64,000 nucleotides of DNA, from positions 496,001 through 560,000 of the forward strand of contig NZ_LT671417.1 of NCBI RefSeq assembly GCF_900128445.1, written 5' to 3'. Within the stretch, counting starts at the first letter, position 1, and every line of letters starts with the position of its first letter. Positions 1-64,000 of this stretch are shown one piece after another. Under the pieces are notes generated by a model, which did no database searches, was not told the DNA's origin, and was given only the letters and a program-made list of their open reading frames with translations. The translations under genes and the position numbers were made by a program. This DNA comes from Thermophilibacter provencensis. Its GTDB lineage: Bacteria > Actinomycetota > Coriobacteriia > Coriobacteriales > Atopobiaceae.

Positions 1-48
1 GGCCTCGCCAGCTTCGAGGCTGACTGGAAGAAGGTCACCCAGGCCTAG
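1..48 (+). CDS. 3' end of an unidentified gene
   Basis: Only the last 15 codons and the TAG stop (46-48) lie inside the window; they read G-L-A-S-F-E-A-D-W-K-K-V-T-Q-A. The frame runs in the same direction as the transketolase genes and ends 47 bases before them, so it may belong to the same transcription unit. The fragment is too short to assign a family. Confidence 0.6.
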   Translation, partial: GLASFEADWKKVTQA

Positions 49-95
49 CGCCGCCGCGCAGGCCGTCCCCCGCAGACACCCGAGAAGGAGAACAC

Positions 96-926
96 ATGAC
101 CGATGACGAGCTCAGGAAGGTTGCCAACGAGGTCCGCAAGGGCATCGTCGTGGGCACCCACGCCGCCAAGTCGGGACACCCCGGCGGCTCGCTGTCCGCC
201 GCCGACATCCTCACCTATCTCTACTTCGAGGAGATGAACATCGACCCGAAGGACCCCGCCAAGGCGGACCGTGACAGGCTCGTCCTCTCCAAGGGCCACG
301 CGGCACCCGGGCTCTACGCCGTGCTCGCCGAGCGCGGCTACTTCCCCAAGGAGGATCTCGAGACGCTGCGCCACATTGGCAGCCACCTGCAGGGTCATCC
401 CAACATGAACGACACCCCGGGCGTGGACATGTCGACCGGCAGCCTCGGACAGGGAGTCTCGGCCGCCGTGGGCATGGCGCTTGCGTCCAAGGTCTGGAAC
501 GACGGCTACCGCGTCTTCGCCATTCTCGGCGACGGAGAGATCGAGGAGGGCCAGGTCTGGGAGGCCGCGATGTTCGCTGGCAACCACCAGCTGGACAACC
601 TCTGCCTGGTCGTGGACCACAACGGCCTGCAGATCGACGGCACCATCGAGGAGGTCAACTCCGCGATGCCCATCGCCGACAAGTTCCGCGCCTTCAAGTT
701 CCACGTGATCGAGCTTGCCGACGGCAACGACATGGGTCAGATCCGCGCCGCCTTCTCCGCTGCGCGCGAGGTCACCGGACAGCCTGTGTGCATCGTCGCG
801 GAGACGGTCAAGGGCAAGGGGGTCTCCTTCATGGAGAACGAGGTCGACTGGCATGGCAAGGGACCGAACGACGGTCAGTACGAGCAGGCCCTCGCCGAGC
901 TCGAGGCCGCTGGGAAGGAGCTCTAG
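96..926 (+). CDS. Transketolase, N-terminal (TPP-binding) subunit
   Basis: This is the first half of a two-chain transketolase, which moves two-carbon ketol units between sugar phosphates in the non-oxidative pentose phosphate pathway. The 276-residue protein carries the N-terminal GHP region (about 28-30), the SKGH segment (65-68) and the thiamine-diphosphate motif that starts at GDG (145-147) and ends near N176. A single-chain enzyme is about 650 residues; here the second half is the next gene. The ATG has an AAGGAG site about six bases upstream. The split is a known, stable arrangement and not a frameshift, because both halves have their own start and ribosome site. It probably forms an operon with the next gene and rpiB. 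Confidence 0.95.
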   Translation: MTDDELRKVANEVRKGIVVGTHAAKSGHPGGSLSAADILTYLYFEEMNIDPKDPAKADRDRLVLSKGHAAPGLYAVLAERGYFPKEDLETLRHIGSHLQGHPNMNDTPGVDMSTGSLGQGVSAAVGMALASKVWNDGYRVFAILGDGEIEEGQVWEAAMFAGNHQLDNLCLVVDHNGLQIDGTIEEVNSAMPIADKFRAFKFHVIELADGNDMGQIRAAFSAAREVTGQPVCIVAETVKGKGVSFMENEVDWHGKGPNDGQYEQALAELEAAGKEL

Positions 927-927
927 G

Positions 928-1872
928 ATGGCTGACGTGAAGAAGGTTGCTACGCGCGTGAGCTACGGCGAGACGCTCGTCGAGCTGGGTGCCGAGCACG
1001 ACGACTTCGTGGTGCTCGATGCCGACCTCGCCGCCTCCACCCAGACCGGCAAGTTCAAGGCGGCCTATCCGGACCGCTTCTTTGACGTGGGCATTGCCGA
1101 GCAGAACCTCATGAGCCTCGCCGCCGGCATCGCCACGACCGGTCGCACGGCCTTCGTGAGCAGCTTCGCCATGTTCGCTGCCGGCCGCGCCTGGGAGCAG
1201 GTGCGCAACTCAATTGGCTATCCGCACCTCAACGTGAAGGTCTGCGCGTCCCACGCCGGGCTTTCCGTGGGCGAGGACGGCGCGACCCACCAGTGCTGCG
1301 AGGACATCGCGCTCATGCGCGCCATCCCCGGCATGACGGTCGTCGTCCCCGCGGACGACGTAGAGGCGCGTGCGGCCACCCGCGCGGCATACGAGCACAA
1401 GGGGCCGATGTACCTGCGCCTCGCCCGCCTGGCGACCCCCGTCATCAATGATCGCGATACCTACGAGTTCGAGCTCGGGAAGGGCATCGTCCTGCGCGAG
1501 GGAACCGACGTCACGATCGTGGCCTGCGGACTCATGGTTGGCGAGGCGCTCTCCGCCGCTGAGGAGCTCGCCTCCCGCGGCGTTTCCGCCGAGGTGATCA
1601 ACATCCACACGATCAAGCCGATTGACTCGGAGCTCCTGCTCGCGAGCGCCGCCAAGACCGGACGGGTAGTCACCGCCGAGGAGCACTCCGTCATCGGCGG
1701 CCTGGGCGACGCCGTGCTCGCCGCCCTGGCCGAGCACCCCGTCCCGCTGCGCAAGCTCGGCGTGAACGACGTCTTCGGCGAGTCCGGCCCCGCTCTCGAC
1801 CTGCTGCACAAGTACCATCTCGACGCCGCGGGCATCGTCTCTGCCGTCGACGGCCTCCTCGCCCAAGAGTAG
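928..1872 (+). CDS. Transketolase, C-terminal (pyrimidine/C) subunit
   Basis: The 314-residue partner of the preceding gene holds the transketolase pyrimidine-binding domain (about 1-170, with D-A-D-L-A-A-S-T, then GIAEQN near 55 whose Glu activates thiamine diphosphate) and the C-terminal domain. The ATG at 928 begins one base after the upstream stop, and its ribosome site (GGGAAGGAG) lies within the upstream gene's last codons, so the two are translationally coupled. A longer in-frame extension to 715 lies entirely inside the upstream gene and is rejected. The resemblance to 1-deoxyxylulose-5-phosphate synthase halves is general to the family; pairing with the N-half supports transketolase. 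Confidence 0.95.
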   Translation: MADVKKVATRVSYGETLVELGAEHDDFVVLDADLAASTQTGKFKAAYPDRFFDVGIAEQNLMSLAAGIATTGRTAFVSSFAMFAAGRAWEQVRNSIGYPHLNVKVCASHAGLSVGEDGATHQCCEDIALMRAIPGMTVVVPADDVEARAATRAAYEHKGPMYLRLARLATPVINDRDTYEFELGKGIVLREGTDVTIVACGLMVGEALSAAEELASRGVSAEVINIHTIKPIDSELLLASAAKTGRVVTAEEHSVIGGLGDAVLAALAEHPVPLRKLGVNDVFGESGPALDLLHKYHLDAAGIVSAVDGLLAQE

Positions 1873-1904
1873 CCCCTCTTCATCTGTCTGATAGGGAGAA
1901 GAAC

Positions 1905-2372
1905 ATGAAGCTCGCCATTGGCAACGATCACTCTGCGCTTTCCATCAAGGCCGAGGTAGTCGAGCATCTGAACGAGCGCGGTGACGTGGAGCTCGTCGAC
2001 GTGGGCACCAACTCATCCGAGAGCTTCGACTACGCCATCAGCGGCTATCGCGTGGCGCGCCTCGTCGCGGACGGAGAGGTCGATGGGGGCATCCTCATCT
2101 GCGGCACGGGCGTCGGCATCAGCCTCGCCGCCAACAAGGTGCACGGCATCCGCGCCTGCGTCTGCTCGGAGCCGTACTCCGCCGAGCTCTCCAAGCGGCA
2201 CAACGACAGCAACATCATCTGCTTTGGCGCTCGCGTCGTTGGCCCCGAGGTGGCCAAGCAGATCGTCGACGCCTGGCTGGGCGCTGAATTCGAGGGCGGC
2301 CGCCATGCCCGTCGCGTCGCTCAGATTATGGAGATCGAGGAGACCCAGAGCCTCTCCGCCGCCGAGGAGTAA
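1905..2372 (+). CDS. rpiB: Ribose-5-phosphate isomerase B (RpiB/LacAB family)
   Basis: A 155-residue RpiB/LacA/LacB-type isomerase that interconverts ribose 5-phosphate and ribulose 5-phosphate. It has the family start GNDHSA (6-11), the catalytic cysteine in ILICGTGVG (C66), and the conserved H-N-D-S-N-I-I-C-F-G-A-R segment around 99-110. The ATG follows a GGGAGAAG ribosome site, 32 bases after the transketolase stop, so it is likely the third gene of a pentose-phosphate operon. Some members act on allose or galactose 6-phosphates; the transketolase neighbours favour the pentose role. Confidence 0.9.
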   Translation: MKLAIGNDHSALSIKAEVVEHLNERGDVELVDVGTNSSESFDYAISGYRVARLVADGEVDGGILICGTGVGISLAANKVHGIRACVCSEPYSAELSKRHNDSNIICFGARVVGPEVAKQIVDAWLGAEFEGGRHARRVAQIMEIEETQSLSAAEE

Positions 2373-2376
2373 AAGG

Positions 2377-2463
2377 TCTGACAGAGGTTGACAAAGGTGA
2401 CAGGGTCAACTGTCATGATTTTCATGACAGTTGACCCTGTCACCTTTGTCAACCTCTGTCAGA
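2377..2463. repeat. 42-bp perfect inverted repeat with a 3-base loop (TGACA-family palindrome)
   Basis: Bases 2377-2418 are the exact reverse complement of 2422-2463, leaving a TTT loop. The element fills the gap between the convergent rpiB and tetR genes and touches the tetR stop. Each arm contains TGACAAAGG followed by TGACAGGGTCAACTGTCA. A terminator function in both directions is plausible, but the stem is far longer than a normal terminator and related sequences occur at 4982-5048, 55537-55563 and 59515-59541. Confidence 0.95.
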
Positions 2464-3003
2464 TCAGAGCCGTGCCATGGCCTCGGCAGCCTCGGCGATG
2501 GCGTCGATGACAATCTGGCGGTCCTTCTCGGTAACCCCGCGCGCGTAGCGCATGTAGGTGGCGTGACTCCCATACACCTGATAGGTGAGCAGCACGTTAA
2601 AGCGAAGATCGTCCGCGAGCTGGGGGTTCTCTGCCAGGACGCGCCCACGCAGCTCGCGCTCGACGCTCTCCACGAGGGCATGCTCCTCCCCGCGCGAGAA
2701 GAGCGTGTCAACCTCGTCCCCATGCACGATGAACGTCGAGAAGAGCTCGCTCGCAAAGCGGCGTGGGTCTGAAAGGAGTGCGCCCGGCACCTTCAGCTCG
2801 TCGATCACCCGGCGCACGAGCTCCTCCTGCAGCTCGGCCGAGAGATCGATTATGCTGTGGTAGTGCAGGTAGAACGTGGCCTTGCTGACCTCCGCGCGCT
2901 CGCAGAGCTCCCGGACCGTGATGCGCGCAAGCGGACGATCCCTCCTCAGGCCGAGAAACGCCGCGCGCAGAGACCTCAGGGTCTTTCTCGTTCTTAGGTC
3001 CAT
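2464..3003 (-). CDS. TetR/AcrR-family transcriptional regulator
   Basis: A 179-residue TetR-type repressor. The N-terminal helix-turn-helix spans about residues 10-57 (I-T-V-R-E-L-C-E-R-A-E-V-S-K-A-T-F-Y-L-H followed by Y-H-S); the remaining helices form the variable ligand or dimer domain. It diverges from glgB across a 145-base gap that holds two matching 14-base dyads, which makes autoregulation and control of glgB the simplest reading. The ligand cannot be told from sequence. The stop overlaps the base next to the long inverted repeat downstream. Confidence 0.88.
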   Translation of the reverse strand: MDLRTRKTLRSLRAAFLGLRRDRPLARITVRELCERAEVSKATFYLHYHSIIDLSAELQEELVRRVIDELKVPGALLSDPRRFASELFSTFIVHGDEVDTLFSRGEEHALVESVERELRGRVLAENPQLADDLRFNVLLTYQVYGSHATYMRYARGVTEKDRQIVIDAIAEAAEAMARL

Positions 3004-3025
3004 TCCTTGTCTCCTTGTCAGAACT

Positions 3026-3108
3026 GTCCAGTAATGGACGAAGGCCGAGAGCCGTAGATGGTCGTTTCAGGAACCTCTGGGTATATTGATACTAGTCAAA
3101 TAATAGAC
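3026..3108. promoter_or_regulatory. Two similar 14-base dyads between tetR and glgB (candidate operators)
   Basis: GTCCAGTAATGGAC (3026-3039) is a perfect dyad with a four-base centre, and GTCAAATAATAGAC (3095-3108) follows the same pattern, GTCnAnTAATnGAC. They start 69 bases apart, one close to each divergent gene, which is what a shared TetR operator pair would look like. A TATATT run at 3082-3087 may be a -10 box. Binding is inferred from position and symmetry only. Confidence 0.55.
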
Positions 3109-3148
3109 GGTAGTTTAGAAAAGCTTGCTGCCGGGGCTGGGGGCGGTC

Positions 3149-4969
3149 ATGAGCACGTGGGAGAGCGTTGACCTGAGGGCCTTCTACGATGGGCGGGAGT
3201 TCGAGGCATGGCGCTGGATGGGCTCGAGGCTTGCGGGCGACGGTGCTGACTTCCGCGTGCTCGCGCCGGCGGCCTCGGGAGCGAGCGTCCTTCTCGGCAC
3301 GCCCGACGGCGAGACGCGCGAGGTGCCCATGACGCGCTGCCTCAACGGCGCATTCCTGGAGGCGCACGTCCCCGGCGCGCGCGAGGGGGACCGCTACGAG
3401 TACCGCATCTACCTGCGCGACGGGGGCTTTCAGGACCACTGCGACCCCTATGGTCAGGAGATGGAGCTGCGGCCCGCACACCGCTCCGTGGCGTGCGACC
3501 TCGGCCACTACGAGTTTTCCGATGACGCATGGATGGCCTCCCGCACGGCCTGCCAGGACCGGCCGCTCAGCATCTACGAGCTCCATGCCGGGTCGTGGCG
3601 AAAGCCGGGGCCGGACCCGGACGCGTGGTACACCTACGACGAGCTCGCCGACCTGCTCATCCCGTACGTGAACGAGCTCGGCTGCACGCATGTGGAGTTT
3701 CTCCCGCTCGCCGAGCATCCCTTCGACGGCTCCTGGGGCTATCAGGGCTGCGCCCCCTTCTCGGCGACCAGCCGCTACGGCGCGCCCGAGCAGCTCATGG
3801 GCCTGGTTGACCGCCTCCACCAGGCAGGGGTTGGGGCGATATTGGACGTCGTTCCCGTTCACTTTGCTATCGATGCCTGGGGCCTCGCCAACTTTGACGG
3901 CACCCCGCTCTACGAGTATCCCAACGATGCCGTGGGCGTCTCTGAATGGGGAAGCCACAACTTCATGCACTCGCGTGGCGAGGTGAGGAGCCTGCTCGCC
4001 TCTGCGGCTGACTTCTGGCTGGGCGCCTACCACTTTGACGGCCTGCGCCTAGATGCCGTGAGCCGCATCGTCTACTGGCAGGGCGATGAGAGGCGCGGCG
4101 TCAACGGCATGGGCGCCGACTTCCTGCGCGAGCTCTGCGATGGCCTGCACGCCCGCCACCCCGGCTGCATGCTCATCGCCGAGGACTCGAGCGGCTTTCC
4201 TGGCGTCACGCGGCCCACGGCAGAGGGCGGTCTGGGGTTTGACTACAAGTGGGACCTCGGCTGGATGCACGACACCCTCTCGTACTTCCAGGCGTCCCCG
4301 GAGGAGCGCCGGCACGCCGAGGGCCGCCTCACGTTCTCGATGATGTACTTCCCCAACGAGCGCTATCTGCTGCCTCTGAGCCACGACGAGGTGGTGCACG
4401 GCAAGGCCACGATTGCCCAGAAGATGAACGGCGGCTACGACGGCAAGTTTCCGCAGGCCCGGGCGCTCTATCTCTACATGGTGGCGCATCCGGGAAAGAC
4501 GCTCGACTTCATGGGCAACGAGTTTGCCCAGCTCCGCGAGTGGGACGAGAAGCGCGAGCAGGACTGGTGCCTTCTGGAGTATCCCCTGCACGATGCCTTC
4601 CTGCGCTTCCGCCGCGAACTCGGAGCGGCATATCGCGCGCACTCCGCGCTCTGGGAGCGCGACTACCGCGCAGACGGCTTTGCGTGGCTCGACTGCGAGC
4701 AGCTGGCCCCGTGCTGCACCGCCATCCTGCGCAGGAGCGAGGGAGAGCGGGTCGCCGCCCTCTTCAACCTCGACTCGGCCGAGCACGAGTACGCGGTTCC
4801 GCTGCCTGAAGATGATAAGGGCGCGGTCGGAGTGACGGTCCTTCTCGACACTGACTGGCAGCGCTACGGGGGCTCCACGCCGGATGGGGAGACCGTCTGC
4901 CACATTGGGGACGGCGTGCTCGTGGTCAGGCTGGCCCCGCTCTCGGGCGTGTTGGCGCTCCTGGCATAG
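3149..4969 (+). CDS. glgB: 1,4-alpha-glucan branching enzyme (GH13)
   Basis: A 606-residue glycogen branching enzyme that makes alpha-1,6 branches. An N-terminal carbohydrate-binding region (about 30-125) precedes the GH13 barrel. The catalytic aspartate lies in DGLRLDA (D302), the acid/base glutamate in IAEDSSG (E345), and the conserved His-Asp pair in LSHDEVVHGK (H412, D413). It lacks the extra N1 module of longer GlgB proteins. The ATG at 3149 gives the best start; an in-frame TTG at 3125 would add eight residues. No other glycogen gene is adjacent. The divergent TetR gene is its probable regulator. Confidence 0.9.
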   Translation: MSTWESVDLRAFYDGREFEAWRWMGSRLAGDGADFRVLAPAASGASVLLGTPDGETREVPMTRCLNGAFLEAHVPGAREGDRYEYRIYLRDGGFQDHCDPYGQEMELRPAHRSVACDLGHYEFSDDAWMASRTACQDRPLSIYELHAGSWRKPGPDPDAWYTYDELADLLIPYVNELGCTHVEFLPLAEHPFDGSWGYQGCAPFSATSRYGAPEQLMGLVDRLHQAGVGAILDVVPVHFAIDAWGLANFDGTPLYEYPNDAVGVSEWGSHNFMHSRGEVRSLLASAADFWLGAYHFDGLRLDAVSRIVYWQGDERRGVNGMGADFLRELCDGLHARHPGCMLIAEDSSGFPGVTRPTAEGGLGFDYKWDLGWMHDTLSYFQASPEERRHAEGRLTFSMMYFPNERYLLPLSHDEVVHGKATIAQKMNGGYDGKFPQARALYLYMVAHPGKTLDFMGNEFAQLREWDEKREQDWCLLEYPLHDAFLRFRRELGAAYRAHSALWERDYRADGFAWLDCEQLAPCCTAILRRSEGERVAALFNLDSAEHEYAVPLPEDDKGAVGVTVLLDTDWQRYGGSTPDGETVCHIGDGVLVVRLAPLSGVLALLA

Positions 4970-4981
4970 GCGTTTGATTTG

Positions 4982-5048
4982 CTGACAGGGGTGACGGGGT
5001 CAACCGTCATGAATCATTCATGACGGTTGACCCCGTCACCCCTGTCAG
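4982..5048. repeat. 33-bp perfect inverted repeat, variant of the TGACA palindrome
   Basis: Bases 4982-5014 and 5016-5048 are perfect reverse complements around one base. The arms read like those at 2377-2463 but with several substitutions (for example GTGACGGGGTCAACCGTCA instead of GTGACAGGGTCAACTGTCA), each matched in the other arm. A further outer pair, ATTTGCTGAC at 4977-4986 and its complement at 5056-5065, partly overlaps it. The element follows the glgB stop and may end transcription. Confidence 0.93.
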
Positions 5049-5192
5049 TCACCCCGTCAGCAAATGTTTCAAAAATGAGTCACTTCTCGCCGAGGGGATG
5101 GTCGGACCCCGTTCAAGTCCTATAGTCAGCCTCGTCAGACAGCCGCGGACCAATAGCCCGCGCCCGCTCAACTACTGAGGAGGCCAACGTTG

Positions 5193-5270
5193 ATGAACGT
5201 TCACAGCGCGCACGTGCCCGCTGCCGCCCTCCTCGCCACCCGACGCCAGAACCGACGAATCACGCCCTAG
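5193..5270 (+). CDS. Arginine-codon leader peptide upstream of argG
   Basis: A 25-codon frame with its own strong ribosome site (GAGGAGG, 5177-5183) starts at ATG 5193 and ends at TAG 5270, 115 bases before argG. Residues 16-22 read T-R-R-Q-N-R-R, with arginine codons CGA, CGC, CGA, CGA; CGA looks rare in the surrounding genes, which use mostly CGC. Clustered codons for the end product of the downstream pathway are the hallmark of a translated attenuator leader. A TATAGT at 5121-5126 is a possible -10 box. Expression has to be inferred; the peptide has no other apparent function. Confidence 0.72.
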   Translation: MNVHSAHVPAAALLATRRQNRRITP

Positions 5271-5340
5271 ATGTCGCGTGTCGCTCCCGCATGCCGGTTC
5301 TTATCGCCAGACCATGCCCAGCGCCCCGCGACGTCGGGGC
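5270..5340 (+). promoter_or_regulatory. Candidate attenuator between leader peptide and argG
   Basis: A GC hairpin pairs GCCCCG (5323-5328) with CGGGGC (5335-5340). The segment GATGTCGCG (5270-5278), starting at the leader stop codon, can instead pair with CGCGACGTC (5327-5335), which contains the loop and parts of both stem arms. The two structures exclude each other, and a ribosome stalled at the leader's Arg codons would lie just upstream of the first segment. The hairpin is not followed by a clean T run, so transcriptional or translational control cannot be decided here. Confidence 0.5.
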
Positions 5341-5385
5341 ATTGTTATGAAGACGTAGTTCACCCAGGACGAAAGGGAAACCATC

Positions 5386-6615
<1,230 letters not shown>

Positions 6616-6621
6616 TCTGCT

Positions 6622-6642
6622 AATTGGGGACAGTCCCCAATT
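6622..6642. repeat. 21-base palindrome of the GGGGACAGTCCCC family
   Basis: AATTGGGGAC and its exact complement flank a single central A. The identical palindrome with the complementary central T recurs at 60395-60415, inside a coding sequence. It sits seven bases past the argG stop and just before the argG terminator. Confidence 0.9.
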
Positions 6643-6648
6643 TACATA

Positions 6649-6683
6649 CGGCCGGCCGGGGGCATCCCGACCGGCCGTTCTTT
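6649..6683 (+). terminator. argG terminator
   Basis: CGGCCGG (6649-6655) pairs with CCGGCCG (6671-6677), with inner GGG/CCC pairing, followed by TTCTTTGT. It is placed 34 bases after argG. Confidence 0.7.
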
Positions 6684-6792
6684 GTGCGGCAAAACCAAAG
6701 ACAACGTTAACCGCGCCTCAAGCTACGGTTAATCTTGGCCTGTGACCATGGTTTCAGGATGAGATTGGCCGGCAACGAGAGGGGCGGTCGCC

Positions 6793-7557
6793 ATGGAGAG
6801 AATAGAACTGGTCGAGCTCGTGCGCGAGAAGGCCGACGTCGGGTACACGGACGCCAAGGAGGCGCTCGATGCCTGCGGGGATGACCTTCTTGACGCGCTG
6901 GTCTGGCTTGAGGCGCAGGGTCGCTCCCAGACGAGGACCGCGCATGTCACCACGGCCGCCCCGTCGGAGGGCATCTCCGGCGAGATGTACGCCGCTCAAG
7001 CTGGTTATGCACGCTCGTCCCAGTCAGGGCTGCGCGTGCTGACGCGCTGGCTGGGTTCCGTGCGTGACGCGATTGTCCGGGCGATCCGGCGCGGCATGGA
7101 AACCAAGGTTGTCTCACGCCGCGGGGGAGATCGGCCCCTGACGCTGCCGCTGCTGGGTACCGTGCTGGGAACGGCGGCGTGGCTGATGCTCGTGCCCCAG
7201 GCGCTGCAGGGCTACTACCATGTCTGGGGAAACCTCACTCCGCTCATTCTGGCGTTTCCCGTCGCGTGGTTCTTCTACCTTGTCTTTGCCTGTCGCATAG
7301 AGCGGCCTGATGCAGAGTCCTCTCCGGTTTCTCGGGCTGTTCCGTCCGCCTCGGCGCCCGCTGTCCCGCCGCGGCCGATGACCACGCCGGCCCCTCCCGC
7401 CGCGCCCGCGACTCCCGCCGCGCCCGCGGAAGATGGCCCCTCAGAAGAGGGCGCGTCACGCGCGGCCGACGAGCCGGAAGTCGACATGGAGGGCGCCGAG
7501 CGTTCAGACCCCGACGACGTTGCAGGCCCCGCCGACGAGGACTCCGACCATGACTAG
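6793..7557 (+). CDS. Membrane protein with N-terminal UBA/TS-N-like (DUF4342-like) domain
   Basis: A 254-residue protein. Residues 3-45 (E-L-V-R-E-K-A-D-V-G-Y-T-D-A-K-E-A-L-D-A, then D-D-L-L-D-A-L-V-W-L) match the small helical UBA/EF-Ts N-terminal fold found in DUF4342 proteins. Two hydrophobic segments follow at about 113-135 and 148-168, then a Pro/Ala-rich and acidic cytoplasmic tail. It overlaps the start of the response-regulator gene by eight bases, so it is coexpressed with that two-component system and may be an accessory component. The exact role is unknown. Confidence 0.75.
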   Translation: MERIELVELVREKADVGYTDAKEALDACGDDLLDALVWLEAQGRSQTRTAHVTTAAPSEGISGEMYAAQAGYARSSQSGLRVLTRWLGSVRDAIVRAIRRGMETKVVSRRGGDRPLTLPLLGTVLGTAAWLMLVPQALQGYYHVWGNLTPLILAFPVAWFFYLVFACRIERPDAESSPVSRAVPSASAPAVPPRPMTTPAPPAAPATPAAPAEDGPSEEGASRAADEPEVDMEGAERSDPDDVAGPADEDSDHD

Positions 7558-8245
7558 AATCCTGCTCGTCGAGGACGAGGAGAAGCTCGCTCGCTTCGTC
7601 GAACTCGAGCTCGCCCACGAGGGCTACGAGGTCGAGCGAGTTGCGGACGGGCGCGCTGGCGTGGAGCGTGCGCTCGGCGATGACTTCGACCTCGTTCTTC
7701 TCGACATCCTGCTTCCCAAGCTCAGCGGCATGGAAGTGCTGCGCCGCGTCCGGCGCGAGAAGAACGTGCCAATCATCATGCTCACGGCCCGAGACGCCGT
7801 TATGGACAAGGTGGCCGGGCTCGACGCCGGGGCGGACGACTACGTTACCAAGCCGTTTGCAATCGAGGAGCTGCTCGCCCGCGTACGCGTGGCGCTCAAG
7901 CGCCATGCGGCCTCCTCTCCCGCGGCGTCTGGAGATCCCGCCCCGCGCCCGCTCGCTGCCTGCGGCGTGACGCTCGATGCTGAGCGTCACGAGGTGACGG
8001 CCCTCGGCGAGCCCGTTGAGCTGACGGCCCGCGAGTTCGAGGTGCTTCACTCCCTCATGGAGCACGTCGGTCGCGTCCTCACGCGCGAGCAGCTCGCGCG
8101 CGAGGCCCTGGGCTATGACTACGTGGGCGAGACCAATGTGGTCGACGTGCACATCGCCCATCTGCGAGCAAAGCTCGACGATCGCTTTGGGATAAAGCTC
8201 ATCACTACCGTTCGAGGGGTGGGCTATGTCGTCAGAGAATCCTGA
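7550..8245 (+). CDS. OmpR/PhoB-family response regulator
   Basis: A 231-residue DNA-binding regulator. The receiver domain (1-118) has the acidic pair in VEDE, phospho-acceptor D52 in L-V-L-L-D-I-L-L-P, the T of LTAR near 80 and K of VTKP near 102. A linker rich in Ala/Ser/Pro joins it to a winged-helix output domain (about 135-228, ending V-R-G-V-G-Y-V-V). The ATG at 7550 overlaps the upstream membrane gene and the downstream kinase gene overlaps its end, so the three genes are translationally linked. Confidence 0.93.
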   Translation: MTRILLVEDEEKLARFVELELAHEGYEVERVADGRAGVERALGDDFDLVLLDILLPKLSGMEVLRRVRREKNVPIIMLTARDAVMDKVAGLDAGADDYVTKPFAIEELLARVRVALKRHAASSPAASGDPAPRPLAACGVTLDAERHEVTALGEPVELTAREFEVLHSLMEHVGRVLTREQLAREALGYDYVGETNVVDVHIAHLRAKLDDRFGIKLITTVRGVGYVVRES

Positions 8246-9593
8246 CGCGGCAGGCGCCGACTGCCCGAGACAGCCCGAGGAGGCGTCAGGGGTTTCGGCC
8301 CCCGATGCCGCCCGAAGGTCTTCGTCCATAGCCCGTCGCGTTGCGTGGAGCTTCTGGTGGAGGCGCCTCGTTCGGTGGGTGCTCGTCGACCTGCTGGCCC
8401 TTCTCGCTGTGCTGGCAGCCCTGTGGGTGGGATATGCTCGCTACTTGCCGGAGGGCGCGCTGACGTACCACGGCCTCGTGCCGACCGAGGGTACCTCGCT
8501 CGCCCTCGCCTGGGGCCTTGGACCTGATTCGAGCGGTCTCGGGTCGCTTGCGCTCCGGGTTGTCCCGGCGGCGGGCGGAGAGTGGTTCTTCCCTGTGGGA
8601 CGCGACCTGCTCGTCCTCTGGCCTGCCGGTGCCCTGCTCCTGGCCCTTGAGGCTCTGAGCCTGATGGGCATCTTCTCGGACATCAGGCGTGTGCGCCGCC
8701 GTCTGAAGCCGCTCAACGCCCTTGCCCTCCGGGCTGAGGCGCTTGGCTCCAAGGACATCATAGACGCGAGCAAGATCGAGAGCCTCGAGCAGGCGATCGA
8801 GCGCGCGGGCGTGGACTCGCCCCAGGTGTCGACCGGCGTGGAGGACCTTGCGAGCATCGAGGTCGCGCTGAATGGGCTTCTGCGTCAGATGCAGGAGGCC
8901 AAGCTCCAGCAGATCCGTTTTGTCTCGGACGCGAGCCACGAGCTCCGCACCCCCATTGCGGTGATTCAGGGATACGTGAACATGCTCGACCGCTGGGGCA
9001 AGGATGACCGCGCCGTGCTGGAGGAGTCCATTGCCGCCCTCAAGGTCGAGGGCGCGCACATGCAGGAGCTCGTCGAGCAGCTGCTCTTCCTGGCGCGCGG
9101 GGACTCGGGCCGTAACGTGCTGGAGCGGGTGCCGGTGAACCTGGCCGCCCTCGTGCTTGAGGTGGTCGACGAGTCCGCCATGATTGACTCGGAACACGAC
9201 TATATGTTGGGGTTTGGCCGGAAGGCGGCGGAGGATGCGCGCTACGTGGTGATAGGCGACGCCTCGATGCTCAAGCAGTCGATTCGTGTGATGGTGCAGA
9301 ATGCGGCGCGCTACTCTTCGGCGGGGACTGCGGTGACCCTGGGGGTCTCGGCAGACGAGGAGAGCGTCTCCTACTCGGTGCGCGACGAGGGCATTGGCAT
9401 GACCCCTGAGGAGGCCACGCATGTCTTCGAGCGCTTTTGGCGCGCCGACGCCGCGCGAGACGTCTCCAAGGAGGGGACGGGCCTGGGGCTCTCCATCGCC
9501 CGATGGATTGTCGAGCGCTACGGTGGGACTATCGACCTGGTCTCGCGCGAGGGGGTGGGGTCGCGCTTCACCGTGCGGATACCGCGGACGTGA
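8226..9593 (+). CDS. Sensor histidine kinase, partner of the 7550 regulator
   Basis: A 455-residue membrane kinase. Hydrophobic segments at about 50-70 and 127-149 bound a short extracytoplasmic loop of roughly 55 residues. A linker leads to the HisKA domain with the phospho-accepting H238 in S-D-A-S-H-E-L-R-T-P, then the HATPase domain with the N box (about 350-360), DEGIGM, F-E-R-F-W-R and GTGLGLSI. The gene starts 20 bases inside the upstream regulator gene. The sensed signal is unknown. Confidence 0.92.
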   Translation: MSSENPDAAGADCPRQPEEASGVSAPDAARRSSSIARRVAWSFWWRRLVRWVLVDLLALLAVLAALWVGYARYLPEGALTYHGLVPTEGTSLALAWGLGPDSSGLGSLALRVVPAAGGEWFFPVGRDLLVLWPAGALLLALEALSLMGIFSDIRRVRRRLKPLNALALRAEALGSKDIIDASKIESLEQAIERAGVDSPQVSTGVEDLASIEVALNGLLRQMQEAKLQQIRFVSDASHELRTPIAVIQGYVNMLDRWGKDDRAVLEESIAALKVEGAHMQELVEQLLFLARGDSGRNVLERVPVNLAALVLEVVDESAMIDSEHDYMLGFGRKAAEDARYVVIGDASMLKQSIRVMVQNAARYSSAGTAVTLGVSADEESVSYSVRDEGIGMTPEEATHVFERFWRADAARDVSKEGTGLGLSIARWIVERYGGTIDLVSREGVGSRFTVRIPRT

Positions 9594-9654
9594 GCGCCCT
9601 TTGTCCGGTGTAGAGACGGCGTCTCCGGAGGGTGTTTCGGAGGGTCCCGATAAA

Positions 9655-9728
9655 TAATCCGCCCTGTGGCGTCATTGGCAAAACGCCAACTGGCCTTTTG
9701 TTAACTTCCGGCGCCACAGGGCGGATTA
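9655..9728. repeat. 74-bp hairpin element (copy A) next to the nuclease-like gene
   Basis: Arms of 17 bases (9655-9671 and 9712-9728, starting TAATCCGCCC) are perfect complements around a 40-base loop. The loop has its own small stem TTGGC/GCCAA (9675-9689) and contains GCCAACTGG, the same core found in the loops of the two hairpins at 32093 and 33390. It lies 36 bases beyond the stop of the minus-strand gene 9765-10862. It is much longer and more elaborate than an ordinary terminator. Confidence 0.9.
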
Positions 9729-9764
9729 ATTTTGGCGAGCCCGCCGGGATTGGGCGTTGGTGGG

Positions 9765-10862
9765 CTAGCAGGGACCGAGCGACTCACCGCCTTCCCACGG
9801 CAGCAGGGACCAGATGAGCCTCTGCCGCGCCCTCGTCTCTTCCGGGTCCCAGACCTCATCGGTGAGCACGTCTTTTGCGCGCGGCCCGCCGAGGCGCTCC
9901 GATGCCATGAGCGCCTCAAGGATGACGATGTCGAGTCCGCCGTGGTCAAACAGGTCCTCAGAAACGACCGACATGACAATCCGGCCCTGGGCGGCCAGTT
10001 CTCGGTCCCTCCTCCTATCATCAACGTACTTCTGACGGAGGGAGGCCAGCGCGCGGCCAAGCTCGTCTTTGTTCTCGGCCGCCGTGGCAACCGATTCGAG
10101 GTCGAGGTGCCCGCGCCCGTCGTAGTTAAAGCCCACGGGACAGTCATCGAGGACTATGTCGGGCACGCGGGCGTTCGCGCACCCCCTTCTGACGAGCTCC
10201 CACGGATTGTCCTGCCGCTCGTTGAGGTGGATTCTTCGGATTCCGTATCCGTGCTCGGTGACGGGCTTCTTGAGGAGCAGCGCAATGGTCGCCTCCATTG
10301 CGGACCAGGCGTTGTCCTCAATGCTGAGAAGGGCGCGCCGCGCCGCGTTTGTCCCGGTGAGCCTGTGTGTCTCTTCTATGAAGGAGCGGATGCTCGCAAC
10401 GTCTGTGACGGGGCTGAGCCCGTGGGTGACCTTTCCAGACCGAGGATTGAGAGGATCGCGACAGAAGCTCCCGCACAGCTCATATCCCAGCAGACCGAGC
10501 GCGGCGGGTTTCATGATTGTGGCAAGCTCAACAAAGAGGAGCTCAGGGCAAGGAATCGCAAGGCTCTCCCCAAGCCGGAGAAACGACCCCTCGGGAAGTC
10601 CCGAAAGATAGAGGGTGTTCTTGAAGAAAGAGGCGAGCGGCCGCGCGCCCTTTGAGGGGACCGCCACGTAGACGGGCCGCGAGCTGCTTGGCGGGTCCGA
10701 GAGACCGAGGAGCTGATGAGGGATGATCCGCGCGGTCCACCGGTGCTGCGGATGGGGATCGGGCTCGGGGAGGCCGCAGACCTGGGCGGATGCGTATTCC
10801 CCCGAGGCCCTCACGTGACGAAGAAGCGCGAGCGCAGACAGCTTGTTGACGCAAAGACGCAC
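9765..10862 (-). CDS. AbiEi/DUF559-like putative nuclease (paralogue 1)
   Basis: A 365-residue protein that aligns over its whole length with the 396-residue product of 32167-33357. Both share C-P/G-P-E-L-L-F near 105-110, G-Y-E-L-C-G near 126-131, PDI at 234-236, G-F-N-Y-D-G-x-G-H-x-D-L at 244-255 and a basic segment D-D-x-R-R-x-R-E-L-A-A about 25 residues later, ending W-S-L-L-P-W-E. The acidic/His cluster followed by a D-x-R-R-D-R-x-L-x-x-x-G helix resembles the VSR/DUF559 endonuclease-like fold that is often fused to AbiEi-type domains in actinobacteria. That family call is by eye. Start is GTG (10860-10862). The gene stands alone, with a hairpin element downstream and AT-rich DNA upstream. 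Confidence 0.6.
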   Translation of the reverse strand: MRLCVNKLSALALLRHVRASGEYASAQVCGLPEPDPHPQHRWTARIIPHQLLGLSDPPSSSRPVYVAVPSKGARPLASFFKNTLYLSGLPEGSFLRLGESLAIPCPELLFVELATIMKPAALGLLGYELCGSFCRDPLNPRSGKVTHGLSPVTDVASIRSFIEETHRLTGTNAARRALLSIEDNAWSAMEATIALLLKKPVTEHGYGIRRIHLNERQDNPWELVRRGCANARVPDIVLDDCPVGFNYDGRGHLDLESVATAAENKDELGRALASLRQKYVDDRRRDRELAAQGRIVMSVVSEDLFDHGGLDIVILEALMASERLGGPRAKDVLTDEVWDPEETRARQRLIWSLLPWEGGESLGPC

Positions 10863-11032
10863 GGGACCTCAACTCAACCTGATTACTGTTATATAACAGA
10901 ATTAATGTACTAGATAAGTGGTATAACTCTAGAATATTCAATAAAATCAAAGAAACAAACATTGGGCACCGCTTGGCCGGGGTCATCCCTTTGGTAAGCT
11001 AGACGCGTCAAATCGAGAGCAGGGAGGCTGCG
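10863..11032. promoter_or_regulatory. AT-rich divergent promoter region with a 14-base palindrome
   Basis: The gap between the nuclease-like gene and argH is AT-rich from about 10865 to 10970, unlike its surroundings. CTGTTATATAACAG (10886-10899) is a perfect palindrome that could serve as an operator or as overlapping -10 boxes on both strands (TATAAC on each). The argH side ends in a GGGAGG ribosome site. Confidence 0.45.
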
Positions 11033-12424
11033 ATGGCGCTGTGGGGCGGCAGGTTCGAGAAGGGCGTGGACGCGTTCACGCAGGAGTTCGGTGCGAGCCT
11101 CGAGGTCGACAAGAACATGGCTGCCCAGGACATTGCCGGTAGCCGCGCTCACGCCCGCATGCTGGCCAAGCAGGGGATCATTTCTGCCGAGGATCAGGCT
11201 GCGATCGATGCGGGGCTCGCGGACATCGCGAGCCAGATCGAGGACGGCACCTTCGTCTGGGACGTCAACGACGAGGACGTTCACATGGCCGTGGAGGGCG
11301 CGCTCACGCGCAGCATCGGTGCGGCCGGGGGGCGCCTCCACACGGGCCGCAGCCGCAACGACCAGGTGGCGACCGACATTCGCCTTCTTGCCAAGGACCT
11401 CTGCGACCAGCTGCTCGCGGGCAACGTCGCCCTGCGCCGCGTCCTCCTCGAGGCGGCGGAGAAGAACCTCGACGTCGTGATGCCCGGCTACACGCACCTC
11501 CAGCACGCCCAGCCGGTGCTGCTCTCCCACCACCTGCTCGCGTACTTCTGGATGTTCTCGCGTGACTTCACCCGTCTCGCCGCGGCGCGCGTCGCGGCCG
11601 ACGCCAACCCTCTCGGCGCGGCCGCGCTCGCCGGAACCACCTATCCGCTCGACCGCGAGTGCACCACGGAGCTCCTGGGCTTCTCCCGTGCTATCCCCAA
11701 CTCGCTCGATGCCGTTTCTGACCGCGACTACCTGCTCGACCTCGAGTACGCCTGCGCCGTGGGCATGATGCACCTCTCGCGCCTGTGCGAGGAGATCGTG
11801 CTGTGGAGCTCCACGGAGTTCGGCTTCATCACGCTCTCGGACGCGTACTCAACCGGATCCTCGATCATGCCGCAGAAGAAGAACCCCGACTTCGCCGAGC
11901 TCACGCGCGGCAAGACCGGCCGCGTCTACGGCGACCTGATGGCGCTTCTCACCACGATGAAGTCGCTGCCGCTCGCCTACAACAAGGACCTCCAGGAGTG
12001 CAAGGAGGGCCCGCTCGACGCCGCGCGCACGCTCTCGGACTGCATGGAGATCGCCGCGGGGATGGTGGAGACCTGGACCGTGAACGCCGACGTCATGCTC
12101 GCCCAGGCGGGCACAGGATTCTCTGCCGCCACGGACGTGGCCGACTACCTTGCCAAGAAGGGCATGCCCTTCCGCGAGGCGCACCGCGTGGTGGGCGAGC
12201 TCGTGCTCTACTGCGAGAAGCACGACAAGGGCCTCGAGGACCTCACGGCTGAGGAGTTCGCCGCCGCGAGCCCGCTCTTCGAGGAGGACGTTGCGAAGGA
12301 CCTCGACCCGGCCGGCATCGCCAACGCACGCGTAACCTACGGCGGGACCGGTCACGACGCGGTCGTCGTACAGCTCGACGAGGCCCGCGAAACGCTTGAG
12401 AAGGACGCGGCGAGCGTCGCCTAA
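11033..12424 (+). CDS. argH: Argininosuccinate lyase
   Basis: A 463-residue fumarase-superfamily lyase that splits argininosuccinate to arginine and fumarate. The start M-A-L-W-G-G-R-F is typical; conserved features are H-T-G-R-S-R-N-D-Q-V (about 102-111), T-H-L-Q-H-A-Q-P (catalytic His region, about 156-163) and the signature G-S-S-I-M-P-Q-K-K-N-P near 280-290 with the catalytic serine. Length is normal. A GGGAGG ribosome site precedes the ATG. It is separate from argG. Confidence 0.97.
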   Translation: MALWGGRFEKGVDAFTQEFGASLEVDKNMAAQDIAGSRAHARMLAKQGIISAEDQAAIDAGLADIASQIEDGTFVWDVNDEDVHMAVEGALTRSIGAAGGRLHTGRSRNDQVATDIRLLAKDLCDQLLAGNVALRRVLLEAAEKNLDVVMPGYTHLQHAQPVLLSHHLLAYFWMFSRDFTRLAAARVAADANPLGAAALAGTTYPLDRECTTELLGFSRAIPNSLDAVSDRDYLLDLEYACAVGMMHLSRLCEEIVLWSSTEFGFITLSDAYSTGSSIMPQKKNPDFAELTRGKTGRVYGDLMALLTTMKSLPLAYNKDLQECKEGPLDAARTLSDCMEIAAGMVETWTVNADVMLAQAGTGFSAATDVADYLAKKGMPFREAHRVVGELVLYCEKHDKGLEDLTAEEFAAASPLFEEDVAKDLDPAGIANARVTYGGTGHDAVVVQLDEARETLEKDAASVA

Positions 12425-12450
12425 ATCAGATATAACCATTCACCGACTTG

Positions 12451-12476
12451 ACCCCCTCGTCTGCCGACGAGGGGGT
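12451..12476 (+). terminator. argH terminator
   Basis: ACCCCCTCGTC (12451-12461) pairs perfectly with GACGAGGGGGT (12466-12476) around TGCC, with a short T run after it. Confidence 0.85.
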
Positions 12477-12556
12477 TTGCGTCTGCGGCAAATGTGCAAG
12501 TAGGGGCATCTTCTCAGTAGGTATCCCTCTATTCCTACGCGAGAAGGGCGGGAACT

Positions 12557-14680
12557 ATGAGACGGGATCGCAGATGGGCCGCTTGGCCCCTCGCGGTGCT
12601 GCTCGGCACCGCGCTCACCCTCGCGCCCGCACTCGGGGCACACGCGTATGCCGTAGAGGGTGATGCTACCGGCGGCTCGACAGGCGTCGTCGAGCAGGGG
12701 GATCCCGCGGGAACCCCGCTCGACGCCGAGGCCCTCGCCGCCGCGATCGATGCGGGCGGCGAGGTGACGCTGACCACCGATGTGACGCTTGGGGACCTGC
12801 TGGACGTGACCAAAGACGTCACGCTCGACCTCAATGGCTTCACGCTGACGGGAGCTCTGCGCGCGAAGGGCGCGAACCTGACGGTCATTGACTCCAGCGA
12901 GGGTCAGACCGGCTCCATGGTTGACCCCTCCGACGAGTTCCCGCTGGTGAAAGGCGACGGGGCTATGGTCGTCGTCTTGGGCGGGACGTTCCACGTGGAG
13001 CCCCCGGAGGGCTTTGTCCCGGAGGGCCATGAGGTGATCGAGAAGGACGGCGTGTGGCTGGTGTGCGCGGTCTCGGAGCCCGCGCACACGCACGAACTCG
13101 TTGCCCACAAGGAGACTCCTGCGACCTGCACGACGTCGGGGACAAGGGCGTACTGGGAGTGCCTCGGCTGCGACGGAATCTTTGCGGATGCGGCCGCAAC
13201 GACGGAGGTGTCGCGTGACGAGCTGGGGATTGCGCCCGCCGGTCACGACCTCGTCCCCGTGCAGGAGGTTCCATCCACCTGTGCCGCCCCTGGCACCGCT
13301 GCCCACTGGATCTGCGAGGGCTGCGGCACGCTCTTCGGGGATGACAAGGCCGAGCGGGCCGTGGCCGCGGACGAGCTGGCGCTCCCGCTGGCGGCACACG
13401 ACCTCGAGTACGTTCCCGAGGTTCCCTCCACGTGCGTTCAGCCCGGGACGACCGAGCACTGGCACTGCTCCGTCTGTGGCGGGCGCTTTGTCGACGAGAG
13501 TGGCGCACAGGCCGTGAAGCTCGACGAGCTGGCGTTCCCGCTCGGAGCCCACGAGCTCGAAGCCGTCGAGGAGGTTCCTGCCAGCTGCACGGAGCCCGGA
13601 ACGGCCGCTCACTGGGCGTGCGCGCTCTGCGGCAAGCTCTTCGCTGACGAGGCGGGAAACGCCGAGGTGACAGCGGAGAACCTGGCCACCGCTCTCGCGC
13701 CCCACTCGCTCGCCAAGGTGGGTGGGACGCCCGCGACCTGCACCGAGCGGGGTGTTAGCGACCATTGGAAGTGCACCGTCTGCGGCGCGCTCTTCTCTGA
13801 GGAGACTGGCACGACCGAGGTGACGACCGAGCAGCTCAGGACCGCTCTCGCGCCCCACGCGCTCACGGCCGTAGCGGAGGTTCCCGCCACCTGCGAGCAG
13901 ACCGGCGTCGCGGCGCATTGGCGCTGCGCCAGCTGCGGCGGTCTTTTCAAGGACGAGGAGGGCACGCAGGCAGTCTCCATTGATGACCTGGTCGTCCCGT
14001 TTGCCGCGCACAAGCTGACGGCGCACGCCCCCAAGGCGGCCACCTGCACCGAGCCGGGCAGCCTCGCCCACTGGACGTGCGAGGTCTGCGGCAAGACCTT
14101 CCTGGACGACCGCACGCTTGAGCCTGCGGGAGACGTTGTCGTTCCCGCGACGGGCCACAAGGCCGTCCATCACGAGCGCGTCGCGCCCACGACCAAGTCG
14201 GCGGGCCGCGCGGAGTACTGGGAGTGCTCCGCCTGCGGAAAGCTCTTCTCTGAAGAGGGCATGACCAAAGAGACCACGAAGGACGAGCTTGCCCTGGCCA
14301 AGCTCGGGGTCTTCACCGTCACCTTTGACGATTGCCTCAAGGGTACGGAAGACGTCGCCTATGAGGTGACCGAGGGCCGTGCCACGCCGCGGCCCAAGGA
14401 CCCGTCCCTCAAGGGATGGAAGTTCGAAGGCTGGTACGTCTATGACGGCGGATGGGCACGCGAGGCATACGACTTCGACGCCGTCGTGACCGAGGACCTC
14501 ACGCTCTACGCCAAGTGGAGCGAGCTTCCGGACGCCGAGGCCGCAGGCGAGAAGGACGCGGAGCCCACGATCCCCGAGACCGGCGACGACCTCAACGCCG
14601 CCGCCCCCGTGGCAATCGCCCTGGTCGGGGTCGCGGCGCTCGCGGGCACCGTCATAGCGCGGCGGCGCGCGCGGAGGTAG
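12557..14680 (+). CDS. Wall-anchored surface protein with eight CxxC repeats
   Basis: A 707-residue secreted protein. A signal peptide covers residues 1-30. A short beta-rich region (about 60-165) is followed from about 178 to 580 by eight tandem repeats of roughly 50 residues with the pattern H-x-L, then P-A-T-C, then G-x-x-x-H-W-x-C-x-x-C-G-x-L-F-x-D. The eighth repeat has lost the first Cys. Next comes a Listeria-Bacteroides (InlB B-type) repeat ending L-T-L-Y-A-K-W, then IPETG (672-676), a hydrophobic helix and a basic tail: a sortase signal with I in place of L. The paired Cys could bind metal or form disulfides. Its ligand is unknown. Confidence 0.85.
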   Translation: MRRDRRWAAWPLAVLLGTALTLAPALGAHAYAVEGDATGGSTGVVEQGDPAGTPLDAEALAAAIDAGGEVTLTTDVTLGDLLDVTKDVTLDLNGFTLTGALRAKGANLTVIDSSEGQTGSMVDPSDEFPLVKGDGAMVVVLGGTFHVEPPEGFVPEGHEVIEKDGVWLVCAVSEPAHTHELVAHKETPATCTTSGTRAYWECLGCDGIFADAAATTEVSRDELGIAPAGHDLVPVQEVPSTCAAPGTAAHWICEGCGTLFGDDKAERAVAADELALPLAAHDLEYVPEVPSTCVQPGTTEHWHCSVCGGRFVDESGAQAVKLDELAFPLGAHELEAVEEVPASCTEPGTAAHWACALCGKLFADEAGNAEVTAENLATALAPHSLAKVGGTPATCTERGVSDHWKCTVCGALFSEETGTTEVTTEQLRTALAPHALTAVAEVPATCEQTGVAAHWRCASCGGLFKDEEGTQAVSIDDLVVPFAAHKLTAHAPKAATCTEPGSLAHWTCEVCGKTFLDDRTLEPAGDVVVPATGHKAVHHERVAPTTKSAGRAEYWECSACGKLFSEEGMTKETTKDELALAKLGVFTVTFDDCLKGTEDVAYEVTEGRATPRPKDPSLKGWKFEGWYVYDGGWAREAYDFDAVVTEDLTLYAKWSELPDAEAAGEKDAEPTIPETGDDLNAAAPVAIALVGVAALAGTVIARRRARR

Positions 14681-14702
14681 CGCGCCCGGACATATGACCA
14701 AA

Positions 14703-14760
14703 CGCCGTCATGACGACGGCGCCTTCGGGGCCTCGCCTTGAGCGGGGCCCCGCTCGTTTG
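14703..14760 (+). terminator. Hairpins after the surface-protein gene
   Basis: CGCCGTC/GACGGCG (14703-14721) is followed by the perfect palindrome GAGCGGGGCCCCGCTC (14740-14755) and GTTTGT. Together they probably end the surface-protein transcript. Confidence 0.6.
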
Positions 14761-14846
14761 TGGGGCGTCCGTCGGGCCATGCTTCTCACCCCGCGCCCTG
14801 CGGTAAAATCAATCCGTCGGACGCGCGCCTAAGCCGAGGAGGCCTC

Positions 14847-16193
14847 ATGATCGATCGCTACACCCGTCCTGAGATGGGCCACATCTTCTCCCTGGAGAAC
14901 AAGTACCGCATCTGGCAGGAGATTGAGGTCCTGGCCTGTGAGGCGCACGCCGAGATGGGCAAGATCGGCATCACGCGCGAAGAGGCCGCCTGGATCCGCG
15001 AGCACGCGGACTTCAACAAGGACGAGGTCGACGCCATCGAGGCCGTGACCAACCACGACGTCATCGCCTTCCTCACCAACATGGGCGAGTACATCGACCG
15101 CGATGTCCCCGAGGGCGAGCCCAAGCCGTCGCGCTGGGTGCACTTTGGCATGACCTCCTCCGACCTCGGCGACACGGCACTCTGCTACCAGCTTGTCCAG
15201 GCCACCGACATCCTCATCGAGGACTGCAGGAAGCTCGGCGAGATCTGCAAGCGTCGTGCCTTCGAGGAGCGCGACACCCTCTGCGTGGGGCGCACCCACG
15301 GCATCCACGCCGAGCCCATGACCTTTGGCATGAAGTTCGGCAGCTGGGCGTGGGAGCTCAAGCGCGACTACGGCCGCCTCAAGGACGCCCGTGCCAACGT
15401 GGCCTTTGGTGCCATCTCCGGCGCGGTGGGCACCTACTCCTCCATTGACCCCTTCGTCGAGGAGTACGTCTGCGAGCACCTTGGCCTGGTCCACGACCCG
15501 CTCTCCACGCAGGTCATCTCTCGCGACCACCACGCCTACCTCGCCGGCGTCCTGGCCACCACCGCCGCCACCTGCGAGCGCATCGCCACGGAGATCCGCA
15601 ATCTCCAGAAGACCGACACCCTCGAGGCGGAGGAGCCGTTCCGCAAGGGGCAGAAGGGCAGCTCGGCCATGCCGCACAAGCGCAATCCCATCACCGTCGA
15701 GAAGGTCTGCGGACTCTCCCGCGTGGTGAAGGCCAACGCGCAGGTTGCCTTTGACAACGTGGCCCTCTGGCACGAGCGTGACATCAGCCACAGCTCCGCC
15801 GAGCGCGTGGCGCAGGCTGACAGCTTCATCGCCCTCGACCACATGTTCCAGTGCCTCACGCGCATCGTGGACGGTCTGATTCTCTACCCGGCGCAGATGC
15901 TCGCCAACCTCAATAAGACGAGGGGCCTGATCTTCTCCTCCAAGGTCCTTCTTGCCCTGGTGGAGACGGGCATCACCCGCGAGGAGGCCTACGCCATCGT
16001 GCAGGAGAACGCCATGGCCACCTGGCGCGAGGTCCAGCAGTGCGCCGGAGGCACCACGTTCCGCGAGAAGCTCGAGGCCGACCCGCGCTGCACCGTGCCG
16101 GCCTCCGAGCTGGACAAGATCTTCGACCCGCGCGCCTTCCTCACGCGCGCCGGCGTGGTCTTTGACCGCTTGGAGCAGCTCAACTTCGATTAA
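14847..16193 (+). CDS. purB: Adenylosuccinate lyase
   Basis: A 448-residue lyase acting twice in purine synthesis, on SAICAR and on adenylosuccinate. The N-terminal R-Y-T-R-P-E-M, H-F-G-M-T-S-S-D (about 99-106), G-R-T-H-G-I-H-A-E-P (catalytic His region, about 149-158) and the signature G-S-S-A-M-P-H-K-R-N-P (about 270-280) are all present. The ATG at 14847 has a GAGGAGG ribosome site; a longer upstream frame lacks one. purC and purH are elsewhere in the window, so purine genes are dispersed here. Confidence 0.97.
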   Translation: MIDRYTRPEMGHIFSLENKYRIWQEIEVLACEAHAEMGKIGITREEAAWIREHADFNKDEVDAIEAVTNHDVIAFLTNMGEYIDRDVPEGEPKPSRWVHFGMTSSDLGDTALCYQLVQATDILIEDCRKLGEICKRRAFEERDTLCVGRTHGIHAEPMTFGMKFGSWAWELKRDYGRLKDARANVAFGAISGAVGTYSSIDPFVEEYVCEHLGLVHDPLSTQVISRDHHAYLAGVLATTAATCERIATEIRNLQKTDTLEAEEPFRKGQKGSSAMPHKRNPITVEKVCGLSRVVKANAQVAFDNVALWHERDISHSSAERVAQADSFIALDHMFQCLTRIVDGLILYPAQMLANLNKTRGLIFSSKVLLALVETGITREEAYAIVQENAMATWREVQQCAGGTTFREKLEADPRCTVPASELDKIFDPRAFLTRAGVVFDRLEQLNFD

Positions 16194-16201
16194 CCGTGCG
16201 C

Positions 16202-16280
16202 CGTGCAAAAGGGACAGTCACTTTTGCACGGCGGCGACCGACATCAGAGAGCGTGCAAAAGTGACTGTCCCTTTTGCACG
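16202..16280. repeat. Inverted pair of 29-base palindrome-like units (GGGACAGTCAC family)
   Basis: The unit at 16202-16230 begins CGTGCAAAAGGGACAGTCAC and each unit is itself a near palindrome (CGTGCAAAAG at one end, CTTTTGCACG at the other). An exact reverse-complement copy occupies 16252-16280, with 21 bases between. The whole can fold into a 29-bp stem. It ends at the ribosome site of the next gene, so it may affect that gene's translation. Confidence 0.93.
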
Positions 16281-16292
16281 GGAGGAGCGGAC

Positions 16293-16553
16293 ATGCACTA
16301 TGACTTCACCCCGCGCGGGGTCTGCTCGCGCGCCATCCACATCGACCTCACGGACGACGGCAAGACCATCGAGCAGGTCTCCTTCGAGGGCGGCTGCAAC
16401 GGCAACCTCAAGGCGGTGAGCAAGCTCGTCGCCGGCCACCCCGTCGAAGAGATCGTGGGCATCCTCTCGGGCAACACCTGCGGCCCGCGCCAGACCTCAT
16501 GCGCCGACCAGCTCGCGCGTGCCCTCACCGAGGCCACGGGCCAGGCGCGCTAG
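16293..16553 (+). CDS. TSCPD domain protein
   Basis: An 86-residue protein of the small TSCPD family (related to the C-terminal domain of some ribonucleotide reductases). It shows C-S at 10-11, F-E-G-G-C-N-G-N (about 31-38) and C-G-P-R-Q-T-S-C-A-D-Q-L near the end, the conserved cysteine pattern of the family. The function is not established; metal or iron-sulfur binding is possible. The ATG at 16293 sits eight bases after GGAGG. Extending the frame upstream would read through the inverted repeat and is rejected. Confidence 0.8.
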   Translation: MHYDFTPRGVCSRAIHIDLTDDGKTIEQVSFEGGCNGNLKAVSKLVAGHPVEEIVGILSGNTCGPRQTSCADQLARALTEATGQAR

Positions 16554-16573
16554 CGATAAGGACGGTCGATCCG

Positions 16574-17782
16574 GTGAGGTTCCCCAAGCTCAAGATGACG
16601 CGCCGGTCGCTCTTCAAGGCGACGGCCGTCGGAGGCGTGACCGCGGCCGCGGTCGGCGTTCTGGCCGGCTGCACGCACGACGCGAACGACACCGAGGCAG
16701 ACCCCACTGTGGTCGACGAGTCCGAGGCGGACGACATTCTCTCGGAGTTCGAGGGCGTAGACACGACGCTCGCCGTCGAGGGGTCGTGGACCCTGCCGCT
16801 CGGCAACGTGCTCCATCCGGCAGAGGGTACGTGGATTCCTGTCACCACGGCGGGCTCCTCCGCCACGCCGATGGTCACTGGCTCCGCCCTCTCGCTCGCG
16901 TCCGGCGAGCTCGTTGAGGTCGTCCCCGAGCCGGTCAGTGGCGCGGCGACGTCGGTCATCTACGACGCTCGCTGCTCGGACAGCGTGTACGCCTGGATCG
17001 AGCTCGACCTGGTGACGAGGGCTTGGTCGCTCCACGCGTCGTCGTTTTCCGCCGGCGCGCTCACGGGCGAAACCAAGACGCTCTGGGAGGGCACCTCGGA
17101 TTATGATCCGGCGCCCTTCGCCGTTTCTGGGTCTACCGTGGTCTGGCAGGTCCAGCCGTCGACGCTCGGGAGCAAGACGCAGGAGCACTCCTTCTGCTAC
17201 ATCTGGCACGCCGGGGACTCTGACGCCCAGGCGGTGGTCGAGTCCCCGGGCCGCTTCGCCACGTGGCCGACCGTCTCGGGCGAGGTCGTCACGCTCGCAC
17301 CCCGCGTCCGCGCCTCGGAGGGGACCTACTACGGAGTCACCGCCTACTCACTCTCTGACGACCTCAATACGAGGATCGACCAGCTCGTCATGCCCCAGGG
17401 CGTGCGCCCGTTCCGCGCGACGCGCGTTGGCGACCGGTTTCTCGTCTCGGTTGAGGCGAGCTACAGCACCGGCGGGCTCCTCGGGCAGATGGGCACCTAC
17501 ATCGGGACGTCCTCGGCCGGCTTCTATCGGCTCAACCGCGAGCCGTCCGAGTGCGGGTGCGGCAACGGAGACCTGTTCATCGTCAAGAGCAATGCCACAT
17601 ACCTCGTGCTCGACCTCGCCAATCGCCAGTACTCGGCGCTGCCCTCGGCAGACCGCATCGTCGACTATGGCGAGTATCCCGCTCGCGTGGGAGAGTGCGA
17701 CCTCTTTGTGACCTTCTCGACGGTCAAGGACGCGGACACTGGCTACCCCGCTTCCGTTGCGGTGCGTACCTTCCGCCTGTAA
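16574..17782 (+). CDS. Tat-exported lipoprotein of unknown function
   Basis: A 402-residue protein with a twin-arginine signal, T-R-R-S-L-F-K, a hydrophobic stretch and the lipobox L-A-G-C, so it is probably folded before export and lipid-anchored outside. The mature part is rich in beta-strand-like sequence with repeated W and Y positions, compatible with a propeller or similar fold, but I recognise no family. The GTG at 16574 has AAGGAC upstream; ATG at 16595 is the alternative. It sits directly before a two-component system and may be functionally linked to it. Confidence 0.65.
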   Translation: MRFPKLKMTRRSLFKATAVGGVTAAAVGVLAGCTHDANDTEADPTVVDESEADDILSEFEGVDTTLAVEGSWTLPLGNVLHPAEGTWIPVTTAGSSATPMVTGSALSLASGELVEVVPEPVSGAATSVIYDARCSDSVYAWIELDLVTRAWSLHASSFSAGALTGETKTLWEGTSDYDPAPFAVSGSTVVWQVQPSTLGSKTQEHSFCYIWHAGDSDAQAVVESPGRFATWPTVSGEVVTLAPRVRASEGTYYGVTAYSLSDDLNTRIDQLVMPQGVRPFRATRVGDRFLVSVEASYSTGGLLGQMGTYIGTSSAGFYRLNREPSECGCGNGDLFIVKSNATYLVLDLANRQYSALPSADRIVDYGEYPARVGECDLFVTFSTVKDADTGYPASVAVRTFRL

Positions 17783-17873
17783 CTTGGAATCTCCAGCGCC
17801 CCGGTAGGGTACACTAGGGTCATCCACGGACCGGACTGTCCGGAGACGACTAGTCGTTAGCGAGGAGGCCAGC

Positions 17874-18596
17874 ATGGCTTCAGATGAGAAGAAGATTCTG
17901 CTCGTTGAGGACGAGAAGGCGATCAGGGACGCCGTCGCGGCGTACCTCGAGCGCGAGAGCTACATCGTGCGCGGCGTCGGCGATGGCCAGAGTGCCGTTG
18001 AGGAGTTTGAGAAGCACACCTTCGACCTCGTGATCCTTGACCTCATGCTCCCCAAGCTCTCGGGCGAGCGCGTCTGCCGCGCCATCCGCGAGACGTCCAA
18101 CGTGCCCATCATCATGCTCACCGCCAAGGGCGAGGTCGAGGACCGCATCATCGGCCTCGAGCTCGGCGCCGATGACTACCTCATCAAGCCCTTCTCGCCG
18201 CGCGAGCTCGTTGCCCGCGTGCGCGCCCTGCTTCGCCGCGCCCACACCGAGACCGAGCCGCAGCTCGAGGTGCTCGACTTCGGCGACCTCGTGATTGACA
18301 TCTCCGGCCACAAGGTGCTCGTGGAGGGCAAGGAGGTCGACCTCACCGCCTCCGAGTTCAAGCTGCTGACTACGCTCGCTCGCTACCCGGGCCGGGTCTA
18401 CACCCGTATGGAGCTCGTCGAGAAGGTTCTCGGCTACGACTTCGAGGGCTACGAGCGCACCATTGACTCCCACGTCAAGAACCTCCGCGCCAAGCTTGGC
18501 GACGACCCGCGCAACCCGCGCTGGCTCTACACTGTCCACGGCGTCGGCTATCGCTTCGAGGCTCCTGAGAAGGCGGCCGACGCCGGCGGCCGATAG
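17874..18596 (+). CDS. OmpR-family response regulator (MtrA/RegX-like)
   Basis: A 240-residue regulator. The receiver has V-E-D-E at 11-14, phospho-acceptor D56 in L-V-I-L-D-L-M-L-P, LTAK near 85 and I-K-P-F near 107. The winged-helix domain (about 140-230) ends V-H-G-V-G-Y-R-F. The strong GAGGAGG ribosome site supports ATG 17874. It is followed eight bases later by its kinase gene. TACACT at 17810-17815 is a possible -10 box. Confidence 0.93.
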   Translation: MASDEKKILLVEDEKAIRDAVAAYLERESYIVRGVGDGQSAVEEFEKHTFDLVILDLMLPKLSGERVCRAIRETSNVPIIMLTAKGEVEDRIIGLELGADDYLIKPFSPRELVARVRALLRRAHTETEPQLEVLDFGDLVIDISGHKVLVEGKEVDLTASEFKLLTTLARYPGRVYTRMELVEKVLGYDFEGYERTIDSHVKNLRAKLGDDPRNPRWLYTVHGVGYRFEAPEKAADAGGR

Positions 18597-18604
18597 GCAT
18601 CGGA

Positions 18605-20137
18605 ATGTCCGCGCGCTTCGTTACCGGAAGGGACGCACAGACGGACGAGGGCGGCTCCGAGCGGCCCTCGTCCTCTCGTAGCTCGTGGAACACGATCAAG
18701 CCCTCGCCCAAGCGCGGGCGCCCCTACTCCACGAGTCTTACCCTCGGCTTCGCGATGACGGCGATAATGACGGCCCTGGTGCTCGTGGTGGTGCTCGCCA
18801 TGGTGTGGGAGGGCCAGTTCATGGCCTACACCCGCCAGAACATGCAGAGCATCGCTGACTCCACGGCGGCGAGCATATCCGAGGCATACCAGCAGACCGG
18901 CGAGCTCGACGAGACCGCTGCGGCCGCCGCCGAGGGGGCCTCCTCGCTATCCTCGGACATCGTCGTGCAGGTTGTCGACGCCGACGGCAACGTGCTCTAC
19001 GACGACACCTGGGCGCGCTCGACCACGCTCTCCCCGGACGCCGCTGAGGGGGCGAAGCCCGTCCCCGCCACGGTCCCGACCGCCCAGGAGGCGCTCGTCA
19101 CCTCGCAGATTCTTGACGGAAACGGCTCGGTCATCGGCGAGGTCCGCCTCTGGGCCTTTGGGTCCGAGGCCCTGCTCACCAAGAGCGACGCGTCCTTCCG
19201 CTCCAACTCGTACGGCGCCATCGCGACGGCGGCCGCCATCGCGGCCCTTCTTGCCTGCGTGATCGGGTACTTTGTCTCGCGCGGGATGGCGCAGCCCATC
19301 CAGCGCATCACCTCGACGGCAAAGCAGATCAGAAACGGCGACCTCACGGCGCGCACCGGCGTCACGGGCACCGACGAGATCGGTCAGCTCGGCGAGACCT
19401 TTGATGACATGGCGACGACCATCGAGCGTGACATCAAGCTCGAGCATCGCCTCACCGGCGATGTCGCCCATGAGCTGCGCACGCCGCTCATGGCAATGCA
19501 GGCCACGGTCGAGGCCATGCAGGACGGCGTCCTTCCCGCGGACGACGAGCACCTGGAGGTCGTGGCCTCCGAGGTCCGGCGCCTCTCCCGCCTCATTGAC
19601 GCCATGCTCAAGCTCTCGCGCCTGGAGAACGGCACCACCGAGGTCAAGGTCGAGAAGACCGACATGGTGTACCTCGTCAGGAGCCTGGTCTCCGCCCAGC
19701 ATCAGCTCTTCCACGAGCGCGGTCTCCACCTGCGCTTTGTTGACGAGACCGCCCACGGAGAACTCTACGCCGACGTCGACCCCGACCTCATCCGCGAGGC
19801 GATCGTGAACCTCATGAGCAACGCGATGCGCTATACCAACGCGGACGGCTGGGTGAAGGTCTCCCTGCGTCAGGATCGCTCCGACGTGCTGGTTAGCGTC
19901 CAGGACACCGGCATCGGAATCGCCAAGGAGGACATCCCGCAGACCTTCTCGCGCTTCTGGCGCTCAGACGTGAGCCGCGAGCGCGTGTCCGGGGGCCTTG
20001 GCGTGGGCCTCGCCATCACCAAGGAGATCGTCGACAAGCACAACGGAACGATTCTCGTTGAGTCCGAGCTTGGCAAGGGGACAACGTTCACGCTGCGGAT
20101 TCCCCAGCGCCGCGAGCGCAAGGAGAAGGACCGGTAG
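18605..20137 (+). CDS. Sensor histidine kinase with HAMP domain
   Basis: A 510-residue kinase paired with the 17874 regulator. Hydrophobic segments at about 45-68 and 203-225 flank an extracytoplasmic domain of about 135 residues rich in Ala and acidic residues. A HAMP domain (about 226-278) leads to HisKA with H289 in D-V-A-H-E-L-R-T-P, and an HATPase domain with N-L-M-S-N-A-M-R-Y, D-T-G-I-G-I and G-L-G-V-G-L-A-I. The basic cytoplasmic N-terminus is longer than usual. The signal is unknown. Confidence 0.93.
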   Translation: MSARFVTGRDAQTDEGGSERPSSSRSSWNTIKPSPKRGRPYSTSLTLGFAMTAIMTALVLVVVLAMVWEGQFMAYTRQNMQSIADSTAASISEAYQQTGELDETAAAAAEGASSLSSDIVVQVVDADGNVLYDDTWARSTTLSPDAAEGAKPVPATVPTAQEALVTSQILDGNGSVIGEVRLWAFGSEALLTKSDASFRSNSYGAIATAAAIAALLACVIGYFVSRGMAQPIQRITSTAKQIRNGDLTARTGVTGTDEIGQLGETFDDMATTIERDIKLEHRLTGDVAHELRTPLMAMQATVEAMQDGVLPADDEHLEVVASEVRRLSRLIDAMLKLSRLENGTTEVKVEKTDMVYLVRSLVSAQHQLFHERGLHLRFVDETAHGELYADVDPDLIREAIVNLMSNAMRYTNADGWVKVSLRQDRSDVLVSVQDTGIGIAKEDIPQTFSRFWRSDVSRERVSGGLGVGLAITKEIVDKHNGTILVESELGKGTTFTLRIPQRRERKEKDR

Positions 20138-20216
20138 CACCCGCGTACTCGTCTTTCTGCGGCTCGAGTGACGTATACTGGATGGTTGAGTGAAACGCCT
20201 ACGAAAGGTGGCCGGA

Positions 20217-21095
20217 ATGGCTGAGATGGAACTTCGTCCGGATTCGCACGGCAAGGTGCGCGACATCTACGACTGCGGCGACAGCCTCCTCATGGTGGCG
20301 TCGGACCGCATCAGCGCCTATGACTTCATCCTGCCTGACGAGATCCCGCACAAGGGCGAGATTCTCACCCGCATCTCCGCGTTCTGGTTCGAGCGCTTTG
20401 CGGACCTCATCCCCAACCACATGATCTCCTGCGACGTCGCCGACCTGCCCGACGACTTCAAGCCTTACGCCGACTACCTCGCAGGTCGCTCCATGCTGGT
20501 CAAGAAGGCCCAGACCGTGCCCATCGAGTGCATCGTCCGCGGCTACCTTACGGGCTCTGGCAAGAAGACCTACGACGAGGACGGCACCGTCTGCGGCATC
20601 AAGCTGCCCGCCGGCCTGACCGAGGCCTCCAAGCTCCCCGAGCCGATCTTCACCCCGTCCACCAAGGCCGAGCTTGGCGACCACGACGAGAACATCTCGT
20701 TCGAGCGCTGCTGCGAGATCGTGGGCGCCGAGGTTGCCGAGCAGCTGCGCGACGCCTCGCTCGCCATCTACAAGGCCGCGGCCGATTACGCCGCGGAGCA
20801 GGGCATCATCATCGCCGACACCAAGTTTGAGTTCGGCTTCATCGATGGCAGGCTCACCCTTATCGACGAGTGCCTCACCCCCGACTCCAGCCGCTTCTGG
20901 CCTGCCGACTCCTACGAGGAGGGCAAGGTCCAGCCGAGCTACGACAAGCAGTACGTCCGCGACTGGCTGCGCGCCAACTGGGACATGACCGGCGAGCCGC
21001 CGCGCATCCCGGCCGAGGTCATCGAGGGAACCTCCAGGCGTTATCAGGAGGCCTTCCAGATCATTACCGGCACCGAGTTCGTGCCCGCCCGCTAA
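20217..21095 (+). CDS. purC: Phosphoribosylaminoimidazole-succinocarboxamide (SAICAR) synthase
   Basis: A 292-residue SAICAR synthetase that condenses CAIR with aspartate using ATP. Conserved G-K-V-R-D-I-Y (about 11-17), S-D-R-I-S-A-Y-D (about 30-37), E-C-I-V-R-G-Y-L-T-G-S-G and the metal-binding I-I-A-D-T-K-F-E-F-G segment near 200-209, followed by D-E-C-L-T-P-D-S-S-R-F-W, define it. Length suits the longer actinobacterial and yeast-like form. ATG 20217 has AAAGGTGG upstream; TATACT at 20174-20179 is a likely -10 box. Confidence 0.95.
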   Translation: MAEMELRPDSHGKVRDIYDCGDSLLMVASDRISAYDFILPDEIPHKGEILTRISAFWFERFADLIPNHMISCDVADLPDDFKPYADYLAGRSMLVKKAQTVPIECIVRGYLTGSGKKTYDEDGTVCGIKLPAGLTEASKLPEPIFTPSTKAELGDHDENISFERCCEIVGAEVAEQLRDASLAIYKAAADYAAEQGIIIADTKFEFGFIDGRLTLIDECLTPDSSRFWPADSYEEGKVQPSYDKQYVRDWLRANWDMTGEPPRIPAEVIEGTSRRYQEAFQIITGTEFVPAR

Positions 21096-21125
21096 AGCCG
21101 AAGACGACTGCACCAAAGGAGCTTC

Positions 21126-21758
21126 ATGTCACTCAAGGACACCATCGAGGGAGCCCGCCGCGAGGCCGAGGGCAATGCCGTCGGCCGCCCCAAGAAGGAG
21201 GCCGAGGCCGTGACCTCCACGAGCGAGGAGCGCAAGGGCTTCTCGCGCAGCTCTGCGGCCAAGGCGCGCCCCGTGCGCGAGGCTGGCGCCTCCGTGCGCG
21301 TGGAGAGCAAGGCAAAGGCGTCCGGTCCCGGCCGCGCCGAGACCAAGGAGGAGAAGAAGGAGCGCAAGCGCCGCGAGCGCGAGGAGGAGGACATCCGCAA
21401 CCGCGCCTACGACCTCGTCCTGCGTGAGCTTCCCGGCTACAAGAAGACCGAGAAGGTCTTCTGGGCGTTTCTCGGAGTGGGCATGGCCCTCGCCGTCGTC
21501 TCGCTCATCTGCGCCTACGTCTTTGGCCAGAACACCGACCTCGGCACCTGGCAGGGCATCCTGAGCGTGGCGTCGCTCGTCCTTGCGTATGCTGCCATCA
21601 TCGGCAGCTTCATCTATGACATGGTGAAGCGCCGCCCGTTCCGCAAGGCGGCAGAGGCGCGCGTCCGCGGGCTCTCTGACAAGAAGCTCCTTGAGCTCTT
21701 CCAGCGTGCGAGCGCTGAGGCGTCCGCAAAGAAGGTCGAGAAGGACGCCAAGAAGTAG
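21126..21758 (+). CDS. Unknown membrane protein with charged N-terminal domain
   Basis: A 210-residue protein. Residues 1-95 are highly charged and probably helical (a long K/E/R run around 75-92 suggests coiled coil). Two hydrophobic segments at about 113-135 and 142-165 form a hairpin in the membrane, followed by a basic helical tail. It follows purC by 30 bases and could be cotranscribed, but nothing ties it to purine metabolism. No family recognised. Confidence 0.75.
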   Translation: MSLKDTIEGARREAEGNAVGRPKKEAEAVTSTSEERKGFSRSSAAKARPVREAGASVRVESKAKASGPGRAETKEEKKERKRREREEEDIRNRAYDLVLRELPGYKKTEKVFWAFLGVGMALAVVSLICAYVFGQNTDLGTWQGILSVASLVLAYAAIIGSFIYDMVKRRPFRKAAEARVRGLSDKKLLELFQRASAEASAKKVEKDAKK

Positions 21759-21803
21759 CTTTTGTCGCCGCGCCCGCGCGGTGATAGAATAGTTCGACAC
21801 ACT

Positions 21804-21879
21804 GCCTTCGTAGCTCAGGGGATAGAGCACCGCTCTCCTAAAGCGGGTGTCGGCCGTTCGAATCGGCCCGGGGGCACCA
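21804..21879 (+). tRNA. tRNA-Arg (anticodon CCT)
   Basis: Acceptor GCCTTCG pairs with CGGGGGC (two G-U pairs); D arm GCTC/GAGC, anticodon arm CCGCT-CTCCTAA-AGCGG with CCT, and T arm GGCCG-TTCGAAT-CGGCC are complete. The CCA end is encoded. Confidence 0.95.
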
Positions 21880-21889
21880 GACATGACGC

Positions 21890-21920
21890 AGGCCGGGGCT
21901 CTTATCGCCCCGGCCTGCTT
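21890..21920 (+). terminator. Terminator after tRNA-Arg(CCT)
   Basis: AGGCCGGGGC (21890-21899) pairs with GCCCCGGCCT (21907-21916), followed by GCTTTCCTTT. Confidence 0.75.
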
Positions 21921-21947
21921 TCCTTTGACAGGTCCTCATCCACAAGA

Positions 21948-21979
21948 ATGGCGGCCGGTCCCGTGGGGCCGGCCGCCAT
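21948..21979 (-). terminator. Terminator of the pknB operon
   Basis: ATGGCGGCCGG (21948-21958) is the exact complement of CCGGCCGCCAT (21969-21979). On the minus strand it is followed by TTCTT and lies 21 bases after the kinase stop. Confidence 0.7.
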
Positions 21980-21999
21980 GGTATCGGATGATAATCGCT

Positions 22000-24060
22000 C
22001 TAGCCGCTGACCCTCTGTCGTGAGGAGGAGCGGGAGTTGCCGCTGGCGCCGCTTTCCTCGGTGCCCGTGCCGCCCTGGTTGTCCCCGGTGGAGGATCCGC
22101 CCCCGTTGGAGCCCGTTCCGGACCCGCCGTTCTCGTTGCCGGTGGACTGGACCTCAGTGGTGAGGACGATCGTGGATCCCGAGGGCAGGGACTCCCGCGC
22201 GGACTGGTTGACAACCACGCCTTCGGCGCTGCTGCCCGAGGCGAGCTGCACCACGAACCCGAGGTTCTGGAGCTGGGCTCGGGCATCGTAGTAGCTCATG
22301 CCCACGACGGACGGAACGGATACGTTCTCCACGGGCTTGGGGCCGCTCGAGACGGTGATGGTGACCGTGGAGCCAACCTCGGCGGTGTTGCCGGCGGCGG
22401 GGTCGACAGAGATGACATTGCCCTCGGCCACGGTGTTGCTGTAGTCCCAGACGACCTTGACGTCAAACTCGCCGTCGCTGCTGGAGAGGCGCTCCTGCGC
22501 GTCCTCGTAGTAGTCGCCCACGACGTTGGGGATGACGGCCGTGCTCGCGCCGGAGGAGATGTGATAGGTGATGGTCTCGCCGACGTTGACCTCGGTGCCC
22601 TCGGGCGTGTCCTGGCTGCAGACGCGGCCCTTCTCGATGGAGTCGCTCTCCTGGTCCTCGCCCTTGCGCCCGACGAGGTTGTACTTCGCAAGCTCGGCCT
22701 CCACCTGGTCCTCGGGGAGGTTCGTGAGGTCGGGCACCGTGACCTTCTCGGCCGGCGCCTCGCCCTTTGAGACGCGGATGTCGATGGAGGAGCCCTCGGG
22801 CATCGCGCGGGTTGCGAGGGGGCTCTGCTCGTAGACCAGGCCCTCCTCCTTCGCCGACGTGTAGCCCTGCTCGACCTTGCCGACCTCGAAGCCGTTGTTC
22901 TCGATCTCCTGGATGGCCTGCTCCTGCGTGAGACCGATGAGGTTGGGAACCGGCTTGGTCTGGGTGCCGGAGCCGAAGATCGAGAAGAGCGCGACGGCCG
23001 CCACGGCCACGACGGCGATGACGCCGATCACGGCGAGGATGACGTTGCGACGGTGCCTGCGCTGACGCCCCGCCTCCTCCTCGGCGGCCTGCTCGGTGGC
23101 GCTCTGCGCGCGGTAGCGGTTCGTGCGCTCGACGCGGGGAATGGAGGCGGTGCCGCCTGTGGCGGGGATGGCTCCCGTGCCGCGCTCGAGCTTGTTGGTG
23201 GGCTGGACGGGGAGCATGGCGGTGGCGCTGTTCACGGCCTGAACGCGGCCCGCGAGGTAGTCGCGCAGCGTGCGATAGAGCTCGTCCGCCGTCTGGAAGC
23301 GGTCGGCGGGGTTCTTCTGCATGCACTTGAGAATGATGGATTCGAGCGCGGGGTCGACGGAGGGATTGAGCTGGCTCGGCGGCTTGGGCTGCTCGTTCAC
23401 CTGCTTGAGGGCAACGGTGATGGCGTCGTCGCCCTGGAAGGGCACCTGCCCCGTGGCCGCCTCGTACATCACGATGCCGAGCGAGTAGATGTCTGTGGTG
23501 GGCCCGAGCTCCTTGCCCTGCGTCTGCTCAGGGGAGACGTAGTGTGCGGTCCCGAGGACGGAGTTGTCCTGCGTGAGGTGGCTGTTCTTGGCGCGCGCGA
23601 TGCCGAAGTCCATCACCTTGATGTTGCCGTCGGGCTGCACCATGATGTTCTGCGGCTTGATGTCGCGGTGGATGATGTCGTGCCTGTGGGCCACGGAGAG
23701 CGCCTGCGCGATCTGCGAGCCTATCTGCGCGACCTTCTTGCAGTCAAGCGCGCCGTGCTTGCGGATGCCGCTCTTGAGGTCGGTGCCGCGCAGGTACTCC
23801 ATGACGATGTAGTAGGTGTCGGCGTCCTTGCCCCAGTCGTAGACGGAGACGATGTAGGGGCTCTGAAGGGCCGCCGCCGCCTGCGCCTCCTGCTTGAAGC
23901 GCGCGGCAAAGGACGGGTCGGCGGCGTACTGGGGCAGCATCGTCTTGATGGCCACGGTGCGGCCGAGCACCTCGTCAAGGCCGCGAAATACCGTGGCCAT
24001 GCCTCCCGTGCCGATCTTGTCCTGTACCTGGTAGCGTCCGCCGAGAATCATCCCTGGCAT
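22000..24060 (-). CDS. pknB: PASTA-domain Ser/Thr protein kinase (PknB/PrkC/StkP type)
   Basis: A 686-residue membrane kinase that senses lipid II or muropeptides and controls wall growth and division. The kinase domain (about 7-270) has the Gly-rich loop G-T-G-G-M-A-T-V, ATP lysine K39, catalytic HRD (131-133) and DFG (151-153). A single transmembrane helix (about 340-362) is followed by four extracellular PASTA repeats (starting near 371, 438, 506 and 575) and a Gly/Ser-rich tail. ATG 24060 has GGAG at the right distance; TTG six bases earlier does not. It is the last gene of a run with FhaA, FhaB, PP2C and SEDS-PBP genes. Confidence 0.95.
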   Translation of the reverse strand: MPGMILGGRYQVQDKIGTGGMATVFRGLDEVLGRTVAIKTMLPQYAADPSFAARFKQEAQAAAALQSPYIVSVYDWGKDADTYYIVMEYLRGTDLKSGIRKHGALDCKKVAQIGSQIAQALSVAHRHDIIHRDIKPQNIMVQPDGNIKVMDFGIARAKNSHLTQDNSVLGTAHYVSPEQTQGKELGPTTDIYSLGIVMYEAATGQVPFQGDDAITVALKQVNEQPKPPSQLNPSVDPALESIILKCMQKNPADRFQTADELYRTLRDYLAGRVQAVNSATAMLPVQPTNKLERGTGAIPATGGTASIPRVERTNRYRAQSATEQAAEEEAGRQRRHRRNVILAVIGVIAVVAVAAVALFSIFGSGTQTKPVPNLIGLTQEQAIQEIENNGFEVGKVEQGYTSAKEEGLVYEQSPLATRAMPEGSSIDIRVSKGEAPAEKVTVPDLTNLPEDQVEAELAKYNLVGRKGEDQESDSIEKGRVCSQDTPEGTEVNVGETITYHISSGASTAVIPNVVGDYYEDAQERLSSSDGEFDVKVVWDYSNTVAEGNVISVDPAAGNTAEVGSTVTITVSSGPKPVENVSVPSVVGMSYYDARAQLQNLGFVVQLASGSSAEGVVVNQSARESLPSGSTIVLTTEVQSTGNENGGSGTGSNGGGSSTGDNQGGTGTEESGASGNSRSSSRQRVSG

Positions 24061-24190
24061 GCTCAACTCCTATCCTGCTCACGGCCCGCGCCGCGTCCCT
24101 TTTTCTGTGCGCCGAGGGCGCGCCCTGCTCTGTCTCTGGTTCGTTTCTGCTTCGTTGGTCAGTGTGTCCTGTCGTTCTATCGCGCCCCCA

Positions 24191-27148
24191 TCAGCTGCCC
24201 GCCCCGGATGACTGAACCGCGAGGGCGCGCGCGAGCACCTGCCCGGCGAGCGAGGCCGCGAGGCCCTCGACGTCCTCCCCCTGGCCCTCGACGCAGATCG
24301 AGATGACGAGGGTGGGGTTGTCATACGGCGCGAAGCCGATGAAGAGCGAGTTGATGCTGCCGTCTCCGACCTCGGCGGTTCCGGTCTTGCCGGCAACGCG
24401 GGCCCCCTGGACTCGGGCCGCCATGCCCGTGCCGCTCTCGACGACCTGAAGCATGGCCTCCTTTACGAGCGCTGCGGTGTCGGCGGAGATGGCCTGCCCG
24501 AGCGAGCGGGCCTGGGTGCGCGAGATCTCGACGCCCTCGGGGGAGAGCACGTGATCAACCACGTAGGGGTCCATGACCACGCCGCCGTTGGCGATGGCCT
24601 GGGCCACCATGGCGTTCTGCATGACGGTGGTCTGCGGGCCCGCGGGGCTCTCGTGCTCGCCGACGGGCTGGCCGCAGGCCGCCCACGCGGTCTCCCACTC
24701 CGTCATCTCGGAGGGGTCGGGCATGAGGGAGGCGGTGCACTTGAAGTCCTGGCCGACGCTGCGCCCATAGCCGAAGGTGTTGGCGTAGCTCACGAGCGTG
24801 TCGGCGCCCAACTCCACGCCAACCTGCCCGAAGGCCGTGTTGGAGGAGACGGCGAGCGCATCGCGCAGCGTGACCTCGCCGTAGTCGGCATCGTGGTTGT
24901 TGGTGACGGCCGCTCCGCCGATCTCAAGCTCCGCGCTCGCGTCGTAGACGGTGTCGAGCGTGGTGGTGCCTGAGTCGAGCGCGGCGGCCAGCGTGAGGGC
25001 CTTGAAGGAGGACCCAGGCGGGTAGAGGACGCTCGTCGCGCGGTCGATGAGCTCGCCGTTCGTGCCCGAGGCCATGACGGAATCGAGGTCGTCGACACTG
25101 TAGGTGGGGTTGGACGCCTTGGCCAGGACGGCGCCCGTCTTGGGGTCGAGAATTACGATCGAGCCGGTATAGCCCTGCAGGGCGTCCTCGGCCGCGCGCT
25201 GGATGAGCGAGTTGATGGTGAGCGCCACGGTCGAGCCGGGCTGGTCGACGCCCGCGAGGGAGTAGAGCGCGCTTCTCCAGTTGGAGTAGTCCGCATGCCC
25301 GGTGAGCGTGTCGTTCATGGTCTCTTCGATGCCGGCGGACCCGTATTGGAGGGAGATGTAGCCCACGGTGTGACGCGCGAGCGTGCCCTGGGGGTAGCTC
25401 CGGAGATAGGTGCCGTCAGCCTGCTGGACGCTCTCTGCCAGCGTCACGCCGTCAGAGGTGATGATGGCGCCGCGCTGCACGTAGGCGCTTCGGGCAATGG
25501 TGTGGTTGTTCGTTGGCAGGGCCTGCACGCGCGCCGCGTCGATCTCCATCACATACGTGAGGTTGGCGATAAGGACGGCAAAAAGGAGCGAGAAGACCGT
25601 GATGAGGTTCGTGAGCCGCTTGCCGAGCGCCACGCGGCCCAGGACGCCGGACTCAGCCGTGAGCAGCGAGAAGCTCCCCCGCACATGGCTGCCATGCACC
25701 ACGGACGCGGCATGGGCGCCAGCCCTGCCGGCTCCCTCGGCGAGGGAGAGCAGCGGCGAGCGGGAGCTCTTCTCGCCCGCAAGGCCGCTCTCGATCTGGG
25801 CTCCGCGTCCGGTGCCCTCGTCTCCGGCGCGCAGGAGCAGGCCGACGATGATGAAGCTCGCGAGCAGCGACGTGCCGCCCTGGCTCATGAAGGGAAGGGT
25901 CACGCCCGTAAGCGGCAGGAGCTTGGTGACGCCTCCCACGATGAGGAAGGCCTGGAAGCAGATGGCGCTCGTGAGGCCCACGGCCGCGAAGGCCGAGGTG
26001 TCGGACTTGGCGCGCGCCGCCGTGGCAAAGCCGCGCACGCACAGCAGCAGGTAGAGCATCAGGACGCCGGCGCCGCCGAGCAGGCCCATCTCCTCGCCGA
26101 TGGCGGAGAAGATGAAGTCGCTCTCCACCACGGGGATGACCGTGGCCATGCCCTTTCCGATGCCGCGCCCCACGAGCCCGCCGTCGGCGAGCGAGTAGAG
26201 CGACTGGACGATCTGGTAGCCGCCGCCCGAGGCGTCTGCCCACGGGTCGAGCCAGATGTTCACGCGCGTCTGCACGTGGCTGAAGAGGTTGTAGCAGGCC
26301 ACGCCGCCCACGGCGAGCAGAAGGAGGCTCACCACGACGTAGCTCGCGCGCCCGGTGGCCACGTAGAGCATGATGAGGAAGAACGTGAAGAGGAGAAGCG
26401 CGCTGCCAAGATCGGTCTCAAAGGCCACGACGAGCAGGCTCACGCCCCACACCACGAAGAGCGGCAGGAGCATCCTCAGGCGAGGGAGGCTCACGGGGCC
26501 GATCTTGCGCATGGAGGCAGAGAGCGCCTCACGGTTGGCGGCGAGGTAGAACGCCAGGAAGAGGACGATGGCGATCTTGGCGAACTCGCCCGGCTGGAAG
26601 CCGAACCCGCCGATGTAGATCCAGAGCTTCGACCCGCCGCGCTCGGTGCCCACGAGCATGGGCAGGACGAGCAGCACCACGCCGGCGATTCCGAGCGTGT
26701 ACTTGAACTGCGCGAGCCGGTCGAGGTTTCGGACGACGACGAGCACGACGACCATCGCCGCTATGGAGACGAAGAGCCAGATGACCTGGTTCACCGCAAG
26801 GTCGGGGGCGAGTCGGGTGAGGAACGTGATGCCCGTGCCAGAAAGCGCGAAGACGACGGGCAGGATGGCGGGGTCGGCGCCGGGCGCGAGGAAGCGTATG
26901 GCCACGTGGGCCGCGCCGAATGCGGCGAAGAGCCCCAGCGGCACGCCCAGCGTGGCGAGGCTCAGCTGGGCCGTGGTGGTGACCACGTACATCGCGTAGA
27001 GCAAGATGACGGGCACCGCCGCGAGGAACAGCAAGAAGAGCTCGGTGTTGCGGCGCGAGAGGCCGCGCGTGGCGGGGGCGGAGGGGACGGCCATGGCCTC
27101 GTAGGCGGCGCGCGTGCGGGCGCCGGAGAAGTGCGTTCTTCTCGCCAT
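24191..27148 (-). CDS. SEDS glycosyltransferase fused to class B penicillin-binding protein
   Basis: A single 985-residue frame joins two partners that are usually separate. Residues about 33-442 are an FtsW/RodA-type polytopic peptidoglycan polymerase with the conserved D301 in W-L-D-P-W. After a linker and one more transmembrane helix (about 511-533) comes a transpeptidase with S-S-F-K (catalytic S713, K716), SSN (768-770) and KTGT (921-924). In other actinobacteria the same position holds adjacent rodA and pbpA genes. The PBP part has a short pedestal. ATG 27148 starts one base after the PP2C stop; a longer start would overlap that gene. The fused protein probably makes and cross-links septal or lateral wall. 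Confidence 0.92.
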
Positions 27149-27149
27149 C

Positions 27150-28462
<1,313 letters not shown>

Positions 28463-28466
<4 letters not shown>

Positions 28467-28876
28467 CCGCGGCTCACCCTCATGATGGTGTCGCCCACCT
28501 GGACCTCGTCGCCCTCCCTCAGCGTGACGGGCTGCTCGATGCCGTGCCCGTTGACGAGCGTTCCGTTGGTGGAGCCGAGGTCCTCGAGCACGAGGGCCGG
28601 TCCCTGGAGGGTGAAGCGGGCGTGCGTGGACGAGACGTAGGGCTCGTCAACGACGATGTCCGACGAGGGGGAGCGCCCGATGACGACGGGGCCGAGGATG
28701 TCGACGTGCAGGCCCCTGAGCGAGCGGGTGCCCTTCTCCACGTCCACGGACCAAATCGCCGCATCGCGGCGCTGGCCCCGCACGAGGCCCACGCCCGTCC
28801 GCATGACGGCGAAGAGGAAGATGTACAGGACGACGACGAGAAGGACGCGCCCCACAAAGAGGACGAGGTCGATCAT
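28463..28876 (-). CDS. FHA-domain membrane protein (FhaB/FipA-like)
   Basis: A 137-residue protein with an N-terminal transmembrane helix (about 5-27) and a C-terminal FHA phosphothreonine-binding domain (about 60-135; I-G-R-S-P-S-S-D, S-S-T-H-A-R, L-E-D-L-G-S-T-N-G-T). Such proteins recruit phosphorylated partners to the cell-wall machinery. The start overlaps the upstream fhaA-like stop by four bases and its own stop overlaps the PP2C start, so the genes are translationally coupled. Confidence 0.92.
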
Positions 28877-30033
28877 GCGCGCATCTCCCTGAACTCGAGG
28901 TTCACGAGGCCGAGCGTGATGAGGTCGCCGTCGCGCAGGATGCAGTCCTGGACATCGACGTCGTTCACGAGCGTGCCGTTGGTGGAGTTGAGGTCGGTGA
29001 TGTGCCAGTCGCGCCCGTCAAAGGAGAGCTGGGCGTGCCGGCGGGAGACGTTGGGGTCGCGCAGGACGACGCCGGCCTGGGAGCGCTCGCGCCCGATGAC
29101 GGTCGCGGGCGCCTTGGCCGAGAAGGTCCTCCCGGTCTGGCGGTCGATGAGCAGGCAGGTGGCCACGCTCTCGTCCTCGGCCGGCGCCGCGGGCGCGGGT
29201 GCGGGCACGGGCGTCGGGGCGGGGACGGAGGATGCCACGGCGGCGGCCCCGGGGACCGCGCCGGCGATGCCGGCGACCGCGTCCGCGCCCACGCCGCGCC
29301 TCATGTCGACGAGCGGGACGTTGCGCCGCTGCGTCTGCGGCACCGGGATGGCGGCGGGCTGCGCCGCGGGCGCGACGAGCGGCGTCCCGGCGGCCGCGAC
29401 GGGCATGGGCGTGGACTCGGACGCGGAGGCGACGGGTCCCGCGACATCGTCGAACTCGGCAGGCATGACCTCGAGGCCAGCCTCGGAGTCAGACAGCGAG
29501 GGACGGGGCTCGGGCTCGTGCGGGGCGACCGGCATGACGCGCTCGGACTGTCGGCGCGTGGGCCGCGGCTGCGGTCCGCGGCGATTGATCTTGGCCGCGG
29601 CGCCGCCCGCGCTCGAGTTGCCCGCGAGGAACGCGCGCTCCTCCTCGCGCAGGCGGTTGAGCGTCCGCGCGTCGACGTTCTCCGCGAAGACGGCGAACTT
29701 GCCGGAGCGCTGGGACGGGTCGACCATGAAGCGCACGAGGGGGCTGCCCACGAAGGCATAGCCCCTCTTCTGGGCCTGGGCCGTGACGAACGAGGAGATC
29801 TCGTAGGTGATCTGCTCGTAGAGCGGTCGCATGAGGGAGTCGTCAGAGGAGGAGACGAGCACGGTGTAGAGCGCCGGCGCGGTATCCACGCCGTCAATCT
29901 CGTACGTCTCGTTCTCCATCTCGCGCGCTGCGCGCTTGGCGAGCTTCTTGAAGGAGAACGGCTCGGTATATCCCTGCGGCGCGGCCCCGAACACGGAGCT
30001 GATGCGCCCCTCAAAGTCACTGAGGAAGCTCAT
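28873..30033 (-). CDS. FhaA-like protein: DUF3662 plus FHA domain
   Basis: A 386-residue cytoplasmic protein. Residues about 1-125 form the DUF3662 domain typical of actinobacterial FhaA; a long Pro/Ala/Val linker follows (about 150-295); the FHA domain (about 300-384) has I-G-R-E-R-S, S-R-R-H-A-Q-L and L-N-S-T-N-G-T. FhaA links PknB-family kinases to the lipid II flippase in mycobacteria. ATG 30033 overlaps the end of the upstream kinase gene by 17 bases. Confidence 0.92.
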   Translation of the reverse strand: MSFLSDFEGRISSVFGAAPQGYTEPFSFKKLAKRAAREMENETYEIDGVDTAPALYTVLVSSSDDSLMRPLYEQITYEISSFVTAQAQKRGYAFVGSPLVRFMVDPSQRSGKFAVFAENVDARTLNRLREEERAFLAGNSSAGGAAAKINRRGPQPRPTRRQSERVMPVAPHEPEPRPSLSDSEAGLEVMPAEFDDVAGPVASASESTPMPVAAAGTPLVAPAAQPAAIPVPQTQRRNVPLVDMRRGVGADAVAGIAGAVPGAAAVASSVPAPTPVPAPAPAAPAEDESVATCLLIDRQTGRTFSAKAPATVIGRERSQAGVVLRDPNVSRRHAQLSFDGRDWHITDLNSTNGTLVNDVDVQDCILRDGDLITLGLVNLEFREMRA

Positions 30034-31783
30034 GGTACCCATCCTCGTCATCCAGGTCCTCGAAGAGCGGCCCTCTGAGGACTGTCGCAATGCACAAAAG
30101 CACAGTCAAGAGTACCGCAATGACGACGGCCTCCCAATCGAGGGCGCTCCATATACCGGCATTCTCCATGCTGGCCGCAATGACCTCGGAGCCAACAAGG
30201 AGGCAGAGGCCAAGGATCTGGCCGCAGACCCCCGCCGCCACCGAGCCGCGCAGGGCCACGGCGGACGAGACGGCACCGCAGAGCGCCGCGCCCGCGCAGA
30301 CGGCCCAAAACGCCGGGCTCGCCCACTCGGCGATCAGCGCCGCGACGGTCACCGTGGCGGAAAACCCCGCGTCTACGGCGTGACCGAAGAGGCTTCCCAG
30401 CAGGTAGCCGACAGCGCCCGTAACCGCGGCGGGACCGGGGTCGAACGCGTACCCCGCGACGCCCGCGCCCGCGACGGGCGTGGGCAGACAGCAGGGGAGA
30501 AGGACGGCGAGGCCGCCAAGGCGCTCCCTTCGTCCCACGGAGGCCCACCACGCGAGGGTGGCTGCCGCCACCGCGGCCGCAAGCGGGAATGACGACGGCG
30601 CGCGGGCGGTGACGCCGAGCGCGGCCGCCAGCGTCAGGCCGCCGAGCGCGCCGCCGAGGGGTGGCCAAGCCGCGGCGGCGACGGCGCAGGCGAGCGACGC
30701 CGCCGCCGCGGAGCCGGACTCGGGCCCAAGCAGCGCGGGAAGCGCGAGCCGCACGGTCGCAAACGTCGCGAGCGCGGTGACGGCACGGCCGATTGCGCTC
30801 GGCAGCCACGGGAGGCGCAGGGCGAGCGGCGGGCGCTCGCCCACGAGTGCGGCCGTCGACCCGTCGTCCTTCTCGGCCTGGTCGACGAGCTCCCTAAGCG
30901 ATGCGGCGCCCGCATGCGGGTCACCCATCCAGGAGAGGAGCTCGTCGGCGAACTCTCGGACGTCGGCGGGCCGCGCGGACGCCTGGGGGGCGAGCGCGTC
31001 GGCGAGGACGAGCTCGGGGTCTCCGGCCAGCTCCGGGCAGTCTCGGGAGAGGGGTCGCCGAGGTCCGCGCTCGATGAGGCGCAGCGAGGAGGCGGCGGAG
31101 TCCGCGGCGAAGGGGCATGCGCCGCTGAGCGCCTGCCAGAGGACGACGGCGAGCGAGAAGACATCGCTGCGCTCGTCTACGAGCATGCCCTCGATCTGCT
31201 CAGGGGGCATGTAGCCGACGGTGCCGCCGCGCGCCCCGCCGTACCCGGCGGCCGAGGCGAGCGTGGCCATGCCAAAGTCCGCAAGCTTCACCACGCCCTG
31301 GCGGTCAATCATGATGTTGGTGGGCTTGATGTCCAGGTGCAGAACGCGGTTCTCGTGGGCAAACTCGAGCGCGCGCGCCACGGAGTCGAGCACCTGCGCG
31401 CACTCCTCGCAGGTGAGCCTGCCGCCCTCCACGCGGGCGAGCAGCTCCGCGAGGTTGAGCCCGTCGACGTATTCCATGACGATGTACGCGTACGCCCCGT
31501 CAGACTCAAAGTCAAAGACGGTCACGATGTTGGGGTGTCCCAGCATGCACGCCGTGCGCGCCTCCGCGAGGGCCTCGTCAGCCGTCGTGGTTGCGGCGTC
31601 ATCGAGGATGGGGAGCCGCTTGATGGCAACGCGGCGCTGGAGACGCAGGTCCCAGCAGGTGCACACCGTGCCAAAGCCGCCGGTCCCCCGGCGCGCGAGA
31701 ACGCGGTACCTGCCCAGGAGGATCTCCTCCCGAGGGGACGTCTGCTGCTGCGCCGCGCGCGGCGCATCCGCGGGTTCGCTCAC
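30017..31783 (-). CDS. Ser/Thr protein kinase with polytopic C-terminus
   Basis: A 588-residue protein. The kinase domain (about 25-285) has G-T-G-G-F-G-T-V, an AIKR lysine and ADFG, but the catalytic loop reads H-L-D-I-K-P-T-N, with Leu where most family members have Arg. The second half (about 335-575) is almost wholly hydrophobic, with perhaps ten membrane helices and no PASTA domain. GTG at 31783 follows AAGGAGAGG; the much longer open frame upstream runs through the tRNA-Leu and is not real. It heads the FHA/PP2C/SEDS-PBP/PknB cluster. Confidence 0.88.
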   Translation of the reverse strand: MSEPADAPRAAQQQTSPREEILLGRYRVLARRGTGGFGTVCTCWDLRLQRRVAIKRLPILDDAATTTADEALAEARTACMLGHPNIVTVFDFESDGAYAYIVMEYVDGLNLAELLARVEGGRLTCEECAQVLDSVARALEFAHENRVLHLDIKPTNIMIDRQGVVKLADFGMATLASAAGYGGARGGTVGYMPPEQIEGMLVDERSDVFSLAVVLWQALSGACPFAADSAASSLRLIERGPRRPLSRDCPELAGDPELVLADALAPQASARPADVREFADELLSWMGDPHAGAASLRELVDQAEKDDGSTAALVGERPPLALRLPWLPSAIGRAVTALATFATVRLALPALLGPESGSAAAASLACAVAAAAWPPLGGALGGLTLAAALGVTARAPSSFPLAAAVAAATLAWWASVGRRERLGGLAVLLPCCLPTPVAGAGVAGYAFDPGPAAVTGAVGYLLGSLFGHAVDAGFSATVTVAALIAEWASPAFWAVCAGAALCGAVSSAVALRGSVAAGVCGQILGLCLLVGSEVIAASMENAGIWSALDWEAVVIAVLLTVLLCIATVLRGPLFEDLDDEDGYHELPQ

Positions 31784-31926
31784 GGCCTCTCCTTCGTTTG
31801 CGCTGCGTGCTGCCGTGTCGTGTTGGGATATTCTACCGCAGCCGCGACCTCCGCGCCCCGCGTCCAAAACCTGCCGAGAAAAACACTTGGCAGGGTGTGG
31901 GGCATGCGCTAGAATGACCTCTGCAC

Positions 31927-32013
31927 GCGGGCGTGGCGGAATTGGCAGACGCGTACGGTTCAGGTCCGTATGGGGGCAACTCCATGAAGGTTCAAGTCCT
32001 TTCGCCCGCACCA
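31927..32013 (+). tRNA. tRNA-Leu (anticodon CAG)
   Basis: Acceptor GCGGGCG/CGCCCGC, anticodon arm TACGG-TTCAGGT-CCGTA with CAG, a long variable arm (class II), T arm with GGTTCAAGTCC, and an encoded CCA at 32011-32013. Confidence 0.95.
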
Positions 32014-32023
32014 TAAACGTTCG

Positions 32024-32050
32024 GCCCCGGCTTCGCGCCGGGGCTTTTTT
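32024..32050 (+). terminator. tRNA-Leu terminator
   Basis: GCCCCGGC (32024-32031) pairs with GCCGGGGC (32037-32044), followed by six T. Confidence 0.9.
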
Positions 32051-32092
32051 GTGCCGCGGGCTGCGACCGCCCCGTCCCCTGCTACGCCTGCG

Positions 32093-32171
32093 ATTAACGC
32101 GCACTCGTGCACGGTTCTTCTCGCGTTTGCCCAGTTGGCACTTTAGAACTCGTGCACGAGTGCGCGTTAAT
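32093..32171. repeat. 79-bp hairpin element (copy B, left)
   Basis: Perfect 21-base arms (32093-32113 and 32151-32171, beginning ATTAACGCGCACTCGTGCAC) enclose a 37-base loop with inner pairings GTTCT/AGAAC and TGCC/GGCA. The stop codon of the nuclease-like gene (32167-32169) is inside the right arm. The loop, read on the other strand, nearly matches the loop of the hairpin at 33390-33468, so the two elements are inverted relative to each other. Confidence 0.95.
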
Positions 32172-33357
32172 CTCCGGCGAGGGAAACCTCCTCCACCGTC
32201 ACGAACTCGTCCCCCAAAAGGAGGACGTCCTCGGGCGCCGCGTCGCTCGCCTCCGGGCGCGCCGCCATGGCACGGGCGTAGCGCGCCCCCGGTTCCCACG
32301 GGAGGAGCGACCAGATGAGTTTCTGGCGTTTCCGGGCGAGCAGCGGAGACGCGAGTGCCAGGCGCACGTCCCCGAGCGATTGGCCGCAGAGCTCCTCGCA
32401 GGCCATGGACGCCTCGAGCATGACGGTGTCAAGCCCGCCGTCGGCAAACAGGTCGTCGGCGATGACGGGCAGGATTATCTTGCCGCGCGCGGCGAGCTCT
32501 CGGTTTCTCCTGAGGTCGTCGAGGTATTTCTCGCGCACGCCGCGTATGGCCTCCGTGCGCTCCTCGGCAGACTCTGCCCGAGCGATGGAGGCGAGGTCAA
32601 AGTGCCCGTACCCGTCATAGTTGAATCCCATGGGCGTTCCGTCCACCTCTATGTCGGGCACGCGCGACGCCCTTACCTCACGTTGCAGCAGTTCGGCCGT
32701 TGTCTCGCGGCGGACGTTGAGGGTCACGGACCCCGCGCCGAAGCCCAGCTCGGTGACGGGCAGGCGGACGAGAAGCGCGAGGAGCGCCTCCGTAGGTGAC
32801 CAGGCGTTGTCAGCGACATACGCAAGGGCGCAGCGGGCCTGGTCAACGCCGCGCAGGCCTGGGCAGCCGTCGAGAAACTCCGCGATTCTCGCCTTCGTGG
32901 TGGCCGGCTCGACGCCAAACGTCACGTTGCCCGTTCGCGGCGTGCGCGGGTCGCGCGCGTAGGTGCCGCAGAGCTCGTAGCCTACGAGGGCGTGGACGAT
33001 GGGGTGCATAACTCCCGCAAGCTCGAGGAACAACAGCTCGGGGCCAACGGAGGCGACCTCCTCACCCAAGCTGATGTAGGAGCCGGACGGAATGTCGTCA
33101 CCATGCACGGCGCTCCGGAAGAATGCGGCGCGCGGTCGCAAACGCGCCTGCGGGACCACGATGTCAAGGGGGCGCTCGTGGCTTGGCAACTCGTCAATCG
33201 CCAGCGGGCCCTTCGGTATGATGCTGGCGGTCCAGCGTCGCTGCGGGGCAGGGTCCGGCGCGGCGAGGTCGGTCCGGGCGCCGGTCAGCCGGCCGTTCTC
33301 GCCTCGCTCGCGCCGCAGTGCTCTCAGCGCGGACATCCGATTGACGGTGAGAAGCAC
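32167..33357 (-). CDS. AbiEi/DUF559-like putative nuclease (paralogue 2), flanked by hairpins
   Basis: A 396-residue homologue of the 9765-10862 product. An N-terminal helical/winged-helix-like region with V-N-R-M-S-A-L and P-E-L-L-F-L-E-L (about 106-113) precedes PDI (234-236), G-F-N-Y-D-G-Y-G-H-F-D-L (244-255) and K-Y-L-D-D-L-R-R-N-R-E-L-A-A-R-G (277-292), which resemble the acidic and basic motifs of DUF559/VSR-like endonucleases. The end differs from paralogue 1 by a 31-residue acidic extension. GTG 33357 follows GGAGGAGGGGG. The gene is alone, bracketed by two 79-bp hairpins, and its stop codon lies in one of them. Catalytic activity is inference. Confidence 0.6.
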   Translation of the reverse strand: MLLTVNRMSALRALRRERGENGRLTGARTDLAAPDPAPQRRWTASIIPKGPLAIDELPSHERPLDIVVPQARLRPRAAFFRSAVHGDDIPSGSYISLGEEVASVGPELLFLELAGVMHPIVHALVGYELCGTYARDPRTPRTGNVTFGVEPATTKARIAEFLDGCPGLRGVDQARCALAYVADNAWSPTEALLALLVRLPVTELGFGAGSVTLNVRRETTAELLQREVRASRVPDIEVDGTPMGFNYDGYGHFDLASIARAESAEERTEAIRGVREKYLDDLRRNRELAARGKIILPVIADDLFADGGLDTVMLEASMACEELCGQSLGDVRLALASPLLARKRQKLIWSLLPWEPGARYARAMAARPEASDAAPEDVLLLGDEFVTVEEVSLAGD

Positions 33358-33389
33358 GCCCCCTCCTCCCGACGAGCGGCTGATAGGGA

Positions 33390-33468
33390 ATTAACGCGCA
33401 CTCGTGCACGGGTTCTTAAATGCCAACTGGGCAAACGTAAGAAGAGCCGTGCACGAGTGCGCGTTAAT
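33390..33468. repeat. 79-bp hairpin element (copy B, right)
   Basis: Arms 33390-33410 and 33448-33468 are identical to those of the left copy and enclose a 37-base loop holding TGCCAACTGGGCA (33421-33433). It lies 32 bases upstream of the nuclease-like start. Left and right copies together give 79-bp terminal inverted repeats to a 1.38-kb unit. Confidence 0.95.
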
Positions 33469-33494
33469 CGAGAAGAACCTGCGGGCCGAATCCG

Positions 33495-33686
33495 CTACTC
33501 GTCGCCCTCGTCGTCGAAGAGGTCCCAGTCACCCTCGGACTTCTCGTGGTTGAAGTAGCGCTTCTTGGTGGTGCGCTCCATGAGCAGGGCAATGATCAGG
33601 CAGATGACGATTCCGCCGAGAATCAGGCAGATGACGCCCGTCTGGTCATTGAAGAGCCATGTGAAGAAGTCGCCAATCGCCTGCAT
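33495..33686 (-). CDS. Small single-pass membrane protein
   Basis: A 63-residue protein with one strongly hydrophobic segment (about 18-36, G-V-I-C-L-I-L-G-G-I-V-I-C-L-I), a basic stretch (K-K-R-Y-F) and an acidic tail D-W-D-L-F-D-D-E-G-D-E. It diverges from serS and appears to share its promoter region. No family recognised; the codon use and clear N-terminal start support a real gene. Confidence 0.65.
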   Translation of the reverse strand: MQAIGDFFTWLFNDQTGVICLILGGIVICLIIALLMERTTKKRYFNHEKSEGDWDLFDDEGDE

Positions 33687-33719
33687 GCACCCTCCCGGGA
33701 ACGCGTCGTTTCATCCGCA

Positions 33720-33733
33720 CAAGTATATACTTG
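33720..33733. promoter_or_regulatory. Symmetric palindrome CAAGTATATACTTG between serS and the small membrane gene
   Basis: The 14-base palindrome contains TATACT on both strands, a good -10 box each way, and lies 34 bases from one start and 56 from the other. It could be a bidirectional promoter or an operator. Confidence 0.5.
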
Positions 33734-33788
33734 GGGAGCCGCCGCGCGAGCGCCGGCAACGTTCACGCATTCAAAGCAAGGAGCCAGC

Positions 33789-35084
33789 ATGCTCGACATC
33801 AAGTTCGTCCGCGAGAACCCCGACGTCGTGGACAAGGCCTGCGAGTCCCGCCAGAACGCCCACTGGGACCGCGAGAAGTTCTTCGAGCTTGACGAGGAGC
33901 GTCGCTCCGTCATCGCTGAGGTCGAGAAGCTCCAGGCCGAGCGCAACTCCGTCTCCAAGCAGATCGGCCAGCTCATGCGCGAGGGCAAGAAGGACGAGGC
34001 CGAGGCCGCCAAGGCGCGCGTGGCTGCCAACAAGGACCGCATCGCCAGCCTGGACGATCGCCGCAACGAGGTCGAGGCCGCCCTCTTTGACCTGGTGTCC
34101 CGCATTCCCAACATCCCGCACGAGAGCGTCCCCTACGGCAAGGACGACTCCGACAACCCCGAGGTGCGCCGCTGGGGCACCCCGCGCGACTTCTCTGCGG
34201 ACGGCTTTGAGCCCAAGGCGCACTGGGACCTTGGCCCGGCCACGGGCATGATCGACTTTGACCGCGGCGTCAAGGTTGCGGGCACCCGCTTCTACGTGCT
34301 CGGCGGCATGGGCGCCCGCATGGAGCGCGCGCTCATCAGCTTCATGGTTGACATGCACGTCAAGGCGGGCTTCAAGGAGTGGTGGATGCCCGTCATCACC
34401 AACCGCGAGACCCTCTTCGGCACGGGCCAGCTGCCCAAGTTCGAGGACGACCTCTATCACGTGAACCCAGATCTCTACCTCATCCCCACTGCCGAGGTCA
34501 TGCTCACCAACCTCCACCGCGGCGAGGTGCTCGAGGCCTCCCAGCTGCCGCTCTGGTACACCGCGTTCACGCCGTGCTTCCGCGAGGAGGCGGGTTCGGC
34601 CGGGCGCGATACGCGCGGCATCATCCGCGTCCACCAGTTCGACAAGGTCGAGATGGTCAAGTTTGCCAAGCCCGAGGACTCGATGAACCAGCTCGAGAGC
34701 ATGGTCGGCGAGGCAGAGGCGGTGCTCCAGGCGCTCGGGCTGCCGTACCACGTGGTGACGCTCTGCACCGGTGACATCGGCTTCTCCGCCTGCAAGTGCT
34801 ACGACCTCGAGGTGTGGCTGCCGAGCTACGGTGCCTACAAGGAGATCTCCTCCTGCTCTAACTGCTGGGACTTCCAGGCTCGCCGCGCCAACATCCGCTA
34901 CAAGGACCCGGCGGAGTTCAAGGGCACGCGCTACGTCCACACGCTCAACGGCTCCGGCCTCGCGGTCGGCCGCACGATGGCCGCCATCATGGAGAACTAT
35001 CAGAACGCCGACGGCTCCATTACCGTGCCCGAGGCCCTGCGTCCGTACATGGGCGGCGTTGAGGTCATTCGCCCGGAGGCCTGA
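33789..35084 (+). CDS. serS: Seryl-tRNA synthetase
   Basis: A 431-residue class II synthetase. The N-terminal long coiled-coil arm (about 28-100) binds the tRNA-Ser variable arm. The catalytic core has motif 2 F-R-x-E-A-G-S-A-G-R-D-T-R-G near 265-278, followed by the R-V-H-Q-F serine-site segment, and motif 3 G-S-G-L-A-V-G-R-T near 390-398. Length is standard. ATG 33789 follows AAGGAG; the longer upstream frame crosses the small membrane gene and is not used. Confidence 0.97.
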   Translation: MLDIKFVRENPDVVDKACESRQNAHWDREKFFELDEERRSVIAEVEKLQAERNSVSKQIGQLMREGKKDEAEAAKARVAANKDRIASLDDRRNEVEAALFDLVSRIPNIPHESVPYGKDDSDNPEVRRWGTPRDFSADGFEPKAHWDLGPATGMIDFDRGVKVAGTRFYVLGGMGARMERALISFMVDMHVKAGFKEWWMPVITNRETLFGTGQLPKFEDDLYHVNPDLYLIPTAEVMLTNLHRGEVLEASQLPLWYTAFTPCFREEAGSAGRDTRGIIRVHQFDKVEMVKFAKPEDSMNQLESMVGEAEAVLQALGLPYHVVTLCTGDIGFSACKCYDLEVWLPSYGAYKEISSCSNCWDFQARRANIRYKDPAEFKGTRYVHTLNGSGLAVGRTMAAIMENYQNADGSITVPEALRPYMGGVEVIRPEA

Positions 35085-35105
35085 CGCCTGTCGTCTTGAC
35101 CGATG

Positions 35106-35142
35106 CGGGGCCGTCCGTCACGTGCGGGCGGCCCCGTTTTTT
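35106..35142 (+). terminator. serS terminator
   Basis: CGGGGCCGTCCG (35106-35117) pairs with CGGGCGGCCCCG (35125-35136) with one mismatch or wobble, followed by TTTTTT. Confidence 0.9.
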
Positions 35143-35221
35143 CTCGCTGACCGTCGCCCTTGCCCGCGAAGACGGGAAGGGCATTCGACCGCAGCTGTCC
35201 TCGGAGCCCCGAACCGAAGAA

Positions 35222-35259
35222 GAACAGGTGTTCTAAAAGAACAAATGTTCTGATATACT
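35222..35259 (+). promoter_or_regulatory. Two LexA (SOS) boxes over a promoter
   Basis: GAACAGGTGTTC (35222-35233) and GAACAAATGTTC (35239-35250) both fit GAAC-N4-GTTC, the Gram-positive LexA box, 17 bases apart. TATACT at 35254-35259 is the likely -10, so LexA would cover the -35 and spacer. This predicts DNA-damage induction of the next gene. Confidence 0.75.
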
Positions 35260-35290
35260 GTTAGCGGGGACAAGAGGGAAGGTGGTTGCC

Positions 35291-35683
35291 ATGGAAGAGC
35301 GTGAGGTTGCCAGGTTCGAGTGCGCGGGCGACGTGCGGGTGATGCGTGTCGGCGCTGATGGCGAGAAGATCGTGGTGTGCGAGGAGCTTGCCGGCCCGTC
35401 GGTTCTTCTCGCCTATGGCGAGAAGAACCGGACGCTCAGGGTGTCTCTTTCGGCAGGGGATGCCGCCCAGCTGTTGAGGCTGGGCTTCTGCGGGGACGTC
35501 GACTCGCTGTGGAGCTACCTCTCGGAAGAGGCGCATGACATCGTTGATCTGATGGACCTCTGCGACGGACTGGGCGTTCCGTACGCGTTCTCGTCGGAGG
35601 GCCCGAGCGGTGACCTGCAGTTTAGGCCGGCGCGGCGGTCAGGCCGGGGCGTGGACTCCCCGCCCGCGCTCAAACTCGGCTGA
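35291..35683 (+). CDS. Unknown small protein under SOS-type control
   Basis: A 130-residue protein with no family I recognise. It has mixed alpha/beta character (R-V-M-R-V-G-A-D-G-E-K-I-V-V-C) and a helical middle (A-Q-L-L-R-L-G, then S-L-W-S-Y-L-S-E-E-A-H-D-I-V-D-L-M-D), no signal or membrane segment. GGGAAGG lies eight bases before ATG 35291; GTG at 35282 is the alternative. Two LexA boxes precede it. Its last 14 bases overlap the end of the convergent GntR gene. Inside it is a 13-base-arm palindrome (35401-35429). A role in the damage response, for example division delay, is inferred from the operator alone. Confidence 0.7.
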   Translation: MEEREVARFECAGDVRVMRVGADGEKIVVCEELAGPSVLLAYGEKNRTLRVSLSAGDAAQLLRLGFCGDVDSLWSYLSEEAHDIVDLMDLCDGLGVPYAFSSEGPSGDLQFRPARRSGRGVDSPPALKLG

Positions 35684-36377
35684 CGTTGAGCTCAAAGCTG
35701 TTGCTTTCCCCTCGGTAGGTGGCCACGGAGTACTCCACGGCCGTCCCGTTGGCGTCGCGCGCGACGGTGTGGAAGAGCAGGAGTGGGTCTCCGGCCTCGA
35801 CGTCGAGGAGCGCGGCGGCGGCTCCGTCGGCCTTGATGACCTCAAGGCGTCGTCGTGCTGTCATTACGGGGTTTCCGCAGGTGTCCATTGCGGCATAGAG
35901 GCTCGACCCGTTGAAGTCGAACGAGTCGAGCCCGGGGTAGAGCGTGCAGGGAATGTAGCTTTCCACGAATACGTTTGGCAGGTTGTCGGCATAGCGGAGT
36001 CGGACGAGCTTGAAGACGTCCTGGCCGCGGGTGAGCTCGAGGCGCTTCTCGACCTCGGCGTTCGCGCGCTCGCGCTTGAACACGAGGACCTTGGTCTTGG
36101 GGAGGCGTCCCGCGAGGCGCATGGCGTCCTCGAAGCTCGAGATGCTCATGGTGAAGGACTGGCTCACCTTGGGCTTGGTGACTACCGTGCCGCGACGCCT
36201 GCGCTTCTCAAGATAGCCGTCGCTGACGAGGATTTGGAGCGCCTGGCGGATGGTGGGACGGCTGACGCCATACATCTCGGCGAGCTCGAGCTCGGAGGGG
36301 ATGGTCTGCCCCTCGGGATAGGTGCCGTCCTTGATCTTTGAGAGGAGGTCGTCCTTGATTTGGTCGTAGAGGGTCAT
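35670..36377 (-). CDS. GntR/HutC-family regulator
   Basis: A 235-residue regulator. The N-terminal GntR winged helix (about 1-65; S-E-L-E-L-A-E-M-Y-G-V-S-R-P-T-I-R-Q-A-L) precedes a UTRA effector domain (about 85-232). HutC-type proteins usually sense sugar phosphates or amines. It is next to the mannose-type PTS operon transcribed in the same direction and is its likely regulator. ATG 36377 starts at M-T-L-Y-D-Q-I-K; a longer N-terminal reading has no ribosome site. Confidence 0.9.
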   Translation of the reverse strand: MTLYDQIKDDLLSKIKDGTYPEGQTIPSELELAEMYGVSRPTIRQALQILVSDGYLEKRRRRGTVVTKPKVSQSFTMSISSFEDAMRLAGRLPKTKVLVFKRERANAEVEKRLELTRGQDVFKLVRLRYADNLPNVFVESYIPCTLYPGLDSFDFNGSSLYAAMDTCGNPVMTARRRLEVIKADGAAAALLDVEAGDPLLLFHTVARDANGTAVEYSVATYRGESNSFELNVSRV

Positions 36378-36480
36378 ATGATCCTGCCGTCGGGTGAGTG
36401 CGCTGATTCGTTGATTGTAGCGCGCGCGGGACCCGCGCAGAGCGCAGGTCCCGCCAGGGGTGGGGCATAAACAATCGTTC

Positions 36481-36497
36481 AAAAAGGCGCTGGCCTT
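36481..36497 (-). terminator. Terminator of the first PTS operon
   Basis: On the minus strand AAGGC-CAGC-GCCTT is followed by TTT; it lies directly after the IID stop. Confidence 0.6.
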
Positions 36498-36498
36498 C

Positions 36499-37356
36499 CT
36501 AGAAGACGCCGAGGACGCACAGGACGCTGATGGCGACAGCGAGAATGACGATGACCTTGGTGGGGCTGTACTGCTTCTTGCCGAGCATCCACCAGGTCAC
36601 GAGGACCGCGATGAGCGGGAGAAGTGCCGGGAAGACGCCGTCGAGCGTGGTCTGGAGCGGCTGCCACTCGTCTCCAAACGGGATGTTGAGTGTCGTGGTG
36701 AGGGCGATGTTGCCTGCGGCGAGCGCGCCGACGACCATGATGCCGAGCACGTTGAAGGCGTCCATGATGCGCCGCGCGCTCTCGCCGACGATGACGTCGA
36801 TGGCGCCCACGCCCAGCTTGTAACCCGTGCGGTAGCTGATGAAGGAGATGACGGGGCCGACGATGCCGTAGGCGACGATGTAGAAGAGCGGGCCGAGCGG
36901 GCTGCCGCCGTTGGCGAGGCTCATGCCGATGGAGAGGAGCGTAGGCACGATGATGCCCTGGATGATGGAGTCGCCGATGCCCGCGAGCGGCCCCATGAGC
37001 GTGGCCTTGATGTTGTTGGGCATCTCCTCGGAGACCTCGCCGCCCAGGGCGATGTTCTCCTCGAGGGAGGTCACGATGCCGTTGATGATCTGGCCGGTCT
37101 GCGGCTCGGTGTTGAAGAAGACTGAGTGTCGAACGAGCAGGCGGCGCTTTGCCTCGGGGTCGTCAGCATAGTACTTGTTCGCAAACGGGATGTACGACCA
37201 GGCGTAGGCGTGCCCCTGGAGCTTCTCGTAGCTCATGGAGGCGAGGTGGGTGAACGCCCAGCGCAGCCAGATCGTGTTGAGCTCCTTGTTGGTAAGGCGC
37301 GGCTTTCCGTTGGCGCCGACGCCCTGCTGGGTCATGTCAGTGGTTTCAGTGGCCAT
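36499..37356 (-). CDS. PTS mannose/fructose/sorbose family IID component
   Basis: A 285-residue membrane subunit of a mannose-type PTS permease, which imports and phosphorylates a sugar. It has the family segments H-S-V-F-F-N-T-E-P-Q-T-G, the G-D-S-I-I-Q-G-type loop and several membrane helices toward the C-terminus. AAAGGAG precedes ATG 37356. It is the last gene of a IIA-IIB-IIC-IID operon; substrate is unknown. Confidence 0.94.
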   Translation of the reverse strand: MATETTDMTQQGVGANGKPRLTNKELNTIWLRWAFTHLASMSYEKLQGHAYAWSYIPFANKYYADDPEAKRRLLVRHSVFFNTEPQTGQIINGIVTSLEENIALGGEVSEEMPNNIKATLMGPLAGIGDSIIQGIIVPTLLSIGMSLANGGSPLGPLFYIVAYGIVGPVISFISYRTGYKLGVGAIDVIVGESARRIMDAFNVLGIMVVGALAAGNIALTTTLNIPFGDEWQPLQTTLDGVFPALLPLIAVLVTWWMLGKKQYSPTKVIVILAVAISVLCVLGVF

Positions 37357-37377
37357 GGGAGTGCTCCTTTCCGGTGC

Positions 37378-38214
37378 TTAGAACAGGTCGTCGTCCTCGT
37401 AGACTGCGTGCGCATCGGCATCCGCTACGGTCTGCGCCTCCGGCTCGGCAGCGGACTTACCGCTGGAGAGGAACACGAGGTACGCGACAAGCGCGGCGAT
37501 GAAGACGATCGCGACCATCGACAGGCCCGCAAAGGACAGCAGGACGAAGCCGGCAAGGAAGAAGATGAGCTGCATCTTGTCCTTGATGACGATGTTCATG
37601 AGCATGCCGATTCCGAGGGCGGGCAGGACGCCGCCGAGGACGGAGATGATGTGCGTGACGATCTCGGGCACGCTGTTGAGCAGCGCGTCAACGACGCCCT
37701 GGCCGAAGAAGACGATCAGGAAGACGGGGACCGCACGAATGAAGAAGGTGCAGATCTGCGGGTAGACGATGTGCCAGAGGGTGATGCCGCGGTCGTCGTT
37801 ATTCTCGGCGGCGCGAGAGGCGCCGTTGTTGAAGAACGAGTAGAGCGCCATGCGCGTGTTGTAGAAGATCAGGCCGAGGGTCTGGCCGATGAGCACGGAA
37901 AGCGTCACCGCGATTGCGGGGTCCTTGGTCGTTGCCATGGCAAGGCCGATGCCGCCGTATGAGGCGTAGGTGATCTCGGAGTTGGTGGCTCCGCCGGTCG
38001 AGAGGTTGGCGATAAAGACGGCCTGAACGGCGACACCGCACAGGACGCCCTGGGTGATGTCTCCAAACACGAGGCCGCAGAGCAGGCCCGCGACGAGCGG
38101 GCGGCCCATCACGTAGTAGCCCCAGCTCATGCCAAAGAGGCAGCAGCTTTCGATGGCGCCGAGGTAGCAGAACACGCCACACATGAGCGCGGGGAACAGC
38201 AGCGCAAGGTTCAT
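37378..38214 (-). CDS. PTS mannose/fructose/sorbose family IIC component
   Basis: A 278-residue polytopic subunit with the family's G-x-x-x-G-D-x-T-Q-G motif (about 51-57, V-F-G-D-I-T-Q-G) and about six to eight helices; it forms the transport channel with IID. The hydrophilic C-terminus ends Y-E-D-D-D-L-F, almost the same as the tail of the IIA protein of this operon. Confidence 0.93.
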   Translation of the reverse strand: MNLALLFPALMCGVFCYLGAIESCCLFGMSWGYYVMGRPLVAGLLCGLVFGDITQGVLCGVAVQAVFIANLSTGGATNSEITYASYGGIGLAMATTKDPAIAVTLSVLIGQTLGLIFYNTRMALYSFFNNGASRAAENNDDRGITLWHIVYPQICTFFIRAVPVFLIVFFGQGVVDALLNSVPEIVTHIISVLGGVLPALGIGMLMNIVIKDKMQLIFFLAGFVLLSFAGLSMVAIVFIAALVAYLVFLSSGKSAAEPEAQTVADADAHAVYEDDDLF

Positions 38215-38241
38215 GTCTTTCTCCCTTTCTCGTTGGGGTTG

Positions 38242-38736
38242 CTACATTGCCTGGTACTTGGCCTTGAGCTCGGGCCAGGTGCGAACTGAGTCGTCGGGAA
38301 GCAGCTGGAACTGGATGTCCACGCCCGCCGCGGCGAGCTCGTCAAGGGCCACGACGTCCTCGTCGTTGAGCATGACGGTGTTGCCCATGTTCTTGGTGCC
38401 CTCGCGGGTGGCGTTGAGGTTGCCCACGTTGAGGACGTCCCCGTAGTTGCCGCCGAGCTTGGTAAGGTCGGCGAAGTTCCTGATGGAGTCAGAGATGACG
38501 AAGAACTTCTTCGGGGAGGCGCTCGCCTTGGCAAGGGCCTCGGGGCCCTGGGCGAGGGTGTAGATGCCCAGCTTGAGCTTGCCTGCGGCGGCCTTGAGGA
38601 CCTTGCAGCGCAGCTGGTCTGCGGCAACCTTGTCGCTGATCACGAGGATGGCGTCGGCGGGCTTGACGGCAACCCATCTCGTGGTCGTCTGCCCATGGAT
38701 GACTCGATCGTCAACGCGTGCGAGCACAATGGCCAT
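38242..38736 (-). CDS. PTS mannose/fructose/sorbose family IIB component
   Basis: A 164-residue cytoplasmic phosphocarrier. The phospho-accepting histidine is H14 in R-V-I-H-G-Q, typical of the family. It passes phosphate from IIA to the sugar. Third from the end of the operon, 27 bases from IIC. Confidence 0.94.
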   Translation of the reverse strand: MAIVLARVDDRVIHGQTTTRWVAVKPADAILVISDKVAADQLRCKVLKAAAGKLKLGIYTLAQGPEALAKASASPKKFFVISDSIRNFADLTKLGGNYGDVLNVGNLNATREGTKNMGNTVMLNDEDVVALDELAAAGVDIQFQLLPDDSVRTWPELKAKYQAM

Positions 38737-38786
38737 GTCTTTCTCCTTTCCTGGGCACCCGGGATGCGGGCGCCTTGCCTACGTTG

Positions 38787-39215
38787 CTAAAAGAGGTCGT
38801 CCTCGTCGCTCTCGTACCCCTCGTCGGGAAGCTCCGCGGCGACCACGCCGCCTCGTCCCGCCTCGAGCGCCACGCCGAGCACCTCATCGAGGTCGTCCGA
38901 ATCTGCGGCGGCGATCCCCACCTCGATGAGCATGGGGAAGTTGGCCCCGGCAACCACGCGGAGCTCCTCGGGATGCTGGAGGAAGAGGGCGTACGCCTCG
39001 TTATACGGCGTCCCGCCAATAAGGTCAGACATAATAAGTGTCTTTCCCTGGGCGAGCGATGCGTCGACAGCGGCGGCGAGGCGCTCGCGGAAGTCGTCGA
39101 TGCCGTGCTCGTCAAGCCCGACGGCGACAATCGGGGCGGGCTCGGCAACCATCATGTGCAGGGCGTCCACAAGTCCCTCGCAGAGCTTCCCGTGGGAAGC
39201 CACTACAATGTTCAT
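38787..39215 (-). CDS. PTS mannose/fructose/sorbose family IIA component
   Basis: A 142-residue phosphocarrier with the active His in V-A-S-H-G-K (H8) and D-L-I-G-G-T-P-Y-N near 62-70. HPr donates its phosphate. It is the first gene of the operon and diverges from deoC. The acidic C-terminal tail ends D-E-D-D-L-F. Confidence 0.94.
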   Translation of the reverse strand: MNIVVASHGKLCEGLVDALHMMVAEPAPIVAVGLDEHGIDDFRERLAAAVDASLAQGKTLIMSDLIGGTPYNEAYALFLQHPEELRVVAGANFPMLIEVGIAAADSDDLDEVLGVALEAGRGGVVAAELPDEGYESDEDDLF

Positions 39216-39405
39216 ACGCGCTCCTTTCGGTCACGTTGGTTGTAGTGAATCATATAAGTCAGACAAAAAATGTCCATATTGCGAGAAGTACGGTCCTATG
39301 AACGGTAGTAAAACTGACATAAACGGTACAAATAGAATATGACAGCCTAATAAGTCATCTATATGTTAGTATCAGCGCAAGGTCGGATCGAACGAAAGGA
39401 CTGCC
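39216..39405. promoter_or_regulatory. AT-rich divergent promoter region between the PTS operon and deoC
   Basis: This 190-base gap is AT-rich and carries ATAAGTCA twice as direct repeats (39254-39261 and 39350-39357), one near each gene, plus several TGACA/TGTCA words. These are candidate regulator sites, perhaps for the GntR protein. No site was recognised with certainty. Confidence 0.4.
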
Positions 39406-40116
39406 ATGAAGCGCTACACGATTGATGATCTTGCCCGCCTCGTCGACCACACCAACCTGCACGCGGACGCCACGCGTGCGGACATGGAAAAGCTCTGCGA
39501 GGAGGCCAGGCGCTATCACTTCAAGATGGTCGCGGTGAACTCTGTCCAGTCCAAGCTCTGCTCCGAGCTGCTCGCCGGCACCGACATCCACACCGGCGCC
39601 GCCATTGGCTTCCCCCTTGGGCAGACCACCATCGCCGTAAAGGTGTTCGAGACCAGAGACGCCCTCGCCAACGGCGCGAACGAGATCGACTACGTGGTCA
39701 ACCTCACCGAGGTCAAGGCCGGGAACTGGGACTACATCGAGGACGAGATGGCCCAGATCGTGGCCATCTGCCGCGAGGCGGACGTTCCCTCCAAGGTCAT
39801 CTTCGAGAACTGCCTCCTCACCCAGGACGAGAAGCTCAAGCTTTGCGAGATTGCGAGCAAGGTGCTCCCGACCTTCGTCAAGACCTCCACGGGCTTCTCG
39901 ACCGGCGGCGCCACTGTCGAGGACGTCAAGCTCATGCGCGAGCACACGGACGAGCGCGTGAAGGTCAAGGCAGCGGGCGGCATTCGCACGGCGGACGACT
40001 TCCTCGCCATGGTTAGCGCCGGGGCGGAGCGCATCGGTTGCAGCGCCGGCATCCCCATCATCGAGGAGCTCAAGGCCCGCCTCGAGTCCACGGGCGCCGA
40101 CGCCTTCGAGCTCTAG
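39406..40116 (+). CDS. deoC: Deoxyribose-phosphate aldolase
   Basis: A 236-residue class I aldolase that splits deoxyribose 5-phosphate into glyceraldehyde 3-phosphate and acetaldehyde. The Schiff-base lysine is in F-V-K-T-S-T-G-F (about K163), with D-H-T-N-L at 14-18 and the phosphate site K-A-A-G-G-I-R near 187-193. AACGAAAGGA precedes the ATG. It is grouped with manA and an epimerase and not with other nucleoside genes, so a related aldol reaction in the PTS sugar pathway is possible. Confidence 0.9.
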
Positions 40117-40125
40117 GGGGCTGGG

Positions 40126-41073
40126 ATGGGCCCGCTGCTGCTCAGACCAAACTACATCTCTCCGGTGTGGTCGGGGGCGCGCGTCAACGAGGCCCGCGGC
40201 ATTGCGGGAGAGACCCTCTACGGGGAGTCGTTCGACGTCTCCGTGCACGAGGGCCTTGTCAACACGGTCGAGGGCGGCCCCTTTGACGGTGTGCCGCTCG
40301 ACGAGCTCGTCCGCACGCACCGCACAGAGATCATGGGCGACCTTGCCGACGACGGCATCGTGCAGATTATCGTGATGGACGCGGGGGAGAACCTCTCGGT
40401 TCAGGTTCACCCGGACGAGGCCTATGCTCAGGAGCACGAGGGTGATCACGAGAAAACCGAGTCGTGGTACATCCTCGCGGCGGATCCCGGCGCCTTCATC
40501 TACTGCGGCACCACGACCGATGACGTGGAGGCCCTGCGCTCCTCGGCGGCGGACGACACGCTTGGCGAGAAGTACGGCCGCAAGGTTCCCGTGTCCGAAG
40601 GGGACTTCGTCCTCATCCCGGCCGGGACGCTCCACGCCATGGGAAAGGGCGTCTTCGCCCTCGAGGTGGGGAGCCTCGGCTTCAAGACCTATCGCATCTG
40701 CGACTGGGGCCGGGGGCGAGAGCTCCACGTGGCGCAAGGCTTTGACGTGCTGCGGACGGAGTGCCGGCCTGAACCCAGCCATCTGGGGGCCTTTGACCCC
40801 TCCGATCCCGCCGGCACGCGGCGCGGCGTGACGCACCGGCTCTTTGCCTCAGATGTCATCGACGTGCGCGGATCGTGGACGCAGCCGATGGAGGGCCGCT
40901 ACGAGGTGCTCTCCTGCGTGGCCGGCTCCGCGCGCGTGCGTACCGCTGAGGGGGAGATGGACCTGCCCTTCACACGTTCGCTTCTCATGCCGGCGAGCGC
41001 CGACTCCTATACGATTGAGGGGACGTGTCGGGTCCTGCGAAGCTACGCCTCGCGTCCCGGCGAGGTGCTGTGA
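40126..41073 (+). CDS. manA: Mannose-6-phosphate isomerase, class I
   Basis: A 315-residue cupin isomerase for mannose 6-phosphate and fructose 6-phosphate. Zinc ligands appear in L-S-V-Q-V-H-P-D (His about 92) and E-K-T-E-S-W-Y (Glu about 110), and a further His lies in P-A-G-T-L-H-A-M-G. Short form, as in Firmicutes. It starts ten bases after deoC and fits the mannose-type PTS opposite, supporting mannose or a related hexose as substrate. Confidence 0.9.
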   Translation: MGPLLLRPNYISPVWSGARVNEARGIAGETLYGESFDVSVHEGLVNTVEGGPFDGVPLDELVRTHRTEIMGDLADDGIVQIIVMDAGENLSVQVHPDEAYAQEHEGDHEKTESWYILAADPGAFIYCGTTTDDVEALRSSAADDTLGEKYGRKVPVSEGDFVLIPAGTLHAMGKGVFALEVGSLGFKTYRICDWGRGRELHVAQGFDVLRTECRPEPSHLGAFDPSDPAGTRRGVTHRLFASDVIDVRGSWTQPMEGRYEVLSCVAGSARVRTAEGEMDLPFTRSLLMPASADSYTIEGTCRVLRSYASRPGEVL

Positions 41074-41091
41074 CGGGGATGCTGACAAACG

Positions 41092-41110
41092 GCCCCGTCA
41101 CCATTGTCAG
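41092..41110. repeat. Degenerate TGACA-type dyad
   Basis: CTGACAA (41092-41098) and TTGTCAG (41104-41110) are complementary, with CGGCCCCGTCACC-like sequence between parts, resembling a decayed half of the palindrome at 4982-5048. It lies between manA and the next gene. Confidence 0.4.
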
Positions 41111-41122
41111 GAAGGAAGGGGC

Positions 41123-41989
41123 ATGAAACGAGTTCTCATTACGGGCGCGCGCGGATACCTTGCGAGCCTCGCGCGTCTCTACAACGCCGGGAGCTGCGAG
41201 TTTTCCTGCATCTCCCATACCGACGTCGACTTTCATGACCCCGCCGGGGTGGAGGAATTCTTCCGCGCGGCCGAGTTTGACGTGTGCCTGCACATGGCCG
41301 CGGACGCGACGACGGCCCACTGCGAGCAGGACCCCGAGGGCACGCATCGCGTGAACACCGAGTCCTCCATCGCCATCGCGCGAGCCTGCGCGGAGCGTGG
41401 CCGGCGCGTGGTCTTCATCTCCACGGAGCAGTGCTTCAACGCCTCGCCGGGGCCGGCGCCCTTCTCCGAGGATGACGAGCAGGCATCGACGACGCGCTAC
41501 GGCCAGCAGAAGATGGAGGCGGACGCCTGGATTCGCGAGAACGTGGACGACTATCTCATCCTGCGCTTCTCGTGGATGTTCGGCCTGGCGATGCCCGGCG
41601 TGCGGCCCTCGCCCAACATCCTCACTAACGTGATGCGCGTCCTGCGTTCCGGGGAGCCTGCGGCCTTCCGCGTGCACGAGCGTCGGAACATGACCTACGC
41701 GCAGCGCTTTGCGGGGCAGCTGCCGCAGATTCTCGAGCTTCCGAGCGGCGCGTACCACGTTGCCAGCCAGAACGGCCGTACCACGTACGAGACCGCCCGG
41801 CTCGTGGCCGAGCGCCTCGGCTGCCCGGCGGATGAGGTCGACCGCCTCATCCTGCCCGACGAGACCACGTACGCGGACCGGCCGCGCGACTTCCGCCTGG
41901 CGTCCGACAAGATTCGGGCGGCGGGCATCGAGCTCGGCACCTTCGAGGAGGACCTCGACCTCTGTCTGGGGGACTTTGGGCTCAGGTAG
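41123..41989 (+). CDS. NAD(P)-dependent sugar epimerase/reductase (RmlD-like SDR)
   Basis: A 288-residue extended short-chain dehydrogenase. The nucleotide site is I-T-G-A-R-G-Y-L (6-13), H-M-A-A-D-A near 58-63, and the catalytic Y-x-x-x-K appears in R-Y-G-Q-Q-K (about 133-138) after F-I-S-T-E. It resembles dTDP-4-dehydrorhamnose reductase and related NAD epimerases, but no other rhamnose genes are near. GGAAGG precedes ATG 41123; the longer frame is out of manA. It may modify the sugar handled by the deoC-manA operon. Confidence 0.8.
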   Translation: MKRVLITGARGYLASLARLYNAGSCEFSCISHTDVDFHDPAGVEEFFRAAEFDVCLHMAADATTAHCEQDPEGTHRVNTESSIAIARACAERGRRVVFISTEQCFNASPGPAPFSEDDEQASTTRYGQQKMEADAWIRENVDDYLILRFSWMFGLAMPGVRPSPNILTNVMRVLRSGEPAAFRVHERRNMTYAQRFAGQLPQILELPSGAYHVASQNGRTTYETARLVAERLGCPADEVDRLILPDETTYADRPRDFRLASDKIRAAGIELGTFEEDLDLCLGDFGLR

Positions 41990-42010
41990 GCAACAGGGTA
42001 GGCATTTCTC

Positions 42011-42081
42011 GTACGCACCCTAGCCACAGGTTCTTCTCGCCACCAGCGCTGAAGCGAGAGGGGGTTGGCTGGGGTGCGTAC
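42011..42081. repeat. 71-bp hairpin element (copy C, no gene attached)
   Basis: GTACGCACCCTAGCCA (42011-42026) pairs with 42066-42081 over 16 bases with one G-U. The 39-base loop contains an inner TCTCGC/GCGAGA stem and a GTTCTTCTCG word. Arm length, loop length and inner stem match the hairpins at 9655, 32093 and 33390, although the arm sequence differs. Confidence 0.85.
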
Positions 42082-42100
42082 TTTATGTAGCGCGGAGGCA

Positions 42101-42135
42101 TGCAAAAAGGGACTCCCGAAGGAGCCCCTTTGCTT
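42101..42135 (-). terminator. tRNA-Arg(ACG) terminator
   Basis: On the minus strand a GGGGCTCC/GGAGTCCC stem with a four-base loop is followed by TTTTTGC. Confidence 0.75.
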
Positions 42136-42139
42136 TGCG

Positions 42140-42216
42140 TGGTGCGGCGTATAGGATTCGAACCTATGACGCCCTGATTCGTAGTCAGGTCCTCTATCCA
42201 GCTGAGGTAACGCCGC
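42140..42216 (-). tRNA. tRNA-Arg (anticodon ACG)
   Basis: Acceptor GCGGCGT/ACGCCGC, D arm, anticodon arm CCTGA-CTACGAA-TCAGG with ACG (read as ICG), T arm ATAGG-TTCGAAT-CCTAT, encoded CCA. With the leader peptide rich in CGA/CGC codons it is worth noting that this tRNA would read them. Confidence 0.95.
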
Positions 42217-42421
42217 GTGCAGTTGGATATATTGCCACGCCTCCCCCAGCGCGTCAAGCGGGATTCCAAAAAATGTTGGAGATGTGACGACGGCGCTGCG
42301 AGGACGGTCCTCGGCCCGACGCGAAGCCGATGGATGCGCGCCAGGACCCACGCCTTCCATACCGCCGGCCGGGCAGGCGCCGCGCCGCCCTCGGCCCTGT
42401 CGGCAGGCTCGCGCACATGGC

Positions 42422-42453
42422 AAAAAGGCCCGCCCCGCAGCGCGGAACGGGCC
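42422..42453 (-). terminator. tRNA-Ser terminator
   Basis: GGCCCG (42427-42432) pairs with CGGGCC (42448-42453) plus inner CCGC/GCGG; on the minus strand it is followed by TTTTT. The rest of 42217-42418 shows no recognisable feature. Confidence 0.7.
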
Positions 42454-42462
42454 CGAACAGTC

Positions 42463-42554
42463 TGGCGGAGAGCTGGGGATTCGAACCCCAGATAGGATTT
42501 GCATCCTATACTCGCTTAGCAGGCGAGCACCTTCGGCCTCTCGGTCAGCTCTCC
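42463..42554 (-). tRNA. tRNA-Ser (anticodon GCT)
   Basis: Acceptor GGAGAGC/GCTCTCC, anticodon arm CTCGC-CTGCTAA-GCGAG with GCT, a long variable arm (TATAGGATGCAAATCCTAT region), T arm CTGGGG-TTCGAAT-CCCCAG and an encoded CCA. Confidence 0.95.
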
Positions 42555-42602
42555 AACGTGATGCCTGAGCATCATACCGCACAACCGCGGATCTCACAAC
42601 TT

Positions 42603-43586
42603 TCACGCAAGCAGCCGCCCGAGGAGCGCGTCGTCCACGACGATGTCTGCCCGCCGCGCGGAGAGCGCCTTCCACGAGAAGCTCGCCACCAGCTCGGACG
42701 GCCGCCCCTCCCATCCGGCCCGTGCCAGGCCGGCCGCGCAGGCGAGCGCGCCCACGACGCGCTCGGCGCGCACGCCGCGGGCACGAAGGGCGCCAAGGTC
42801 GAGGTCCTTCTCGCGCTTTGCGAGGCGCCGCCCGTCGTGCGCCACGAGCAGCGGGACGTGCCCGTACTCCGGGGGCTCGTATCCAAGAAGCCCGCCCAGG
42901 TAGATCTGCCTCGCGCACGAGCCCAGGAGGTCGCGCCCGCGCACGACCTGCGTCACGCCCATGAGCGCGTCGTCCACGACCACGGCGAGCTGGTAGGCCA
43001 CCACGCCGTCGCTGCGTCGTACGAGAAAGTCGCCGCACGCGCGGGCCAGCACCTCGCGCTGCGGGCCAAAGGCGAGGTCGGAGAACTCGATGGTGCCTGT
43101 GGGGTCGTCTTCCGCCGGCACGCGCAGGCGGGTCGCGGGGGGCCGCGCCGCCGCGCGGCGAGCCACCTCCTCGGCGGGAAGGCCCCGGCACGTGCCCGCG
43201 TAGATGGGCGTGCCGTCAGAGGCGTGCGGAGCGCTTGCGGCGTGCAGCTCCGCGCGCGTGCAGAAGCAGGGATAGGTCAGCCCGGCGTCATCCAGCCGGG
43301 CAAGCGCCTCGGCGTAGGCCGCACCGCGCTCGCTCTGCCAGAAGGGGCCCTCGTCCCAGTCGAGCCCCAGCCAGCGGAGGTCGTCCATCAGAAGCTCCGC
43401 GCGCTCGTGACTGGCCGCGCGCGGATCTAGGTCCTCGACGCGCAGCACCATCTCGCCGCCCGCCGCGCGGGCAGAGAGCCACGCCACGAGCGCCGCGAAG
43501 GCGTTTCCCAGGTGCATGCGTCCAGACGGGGTCGGCGCAAACCTCCCGCGCACCGGCCGGGGGCTACAGGCGCTGCTCGTAGACAT
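42603..43586 (-). CDS. gluQ: Glutamyl-Q tRNA(Asp) synthetase
   Basis: A 327-residue truncated class I synthetase homologue that attaches glutamate to queuosine in tRNA-Asp. It keeps F-A-P-T-P-S-G (16-22), the HLGN signature (25-28), the cysteine-rich segment P-C-F-C-T-R and a KMSKS-like R-R-L-A-K-R, and lacks the anticodon-binding domain of full GluRS. The start overlaps the GNAT gene end by 23 bases. A QueT-type transporter gene at 62003 fits with queuosine use by this organism. Confidence 0.88.
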   Translation of the reverse strand: MSTSSACSPRPVRGRFAPTPSGRMHLGNAFAALVAWLSARAAGGEMVLRVEDLDPRAASHERAELLMDDLRWLGLDWDEGPFWQSERGAAYAEALARLDDAGLTYPCFCTRAELHAASAPHASDGTPIYAGTCRGLPAEEVARRAAARPPATRLRVPAEDDPTGTIEFSDLAFGPQREVLARACGDFLVRRSDGVVAYQLAVVVDDALMGVTQVVRGRDLLGSCARQIYLGGLLGYEPPEYGHVPLLVAHDGRRLAKREKDLDLGALRARGVRAERVVGALACAAGLARAGWEGRPSELVASFSWKALSARRADIVVDDALLGRLLA

Positions 43587-44214
43587 AGACGTAGAACTCG
43601 TCCGCGGCGGGGTCGACGCCGGGCCAGTAGGCGCGAGAGCGGCGGCGCCTGGCCTGAGTGAGGCCCTTGTGCTCGTAGAACCCAAAGTCGCAGCTGTCGT
43701 CCGTGAGCAGGTGGTAGCCGCGGGCGCCGGTCTCGCGCAGGTGGTCGAGCGCCGCCGAGAAGAGCCTCCCCCCGATGCCGAGCCCCTTAGCGTCGGGGGA
43801 GACGATGAGCAGCTTCACCGTGGCGTCGGCGCCCTCGGGGTCCTCGGAGGCATACTCGCGCTCGAGCTCCGCCTCCTCGCGCACGCCGTCCATCTCCACG
43901 CGCACTGCCTCCGCGAGCCTATCGTCCTTCTCGGCCGCCCTCGTCAGACGCACCTCGAGCTCGGCCCAGCCGGCGCCCTCGGGGACCTCCTGCCCGCGTT
44001 CGGCGAGAAGGACCACCCCCAAGATCTCCCCCGCGCGCTCGGCCACGAGCGACCACGTGGTCTGGGAGAGGTAGTGGGCGAGCTCAATCTGGCTCGCCGC
44101 GCGCTGGGCGGCTCCGTCAAACTCGGGGAGCCACGTGCGGCCGAGAAGCACCGCCGCGCGCTCGAAGTCCTCCGGCACAAAGGTGCGCCACGTCAACTTT
44201 TCCGTCTGCGTCAT
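43564..44214 (-). CDS. GNAT-family N-acetyltransferase
   Basis: A 216-residue acetyltransferase. The acetyl-CoA motif is V-S-P-D-A-K-G-L-G-I-G-G-R-L (about 136-149), with L-L-I-V just before and a C-terminal G-F-Y-E-H-K-G-L segment that is typical of GNAT fold beta strands 6-7. Substrate unknown. ATG 44214 follows GGAGG and it is cotranscribed with gluQ. Confidence 0.88.
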   Translation of the reverse strand: MTQTEKLTWRTFVPEDFERAAVLLGRTWLPEFDGAAQRAASQIELAHYLSQTTWSLVAERAGEILGVVLLAERGQEVPEGAGWAELEVRLTRAAEKDDRLAEAVRVEMDGVREEAELEREYASEDPEGADATVKLLIVSPDAKGLGIGGRLFSAALDHLRETGARGYHLLTDDSCDFGFYEHKGLTQARRRRSRAYWPGVDPAADEFYVYVYEQRL

Positions 44215-44283
44215 GTTGTCCTCCAGCTGCGGTATCGTAGAAGAGACGGTACAACATGTCGTCGTCAAACCCAAGGAGGGGCC

Positions 44284-45915
44284 ATGGCAGATACTCCCAT
44301 CAAGCGAGCGCTCGTCTCCGTCACGGACAAGACGGGCGTGGTCGACTTCGTCAAGGCGCTCGAGGACGAGTTCGGCGTCGAGGTCATCTCTACCGGAGGC
44401 ACCGCGCGCGTGCTTGAGGAGGCGGGCGTGCACGTGGTGCCCATCGAGCAGTACACGGGCTTCCCCGAGATGATGGACGGTCGCGTCAAGACGCTGCACC
44501 CCAAGGTCCACGGCGGCCTGCTCGCGCGCCGCGACAACCCCGCGCACATGGCCGAGGCCGAGGAGCACGGGATTGGCATGATCGACCTCGTGTGCGTGAA
44601 CCTCTATGAGTTCGAGAAGACCGTGGCCAAGCCGGACGTCACCTTCGACGACGCCATCGAGCACATTGACATCGGCGGCCCCTCCATGCTGCGCTCCGCG
44701 GCCAAGAACGCCGCCTCCGTGACCGTGGTCTCCGACCCGGCCGACTATGACGAGGTCCTCGCCGAGATGCGCGCCAACGATGGCTGCACCTCGCTCGAGC
44801 TGCGCCGCTACCTGCAGCTTAAGGTCTACGAGACCACGGCAAACTATGACGCCGCCATCGCCATGTGGCTCGCCGACCGCTATGACGAGGACTTTGCCGA
44901 TGACGAGGCCGAGGAAGAGCCCGCAATGCCCGAGGAGCTTGGATTCTACCTCGAGAAGGTCGATGACCTGCGCTACGGCGAGAACCCCCAGCAGACCGCC
45001 GCGGTCTATCGCTTTGCCGACGATATGGCCGACGCGCTCTCCTCGGCCAACCCCCTCGTCGGAGCCGAGCAGGTCCAGGGCAAGCCGCTCTCCTACAACA
45101 ACTACCTCGACGCCGACGCCGCCTGGAACCTCGTGCGCGAGTTCGACGGCCCGGCCTGCGTGATCCTCAAGCATCAGAACCCCTGCGGCTCCGCCGTCGC
45201 CGACGACGTCACCGCCGCCTACGACCGCGCCTTCGCGTGCGACCCCAAGAGCGCCTTCGGCGGCATCATCGCCTGCAACCGCGAGGTTCCCTTTGAGCTG
45301 GTCGAGCACGCCTTCGACGAGAACGGCCAGTTCGTGGAGGTCATCATCGCCCCGGGCTACACGCCCGAGGCGCTCGAGCGCATGGCCAAGCGCCCCAACC
45401 TGCGCGTGCTCGCCACCGGCGGCGCCGAGGGCCATGCCGAGTTTGAGCTGCGCTCCATCGACGGCGGCGTTCTCGTCCAGAACGTCGACACCGTTTCCGA
45501 GGACCCCGAGACCTTCACCTGCCCGACCGAGCGCAAGCCCACGCCCGAGGAGATGGACGAGCTCATGTTTGCATGGCGCGTCTGCAAGGGCGTGAAGTCC
45601 AACGCCATCCTCGTCTCCAAGGGCAAGGCCGGCATCGGCATGGGACCGGGCCAGCCCAACCGCGTTGACTCCGCGCTTCTCGCCTGCGAGCGCGCCGACG
45701 AGGCCTGCGAGCGCATGGGCGTGGAGAAGGGCGGCTACGCCTGCGCCTCTGATGCCTTCTTCCCGTTCCGCGACAACGTGGACGTGCTCGCCGAGCACGG
45801 CGTGACCTGCATCATCCAGCCCGGCGGCTCCAAGCGCGACGACGAGTCCATCGAGGCCTGCAACGAGCACGGCATCGCGATGGTCTTCACCGGAAACCGC
45901 CACTTCCGCCACTAG
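44284..45915 (+). CDS. purH: Bifunctional AICAR formyltransferase/IMP cyclohydrolase
   Basis: A 543-residue enzyme for the last two steps to IMP. The N-terminal IMP cyclohydrolase/MGS domain has S-T-G-G-T-A-R (about 38-44) and [12 protein letters not shown] (about 63-74). The C-terminal transformylase has R-Y-G-E-N-P-Q-Q and the catalytic Lys-His segment L-K-H-Q-N-P-C-G (about 296-303), ending in the conserved G-N-R-H-F-R-H. AAGGAGGGG precedes ATG 44284; the longer frame upstream overlaps the divergent GNAT gene and is rejected. Confidence 0.97.
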
Positions 45916-45954
45916 GCGCACGGGTTCGCACCCTGGGCAAATAAGAGCTTCCGT

Positions 45955-45991
45955 GGGCAGCGGCCCCGCCCGCATGGCGGGGCCGCTGCCC
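45955..45991. terminator. 16-bp perfect hairpin between purH and the DUF4143 gene
   Basis: GGGCAGCGGCCCCGCC (45955-45970) is the complement of 45976-45991. It separates two convergent genes and probably stops transcription from both sides, though it has no T run on the plus strand. Confidence 0.7.
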
Positions 45992-46000
45992 GTAGGGGGG

Positions 46001-47284
46001 CTATATGGTCAGACAGCCAATCGGGAACGCATATACCCCCGTACGCTTGTCTAGCCGCGGGCGCGAGCAGCTTCCCATGACCACGGCGAGGAAGGTCGGG
46101 TCCGGACACCCGCTCTCGGGATTCTTCCGGAGCTTGCTCCTGAGGCGGGTGAGACCGCGCGCGGCCTCTTCGAACTGGGCCTCGCCGAGCGCCACGTTGA
46201 TGGCGCCCCACCTCCCGTCAGACAGTCTGATGACCGCGTCCGCGCAGGCTCCGTCCGAGTCCGCGTAGTAGCGAATGGTCGGTTCCGCCTCGGATTCCAG
46301 CACCGAGGAGTACACGTTGAGGTCGCGCTGCACCAGGCACCGGAGCAAAGACAGCAGGGCCCCCGCGTCCTGGAGAAGGGTGTCGGGGGTGTGCGTGAGC
46401 AGCATGGCGGGAAGCGACGGGTCCACGAACTGCGTCCTCGGCTTGATGCGCACCCGCGTGGCCGACCGTATCGGAGCTCTCCAGCCCTCTATCGAATAGC
46501 TCAGGTAGGCCTCTCTGAAGATCTCGAGATAGTCTCGTGCCGTGTTGCGCGAGAAGGGCTTCTCGCCGTGCTCGCGCGCATAGGCAGCGAAGTCTTCATA
46601 GCTGCCCCGCCAGCCGCAGGCCGCATGGGCGCATGCGACCTTGATTGCCATGGGGAGCCTCTTTCCGTGCATGGGGAGCTCCTGCTCCATAACGGTCTGG
46701 AAGAGGACCCTGACGAGACGGGAGGACGTGTCCGATCCGAGGCCCTGGAGCCTCGGCCAGCCTCCCTGGCAGATTGCCTCGGCGACCTCTGGGAGCCCCA
46801 TCTGGCAGGACATGGGGTAGAAGTTGCGCGAGAAGAGGCCCATGAGGGACACGCTCATGTTCGAGGCCCCCGTCTCGGCGAGCGAGAGGGGCCACAGCCG
46901 CACCGTGGGCGCATCGTCTATTCTGCGCTCGTCGTCCGGCCGCCCGTTTCGCGAGCTCACGAGAAGGTACGAGCCATCACGCGCCTGCGCCGCGGACCGG
47001 GCGAGGCTTGGGACCAGCTGCCACTCATCAATGACGTGCGGAGACTGACCGCCCATGAGGGCCCGCTCCGGCGCGCTCTCAAGAATGGGCCTGATGCTGT
47101 CGTCATCCGCGGCGATGACGCTGCGGCCCTGGGCAAGGGCGCACCAGCTCTTGCCCGCGCCGTGCGGTCCTACCAGTCGCACGATTGTGTGCTTTTTAAG
47201 AAGGTGGCGAAGCTTGGAGTCGACCAGCCGGGATCTGTAGCCCCGTGGGCGCAGATATCCGTGGTCCTCCTCGTCTCTCTTCAT
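46001..47284 (-). CDS. AAA ATPase with DUF4143-like C-terminus
   Basis: A 427-residue protein of the AAA_14/DUF4143 type. Walker A is G-P-H-G-A-G-K-S (39-46), a Walker B-like V-I-D-E-W lies at 84-88, and F-S-R-N-T-A-R-D-Y-L near the middle matches the winged-helix start of the DUF4143 part. The acid-rich PD-(D/E)xK-like end is degenerate. Such genes are common, single and mobile in gut bacteria, and their function is unsettled. Upstream DNA is very AT-rich, which suggests acquisition by transfer. Confidence 0.8.
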   Translation of the reverse strand: MKRDEEDHGYLRPRGYRSRLVDSKLRHLLKKHTIVRLVGPHGAGKSWCALAQGRSVIAADDDSIRPILESAPERALMGGQSPHVIDEWQLVPSLARSAAQARDGSYLLVSSRNGRPDDERRIDDAPTVRLWPLSLAETGASNMSVSLMGLFSRNFYPMSCQMGLPEVAEAICQGGWPRLQGLGSDTSSRLVRVLFQTVMEQELPMHGKRLPMAIKVACAHAACGWRGSYEDFAAYAREHGEKPFSRNTARDYLEIFREAYLSYSIEGWRAPIRSATRVRIKPRTQFVDPSLPAMLLTHTPDTLLQDAGALLSLLRCLVQRDLNVYSSVLESEAEPTIRYYADSDGACADAVIRLSDGRWGAINVALGEAQFEEAARGLTRLRSKLRKNPESGCPDPTFLAVVMGSCSRPRLDKRTGVYAFPIGCLTI

Positions 47285-47579
47285 AAGAAAATACCTCTAT
47301 TCTGATTATTCAAATTAAATGAAAAAAAATAGAGCAAATATAGTATATAAAACAGAGGCTCAGAATTAAACAAAATAGAGTATTTGAAGTGACATTAATA
47401 TTTTATTATCACCTCAAATTTGAGTAATAGCGCCACAAATTAGGTCAATCGCAAAAAAATGCCGCTCGTCCCCCTCGTTTCTCCAACGATCGACGCTTGG
47501 CTAAAGTCGCTCCCACGTCTTGGCGCCGTGCACGCGCAAATGTGTAGAAAATATGCACTTCATAAAGCAAGGAGGAGGA
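47285..47579. other. AT-rich intergenic island
   Basis: About 295 bases, strongly AT-rich up to roughly 47450, unlike the GC-rich surroundings. It contains the palindrome CTCAAATTTGAG (47413-47424), poly-A runs and several TATA-like words, and no open frame worth calling. It separates the divergent DUF4143 gene and PTS operon and may hold both promoters. Confidence 0.7.
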
Positions 47580-47987
47580 ATGATTGGAATCGTCGTGATG
47601 TCTCACGGCGGCCTCGCCGAGGGGCTCGTGAGCGCTAGCGAGGTCATCATGGGGCCCGCCCAGCAGGTGAGGACCCTCTCGCTCCGGCGCGAGGGAAGTG
47701 TCGACGAGCTCTCGAGCGACTTCGAGCGCGTGGTCAATGAGGTCGACACGGGCGACGGCGTGATTGTGCTCTGCGACCTTTTCGGTGGCTCGCCCTGCAA
47801 CGTCGCGAGCATGGGGCTGCGGTCCGCCCGCAACTACCACCTCGTCTCCGGCGCGAACCTTCCCATGCTGATCGAGGCCATTAACAGCCGAGATGAGGGG
47901 CTCAGCCCCGCGGCCTTGGCCCAGCGCTGCGTGGAAAGCTCCCACGAGGGAATCCGGCACATCAACGAGCTTCTCGCCCAGGCATAG
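47580..47987 (+). CDS. PTS mannose-family IIA component (second system)
   Basis: A 135-residue phosphocarrier with H9 in V-V-M-S-H-G-G and D-L-F-G-G-S-P-C-N near 62-70. A strong GGAGGAGGA ribosome site fixes ATG 47580. It is the first gene of the operon 47580-53958. It is only distantly similar to the IIA at 38787, so the two systems are not a recent duplication. Confidence 0.92.
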   Translation: MIGIVVMSHGGLAEGLVSASEVIMGPAQQVRTLSLRREGSVDELSSDFERVVNEVDTGDGVIVLCDLFGGSPCNVASMGLRSARNYHLVSGANLPMLIEAINSRDEGLSPAALAQRCVESSHEGIRHINELLAQA

Positions 47988-48040
47988 GGAGGCGTGGCCG
48001 GCCCCTCGCCGGTCGCGTCGATAGAAGAAAAGGAGAGGAA

Positions 48041-48532
48041 ATGGCAAAGATTTCGTGGGCGCGCGTGGACTACCGACTCATCCACGGCCAGGTAATCACC
48101 AAGTGGTCGAAGATCGCGTCCGCCAACCAGATCGTCATCGTGGACGACGTTCTCGGACAGGACGAGTTCATGGCCAGCATCTACAAGATGGCCGCCCCGT
48201 CCGGCGTGGGGGTTGACATCAAGACCGCTGCCGACGCCGCTGCCGCGTACAAGGACGGCACGTTGGGCACCGGTAACATCTTCCTGCTCTTCAAGGATGT
48301 TCACGCGGCGCGCGCCTCGCACGAGGCCGGGCTCGCGTTCGAGACCCTCCAGCTTGGCGGCATCCCCGCCGAGGCGGGCCGCAAGGTCGTGTTCCCCGCG
48401 GTTGCGCTCGGCCCGTCAGAGGTAGAGGACATTCGTGCCCTGCACGACGCAGGCGTGGACATCCAGATTCAGGTGGTTCCCGAGGAGGCGGGCATCTCCT
48501 ACGAGGAAGCCCTGAAGAAGTACGAGTCGTAA
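48041..48532 (+). CDS. PTS mannose-family IIB component (second system)
   Basis: A 163-residue phosphocarrier with phospho-histidine H15 in R-L-I-H-G-Q. It follows IIA by 53 bases and precedes the membrane component by 20. It should phosphorylate the imported sugar part of the substrate. Confidence 0.93.
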   Translation: MAKISWARVDYRLIHGQVITKWSKIASANQIVIVDDVLGQDEFMASIYKMAAPSGVGVDIKTAADAAAAYKDGTLGTGNIFLLFKDVHAARASHEAGLAFETLQLGGIPAEAGRKVVFPAVALGPSEVEDIRALHDAGVDIQIQVVPEEAGISYEEALKKYES

Positions 48533-48552
48533 TCAAGTAAGGGAGGAACGTC

Positions 48553-50151
48553 ATGGGTCTCAACCTGTTCTTCGCCATCGTTGGCGGCCTGTGGTTCTGG
48601 TGGGCGGCCGGCCTTGCGGGCTATTCGTTCATCCAGACCATGAAGTCGCCGCTGCTCGTTGGCACCGTGCTCGGCGCCCTCACCGGCAACCTCGAGACGG
48701 GCGTCATCACCGGCGGCAGCATCGAGATGGTCTATCTCGGCATGGTCGCCGCGGGTGGCAACATCCCGTCCGACCGCGTCTTCGCCGCGCTCATCGCCGT
48801 GCCCATCGCCATTCAGACCGGCTGCACCCCCGAGGTGGCCGTCTCCATCGCGGTGCCGCTCGGCGTCCTCGGCGTGCTGGTCAACAACGTCCGCCGCACC
48901 GGCAACGCCGTGTTCGTCCACTGGGCCGACAAGTACGCCGACAAGGGCGACGTGAACGCCGTCTGGCGCTGCGCAACGGTCTACCCGCTCATCTTCGGCT
49001 TCATCCTGCGCTTCCCGCTGATGTTCGTCATCAACTTCTTCGGCGCAGACCTCGTGACCTCGCTGCTGAACGTCTGCCCGCAGTGGATCCTCACCGCGTT
49101 CAACGTTATGGGCGGCCTGCTTCCGGCCCTCGGCTTCGCCACCGTGGTCTTCATGATCGGCAAGATGAAGTACCTGCCGCTGTTCATCATCGGCTTCTTC
49201 CTCGTGCAGTACCTCCAGATCCCGACCATGGCCGCCGCCATCTTCGGCATCTGCCTGGCCCTTCTCGTCACCTTCATGGGCGAGGACGACACCTTTGCGT
49301 CCCTGCGCGAGCTCAGCGAGAAGGCCGCTGCCGTCACAGAGACCCGCGCGCTCAGCAAGAAGGACGTCAACGGCGTCTTCCTGCGCTGGCAGTTCACCGC
49401 TGAGATCTCCAACTCCTTCGAGCGCATGCAGTCGGTGGCCGTCTGCGCCTCCTTCGCGCCCGTTCTCAAGAAGCTCTACCCGGACGAGGCCGAGCTGGAG
49501 TCCGCCCTCAAGCGTCACCTTGGCTTCTTCAACACCAACGCCAACTGGGGCTGCCTCATCCACGGCACCGTGCTCGCGATGGAGGAGCAGCGCGCCAGCG
49601 GGGCCGACGTCCCCGAGGAGATCATCACCGGCGTCAAGAACGGCCTCATGGGCCCGCTTGCCGGCGTGGGCGATACGGTCGACTTCGGTACCATCCAGGT
49701 GATTCTGTTCGCCCTCGGCGCCTCGTTCGCCACGCAGGGCAACGCGTTCGGCGTCGTCTTCGTGATCCTGTTCGGCATCCTGACCTTCATCGAGGCCCGC
49801 GCCCTGTTCGGCCTGGGCTACAAGCTCGGCCGCGAGTCCGTCCAGAAGATCCTCGCCGGCGGCATCGTCAACAAGCTCATCGACTGCGCCTCCATCGTGG
49901 GCATGTTCGTCATGGGCGCCCTCTCCGCCAACATCGTCAAGGTGTCCACCCCGCTCTCCTGGACCTTCGGCGAGAAGACCATCGTCCTTCAGGACACCCT
50001 GAACTCCATCGCCCCCGGCCTGCTCGCCCTCGCGGCCGTCATGTTCGTGTTCTGGGGCATCAAGTACAAGAAGTGGACCATCACCAAGCTCCTGGTGATC
50101 CTCATCGTGGTCTCGCTCGTGGGAGCCTTCCTCGGCATCCTGACCGCGTAA
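48553..50151 (+). CDS. PTS mannose-family IIC-IID fusion
   Basis: A 532-residue permease in one frame. Residues about 1-240 are a IIC domain with many helices and G-x-x-x-x-L-T-G-N-L-E-T-G; after a hydrophilic joint (about 245-275) comes a IID domain beginning L-S-K-K-D-V-N-G-V-F-L-R-W-Q with H-L-G-F-F-N-T-N and the G-L-M-G-P-L-A-G-V-G-D-T loop, and about four C-terminal helices. The first PTS of this window and most known ones keep IIC and IID separate. No stop or second ribosome site was seen between the parts. Confidence 0.9.
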   Translation: MGLNLFFAIVGGLWFWWAAGLAGYSFIQTMKSPLLVGTVLGALTGNLETGVITGGSIEMVYLGMVAAGGNIPSDRVFAALIAVPIAIQTGCTPEVAVSIAVPLGVLGVLVNNVRRTGNAVFVHWADKYADKGDVNAVWRCATVYPLIFGFILRFPLMFVINFFGADLVTSLLNVCPQWILTAFNVMGGLLPALGFATVVFMIGKMKYLPLFIIGFFLVQYLQIPTMAAAIFGICLALLVTFMGEDDTFASLRELSEKAAAVTETRALSKKDVNGVFLRWQFTAEISNSFERMQSVAVCASFAPVLKKLYPDEAELESALKRHLGFFNTNANWGCLIHGTVLAMEEQRASGADVPEEIITGVKNGLMGPLAGVGDTVDFGTIQVILFALGASFATQGNAFGVVFVILFGILTFIEARALFGLGYKLGRESVQKILAGGIVNKLIDCASIVGMFVMGALSANIVKVSTPLSWTFGEKTIVLQDTLNSIAPGLLALAAVMFVFWGIKYKKWTITKLLVILIVVSLVGAFLGILTA

Positions 50152-50226
50152 CGACCGACATACCAGTCCCCCCGGGCGCGGCGATGAGGGGATCTCGCCG
50201 CGCCCCCTCACAAAAAGGAGAGAGAC

Positions 50227-50727
50227 ATGTCCGACAAGCAGACCTTCACGCGCGAGGAGTACCTCAAGGACGTTCGCGCCGCCAACGGCACCCGCGCCCA
50301 GTGGTTCCACCTCATGCTCCAGGAGGCCGAGAAGCACGGCATCGACCCCGACGAGTTCTGCGAGGCCACCATCTACGCCTTCGGCGTGGAGCGCGGTCGC
50401 AAGTACGGCGTCTGCGGGGGTAACCCCGGCAAGATGGCCGAGATGCTCTATAACTCCAACGGGCAGGACGTCTTTGAGATGGAGCTCGTCGAGAAGAGCG
50501 ACGAGCGTGGCCTGCTGAGGTTCCACCACTGCCCGCTCGCCGCCACCTGGCGCAGCATGGGCCTTCCCGAAGAGCGCGTCGCCGAGCTCTGTCGACTCGC
50601 CTGCTACAGCGACCACGCGCGCGCGGACAGCGCCGGCGTCAACCTCGAGTTCGGCGCCCAGATCGGCGCCGGCGACGAAACCTGCGACCTCATCTTCACC
50701 CCCAGGGCCGAGAAGGACGGCGAGTAG
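50227..50727 (+). CDS. L-2-amino-thiazoline-4-carboxylate hydrolase-like protein
   Basis: A 166-residue protein that looks like the ATC hydrolase family: a helical first part (C-E-A-T-I-Y-A-F-G-V-E-R-G-R), L-R-F-H-H-C-P-L-A-A-T-W and a cysteine-containing segment L-C-R-L-A-C-Y-S-D-H. The founding enzyme opens a thiazoline ring on the way to cysteine. Family members of known activity are few, so the substrate here is uncertain. It lies three bases before a peptidase gene and upstream of cysteine desulfidase, which fits sulfur chemistry. Confidence 0.68.
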   Translation: MSDKQTFTREEYLKDVRAANGTRAQWFHLMLQEAEKHGIDPDEFCEATIYAFGVERGRKYGVCGGNPGKMAEMLYNSNGQDVFEMELVEKSDERGLLRFHHCPLAATWRSMGLPEERVAELCRLACYSDHARADSAGVNLEFGAQIGAGDETCDLIFTPRAEKDGE

Positions 50728-50729
50728 CC

Positions 50730-52031
50730 GTGGGCGCCGCCCCCTGCCGCGGGCTCTCCGCGCGCGACGAGCGCATCGTCGATCTCCTTCGCCGCCTCGT
50801 GCGCATCAACACGGAGCATGCCGATCCCGAGCCCGGGGCCCCCTACGGCAGGGGGTGCGCCGAGGCCCTCGACCTCGTCATGCGGGAGTGCGAGGCGCTC
50901 GGCTTCGAGACACGCCGGGTGGACGAGAGGGTGGCCTGGGCCCAGGTGGGCTCCACGGGGCCCCTTGCGGCGTTCCCGGTCCATCTCGACGTGGTCCCGG
51001 CCGGGGAGGGCTGGGACCACGACCCCTACGCGGCCGACGTGCTGGACGGAGTGCTCTACGGCCGCGGCTGCATGGACAACAAGGTCGGCGCCGCGGTGCT
51101 CGTGGTCCTTCTCGCGGAGCACGCCGCCCGAGACCTTCCGTGCAGGCTTCGCGTCATCTTCGGAACCGACGAGGAAACGGGCATGTCCGATCTGCGCAAA
51201 TACGTTGACGCGGGAGAGGAGATGCCGACCATGGGGTTTGTGCCCGACGCCTCCTTCCCCGTGGTCCGCGGGGAGAAGGCGCGCCTTCACCTGCGTCTCT
51301 CGCGCGCCGTCGAGGACGACGGCCTCGTGCTCCGCGGCGGCTCCATGGCGAACATGGTGCCCGCCGAGGCCAGGGCGACCCTTCCGGACGGGCGAGAGGT
51401 CTCCGAGCGGGGGAGGTCGGCGCACGGGAGCACCCCCGAGCGGGGGGAGAGCGCCATCAGGCCTCTCGTTGCCCGTCTCGTGGAGTCCGGGATGGACCCC
51501 GACGGCGCGCTCGGGGAGGTGGCGCGCCTGCTCTGCGCCGACCTCACCGGCGCCGCGCTCGGCATCGACGAGCCCGACGAGGTGTTCGGGCACACCTCCA
51601 TGAACCTCGGGACGATCGAGCTCGCATCCGGCAGGCTGACGGCCGAGCTCGACGTGCGGTTTGGCTGCGCCATCACTCCGGGCGAGGTGGTGGGTCGCGT
51701 CCGCCGCTCGCTCGGGGGCGCGTGGGAGGTGGAGGTCATCCAGGAGAAGCCCCTGCACCTCGTGCCCGAGGACGACCCCTGCGTTCGCGTCCTTCTCAGC
51801 GCCTACGAGCGCGTGACCGGGGAGCGCGGGGACTGTTCCGTCATGGCGGGCGGCACCTATGCGAGCTACCTGCCCGCGCTCGTCGCCTTTGGGCCCAAGC
51901 TGCCCGGGGCGCACAGCGGGGCCCACGGCGTGAACGAGCACGTGAGCCTCGAGGACGTGGCTCGCGCGGCAGACATATACAGCGAGGCGATCCGGGGCAT
52001 CATCGGACTCGCCGCATCTCGGGAGGACTGA
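50730..52031 (+). CDS. M20-family metallopeptidase (PepV-like dipeptidase)
   Basis: A 433-residue dizinc hydrolase. Metal ligands are visible in F-P-V-H-L-D-V-V-P-A-G (His/Asp about 87-89), G-R-G-C-M-D-N-K and the catalytic/metal E-E in F-G-T-D-E-E-T-G, with a lid domain in the middle and a late His in A-H-S-G-A-H-G. M20 enzymes cleave dipeptides or N-acyl amides. GTG 50730 is two bases after the upstream stop. In this operon it may free cysteine from a conjugate or dipeptide. Confidence 0.85.
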   Translation: MGAAPCRGLSARDERIVDLLRRLVRINTEHADPEPGAPYGRGCAEALDLVMRECEALGFETRRVDERVAWAQVGSTGPLAAFPVHLDVVPAGEGWDHDPYAADVLDGVLYGRGCMDNKVGAAVLVVLLAEHAARDLPCRLRVIFGTDEETGMSDLRKYVDAGEEMPTMGFVPDASFPVVRGEKARLHLRLSRAVEDDGLVLRGGSMANMVPAEARATLPDGREVSERGRSAHGSTPERGESAIRPLVARLVESGMDPDGALGEVARLLCADLTGAALGIDEPDEVFGHTSMNLGTIELASGRLTAELDVRFGCAITPGEVVGRVRRSLGGAWEVEVIQEKPLHLVPEDDPCVRVLLSAYERVTGERGDCSVMAGGTYASYLPALVAFGPKLPGAHSGAHGVNEHVSLEDVARAADIYSEAIRGIIGLAASRED

Positions 52032-52033
52032 GC

Positions 52034-53317
52034 ATGGTTGACTTCATCGGTCTCCTCAAGAAGGAGGTCGTGCCCGCAGAGGGCTGCACCGAGCCCATCG
52101 CAGTTGCCTACGCGGTCTCCATCGCGTCAGAGCAGCTCGGCGGCGAGGCGGCGGAGGTTCGCCTTCGCCTGAGCGCCAACATCATCAAGAACGCCCTCGG
52201 CGTGGGGATCCCCGGCACGGGCATGGTGGGGATTGAGATCGCCGCCGCCCTCGGCGCGGTGGTGCGACGGTCCGACAAAAAGCTCGAGGTGCTCTCGGGC
52301 TTCTCGCCGGAGCAGCTCGCCGCGGCGCGAGCCCTCGTCGACGCCCATGCCGTCCACGTGGAGCAGCAGCCCACGTCCGAGGCCCTCTACATTGAGGCGC
52401 GCCTCACTGACGGGAGGGACGCCTCGCGCGTCGTCATCGTGCGCGACCACACCAACGTGGTGAGGGTGGAGAGAAACGGAGAGGTCCTCGTGGACGAGCC
52501 CGTCTCGGTCGGGGGCGGCTCCGACGACGAGGGGACTGGCCTCACCATCGACTCGATCTATGAGTTCGCGACCACCGTCGCGTTCGACGACATCAGCTTC
52601 ATCCTCGACTGCGTGCCCCTCAACACGCGCGTTAGCGAGGAGGGCCTTCAGGGGGAGTACGGGCTCGAGGTCGGCAGGCGCATCGGCGCCGGCGCGGACC
52701 GTCGCGGGGCCCTGCTCAACAACGCGACGCTGCGGCTCATGTCCGTGACCGCCGCGGCCAGCGACGCGCGCATGGGTGGGTGCCCCCTCTCGGTCATGAC
52801 GTGCGGGGGCAGCGGCAACCAGGGCATTGCGAGCTCGCTTCCCATCATCGAGCTCGCCCGCATGCTGGGATCGTCCGATGAGGACCTCGCGCGCGCCCTG
52901 GTGCTTTCGGACCTCGTCGTCCTGCACATCAAGGAGTACATGGGCCGCCTCTCGCCCCTGTGCGGCTCGGGCATCGCCGGTGGGACGGGCTCCTGCTGCG
53001 GCATCACCTACCTGCAGGGGGGCGGGCTGAGGGAGATAAAGTACGCGATCAACAACATGCTCGCCACGCTGCAGGGCATGATTTGCGATGGCGCCAAGGC
53101 GACCTGCGCGCTCAAGATAGCCGCGGGGACGAACTGCGCGATCCAGTGCTCGACCCTGGCCCTCGCCGACATCTCGCCCACGAGCAAGGACGGCATCATC
53201 TTCGACGATGCCGAGGAGACCATCAAGAACACCGGTCGTCTCATGCGGGAGGGCTTTGCCCAGACCGACGAGGCGATCCTCTCCATCATGCTCGCGAAGC
53301 AGCTGGAGTCGAAGTGA
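52034..53317 (+). CDS. L-cysteine desulfidase (CyuA/YhaM family, UPF0597)
   Basis: A 427-residue iron-sulfur enzyme related to serine dehydratase alpha subunits, which converts cysteine to pyruvate, ammonia and hydrogen sulfide. A family-type P-A-E-G-C-T-E-P-I at 14-22 supplies one cluster cysteine (C18); further conserved Cys are in M-T-C-G-G-S-G-N-Q-G, L-C-G-S-G-I-A-G-G-T-G-S-C-C-G and M-I-C-D-G-A-K. ATG 52034 is two bases after the peptidase stop. It suggests the operon ends with sulfur release from cysteine. Confidence 0.9.
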   Translation: MVDFIGLLKKEVVPAEGCTEPIAVAYAVSIASEQLGGEAAEVRLRLSANIIKNALGVGIPGTGMVGIEIAAALGAVVRRSDKKLEVLSGFSPEQLAAARALVDAHAVHVEQQPTSEALYIEARLTDGRDASRVVIVRDHTNVVRVERNGEVLVDEPVSVGGGSDDEGTGLTIDSIYEFATTVAFDDISFILDCVPLNTRVSEEGLQGEYGLEVGRRIGAGADRRGALLNNATLRLMSVTAAASDARMGGCPLSVMTCGGSGNQGIASSLPIIELARMLGSSDEDLARALVLSDLVVLHIKEYMGRLSPLCGSGIAGGTGSCCGITYLQGGGLREIKYAINNMLATLQGMICDGAKATCALKIAAGTNCAIQCSTLALADISPTSKDGIIFDDAEETIKNTGRLMREGFAQTDEAILSIMLAKQLESK

Positions 53318-53319
53318 CC

Positions 53320-53958
53320 ATGTTCGAGGCGGTCATCTTCGACAAGGACGGCGTGCTCGTCAACACCGAGCCCGAGCTCGACAGGCGTCGGAAGGCGTTC
53401 TTCGCGCGGGAGGGCATCGACGACTCGGGGTTCCCGAGCTTCTACGGGTCCAACAACAAGGTGGTCTGGAGCTGCGTCGAGCCGAGGGACGAGGTCCGGA
53501 GAGAGGAGCTCTACGCGCGGTTCCGCAGGCAGTTCGCGGACGACCCCATGCCCTACGCGCAGCTCGCCACGCCCGGGGTCCACGAGGTGCTCCTCGGCCT
53601 GCGCGAGAGGGGCGTGAGGACGGGCCTGGCCTCCGCCTCCCCGCGCTGGGTCATCGACGGCTTCGTCGAGGCGCTTGGGATATCCGAGCTCCTCGACGTG
53701 ACGGTGAGCGGAGAGGAGTGCGCCGCGTCCAAGCCCGCGCCCGACGTCTACCTTCGGGCCATGGGGCTTCTCGGAGTCGAACCCGCGGCAACGGTGGTGG
53801 TCGAGGACTCGCCGATCGGCCTTCTCGCCGCGCACCGTGCCGGGGCCCTGGTGTGCGCCATGCCCCTGCCGCAGGGGGTGAGCCTCGACCAGTCGCTCGC
53901 CGACGTCCGCCTGTCCTGCCTCGAGGACCTTCTCAGCCTGCCCGGCATGCCGTCCTGA
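53320..53958 (+). CDS. HAD-superfamily phosphatase (beta-phosphoglucomutase/Gph-like)
   Basis: A 212-residue hydrolase. Motif I is F-D-K-D-G-V-L-V (D8, D10), motif II A-S-A-S-P, motif III lysine in S-K-P-A-P-D and motif IV V-V-V-E-D-S-P-I-G, a complete HAD set with a helical cap. Asp+2 and the K-P-A-P-D-V-Y segment are as in sugar-phosphate phosphatases and mutases. It begins two bases after the desulfidase stop and is probably the last gene of the PTS/cysteine operon, where it may remove phosphate from the released sugar. Confidence 0.88.
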   Translation: MFEAVIFDKDGVLVNTEPELDRRRKAFFAREGIDDSGFPSFYGSNNKVVWSCVEPRDEVRREELYARFRRQFADDPMPYAQLATPGVHEVLLGLRERGVRTGLASASPRWVIDGFVEALGISELLDVTVSGEECAASKPAPDVYLRAMGLLGVEPAATVVVEDSPIGLLAAHRAGALVCAMPLPQGVSLDQSLADVRLSCLEDLLSLPGMPS

Positions 53959-54015
53959 CCGCGTATCGGCGCCAGGGGTAGAATGAGGCCCTGCGCGACG
54001 GGGACGGGAGGAAGC

Positions 54016-54687
54016 ATGCGAGACGAGAAGGTCCTGTGGAAGGAGATGGACCGCTTCACGCTGGGGAGTCCTGCGCTCGTCTGCCGGTGGCGGCTCGCGA
54101 GCCGCGCGCTGCCGCTGGAGAACCGCCACCTCCGGGCGCTCGGGCAGCGCGTCGTGAACGGCGGGCTCGTACCGACCGAGCTCGTCGCCTGGGCGAAGCA
54201 GCACATTGAGTGGACGCTCTCGGAGGGCGCCGCGGAGCATCCCGACGGCGTGCTCATGCTCATCCTTGACGGCGAGGGGAGGGCTGCCATGACCGTGGGG
54301 CCCTACGAGCCGCTTGCGCTGCGCACCCCGTCGGCGCTCGCCGACCGCGCCCGCGCGGCGAGCGTTGAGGCGGAGGACACGGGGGTCGCCCCGGAGTCGC
54401 TCTGGCTCGTGCGCGAGGAGGGTCTCATCTGGGGCATCGGTGCGGACGAGCGCCCCTCTGGCGCGGCGACGCTCATGGCCGACCTTGCCAGGACCGTGGG
54501 CTTTGCGGTGGAGCGCAGGGCCGGGCTCGCGGAGGCCCTGCTGGCGGGCGAGGTCTCCTATGACGAGGCCCTTCTCGTTTCTGACGAGCACGGGATCGTG
54601 CCGGCGTCGGGCAGGGCGCAGCCGCGGGCGGAGCGATTTGCCGAGGGGTACGCCAAGCTGCTCTCGTCGATGGGGAGGCGCAGGTAG
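54016..54687 (+). CDS. Unknown protein, faintly similar to class IV aminotransferases
   Basis: A 223-residue protein. The second half (L-W-L-V-R-E-E-G-L-I-W-G-I, then L-M-A-D-L-A-R-T-V-G-F-A-V-E-R-R and E-A-L-L-V-S-D-E-H-G-I-V-P-A) has the order of motifs seen in the C-terminal part of branched-chain aminotransferase and aminodeoxychorismate lyase proteins, but I could not place a catalytic lysine with confidence. GGGAGG precedes ATG 54016. It follows the PTS/cysteine operon by 57 bases. Confidence 0.6.
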   Translation: MRDEKVLWKEMDRFTLGSPALVCRWRLASRALPLENRHLRALGQRVVNGGLVPTELVAWAKQHIEWTLSEGAAEHPDGVLMLILDGEGRAAMTVGPYEPLALRTPSALADRARAASVEAEDTGVAPESLWLVREEGLIWGIGADERPSGAATLMADLARTVGFAVERRAGLAEALLAGEVSYDEALLVSDEHGIVPASGRAQPRAERFAEGYAKLLSSMGRRR

Positions 54688-54694
54688 GGACCCT

Positions 54695-55444
54695 CTACGC
54701 GACCGAGAAGCTCCAGATGTTCTGGGCCTCGGCGCAGATGGTCTCGAGGCCCCAGACGCGCATGCTGCGGCCAACGCTGTTGGAGTCGTGCACGAGGACG
54801 TGGGTTCCGTCCGAGGCCATGCCCTCAACCACGATGTAGTGGCCGACGCGCGTGAACGTGCCGGGCTCCATCGCGCAGATGAGCGGGTGCCCCGCCTCAA
54901 GCTCCGCCTTGAGCTGGCTCTCAACGGCGGGAAGGGTCTGGCTGTTGAGGCCGAGCGTCGCGGCGCCCTCGCTCATGAGCGTCCATGCGCTGCCGTTGCC
55001 GTCGGTGGCATAGCCGTTCTCGGTGCTGAAGGCGGCCATCTGAACGGGGTCGTAGCTCGTGTCGCCCGTCAGGTAGACGTAGACCATCGTGAGCGCGGTG
55101 GGCCCACAGCCCTGCTCGGCAAAGGTCCCGCCGCAGTACTCCGCGTCGGCCCACTGCGGGTCAATCTGGTAGAGGTAGGGCATCTCGCCCTTGCGCCACT
55201 CCTCGCGCGGCGTGCTTGTGACCGCGGGCTCGTCGGCCGTGGCGGGGATGCTCGTGTCAACGGGTCCGGAGGCTTCCGCCTCGCTTGGGCCGGACCCCAG
55301 CGAGCAGGCAGCAATGAGCGTCAGCGCGATGACGAGAAGGGCCCCGGCGCAGACGGCCGCCACGAGCGCCCGCCGCGCCCCGCCTCTCTCGCGCCCCCGG
55401 CGGCTTCCGCCGCGGGCAAGCGTCATGTTGCTGATGTCGTTCAC
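54695..55444 (-). CDS. Exported C39-like cysteine peptidase, probable lipoprotein
   Basis: A 249-residue protein. A basic N-terminus and hydrophobic helix (about 25-46) end in I-A-A-C (C47), a lipobox. After a low-complexity linker, the C39_2-type papain-like domain has Y-Q-I-D-P-Q-W, A-E-Q-G-C-G-P-T-A (Q111, C113), G-H-Y-I-V-V-E (H202) and V-H-D-S-N-S (D220), a full catalytic set. Substrates are unknown; related proteins act on peptides or wall cross-links outside the cell. It converges with the 54016 gene with seven bases between. Confidence 0.85.
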   Translation of the reverse strand: MNDISNMTLARGGSRRGRERGGARRALVAAVCAGALLVIALTLIAACSLGSGPSEAEASGPVDTSIPATADEPAVTSTPREEWRKGEMPYLYQIDPQWADAEYCGGTFAEQGCGPTALTMVYVYLTGDTSYDPVQMAAFSTENGYATDGNGSAWTLMSEGAATLGLNSQTLPAVESQLKAELEAGHPLICAMEPGTFTRVGHYIVVEGMASDGTHVLVHDSNSVGRSMRVWGLETICAEAQNIWSFSVA

Positions 55445-55536
55445 GCCCGCACCCCCGTCTCACGTACCGAAGGATTCTATCACGTGCCCTTTTCCGGCCG
55501 CCTCATGGTCCCTCGTGTCCGCGGAGCGGGGCTTCG

Positions 55537-55563
55537 TGACAGTTGACCCTGTCACCTTTGTCA
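55537..55563. repeat. Single 27-base arm of the TGACA palindrome
   Basis: It starts TGACAGTTGACCCTGTCACC and is identical to part of the right arm at 2422-2463. The exact reverse complement is at 59515-59541, so the two copies form an inverted pair around nifJ. Confidence 0.9.
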
Positions 55564-55903
55564 GGTCGGGGCGGGAGTCAGCCGGGCGTCACAATTTCAC
55601 CACGAACCGGCCGGCCTGAGCCGCCGTCCTTCTCGCCCTGCGGGAGACGAGGCCCCGTCCAGCGCCGCCGTAGGGTAATCCCCCTCATTTCGGGGTATTT
55701 TACCTGCGATTTGTTATACGGGACGTTTTACGGCAAAAACCGCGCGCTCGACCGATTTGCCGCCGAAGTCGTGAATAAAAACGCGCGTGCGGAGTACACT
55801 GTCACCATGCATGGGCCATTGGCCCGACTCAGTCATGTGTCTTGTGAGTGAGAGCTGCCTGAGGCCATGGGGGTCCTCAGGGGACCGGTTCGAAGGAGAG
55901 GAT
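55564..55903. other. nifJ upstream region
   Basis: About 340 bases without a gene. CCCC-CTCATTT-CGGGG (55680s) followed by TATTTT looks like a small terminator or leader hairpin, and TACACT at 55795-55800 is a possible -10 box. Short open frames here lack ribosome sites. GAAGGAGAGG at the end is the nifJ ribosome site. Confidence 0.5.
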
Positions 55904-58900
55904 ATGGCGCGTAAGTTTAAGTCCATGGACGGCAACGAGGCGGCGGCGTACGTCTCGTATGCGTTCACCGAGGTGGCGGGCATCTACCCGATCACCCCGT
56001 CGAGCCCCATGGCCGACCACGTTGACCAGTGGGCCGCTCAGGGCATGAAGAACGTCTTTGGCACGCCGGTCAAGGTCGTTGAGATGGAGTCCGAGGCGGG
56101 CGCCGCGGGCACCGTTCACGGCTCGCTCGGCGCCGGCGCACTCACGACCACCTACACGGCGTCGCAGGGTCTGCTCCTCATGATCCCGAACATGTACAAG
56201 ATCGCCGGCGAGGGTCTTCCGGGCGTCTTCCACGTGTCCGCCCGTACCGTGGCCACCCACGCCCTCAACATCTTCGGCGATCACTCCGACGTCATGGCCT
56301 GCCGCCAGACCGGCTTTGCCATGCTCGCCGAGGGCAACGTCCAGGAGGTCATGGACCTCGCGCCGGTGGCCCACCTCGCGGCCATCGAGGGCAAGGTGCC
56401 GTTTCTGAACTTCTTCGACGGCTTCCGCACCTCCCACGAGATCCAGAAGGTCGCGGTCTGGGACTTCGACGACCTCAAGGAGATGCTGGACATGGACGCC
56501 GTCCAGGCGTTCCGCGACCACGCCCTCAACCCGGAGCACCCGCACGCCCGCGGCTCCCACGAGAACGGCGACATCTTCTTCCAGCACCGCGAGGCCTGCA
56601 ACAAGGCCTACGACGCGCTGCCCGCCGTGGTCCAGTCCTACATGGACAAGATCAACGAGAAGCTCGGCACCAGCTACCACCTCTTCGACTACTACGGCGC
56701 CGATGACGCCGACCGCGTCGTGGTCTGCATGGGCTCCTTCTGCGACACCCTCGAGGAGGTCATCGACTACCTGAACGCCCACGGCGAGAAGGTCGGCCTC
56801 GTGAAGGTCCGCCTGTACCGTCCGTGGTCCGTCGAGGACTTCGTGGCGGCCCTGCCCGAGACCGTCAAGAAGATCGCCGTCCTCGACCGCACCAAGGAGC
56901 CCGGCTCCATCGGCGAGCCCCTCTACGAGGACGTCATCTCTGCGCTGTACGAGGCCGGCAAGACCGAGATCGCCGTCGTCGGCGGCCGCTACGGCCTCGG
57001 CTCCAAGGACGAGCCGCCCGCGGCTGCCTTCGCCGTCTACAAGGAGCTCGAGAAGGACGCCCCCGCCCGCGAGTTCACCATCGGCATCGTGGACGACGTC
57101 ACCAACCTGTCGCTCCCCATGGACCCGGACGCCCCCAACACGGCGGACCCGTCCACGATCGAGTGCAAGTTCTGGGGCCTCGGCGGCGATGGCACCGTCG
57201 GCGCCAACAAGAACTCCATCAAGATCATCGGCGACCACACCGACAAGTACGTCCAGGCCTACTTCCAGTACGACTCCAAGAAGACCGGCGGCGTCACCAT
57301 CTCGCACCTGCGCTTCGGCGACTCCCCGATCCGCTCGCCGTACTACATCAACAAGGCCAACTTCGTCGCCTGCCACAACCCGTCCTACATCATCAAGGGC
57401 TTCCCGATGGTCCGCGACGTCAAGCCGGGCGGCACGTTCCTCGTGAACTGCCAGTGGTCTGACGAGGAGTTCGCCTCCCACCTGCCGGCCGTGGCCAAGC
57501 GCTACATCGCCAAGAACAACATCAACGTCTACCTGATCGACGCCATCGACCTCGCCGAGAAGGTCGGCATGGGCAAGCGCACCAACACGGTGCTGCAGTC
57601 CGCGTTCTTCTCGCTCGCGCAGGTGCTTCCCGCCGAGGACGCCATCGAGTACATGAAGGCCGCCGCCGAGAAGTCCTACGCCAAGAAGGGCCAGAGCATC
57701 GTCGAGGCCAACTGGAAGGCCATCGACGCCGGCGCCACCGCCTACCGCAAGTTCGAGGTTCCCGCGGACTGGGCGAACGCCGAGGACGAGAAGGTCGAGC
57801 TCACGCTCGAGGGCCGCGAGGCCATCGTCAAGCAGGTCCGCGAGCTCATGGAGCCCATCAACCGCATGGACGGCGACTCGCTGCCCGTCTCCAAGTTCGT
57901 CGACGTTGCCGACGGCCAGTGGGAGCTCGGCGCCTCTCAGTACGAGAAGCGCGGCGTCGCCGTTATGGTTCCGCACTGGGACGAGACCAAGTGCATCCAG
58001 TGCAACCAGTGCTCCTTCGTCTGCCCGCACGCCACGATCCGCCCGATCGTGATGAACGCCGAGGAGCAGGCCGCTGCCCCCGAGAACATGCGTCGCCTCG
58101 ACCTCACCATCCCCAAGGGCACCGGCTACACCTTCACCATGGCGATCAGCCCGCTCGACTGCATGGGCTGCACCAACTGCGCGAAGGTCTGCCCGAAGGG
58201 CGCCCTCACGATGGTGCCGCAGGAGTCCGAGCTCGACCAGGCTCCGGTGTGGGACTACGCGGTGAACAAGGTCTCCGAGAAGAAGGAGCTCGTGGCCGCC
58301 AACGTCAAGGGCAGCCAGTACGCCAAGCCGTACCTCGAGTTCTCCGGCTCCTGCGCCGGCTGCGCCGAGACCGCGTACGCACGCCTCGTCACGCAGGTCT
58401 GCGGTGACCGCATGTTCATCTCCAACGCCACCGGCTGCTCCTCGATCTGGGGCAACCCGGCCGCCACGTCGCCGTTCAACGTCAACGCCTGCGGCCACGG
58501 CCCGGCGTGGAACAACTCCCTCTTCGAGGACAACGCCGAGCACGGCCTGGGTCTCGCCCTTGGCTATGACGCCGTCCAGGAGAAGATCGTCGCCGAGACC
58601 GAGAAGCTCCTCCAGTCCGACTGCGCGTCCGACGCCCTGAAGGAGGCTGCGACCGCCTGGCTCGAGGCCCGCACGGACACCGAGGCCAGCAAGACCACCG
58701 CTGCCGCCTACGTCGCCGAGCTCGAGAAGGCCGACTGCGAGACGGCCAAGGCCATCCTCGCCGACAAGTCCTACCTCACCAAGAAGGCCTTCTGGATCTT
58801 CGGTGGCGACGGCTGGGCGTATGACATCGGCTTCGGCGGCCTCGATCACGTCCTTGCCTCCGGCAACAACGTGAACGTCTTCGTCTTTGACACCGAGGTC

Positions 58901-59440
58901 TACTCCAACACCGGCGGCCAGGCCTCCAAGGCCTCCAACATCGGCCAGGTGGCCCAGTTCGCGGCCGCCGGCAAGGTGACCAAGAAGAAGAGCCTCGCCG
59001 AGATCGCCATGTCCTATGGCTACGTCTACGTGGCTCAGGTCGCCATGGGCGCCAACATGAACCAGACGCTCAAGGCCATCCACGAGGCCGTGTCCTACGA
59101 CGGTCCGTCCCTCATCATCGGCTACAGCCCGTGCGAGATGCACTCCATCAAGGGCGGCGGCATGCAGAACTGCCAGATGGAGATGAAGAAGGCCGTGGAG
59201 TGCGGCTACTGGAACCTCTTCCGCTACAACCCGGCTGCCCCCACGGGCAAGAAGTTCACGCTCGACTCCAAGGAGCCGGCCGGCGGATATCAGGACTTCC
59301 TCATGAACGAGGCCCGCTACACCTCGCTCACCCGCTCCTTCCCCGAGCGCGCCAAGGAGCTCTTCGCCGAGAACGAGGAGGCTGCCATGGCTCGCTACGC
59401 GCACCTGCTTAAGCTCAAGGACCTCTACGCCGACGCGTAA
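55904..59440 (+). CDS. nifJ: Pyruvate:ferredoxin (flavodoxin) oxidoreductase, single chain
   Basis: A 1178-residue enzyme that oxidises pyruvate to acetyl-CoA and CO2 and reduces ferredoxin, the main pyruvate exit of a strict anaerobe. Domains in order are the alpha part (Y-P-I-T-P-S-S-P near 27-34), the CoA/gamma part, a two-cluster ferredoxin domain with C-I-Q-C-N-Q-C (from C697) and C-M-G-C-T-N-C (from C753), then the beta part with the proximal cluster C-A-G-C-A-E-T and the thiamine-diphosphate site G-D-G-W-A-Y-D near 967. Length is typical. Among the best codon-biased genes in the window. ATG 55904 follows GAAGGAGAGG. Confidence 0.97.
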   Translation: MARKFKSMDGNEAAAYVSYAFTEVAGIYPITPSSPMADHVDQWAAQGMKNVFGTPVKVVEMESEAGAAGTVHGSLGAGALTTTYTASQGLLLMIPNMYKIAGEGLPGVFHVSARTVATHALNIFGDHSDVMACRQTGFAMLAEGNVQEVMDLAPVAHLAAIEGKVPFLNFFDGFRTSHEIQKVAVWDFDDLKEMLDMDAVQAFRDHALNPEHPHARGSHENGDIFFQHREACNKAYDALPAVVQSYMDKINEKLGTSYHLFDYYGADDADRVVVCMGSFCDTLEEVIDYLNAHGEKVGLVKVRLYRPWSVEDFVAALPETVKKIAVLDRTKEPGSIGEPLYEDVISALYEAGKTEIAVVGGRYGLGSKDEPPAAAFAVYKELEKDAPAREFTIGIVDDVTNLSLPMDPDAPNTADPSTIECKFWGLGGDGTVGANKNSIKIIGDHTDKYVQAYFQYDSKKTGGVTISHLRFGDSPIRSPYYINKANFVACHNPSYIIKGFPMVRDVKPGGTFLVNCQWSDEEFASHLPAVAKRYIAKNNINVYLIDAIDLAEKVGMGKRTNTVLQSAFFSLAQVLPAEDAIEYMKAAAEKSYAKKGQSIVEANWKAIDAGATAYRKFEVPADWANAEDEKVELTLEGREAIVKQVRELMEPINRMDGDSLPVSKFVDVADGQWELGASQYEKRGVAVMVPHWDETKCIQCNQCSFVCPHATIRPIVMNAEEQAAAPENMRRLDLTIPKGTGYTFTMAISPLDCMGCTNCAKVCPKGALTMVPQESELDQAPVWDYAVNKVSEKKELVAANVKGSQYAKPYLEFSGSCAGCAETAYARLVTQVCGDRMFISNATGCSSIWGNPAATSPFNVNACGHGPAWNNSLFEDNAEHGLGLALGYDAVQEKIVAETEKLLQSDCASDALKEAATAWLEARTDTEASKTTAAAYVAELEKADCETAKAILADKSYLTKKAFWIFGGDGWAYDIGFGGLDHVLASGNNVNVFVFDTEVYSNTGGQASKASNIGQVAQFAAAGKVTKKKSLAEIAMSYGYVYVAQVAMGANMNQTLKAIHEAVSYDGPSLIIGYSPCEMHSIKGGGMQNCQMEMKKAVECGYWNLFRYNPAAPTGKKFTLDSKEPAGGYQDFLMNEARYTSLTRSFPERAKELFAENEEAAMARYAHLLKLKDLYADA

Positions 59441-59471
59441 GTTCTTCTCGCTGAGCTGACCGCGCATGCTG

Positions 59472-59502
59472 CGGCCCCCGGCATCACGCCGGGGGCCGTT
59501 TT
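59472..59502 (+). terminator. nifJ terminator
   Basis: CGGCCCCCGGC (59472-59482) pairs perfectly with GCCGGGGGCCG (59488-59498), followed by TTTT. Confidence 0.93.
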
Positions 59503-59514
59503 GCTGACAAAGGT

Positions 59515-59541
59515 TGACAAAGGTGACAGGGTCAACTGTCA
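59515..59541. repeat. Single 27-base arm of the TGACA palindrome (opposite orientation)
   Basis: It starts TGACAAAGGTGACAGGGTCA and is identical to 2389-2415 and to the reverse complement of 55537-55563. A second short CTGACAAAGG lies just before it (59504-59513). Confidence 0.9.
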
Positions 59542-59609
59542 GGTTTTTCGCCGCGCTCGCCGGCATGCCGCTGGCGTCGGGCCATCAGGGGAATGTGGCG
59601 CGGCGGACG

Positions 59610-61754
59610 CTAGCGTCCCGTGGCGATTCTCATCGCAACGTCGTGCGCCAGGAGCTCAAGCGAGTCGTCCAGCGGGGCAAGATCGACCTTCTCGCCACGC
59701 CGGCGCAGGGCGCGCTCGATCAGCCAGTCGGTGACGCCAGGGTTCTTGGGCAGGATCGGCCCGTGCAGGTAGGTGCCCACAACGCCGTCATGAAGCACGC
59801 CCTCTCCGCCGTCCTCGCCGTTGTTGCCGGTCCCGTGGATCATCGCGCGCCCCAGGGGCTTCTCGCCCGCGCCCAGAACCGTGCGCCCCGCATGGTTCTC
59901 AAAGCCCACGATCGGCGTGTCGCATACGGGCGACTCAATCGCCACGTTGCCAATCAGGCGCGTGGTCCCGGCTGTCGTCTCGATGTCCAGCACGTGCAGC
60001 CCCTCCACGCGCTCCCCGCCCATCATGTAGTAGTGGCCGAGCAGCTGGTAGCCGCCGCAGATGGCGAGAAGAGCGCCGCCCCCCTCGACGTAGGCCTCCA
60101 CCTTCTCTCGCTGCGCCTGCAGCTCGCGGCAGACGGCGAGCTGGTCGCGGTCCGCGCCTCCGCCCAGAAGCACGATGTCGGCGTCGGTGAGGTCAAGCTC
60201 CTGGCCCATGAGGACCTGGTCAACCCGGCAGGGGATGCCGCGCCAGGAGCAGCGCTTGGAGAGCGAGGCGATGTTTCCGCCGTCCCCGTAGAGGTTGAGG
60301 GCGTCGGGGTAGAGATGCACGATGCGCAGGGGACGCTCGAGCGCCACCGGTGACGGGGCGGCGCCCTTGGGGGGCGTCGCGGGCGGGGTATGTGAATTGG
60401 GGACTGTCCCCAATTTGCAGAGGCGCTCGAGCTCGGCAACGACGGGCGGGAAAGCGGTGTAGTTGGCGATCACATGGAGCCTCTCGCCCGCGGCGACAAA
60501 GCGCAGGGCGTCCTCGACGCCGTCGACGAGCTCGATGGGGCAGCCCAGCTCGGCGTACTTCACGCGCACCGCCATGTCCTCACGGCGGGTGCCCCCCACG
60601 CAGACGCAGCGCAGGTCGGCGAGGTCGCGAAGGCGCTCGAGGTCGATGTCCCAGATCCAGGAGACATCGTGGCCGTCAGCGTCGTTGTCGTTGAGGAAGA
60701 GGGCCACATAGCGCCCGTCCTCCGCACGCACCTGCTGCACCATACGGTTGAAGCCTGTGGGGTTCTTCGCGAGGTTGCTCACGACGGAGTGGCCGCTGTC
60801 GAGCCGGTAGGTCTTGCCGCGCCCGCTGGCGGGCTCGTAGACGTCGAGCGCGCCCTGGAAGTCGTCCGCGTCTCCGCCGCCGAGCAGGCACGCCACAAGG
60901 GCCGCCATCACGTTGTAGACCATGTAGAGGCCGCTGTAGCGGGTGGTCACGTGGTGCCGCACGTAGTTCTCGCCCCGACGGTCCTCGACGTCAAACTCGT
61001 AGCCGCCGCAGGTCAAAGTCACGTTGACCGCGGCAAAGGCCAGCTCGGGGCGCTCCCAGCCGCACGCGGGACAGCGGTACTTGCCCAGCTGCCCGTAATG
61101 CACGTACGCGTAGTCCAGGGGCGCGTTGCACTTCGCGCAGAAGCGACTGTCTGAGATGCGGTCGGCCTCCTGGCCGGTGGGCTCGTCGATGCCGAAGGGA
61201 ACGCCCGGATTGTCCACGCGCGCCGCAATGGAGGCGCAGAGCGGGTCGTCAGCGTTGTAGGCAAGGGCGGTCTGCGGCGAGCGGCGCAGCGCCTCGGCGA
61301 TCACGTCCTGGGTGTGGTCAATCTCGCCGTAGCGGTCCAGCTGATCGCGGAACAGGTTGAGGAGGACGAGCGCGCGCGGCCGAAGCGCCGGCAGCACGCG
61401 CACGGTGTAGAGCTCATCGCACTCGAAGCAGCCCACGTGCGCACCCGCCCCGCGTGACTCCACGAGCGCGGAAGCGATGCCCGACTCCATGTTGTTGCCC
61501 GCGCGGTTGCACACCATACCCCCGGTCCCCGCCGCGAGCGCGTCGGCGGCGAGCCCGGTCGTGGTGGTCTTGCCGTTGGTGCCCGTGATGACCACGGAGC
61601 GCTCAAGCGCGCCACCCAGCTCGCCGATGAGGTTCGGGGCAAGGCGCAGCGCCACGGCGCCGGGCGCGTTTCCGCCGCCACGATGCAGCAGGCGAGTGGT
61701 GCCCCAGCGCGCCGCGTCGGCGGCGAGGCAGGCGATTCTAACGCGCGGGTTCAT
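59610..61754 (-). CDS. Fused lipid II isoglutaminyl synthase: MurT ligase plus GatD amidotransferase
   Basis: A 714-residue protein in one frame. Residues 1-445 are MurT: P-loop G-T-N-G-K-T-T-T-T (58-66), the extra zinc ribbon C-A-K-C (206-209) and C-P-A-C (228-231), and a DUF1727-type C-terminal domain. Residues about 473-714 are GatD, a glutamine amidotransferase with the nucleophile C566 in A-I-C-G-G-Y-Q and H664 in Y-L-H-G-P. Together they amidate the D-Glu of lipid II. They are normally two adjacent genes. The joint (446-472) begins C-K-L-G-T-V-P-N-S, which is encoded by a dispersed palindromic repeat. GGAGGGAG precedes ATG 61754; longer starts were rejected. Confidence 0.9.
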   Translation of the reverse strand: MNPRVRIACLAADAARWGTTRLLHRGGGNAPGAVALRLAPNLIGELGGALERSVVITGTNGKTTTTGLAADALAAGTGGMVCNRAGNNMESGIASALVESRGAGAHVGCFECDELYTVRVLPALRPRALVLLNLFRDQLDRYGEIDHTQDVIAEALRRSPQTALAYNADDPLCASIAARVDNPGVPFGIDEPTGQEADRISDSRFCAKCNAPLDYAYVHYGQLGKYRCPACGWERPELAFAAVNVTLTCGGYEFDVEDRRGENYVRHHVTTRYSGLYMVYNVMAALVACLLGGGDADDFQGALDVYEPASGRGKTYRLDSGHSVVSNLAKNPTGFNRMVQQVRAEDGRYVALFLNDNDADGHDVSWIWDIDLERLRDLADLRCVCVGGTRREDMAVRVKYAELGCPIELVDGVEDALRFVAAGERLHVIANYTAFPPVVAELERLCKLGTVPNSHTPPATPPKGAAPSPVALERPLRIVHLYPDALNLYGDGGNIASLSKRCSWRGIPCRVDQVLMGQELDLTDADIVLLGGGADRDQLAVCRELQAQREKVEAYVEGGGALLAICGGYQLLGHYYMMGGERVEGLHVLDIETTAGTTRLIGNVAIESPVCDTPIVGFENHAGRTVLGAGEKPLGRAMIHGTGNNGEDGGEGVLHDGVVGTYLHGPILPKNPGVTDWLIERALRRRGEKVDLAPLDDSLELLAHDVAMRIATGR
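60395..60415. repeat. 21-base GGGGACTGTCCCC palindrome inside the murT-gatD gene
   Basis: AATTGGGGAC and its complement around a central T; the same element as 6622-6642. It lies exactly in the linker between the two enzyme domains and is read in frame. Confidence 0.92.
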
Positions 61755-61912
61755 GCGGGGCTCCCTCCAGGCGGCTCTCGTTGCAGCAATACTAGCACGC
61801 AGGCCAGGGCGGCCCTTCCGGTCCCGTGATCCGTGGGCGGGGGGTCCGCGTGGGGCGGGGGGCGCAACTCTGCTAGTATCAGTTCTGTCGCGTCCGCGGG
61901 GATGCTTCTTTT

Positions 61913-61984
61913 GGAGTGCTTTCCACCGGGATCCCGAAGGTCGTGTGCGCGACATGCCCCTCTGGGCATCCAGCAAAGCCCTCC
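61913..61984 (+). promoter_or_regulatory. Structured leader of queT (possible riboswitch)
   Basis: GGAGTGCTTT (61913-61922) can pair with AAAGCCCTCC (61975-61984) with one mismatch. The enclosed 52 bases can form three small hairpins: CGGG-AT-CCCG, GTCG/CGAC and ATGCCC-CTCT-GGGCAT. A closed multi-branch fold ending 18 bases before a queuosine-precursor transporter gene is what a preQ1 or other ligand-sensing leader could look like, but I could not match it to a known class. TAGTAT at 61874-61879 may be the -10 box. Confidence 0.4.
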
Positions 61985-62002
61985 GACAGAAAAGAGAGAA
62001 GC

Positions 62003-62623
62003 ATGGGACAGCACAACGCGGCAGCAAACATCACGGCACATCACGTCGACGCGAGAAGAACGGCGCGCATCGGGGCCGTTGCGGCCATCTATGCGGCTCT
62101 GACGCTCTGCGCCCTGCTCTTCCTTGGCAGCCTCGCCTGGGGGCCGGTGCAGTTCCGCGTCTCCGAGGCCGCGTGCGTCCTGGCGCTCTTCACCGCCGAC
62201 GCCGTTCCCGGCCTGGCGCTCGGCTGCGCCATCGCCAACCTCGCCAACATCGCGCTCTCAGGCACCGGAATGCTCGGCATGCTCGACGTGGTCTTCGGCA
62301 GCCTCGCCACCGCACTTGGCGCCTGGTTCACGTGGCGCAACCGCCGCCGTCCCGCGCTCGCGCTCATGGGGCCGGTGCTTGCCAACGCCCTCATCGTTCC
62401 GCTCTACCTCCCGCTCATGCTTCAGGGAATCGGCTTCTACACCATCCCGTTCACCAGCATCGCCATCGACGGCGCGTACCCGGCCATGTACGTCTTCGGC
62501 CTGATCGCCACCGGCGTCGGGGAGGCGGTGGTGATGTACGTGCTTGGCCTGCCGCTCGCCCGGGCCCTCTCCAAGACGTCGCTTCCCCGCCAGCTGGGCA
62601 GCGATGGGTCGACGCAGGGGTAG
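62003..62623 (+). CDS. queT: QueT-family transporter (ECF S component, queuosine precursor)
   Basis: A 206-residue membrane protein with about six helices. The N-terminal A-R-I-G-A-V-A-A-I-Y-A-A-L-T-L, then Q-F-R-V-S-E-A and G-C-A-I-A-N-L match the QueT family, the substrate-binding subunit of an energy-coupling-factor importer for preQ1 or queuine. The shared ECF module would be encoded elsewhere. AGAGAGAAGC precedes ATG 62003. It fits with gluQ in this window. Confidence 0.85.
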   Translation: MGQHNAAANITAHHVDARRTARIGAVAAIYAALTLCALLFLGSLAWGPVQFRVSEAACVLALFTADAVPGLALGCAIANLANIALSGTGMLGMLDVVFGSLATALGAWFTWRNRRRPALALMGPVLANALIVPLYLPLMLQGIGFYTIPFTSIAIDGAYPAMYVFGLIATGVGEAVVMYVLGLPLARALSKTSLPRQLGSDGSTQG

Positions 62624-62626
62624 CGC

Positions 62627-63910
62627 TTGAATCCGGCCATCGTCATACCGTCGTACTGGGCCGAGGGGGCGCAGCCAGGAGTCCTCGGCGAGCGGGGGGT
62701 CTATGACTACACCACCCCGATTGACAAGCCCCTGCCCGAGCTGGAGCTCTGCCTCTCGTCTCTTGACCAGGTGCGCGGCGTCATCCGCGTGATCGTGCTC
62801 GTGGTGGCGCCCGTCACGTGCGAGGACTCGGCGCGCGCCCGCGTGGAAAGCATCTGCCGCGCGCACCCCGCGCTGAACCCCCTCGTCATCGGCGCCCGCG
62901 AGGCCGCTCATGTGGAGCACGCCGTCGCCCGCATGGCGCACCACGTCACGGGCGAAACGGTCGCGCTGCGCGGCTACGGCGCCATCAAGAACATGGGCCT
63001 TGCGGTCGCTGCCGTCTTCGGCCACGACGTCGTGGTCTTCCTCGATGACGACGAGGTCGTTCTGGACCCCGACTTCCTCATCAATGCGGTGCACGGCCTC
63101 GGCTCGCTCACGAGGCAGAACCTCAAGGTCCTCGTCAAGAGCGGCTTCTTCATCGATGCCAACAACAGCCCATATGCCAATCCCACCGACGAGTGGACCG
63201 AGAAGTACTGGTCAAAGGCGACGGAGTTCAACCGCGTCATGGAGCGGATGCAGACATCGTCGTCGCGCTTCTCGCGGTCGAACCACCTCTGCGGCGGGTG
63301 CTGCGCCCTGCACGCCGAGGCATACTCGAAGGTCCCCTTCGACCCGTACATCACGCGCGGCGAGGACCTCGACTACGTGCTCAACCTGAGGGCAAACGGC
63401 ATGGACGCGTGGTTTGACAACGCGTGGTTCGTCCGCTCGCAGCCGCCCGAGGAGATGGCGGGCGTCCCGTCCATGTTCATGCAGGACGTCCATCGCTGGC
63501 TGTACGAGTATCGCAAGCTCGACGCCATGAACTCTCGTCGCGACCTGCGCACCATCACGCCCGAGTCCCTCATGCCCTATCCGGCGCCGTGGCTCTCCGC
63601 CGGCGTGCGCCGTCGCGTCTTCCAAACGGCCCTGCGTCGGTTCATCAAGGGCCCTAATCGCCTTGCGTACCTGCGCATCCTCACAAAGGGGCGCTACGAT
63701 GCCGACAAGTTCGCCCGCGCGGCGAGCTCGCGCTACCTGTCCTTCTCGATGATGTGGCCGGGCGTGGTCGCGGCCCTCTGGGAAGATCCGCTGCTCCAGA
63801 GCGCCATCAGGCGCACCGGCGAGGTCGTGCCCCCGGAGGAGCGCGCGGCGGCCACGGCAGACGACCTCGGAGACACCGGGTCGCTCCCGACGGTAGGTGA
63901 GGCCCAGTGA
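62627..63910 (+). CDS. Family 2-like glycosyltransferase
   Basis: A 427-residue protein with a GT-A fold: A-I-V-I-P-S-Y-W at the start, the metal site F-L-D-D-D-E-V-V-L-D-P near 140-150, and H-L-C-G-G-C-C-A-L-H followed by R-G-E-D-L-D-Y (about 245) as acceptor/catalytic region. No membrane helix is evident. It starts with TTG four bases after the queT stop, with the ribosome site inside queT, and is followed by an overlapping membrane-protein gene, so it may build a cell-surface polymer. Confidence 0.82.
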   Translation: MNPAIVIPSYWAEGAQPGVLGERGVYDYTTPIDKPLPELELCLSSLDQVRGVIRVIVLVVAPVTCEDSARARVESICRAHPALNPLVIGAREAAHVEHAVARMAHHVTGETVALRGYGAIKNMGLAVAAVFGHDVVVFLDDDEVVLDPDFLINAVHGLGSLTRQNLKVLVKSGFFIDANNSPYANPTDEWTEKYWSKATEFNRVMERMQTSSSRFSRSNHLCGGCCALHAEAYSKVPFDPYITRGEDLDYVLNLRANGMDAWFDNAWFVRSQPPEEMAGVPSMFMQDVHRWLYEYRKLDAMNSRRDLRTITPESLMPYPAPWLSAGVRRRVFQTALRRFIKGPNRLAYLRILTKGRYDADKFARAASSRYLSFSMMWPGVVAALWEDPLLQSAIRRTGEVVPPEERAAATADDLGDTGSLPTVGEAQ

Positions 63911-64000
63911 TAGGAAGGCTTCGCCCGCGCCGACGCTCCGCGGACGTTCTTCTCGCCGTGTGCGCCGTCCTTCTTGCCGCCCTGCTCATCACGAGCATGC
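63907..64000 (+). CDS. Start of a membrane or exported protein (runs off the window)
   Basis: GTG 63907 overlaps the glycosyltransferase stop in a GTGA junction. The 31 visible residues have a basic start (R-L-R-P-R-R-R-S) and a hydrophobic helix (V-L-L-A-V-C-A-V-L-L-A-A-L-L-I), so the protein is anchored in or exported through the membrane. The rest lies outside the window. Confidence 0.65.
   Translation, partial: MIGRLRPRRRSADVLLAVCAVLLAALLITSM

Follow-up and report, generated by a model that had tools for sequence, protein, structure and literature searches.

The window analysed here, a 64,000-nucleotide stretch of Thermophilibacter provencensis contig NZ_LT671417.1, carries argG, encoding argininosuccinate synthase, behind a leader region that sits between glgB and argG, as identified with NCBIfam models (Table 1). 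The closest named relatives of its ArgG come from Olsenella sp. and Thermophilibacter species. Transcription probably starts ~7 nt 3′ of the TATAGT element. The leader ORF runs from an ATG at 5193-5195 to a TAG at 5268-5270 and its product ends in ...RRQNRRITP, with three CGA and one CGC among the Arg codons of the RRQNRR motif; a short ORF with a ribosome-binding site is thereby placed between the promoter and the first structural gene. The argG gene has its own ribosome site.

Table 1. Features of the argG leader region and the presumed decoding tRNA, in window coordinates
Feature	Position	Strand	Basis
-10 promoter element TATAGT	5121..5126	+	sequence; TATAGT/TACACT at the equivalent place in relatives
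5′ hairpin preceding the leader ORF	5142..5165	+	GCGGGC..GCCCGC in relatives
Shine-Dalgarno (SD) sequence GAGGAGG of the leader ORF	5177..5183	+	sequence; strong SD in nearly all relatives
Leader peptide ORF MNVHSAHVPAAALLATRRQNRRITP, 25 codons + TAG	5193..5270	+	sequence, relatives
Putative regulatory codons CGA CGC CAG AAC CGA CGA (RRQNRR)	5241..5258	+	sequence, relatives
Antiterminator 5′ arm (GCCCUAGAUGUCGCG... CGC)	5264..5284	+	pairing and footprint folding
Antiterminator apical stem, GCATG 5289-5293 / CATGC 5313-5317	5289..5317	+	fold; in relatives the sequences differ yet pair (by inspection)
Antiterminator 3′ arm (shares bases with the terminator hairpin)	5321..5340	+	pairing
Intrinsic terminator GCCCCG-cgacgt-CGGGGC (5323-5340) with weak U-tract	5323..5349	+	sequence; terminator covaries in other genera
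argG, argininosuccinate synthase, putative regulated gene	5386..6615	+	scores exceed the curated cut-offs of TIGR00032 and NF001770
tRNA-Arg(ACG), presumed reader of leader CGA/CGC/CGU	42143..42216	-	tRNA detection

Two mutually exclusive pairings can be drawn downstream of the motif. The segment GATGTCGCG (5270-5278), which starts on the final base of the leader's stop codon, pairs over 9 bp, including one G-U, with CGCGACGTC (5327-5335), which falls within the terminator hairpin. This antiterminator extends beyond 9 bp, as GCCCU upstream of the stop pairs with the 3′ arm of the hairpin and CGC pairs with GCG. An intrinsic terminator thus precedes the structural gene. Its U-tract (ATTGTTATG) is weak in the window, and many relatives have a better one. 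The plain minimum free energy of the window leader RNA is weakly better than that of shuffles (z -1.67), and with no ribosome present it folds at equilibrium into the antiterminator; therefore, the attenuation model needs a ribosome for termination. A first-pass annotation of this DNA had described a 25-codon frame with a strong ribosome site and an RRQNRR end holding three CGA codons, followed by a hairpin and an exclusive 9-bp pairing from the leader stop. Direct reading bears out each of these elements, the pairing being in fact longer than was stated. That annotation had recognised no ArgR box, and none was seen by eye here either, though the genome has an ArgR gene.

The leader frame is widely conserved in the window's family. 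Since a codon-restricted DNA pattern skews the counts of Gln and CGA, both were recounted on a set picked by ArgG similarity only, for which argG loci were gathered blind to leader and codons (named set, n = 78). An RRxxRR leader is present at 42 of these 78 named loci, a further match (L292) being a chance hit. RRQxRR together with an SD sequence, a start codon and a variable N-terminus precedes argG in 65 genomes from 12 genera of the family, and a thirteenth genus has an RRQxRR leader, at L061, that the DNA pattern missed. Scanning with the pattern returns essentially one match per genome, at argG, and the remaining matches look like coding chance. When the region upstream of argG in the window was dinucleotide-shuffled, 11 of 3000 shuffles gave an ATG-initiated, SD-preceded ORF holding 4 or more Arg within 6 codons; over the whole motif-selected set, a comparable ORF arose in 12 of 1340 shuffles, versus 63 of 67 observed. 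Overall, the chance rate of such an ORF in shuffled upstream regions is 0.4-0.9%. Two genera of the family (g27 and g31) have argG without any such leader, and upstream of the window's argH and the genome's argCJBD operon no comparable leader was found, the small Arg-rich frames there being poor or inside genes. In genomes with a divergent ArgG, argR lies directly upstream of argG, which makes apt the earlier remark that argG is usually under ArgR. A class-level motif search beyond the family gave, among the matches listed, only ones that look like chance. By protein-based sampling, an RRQDRR leader was observed before argG in two genomes of genus g47 (L190 and L191), which is placed in another family; it may reflect horizontal transfer or deeper ancestry.

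The RNA elements are conserved to different degrees. A scripted search finds a GC-rich hairpin, mostly with a U-tract, after the leader in nearly all sequences, and in the multi-genus set the terminator covaries, with 96% of cells paired and a covariation score reached by none of 500 shuffles. In most genera, the antiterminator arm can base-pair, at much the same register, with the terminator's 5′ half, and in 37 of 58 sequences this pairing is stronger than that of shuffled arms. Single compensating changes are seen, such as GCGACGCC/GGCGTCGC in L119 versus GCGATGCC/GGCATCGC in L085. Counted over all pairs, however, antiterminator covariation does not exceed that of shuffles, partly because several species join GCGACGCC with GGCATCGC, a mismatch, and covariation is therefore not claimed for the antiterminator. 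Its arms hardly vary within the window's genus, and RNAalifold on the multi-genus set returned, instead of the antiterminator, a small hairpin inside its 5′ arm together with the terminator. The first-pass annotation had staked its reading on a conserved frame with Arg codons and had proposed looking for covarying stems in relatives. The frame, SD sequence, Arg codons and terminator all proved conserved, with the antiterminator present in most genera; as to covarying stems, the terminator alone showed them.

Codons of the pathway product are conserved at the control position, with a strong preference for CGA. The leader Arg codons are almost exclusively CGA, CGC and CGU. CGA makes up 108 of ~156 motif Arg codons in the codon-blind set, as against 4 of 178 in eight genes of the window (two-thirds versus ~2%), counts that are not independent since the leader sequences are related. 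A34 of tRNA-Arg(ACG) becomes inosine and reads CGA poorly. Among the best 30 of 50 tRNA loci that were typed, tRNA-Arg(CCG) and tRNA-Arg(TCT) are also present.

The effect of ribosome position was computed from folds constrained by a ribosome footprint (-15 to +12 relative to the A site), comparing the probability of the terminator, P(terminator), for a ribosome at the leader stop with that for a ribosome whose A site is on the fifth motif codon; this is an equilibrium computation that leaves kinetics and RNA polymerase aside. Of 63 sequences, 41 give a higher P(terminator) with the ribosome at the stop than with it stalled, and 4 give a lower one; the window's own values are 0.29 at the stop and 0.00 stalled. 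The mean difference, stop minus stalled, is +0.30 over 58 distinct sequences, and -0.13 (sd 0.04 of set means) in a control in which the motif-to-terminator stretch was shuffled. In five genera (g6, g24, g25, g26 and g29, the last being Tractidigestivibacter), this effect is small or absent. The start of the antiterminator arm lies 25-29 nt past the first motif base, just outside the estimated edge of a ribosome with its A site on the last Arg pair. By this computation, ribosome position switches both structures, and the footprint folds support a scheme in which stalling would mean antitermination and completion of the leader would mean termination.

Taken together, argG is very probably controlled by transcription attenuation in which a ribosome on the leader senses the charging of tRNA-Arg. 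The leader ORF, the conserved Arg codons, the conserved terminator, the alternative pairing and the computed ribosome-position effect are accounted for most economically by attenuation through ribosome stalling on Arg codons, which would be a new specificity of a known kind. We infer that the leader is translated, that ribosomes stall in it on uncharged tRNA-Arg, that transcription terminates at the hairpin in vivo and that arginine shortage raises expression. In the proposed mechanism, RNA polymerase would transcribe the leader with a ribosome trailing on the 25-codon ORF. When tRNA-Arg(ACG) is well charged, the ribosome would pass RRQNRR, reach the stop codon and cover the antiterminator arm, so that the hairpin at 5323-5340 could form and transcription would end before argG. 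Under arginine shortage, the ribosome would instead wait on the CGA/CGC codons at 5241-5258 and leave 5270-5284 free to pair with the 5′ half of the terminator, allowing the polymerase to continue into argG.

Within the motif, the Gln of RRQ nearly matches the arginines in conservation (41 of 43 in the codon-blind set) and the R-R-Q-x-R-R order is almost invariant. tRNA charging alone leaves the near-invariant Gln unexplained, which is the main reason for keeping nascent-peptide arrest as a rival, whereby the ...RRQxRR chain, perhaps with free arginine or another ligand, would stall the ribosome and throw the same RNA switch. Such an arrest would also fit Thermophilibacter leaders that keep Q-x-R-R after losing the first one or two arginines (for example NRQMRRI, IRQNRRITP and TSQMRRI); RRHDRR, RRRAIRIS and HARRTTQ are other degenerate forms in the family. 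However, RRH, RRR and RRM occur in place of RRQ; x varies freely, being N, D, G, A, S, M or I; the N-terminal part of the leader is not conserved between genera; and the strong CGA preference favours decoding over peptide chemistry. We regard peptide arrest as unlikely. A tentative and rather doubtful extension of the attenuator reading is that peptide identity, with its near-invariant Gln, and the clustered CGA codons of a single tRNA act jointly, within a wider set of Arg-codon switches before argG in this order, to which the Collinsella-like leader and the argR tail of Eggerthellaceae-like genomes described below would belong. If true, an attenuator could have been born from the tail of an upstream repressor gene, which would be a new evolutionary route.

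The clustering of rare CGA codons in the leader could suit a general sensor of translation stress, in which ribosomes would stall at slowly decoded CGA pairs or under an antibiotic, whatever the arginine supply, and any slow translation would induce argG; antibiotic-sensing uORFs do exist in bacteria (PMC12121999). Yet the controlled gene is always an arginine biosynthesis enzyme, motif matches at other genes look like chance, and such a sensor seems very improbable. That the CGACGCCAG...CGACG block is a protein-binding DNA or RNA site, such as one bound by a regulator of arginine genes, with an incidental reading frame, agrees with the conservation of third codon positions and with the ArgR gene in the genome but is hardly credible, as variation falls on the codon-sized x slot, the SD sequence and start codon are kept at a variable in-frame distance from the motif, and the block lies within the transcribed leader ahead of the terminator.

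Classical leader-peptide transcription attenuators are those of trp, his, leu and ilv, while the control of bacterial arginine biosynthesis is usually credited to the ArgR repressor. The proposed attenuator at argG shares with the classical systems a short leader ORF in which codons for the pathway product abound, followed by a terminator and a putative antiterminator that would exclude each other, and differs in that the argG leader would sense arginine. In Actinobacteria, leader-peptide attenuators have been predicted for trp, trpS, leuS and ilvB, and in the same 2005 survey the regions ahead of actinobacterial arginine operons yielded no conserved RNA structures (PMC1262725). T-boxes, which regulate arginine genes in other bacteria (PMC1262725), are alike in sensing tRNA-Arg charging at the RNA level but have no leader peptide; the argG leader gave no Rfam match at the gathering score or at E ≤ 1 and is not assigned to the T-box riboswitches. 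In Salmonella, ORF34 of the speF leader contains two consecutive Arg codons, at which ribosome pausing in low arginine alters RNA folding and raises expression (PMC6386406). Pausing at Arg codons of a leader ORF is what the argG leader would share with it; that system controls ornithine decarboxylase and works through Rho, RBS occlusion and RNase G, unlike the intrinsic terminator at argG. ORF34 (DUF2618) has the core HIRRT..HIMM; five argG leader peptides gave no Pfam match and the downstream gene is argG, so the leader is not placed in that family. The rbfL leader of Staphylococcus aureus likewise encodes a peptide with rare Arg codons and senses arginine shortage by ribosome pausing (PMC13009471), but there RBS occlusion controls translation initiation of a biofilm regulator (rbf), the codons are AGA/AGG read by tRNA-Arg(UCU), and low arginine lowers rbf expression. 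Neither the speF nor the rbf leader is an attenuator of arginine biosynthesis. Several other amino acids have known leader-peptide attenuators; the open-access literature searched, in which subscription papers are few, contains none for arginine biosynthesis and no report of this argG leader system, an absence that falls short of proof. An attenuator for arginine biosynthesis conserved over about a dozen genera thus seems to be undescribed. Such an attenuator across gut Atopobiaceae would fill a gap beside the ArgR-centred picture, in a family where argG adjoins argR in some genera and lies under a leader peptide in others, and it would offer a natural test of how isoacceptor choice, here CGA via tRNA-Arg(ACG), sets attenuator sensitivity.

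Other Arg-rich arrangements were observed before argG, under group labels drawn from the nearest named records and ArgG similarity. In Collinsella-like loci (L184, L185, L209, L216, L217 and L218), a distinct conserved frame ends in RRQRAISRRR (CCCGACGACGATAA), and its counterpart in L186, also Collinsella-like, ends in ALPRRR. In single-sequence folds, the last Arg codons of the Collinsella-like frames form a possible hairpin 5′ arm that pairs with a downstream stretch ending in CGTCGGG or similar, followed by a U-run. In Eggerthellaceae-like loci (L196, L198, L201, L202, L207, L208, L211, L212, L213, L219 and L222), argR lies directly before argG and its product ends in LRRR. The argR end, CGACGACGNTA(A/G)TCGTC, is a hairpin that overlaps the stop codon of argR ahead of argG, formed by the CGACGACGN codons and the stop (CGACGACGATAATTCGTCGTC in L211), often with a T-rich stretch after it.

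Two further elements lie upstream of the leader in the window. A conserved TGTTTC-centred element (5063-5088), ahead of the -10 box, is present at most leader-bearing argG loci, ~145-205 nt upstream of the leader Arg codons; it is unlike an ArgR box in look and may be a regulator site, and its reversed sequence, GAAACA, is found ahead of argH as well. Between glgB and argG there is also a near-perfect 67-bp palindrome (4982-5048), and about six relatives, mostly palindromic, are scattered through the genome.

Follow-up and report, generated by a model that had tools for sequence, protein, structure and literature searches.

The stretch of DNA analyzed here, a window of 64,000 nucleotides from Thermophilibacter provencensis (G000:C3:496001-560000), contains a gene that lies between two hairpins and belongs to a family whose members appear to be partnered with palindromic repeats of their own. 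We favor, at a probability of roughly 55%, a REPtron-like partnership in which a protein of the Vsr/DUF559 type takes the place of the HUH transposase and works with its own palindromic repeat family. At the level of sequence it can be shown that hairpins of the gene's own type stand beside each gene, that the hairpin sequence changes along with the gene, and that solo copies of the hairpins occur at the 3' ends of other genes, while cleavage and mobilization of the hairpins by the protein are what we infer. REP and REPIN palindromes and their transposases have so far been tied to a single fold (HUH, IS200/IS605-like). If the partnership is real, a second and unrelated fold would be paired with extragenic palindromes, and such partnerships would have arisen more than once.

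The features of the window are collected in Table 1. As the sequence-only reading of this DNA had described, the gene is bracketed by two 79-nt hairpins in opposite orientation, its TAA stop codon is supplied by the left hairpin (GATTAACG), and no transposase was found within the unit bounded by the hairpins (32093-33468). The arms had also been taken as identical and the loops as nearly so; here the likeness stands and the identity does not, as the perfect arms measure 21 bp on the left and 22 bp on the right, the loops differ by length, and the two hairpins are 93% reverse-complementary across 81 nt. The loop of the left hairpin carries the core TGCCAACTGGGCAAACGCGAGAAGAAC on the minus strand. 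When folded as single-stranded DNA, each of the two hairpins reaches -32 to -36 kcal/mol, compared with a mean of about -11 to -12 kcal/mol for dinucleotide shuffles (z of -9.6 to -10.6, with 0 of 200 shuffles as good). The open reading frame is real, as a 91% identical copy is found in the same placement in Olsenella sp. SW781 (G012), the nearest sampled relative, which also carries a 100% identical copy of the left hairpin at the same site. The protein has no match among the Pfam, NCBIfam, and PADLOC models, and no Rfam family reaches its gathering score at either hairpin. A match to MIR949 at 32080-32184 falls far under the gathering score and reflects only the hairpin. The hairpin of the second family member in the window has a weak second copy at G000:C3:562588.

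Table 1. Coordinates of the two family genes of the window, their hairpins, and the bordering features
Feature	Position	Strand	Details
3' hairpin of second member	9655-9728	-	arms TAATCCGCCCTGTGGCG, 17 bp; loop 40 nt
Second family member, clade B	9765-10862	-	365 aa; between argG-like and argH-like genes
tRNA-Leu	31927-32010	+	next to the gene site; a terminator hairpin and T-run come after it
Left (gene 3') hairpin	32093-32171	-	arms 32093-32113 and 32151-32171; loop 37 nt
Hairpin-associated gene	32167-33357	-	396 aa; GTG start; TAA stop at 32167-32169
Right (gene 5') hairpin	33390-33468	+	arms 33390-33411 and 33447-33468; loop 35 nt
Small conserved ORF	33496-33687	-	ends beside the right hairpin; marker for the site in 31 genomes

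Relatives of the protein were sought in 60 related genomes, and many were found at 31-54% identity. The flanks of these relatives were scored for palindromic arms at a single fixed threshold (a score of at least 12 within 260 bp). In Olsenella-like genomes, 43 of the 46 relatives counted as full or near-full have a hairpin no more than 260 bp away. Shuffled flanks gave such a hairpin in 0 of 460 cases, and other segments taken from these loci in 2 of 259. At the same threshold, distant paralogs have a hairpin in 6 of 19 cases. The family falls into two clades. Clade A genes mostly have a hairpin on both sides, whereas clade B genes, which sit between argG-like and argH-like genes and include the second window copy, have one on the 3' side only. 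Arm sequences vary widely among genes (e.g., ATTAACGCGCACTCGTGCACG, TAACACGCACGGTTTG, ATTAGTGTACATAATCC, ATTAACGGACAAAATTCGA, and TAGCATACACTG), but the arms 5' and 3' of the same gene match with a mean of 13.9, against 5.7 between genes (permutation p ≤ 1e-4 for 24 genes, with a statistic that ignores relatedness). Of the three conditions that would have counted against the sequence-only reading, two turned out in its support, as homologues in other genomes have hairpins and hairpins are present at further loci. Most hairpin arms start with TAAC, TAGT, TAGC, or TAAT, and in at least four genes (the window gene and those at L103, L014, and L062) the TAA of the hairpin is the stop codon of the gene. 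The loops share a short core near CAACTG or CCTGCGGATAT, which can be found on either strand. No relatives of the window protein were found in viral contigs. By these comparisons, the association between gene and hairpin is well supported.

Hairpins also occur at other loci, as dispersed solo copies in several genomes. A search of 12 genomes with nine gene-flanking hairpins from other loci gave type-specific populations, with 1-17 solo copies per type found mostly in genomes that have the cognate gene. For the loc2 type, G001 and G011 contain about 17 solos apiece, G003 contains 5, and G017 contains 2; all four carry a loc2 gene, and genomes without one have 0-1 solos. Smaller populations are formed by the L068 type in G017 (4-6 solos), the L029 type in G013 (about 6), and the L026 type in G004 (4) and G025 (3). 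The window type is present at about 5 places in G000 and about 11 in G012, both gene-bearing, and at about 8 places in G018, which lacks the gene; elsewhere in the genus there are at most 1-2 weak copies. Similarly, 5-8 solos of the loc3 type are found in G004 and G024, and no loc3 gene was found in either genome. Such orphan hairpins are apparently what remains after gene loss. The placement of 50 solos was read from neighboring frames called by GC3. Of these, 36 could be classified between genes, 15 of them convergent, 21 tandem, and none divergent, while 3 lie inside a called frame and 11 are unclassified. The lack of divergent placement among the 36 speaks against promoter operators and resembles the placement of REPs.

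The history of the window site can be followed through its borders, as the small ORF is found beside it in 31 of 31 genomes of the genus searched and tRNA-Leu usually lies on the other side where the contig extends far enough. The site holds a family gene in nine genomes and nothing in several. In G018 and G004 it holds one hairpin and no gene; the hairpin of G004 is cognate, and that of G018 has the same right-hand flank as the right hairpin of the window. The empty site that the sequence-only reading had suggested looking for thus exists in G018 as an allele that lacks the gene but keeps one hairpin, and the mobile unit is therefore not simply 32093-33468. None of the compared loci offered a clean empty site; the intergenic DNA changes too quickly, and the positions concerned are taken up by other repeats. 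In the protein tree, the occupants of the window site (loc1) require at least four changes on well-supported (starred) branches, and the argG-argH site holds clade A and clade B genes in opposite orientations, so the same sites have been filled or refilled more than once.

Hairpins are also found where these genomes differ in arrangement. In G004, a near-identical relative of the G025 gene adjoins tRNA-Leu, with its other side joined to a different region. Both breakpoints of this rearrangement (L030 and L140 in G004; L344 in G025) have hairpins of the same type, and a hairpin of the breakpoint type is present in G025 near the partner site. In G012:C33 (L104, 5118-8040), two window-type hairpins bracket an AbiEi/AbiEii-like operon (AbiEii, E=2.9e-19; AbiEi_4, E=2.3e-4, below the Pfam cut-off), and between the corresponding flanks G000 has one hairpin and no operon. 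A comparison of G001 and G011, with flanks about 93% identical, gave ten shared hairpin sites and about a dozen unshared ones, at which the other genome often carries a different palindrome family. No clear target-site duplication was found at three sites compared among G000, G012, G018, G005, and G020, nor at four sites among G001, G011, and G027. At one intergenic site of G001 and G011 (L268 and L290), the same hairpin type is present in opposite orientation.

The family protein is marked by a set of highly conserved residues. D235, N246, Y247, R275, D281, R284, and R286 are invariant in the 39 aligned members, and D248 and H252 are each present in 38 of 39, giving the motif D235..N246-Y-D248..H252 in the window protein. 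The Asn at N246 is found in 39/39 where relatives have the canonical catalytic Glu, and as such, activity cannot be assumed. Vsr itself has a Thr at the position where others have Glu, so the change from Glu to Asn does not by itself exclude catalysis. Alignment of the family profile (A1) with a profile of distant paralogs (A3) gave E=1.3e-50 and pairs the block GFNYDG..H..DD..RNREL with EYDS..H..D.RR...L. The A3 paralogs in turn match DUF559 (PF04480; E 2.7e-4) and REase_MTES_1575 (PF18741), both weakly. In the PDB their profile comes closest to 3r3p, an entry labeled 'Mobile intron protein', with a match that falls short of significance (E=0.2). Searches of the PDB from the window sequence alone and from the A1 alignment gave no match. 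The nuclease relation proposed by the sequence-only reading is supported by profile chaining only, because the AF2 model, built from five sequences (the two window proteins and L059-L061), reached a pLDDT of 38 and was useless. Family proteins have no Pfam match to Y1_Tnp and no conserved HUH motif, an H-hydrophobic-H string being present in 4/39. The family protein is probably a distant DUF559/Vsr-like relative derived from a nuclease, and we infer that it may act as one. Its core aligns with the distant paralogs over a D..(E/N)-Y-D..H..D-x-x-R block, although the core family matches none of the DUF559, MTES_1575, Vsr-like, and EDxHD (I-Bth0305I) models and differs in the Asn described above. 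EDxHD homing endonucleases such as I-Bth0305I use a restriction-enzyme-like mechanism (PMC3943268). No palindrome partner for any of these families is described in the papers found.

The closest known counterparts are the REP/REPIN-RAYT systems, or REPtrons (PMC3116915, PMC2817692, PMC8266576). In both cases the gene is flanked by cognate palindromes that are also dispersed extragenically, several gene and repeat types are present per genome, repeat and protein change together, and orphan repeats are found where the gene is absent. The earlier analogy with REP/RAYT therefore fits the architecture well (gene, flanking cognate palindromes, and dispersed copies). RAYTs, however, are HUH enzymes with a catalytic tyrosine, whereas the protein here is a DUF559/Vsr-like relative, and REPs carry a GTAG tag in place of the TAA-type foot and large loop seen here. 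Lacking both a conserved HUH motif and the GTAG tag, the family is not a member of the REPtrons. In TIRYTs and their TIRtrons (PMC3733652), long inverted repeats likewise flank the gene and form a moderately abundant dispersed family, but TIRYTs are tyrosine (HUH) transposases, and the terminal repeats seen here are hairpins in their own right. The hairpins also resemble MITEs in being 70-80 nt long, non-coding, dispersed, polymorphic between relatives, and bounded by inverted termini; they differ in that neither an IS parent sharing their ends nor a target-site duplication was found. No earlier description of this partnership between gene and hairpin was found in the open-access collection searched.

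Under the proposed partnership, the protein, as a Vsr/DUF559-derived member of the PD-(D/E)XK superfamily, would recognize its cognate hairpin, probably in extruded or single-stranded form, through the palindromic arms, the conserved TAA-foot, and the CAACTG/CCTGC loop core. TnpA_REP has been described to recognize and cleave single-stranded REP (PMC8266576). A nick at the hairpin would then set off the copying or recombining of hairpins and, on occasion, of the gene that they enclose. The gene would afterward be inherited mostly at a few sites, where it may be lost by recombination between the hairpins, leaving one behind, or sometimes be replaced by another member of the family. A broader form of this proposal, to which we give somewhat less than even odds, is that a large paralogous family derived from Vsr/DUF559 in Atopobiaceae, and possibly in wider Coriobacteriia, constitutes an unrecognized class of repeat-maintaining proteins. 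Each member would be dedicated to one extragenic palindrome of its own and would copy or recombine it, in functional convergence with REPIN-RAYT and with a D-N-D-H active site rather than the HUH tyrosine. Such a class would provide a functional lead for a large uncharacterized paralog family in common gut Actinobacteria, and many natural pairs of protein and hairpin specificity with which to study the reading of DNA hairpins by a nuclease-like protein. The partnership also predicts entry and exit points of genes, including a toxin-antitoxin operon, in these genomes.

Several observations speak against the partnership, namely the lack of a target-site duplication and of a clean empty site at the loci compared, the hairpin populations without the gene (G018, and the loc3 type in G024 and G004), the loss of the catalytic Glu in 39/39, and the clade B genes with only a 3' hairpin. 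Alternatively, the hairpins may be docking or recombination sites for cargo, of which the gene is one among several, exchanged through homologous recombination of direct-repeat arms or a homing-like cut by the protein. Although we consider this unlikely, it would fit the operon held between two hairpins in G012:C33 and matched by one hairpin in G000, the single hairpins at the gene's site in G018 and G004, and the G004/G025 breakpoints at hairpins of one type. Most solo hairpins, however, are unpaired and without cargo, and passive recombination leaves the correspondence between hairpin and gene sequence unexplained. Much of the evidence would also agree with cargo exchange, which may form one biology together with the partnership. 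It is considerably less plausible that the hairpins are operators or RNA elements through which the gene regulates itself and a regulon of solo-bearing genes. Copies upstream of the gene lie about as far from it as copies downstream, which would suit such a role, and the co-variation of protein and site is what a regulator and its operator would show, but 0 of the 36 classifiable solos lie between divergent genes while 15 lie between convergent ones, and neither hairpin belongs to an Rfam family at the gathering score.

A slightly lower probability still is given to the hairpins being REP- or MITE-like repeats that an unrelated transposase, of the HUH (RAYT) or DDE kind, spreads in trans, with the association to the gene being incidental. 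Y1_Tnp genes of RAYT size are indeed present in 9 of 10 genomes tested. G005, however, has no Y1_Tnp match and yet contains two family genes flanked by hairpins, along with about 7 solos of a single type; this led to the proposal that the protein itself reads its own hairpin. In addition, 0 of the 4 Y1_Tnp genes in G000 lie near a window-type hairpin, and an incidental association would not give arms that match per gene. Least probable of all is that the gene encodes an AbiEi-like antitoxin or another defence protein and that the hairpins are only terminators. Weak AbiEi_1 matches (E ~0.06-0.1) in two relatives point this way, but there is no AbiEii partner within 32093-33468 and no PADLOC match, and clade A hairpins stand on both sides of the gene without a T-run. 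For the defence-linked role raised by the sequence-only reading, nothing direct was found, although the AbiEi/AbiEii-like operon of G012 does lie between a pair of hairpins.

Ten DUF559-like paralogs were examined in G000, most of which are flanked by other palindromic repeats. The repeats of three of them (L226, L229, and L232) are dispersed, and a repeated word of at least 14 nt is found in the flanks of 8/10 paralogs compared with 8/22 ordinary genes. Extension of the partnership to all DUF559-like paralogs of G000, each with flanking repeats of its own, is only suggestive because several other palindrome families occupy gene ends in this genome. The palindromes in the flanks include GTACGTACAC at L226, GCACTCGCGAGTGC at L228, GGTACGCAAAT at L231, TGCCACAACCCC at L232, and AGACTAGGTGCGAG at L233.

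Other repeats are present in the window itself. A different palindrome family (GTGCAAAAGTGACTGTCCCTTTTGCAC) is found at 16201-16281, with about 15 copies in the genome and no partner gene identified, and long hairpins of the TGACA..GGGTGAC..GTCA type lie at gene ends at 2377-2463 and 4982-5048. The word GTTCTTCTCG / CGAGAAGAAC is repeated in the intergenic DNA of all Olsenella-like loci read and in many hairpin loops, with one example at 33470-33480 of the window.
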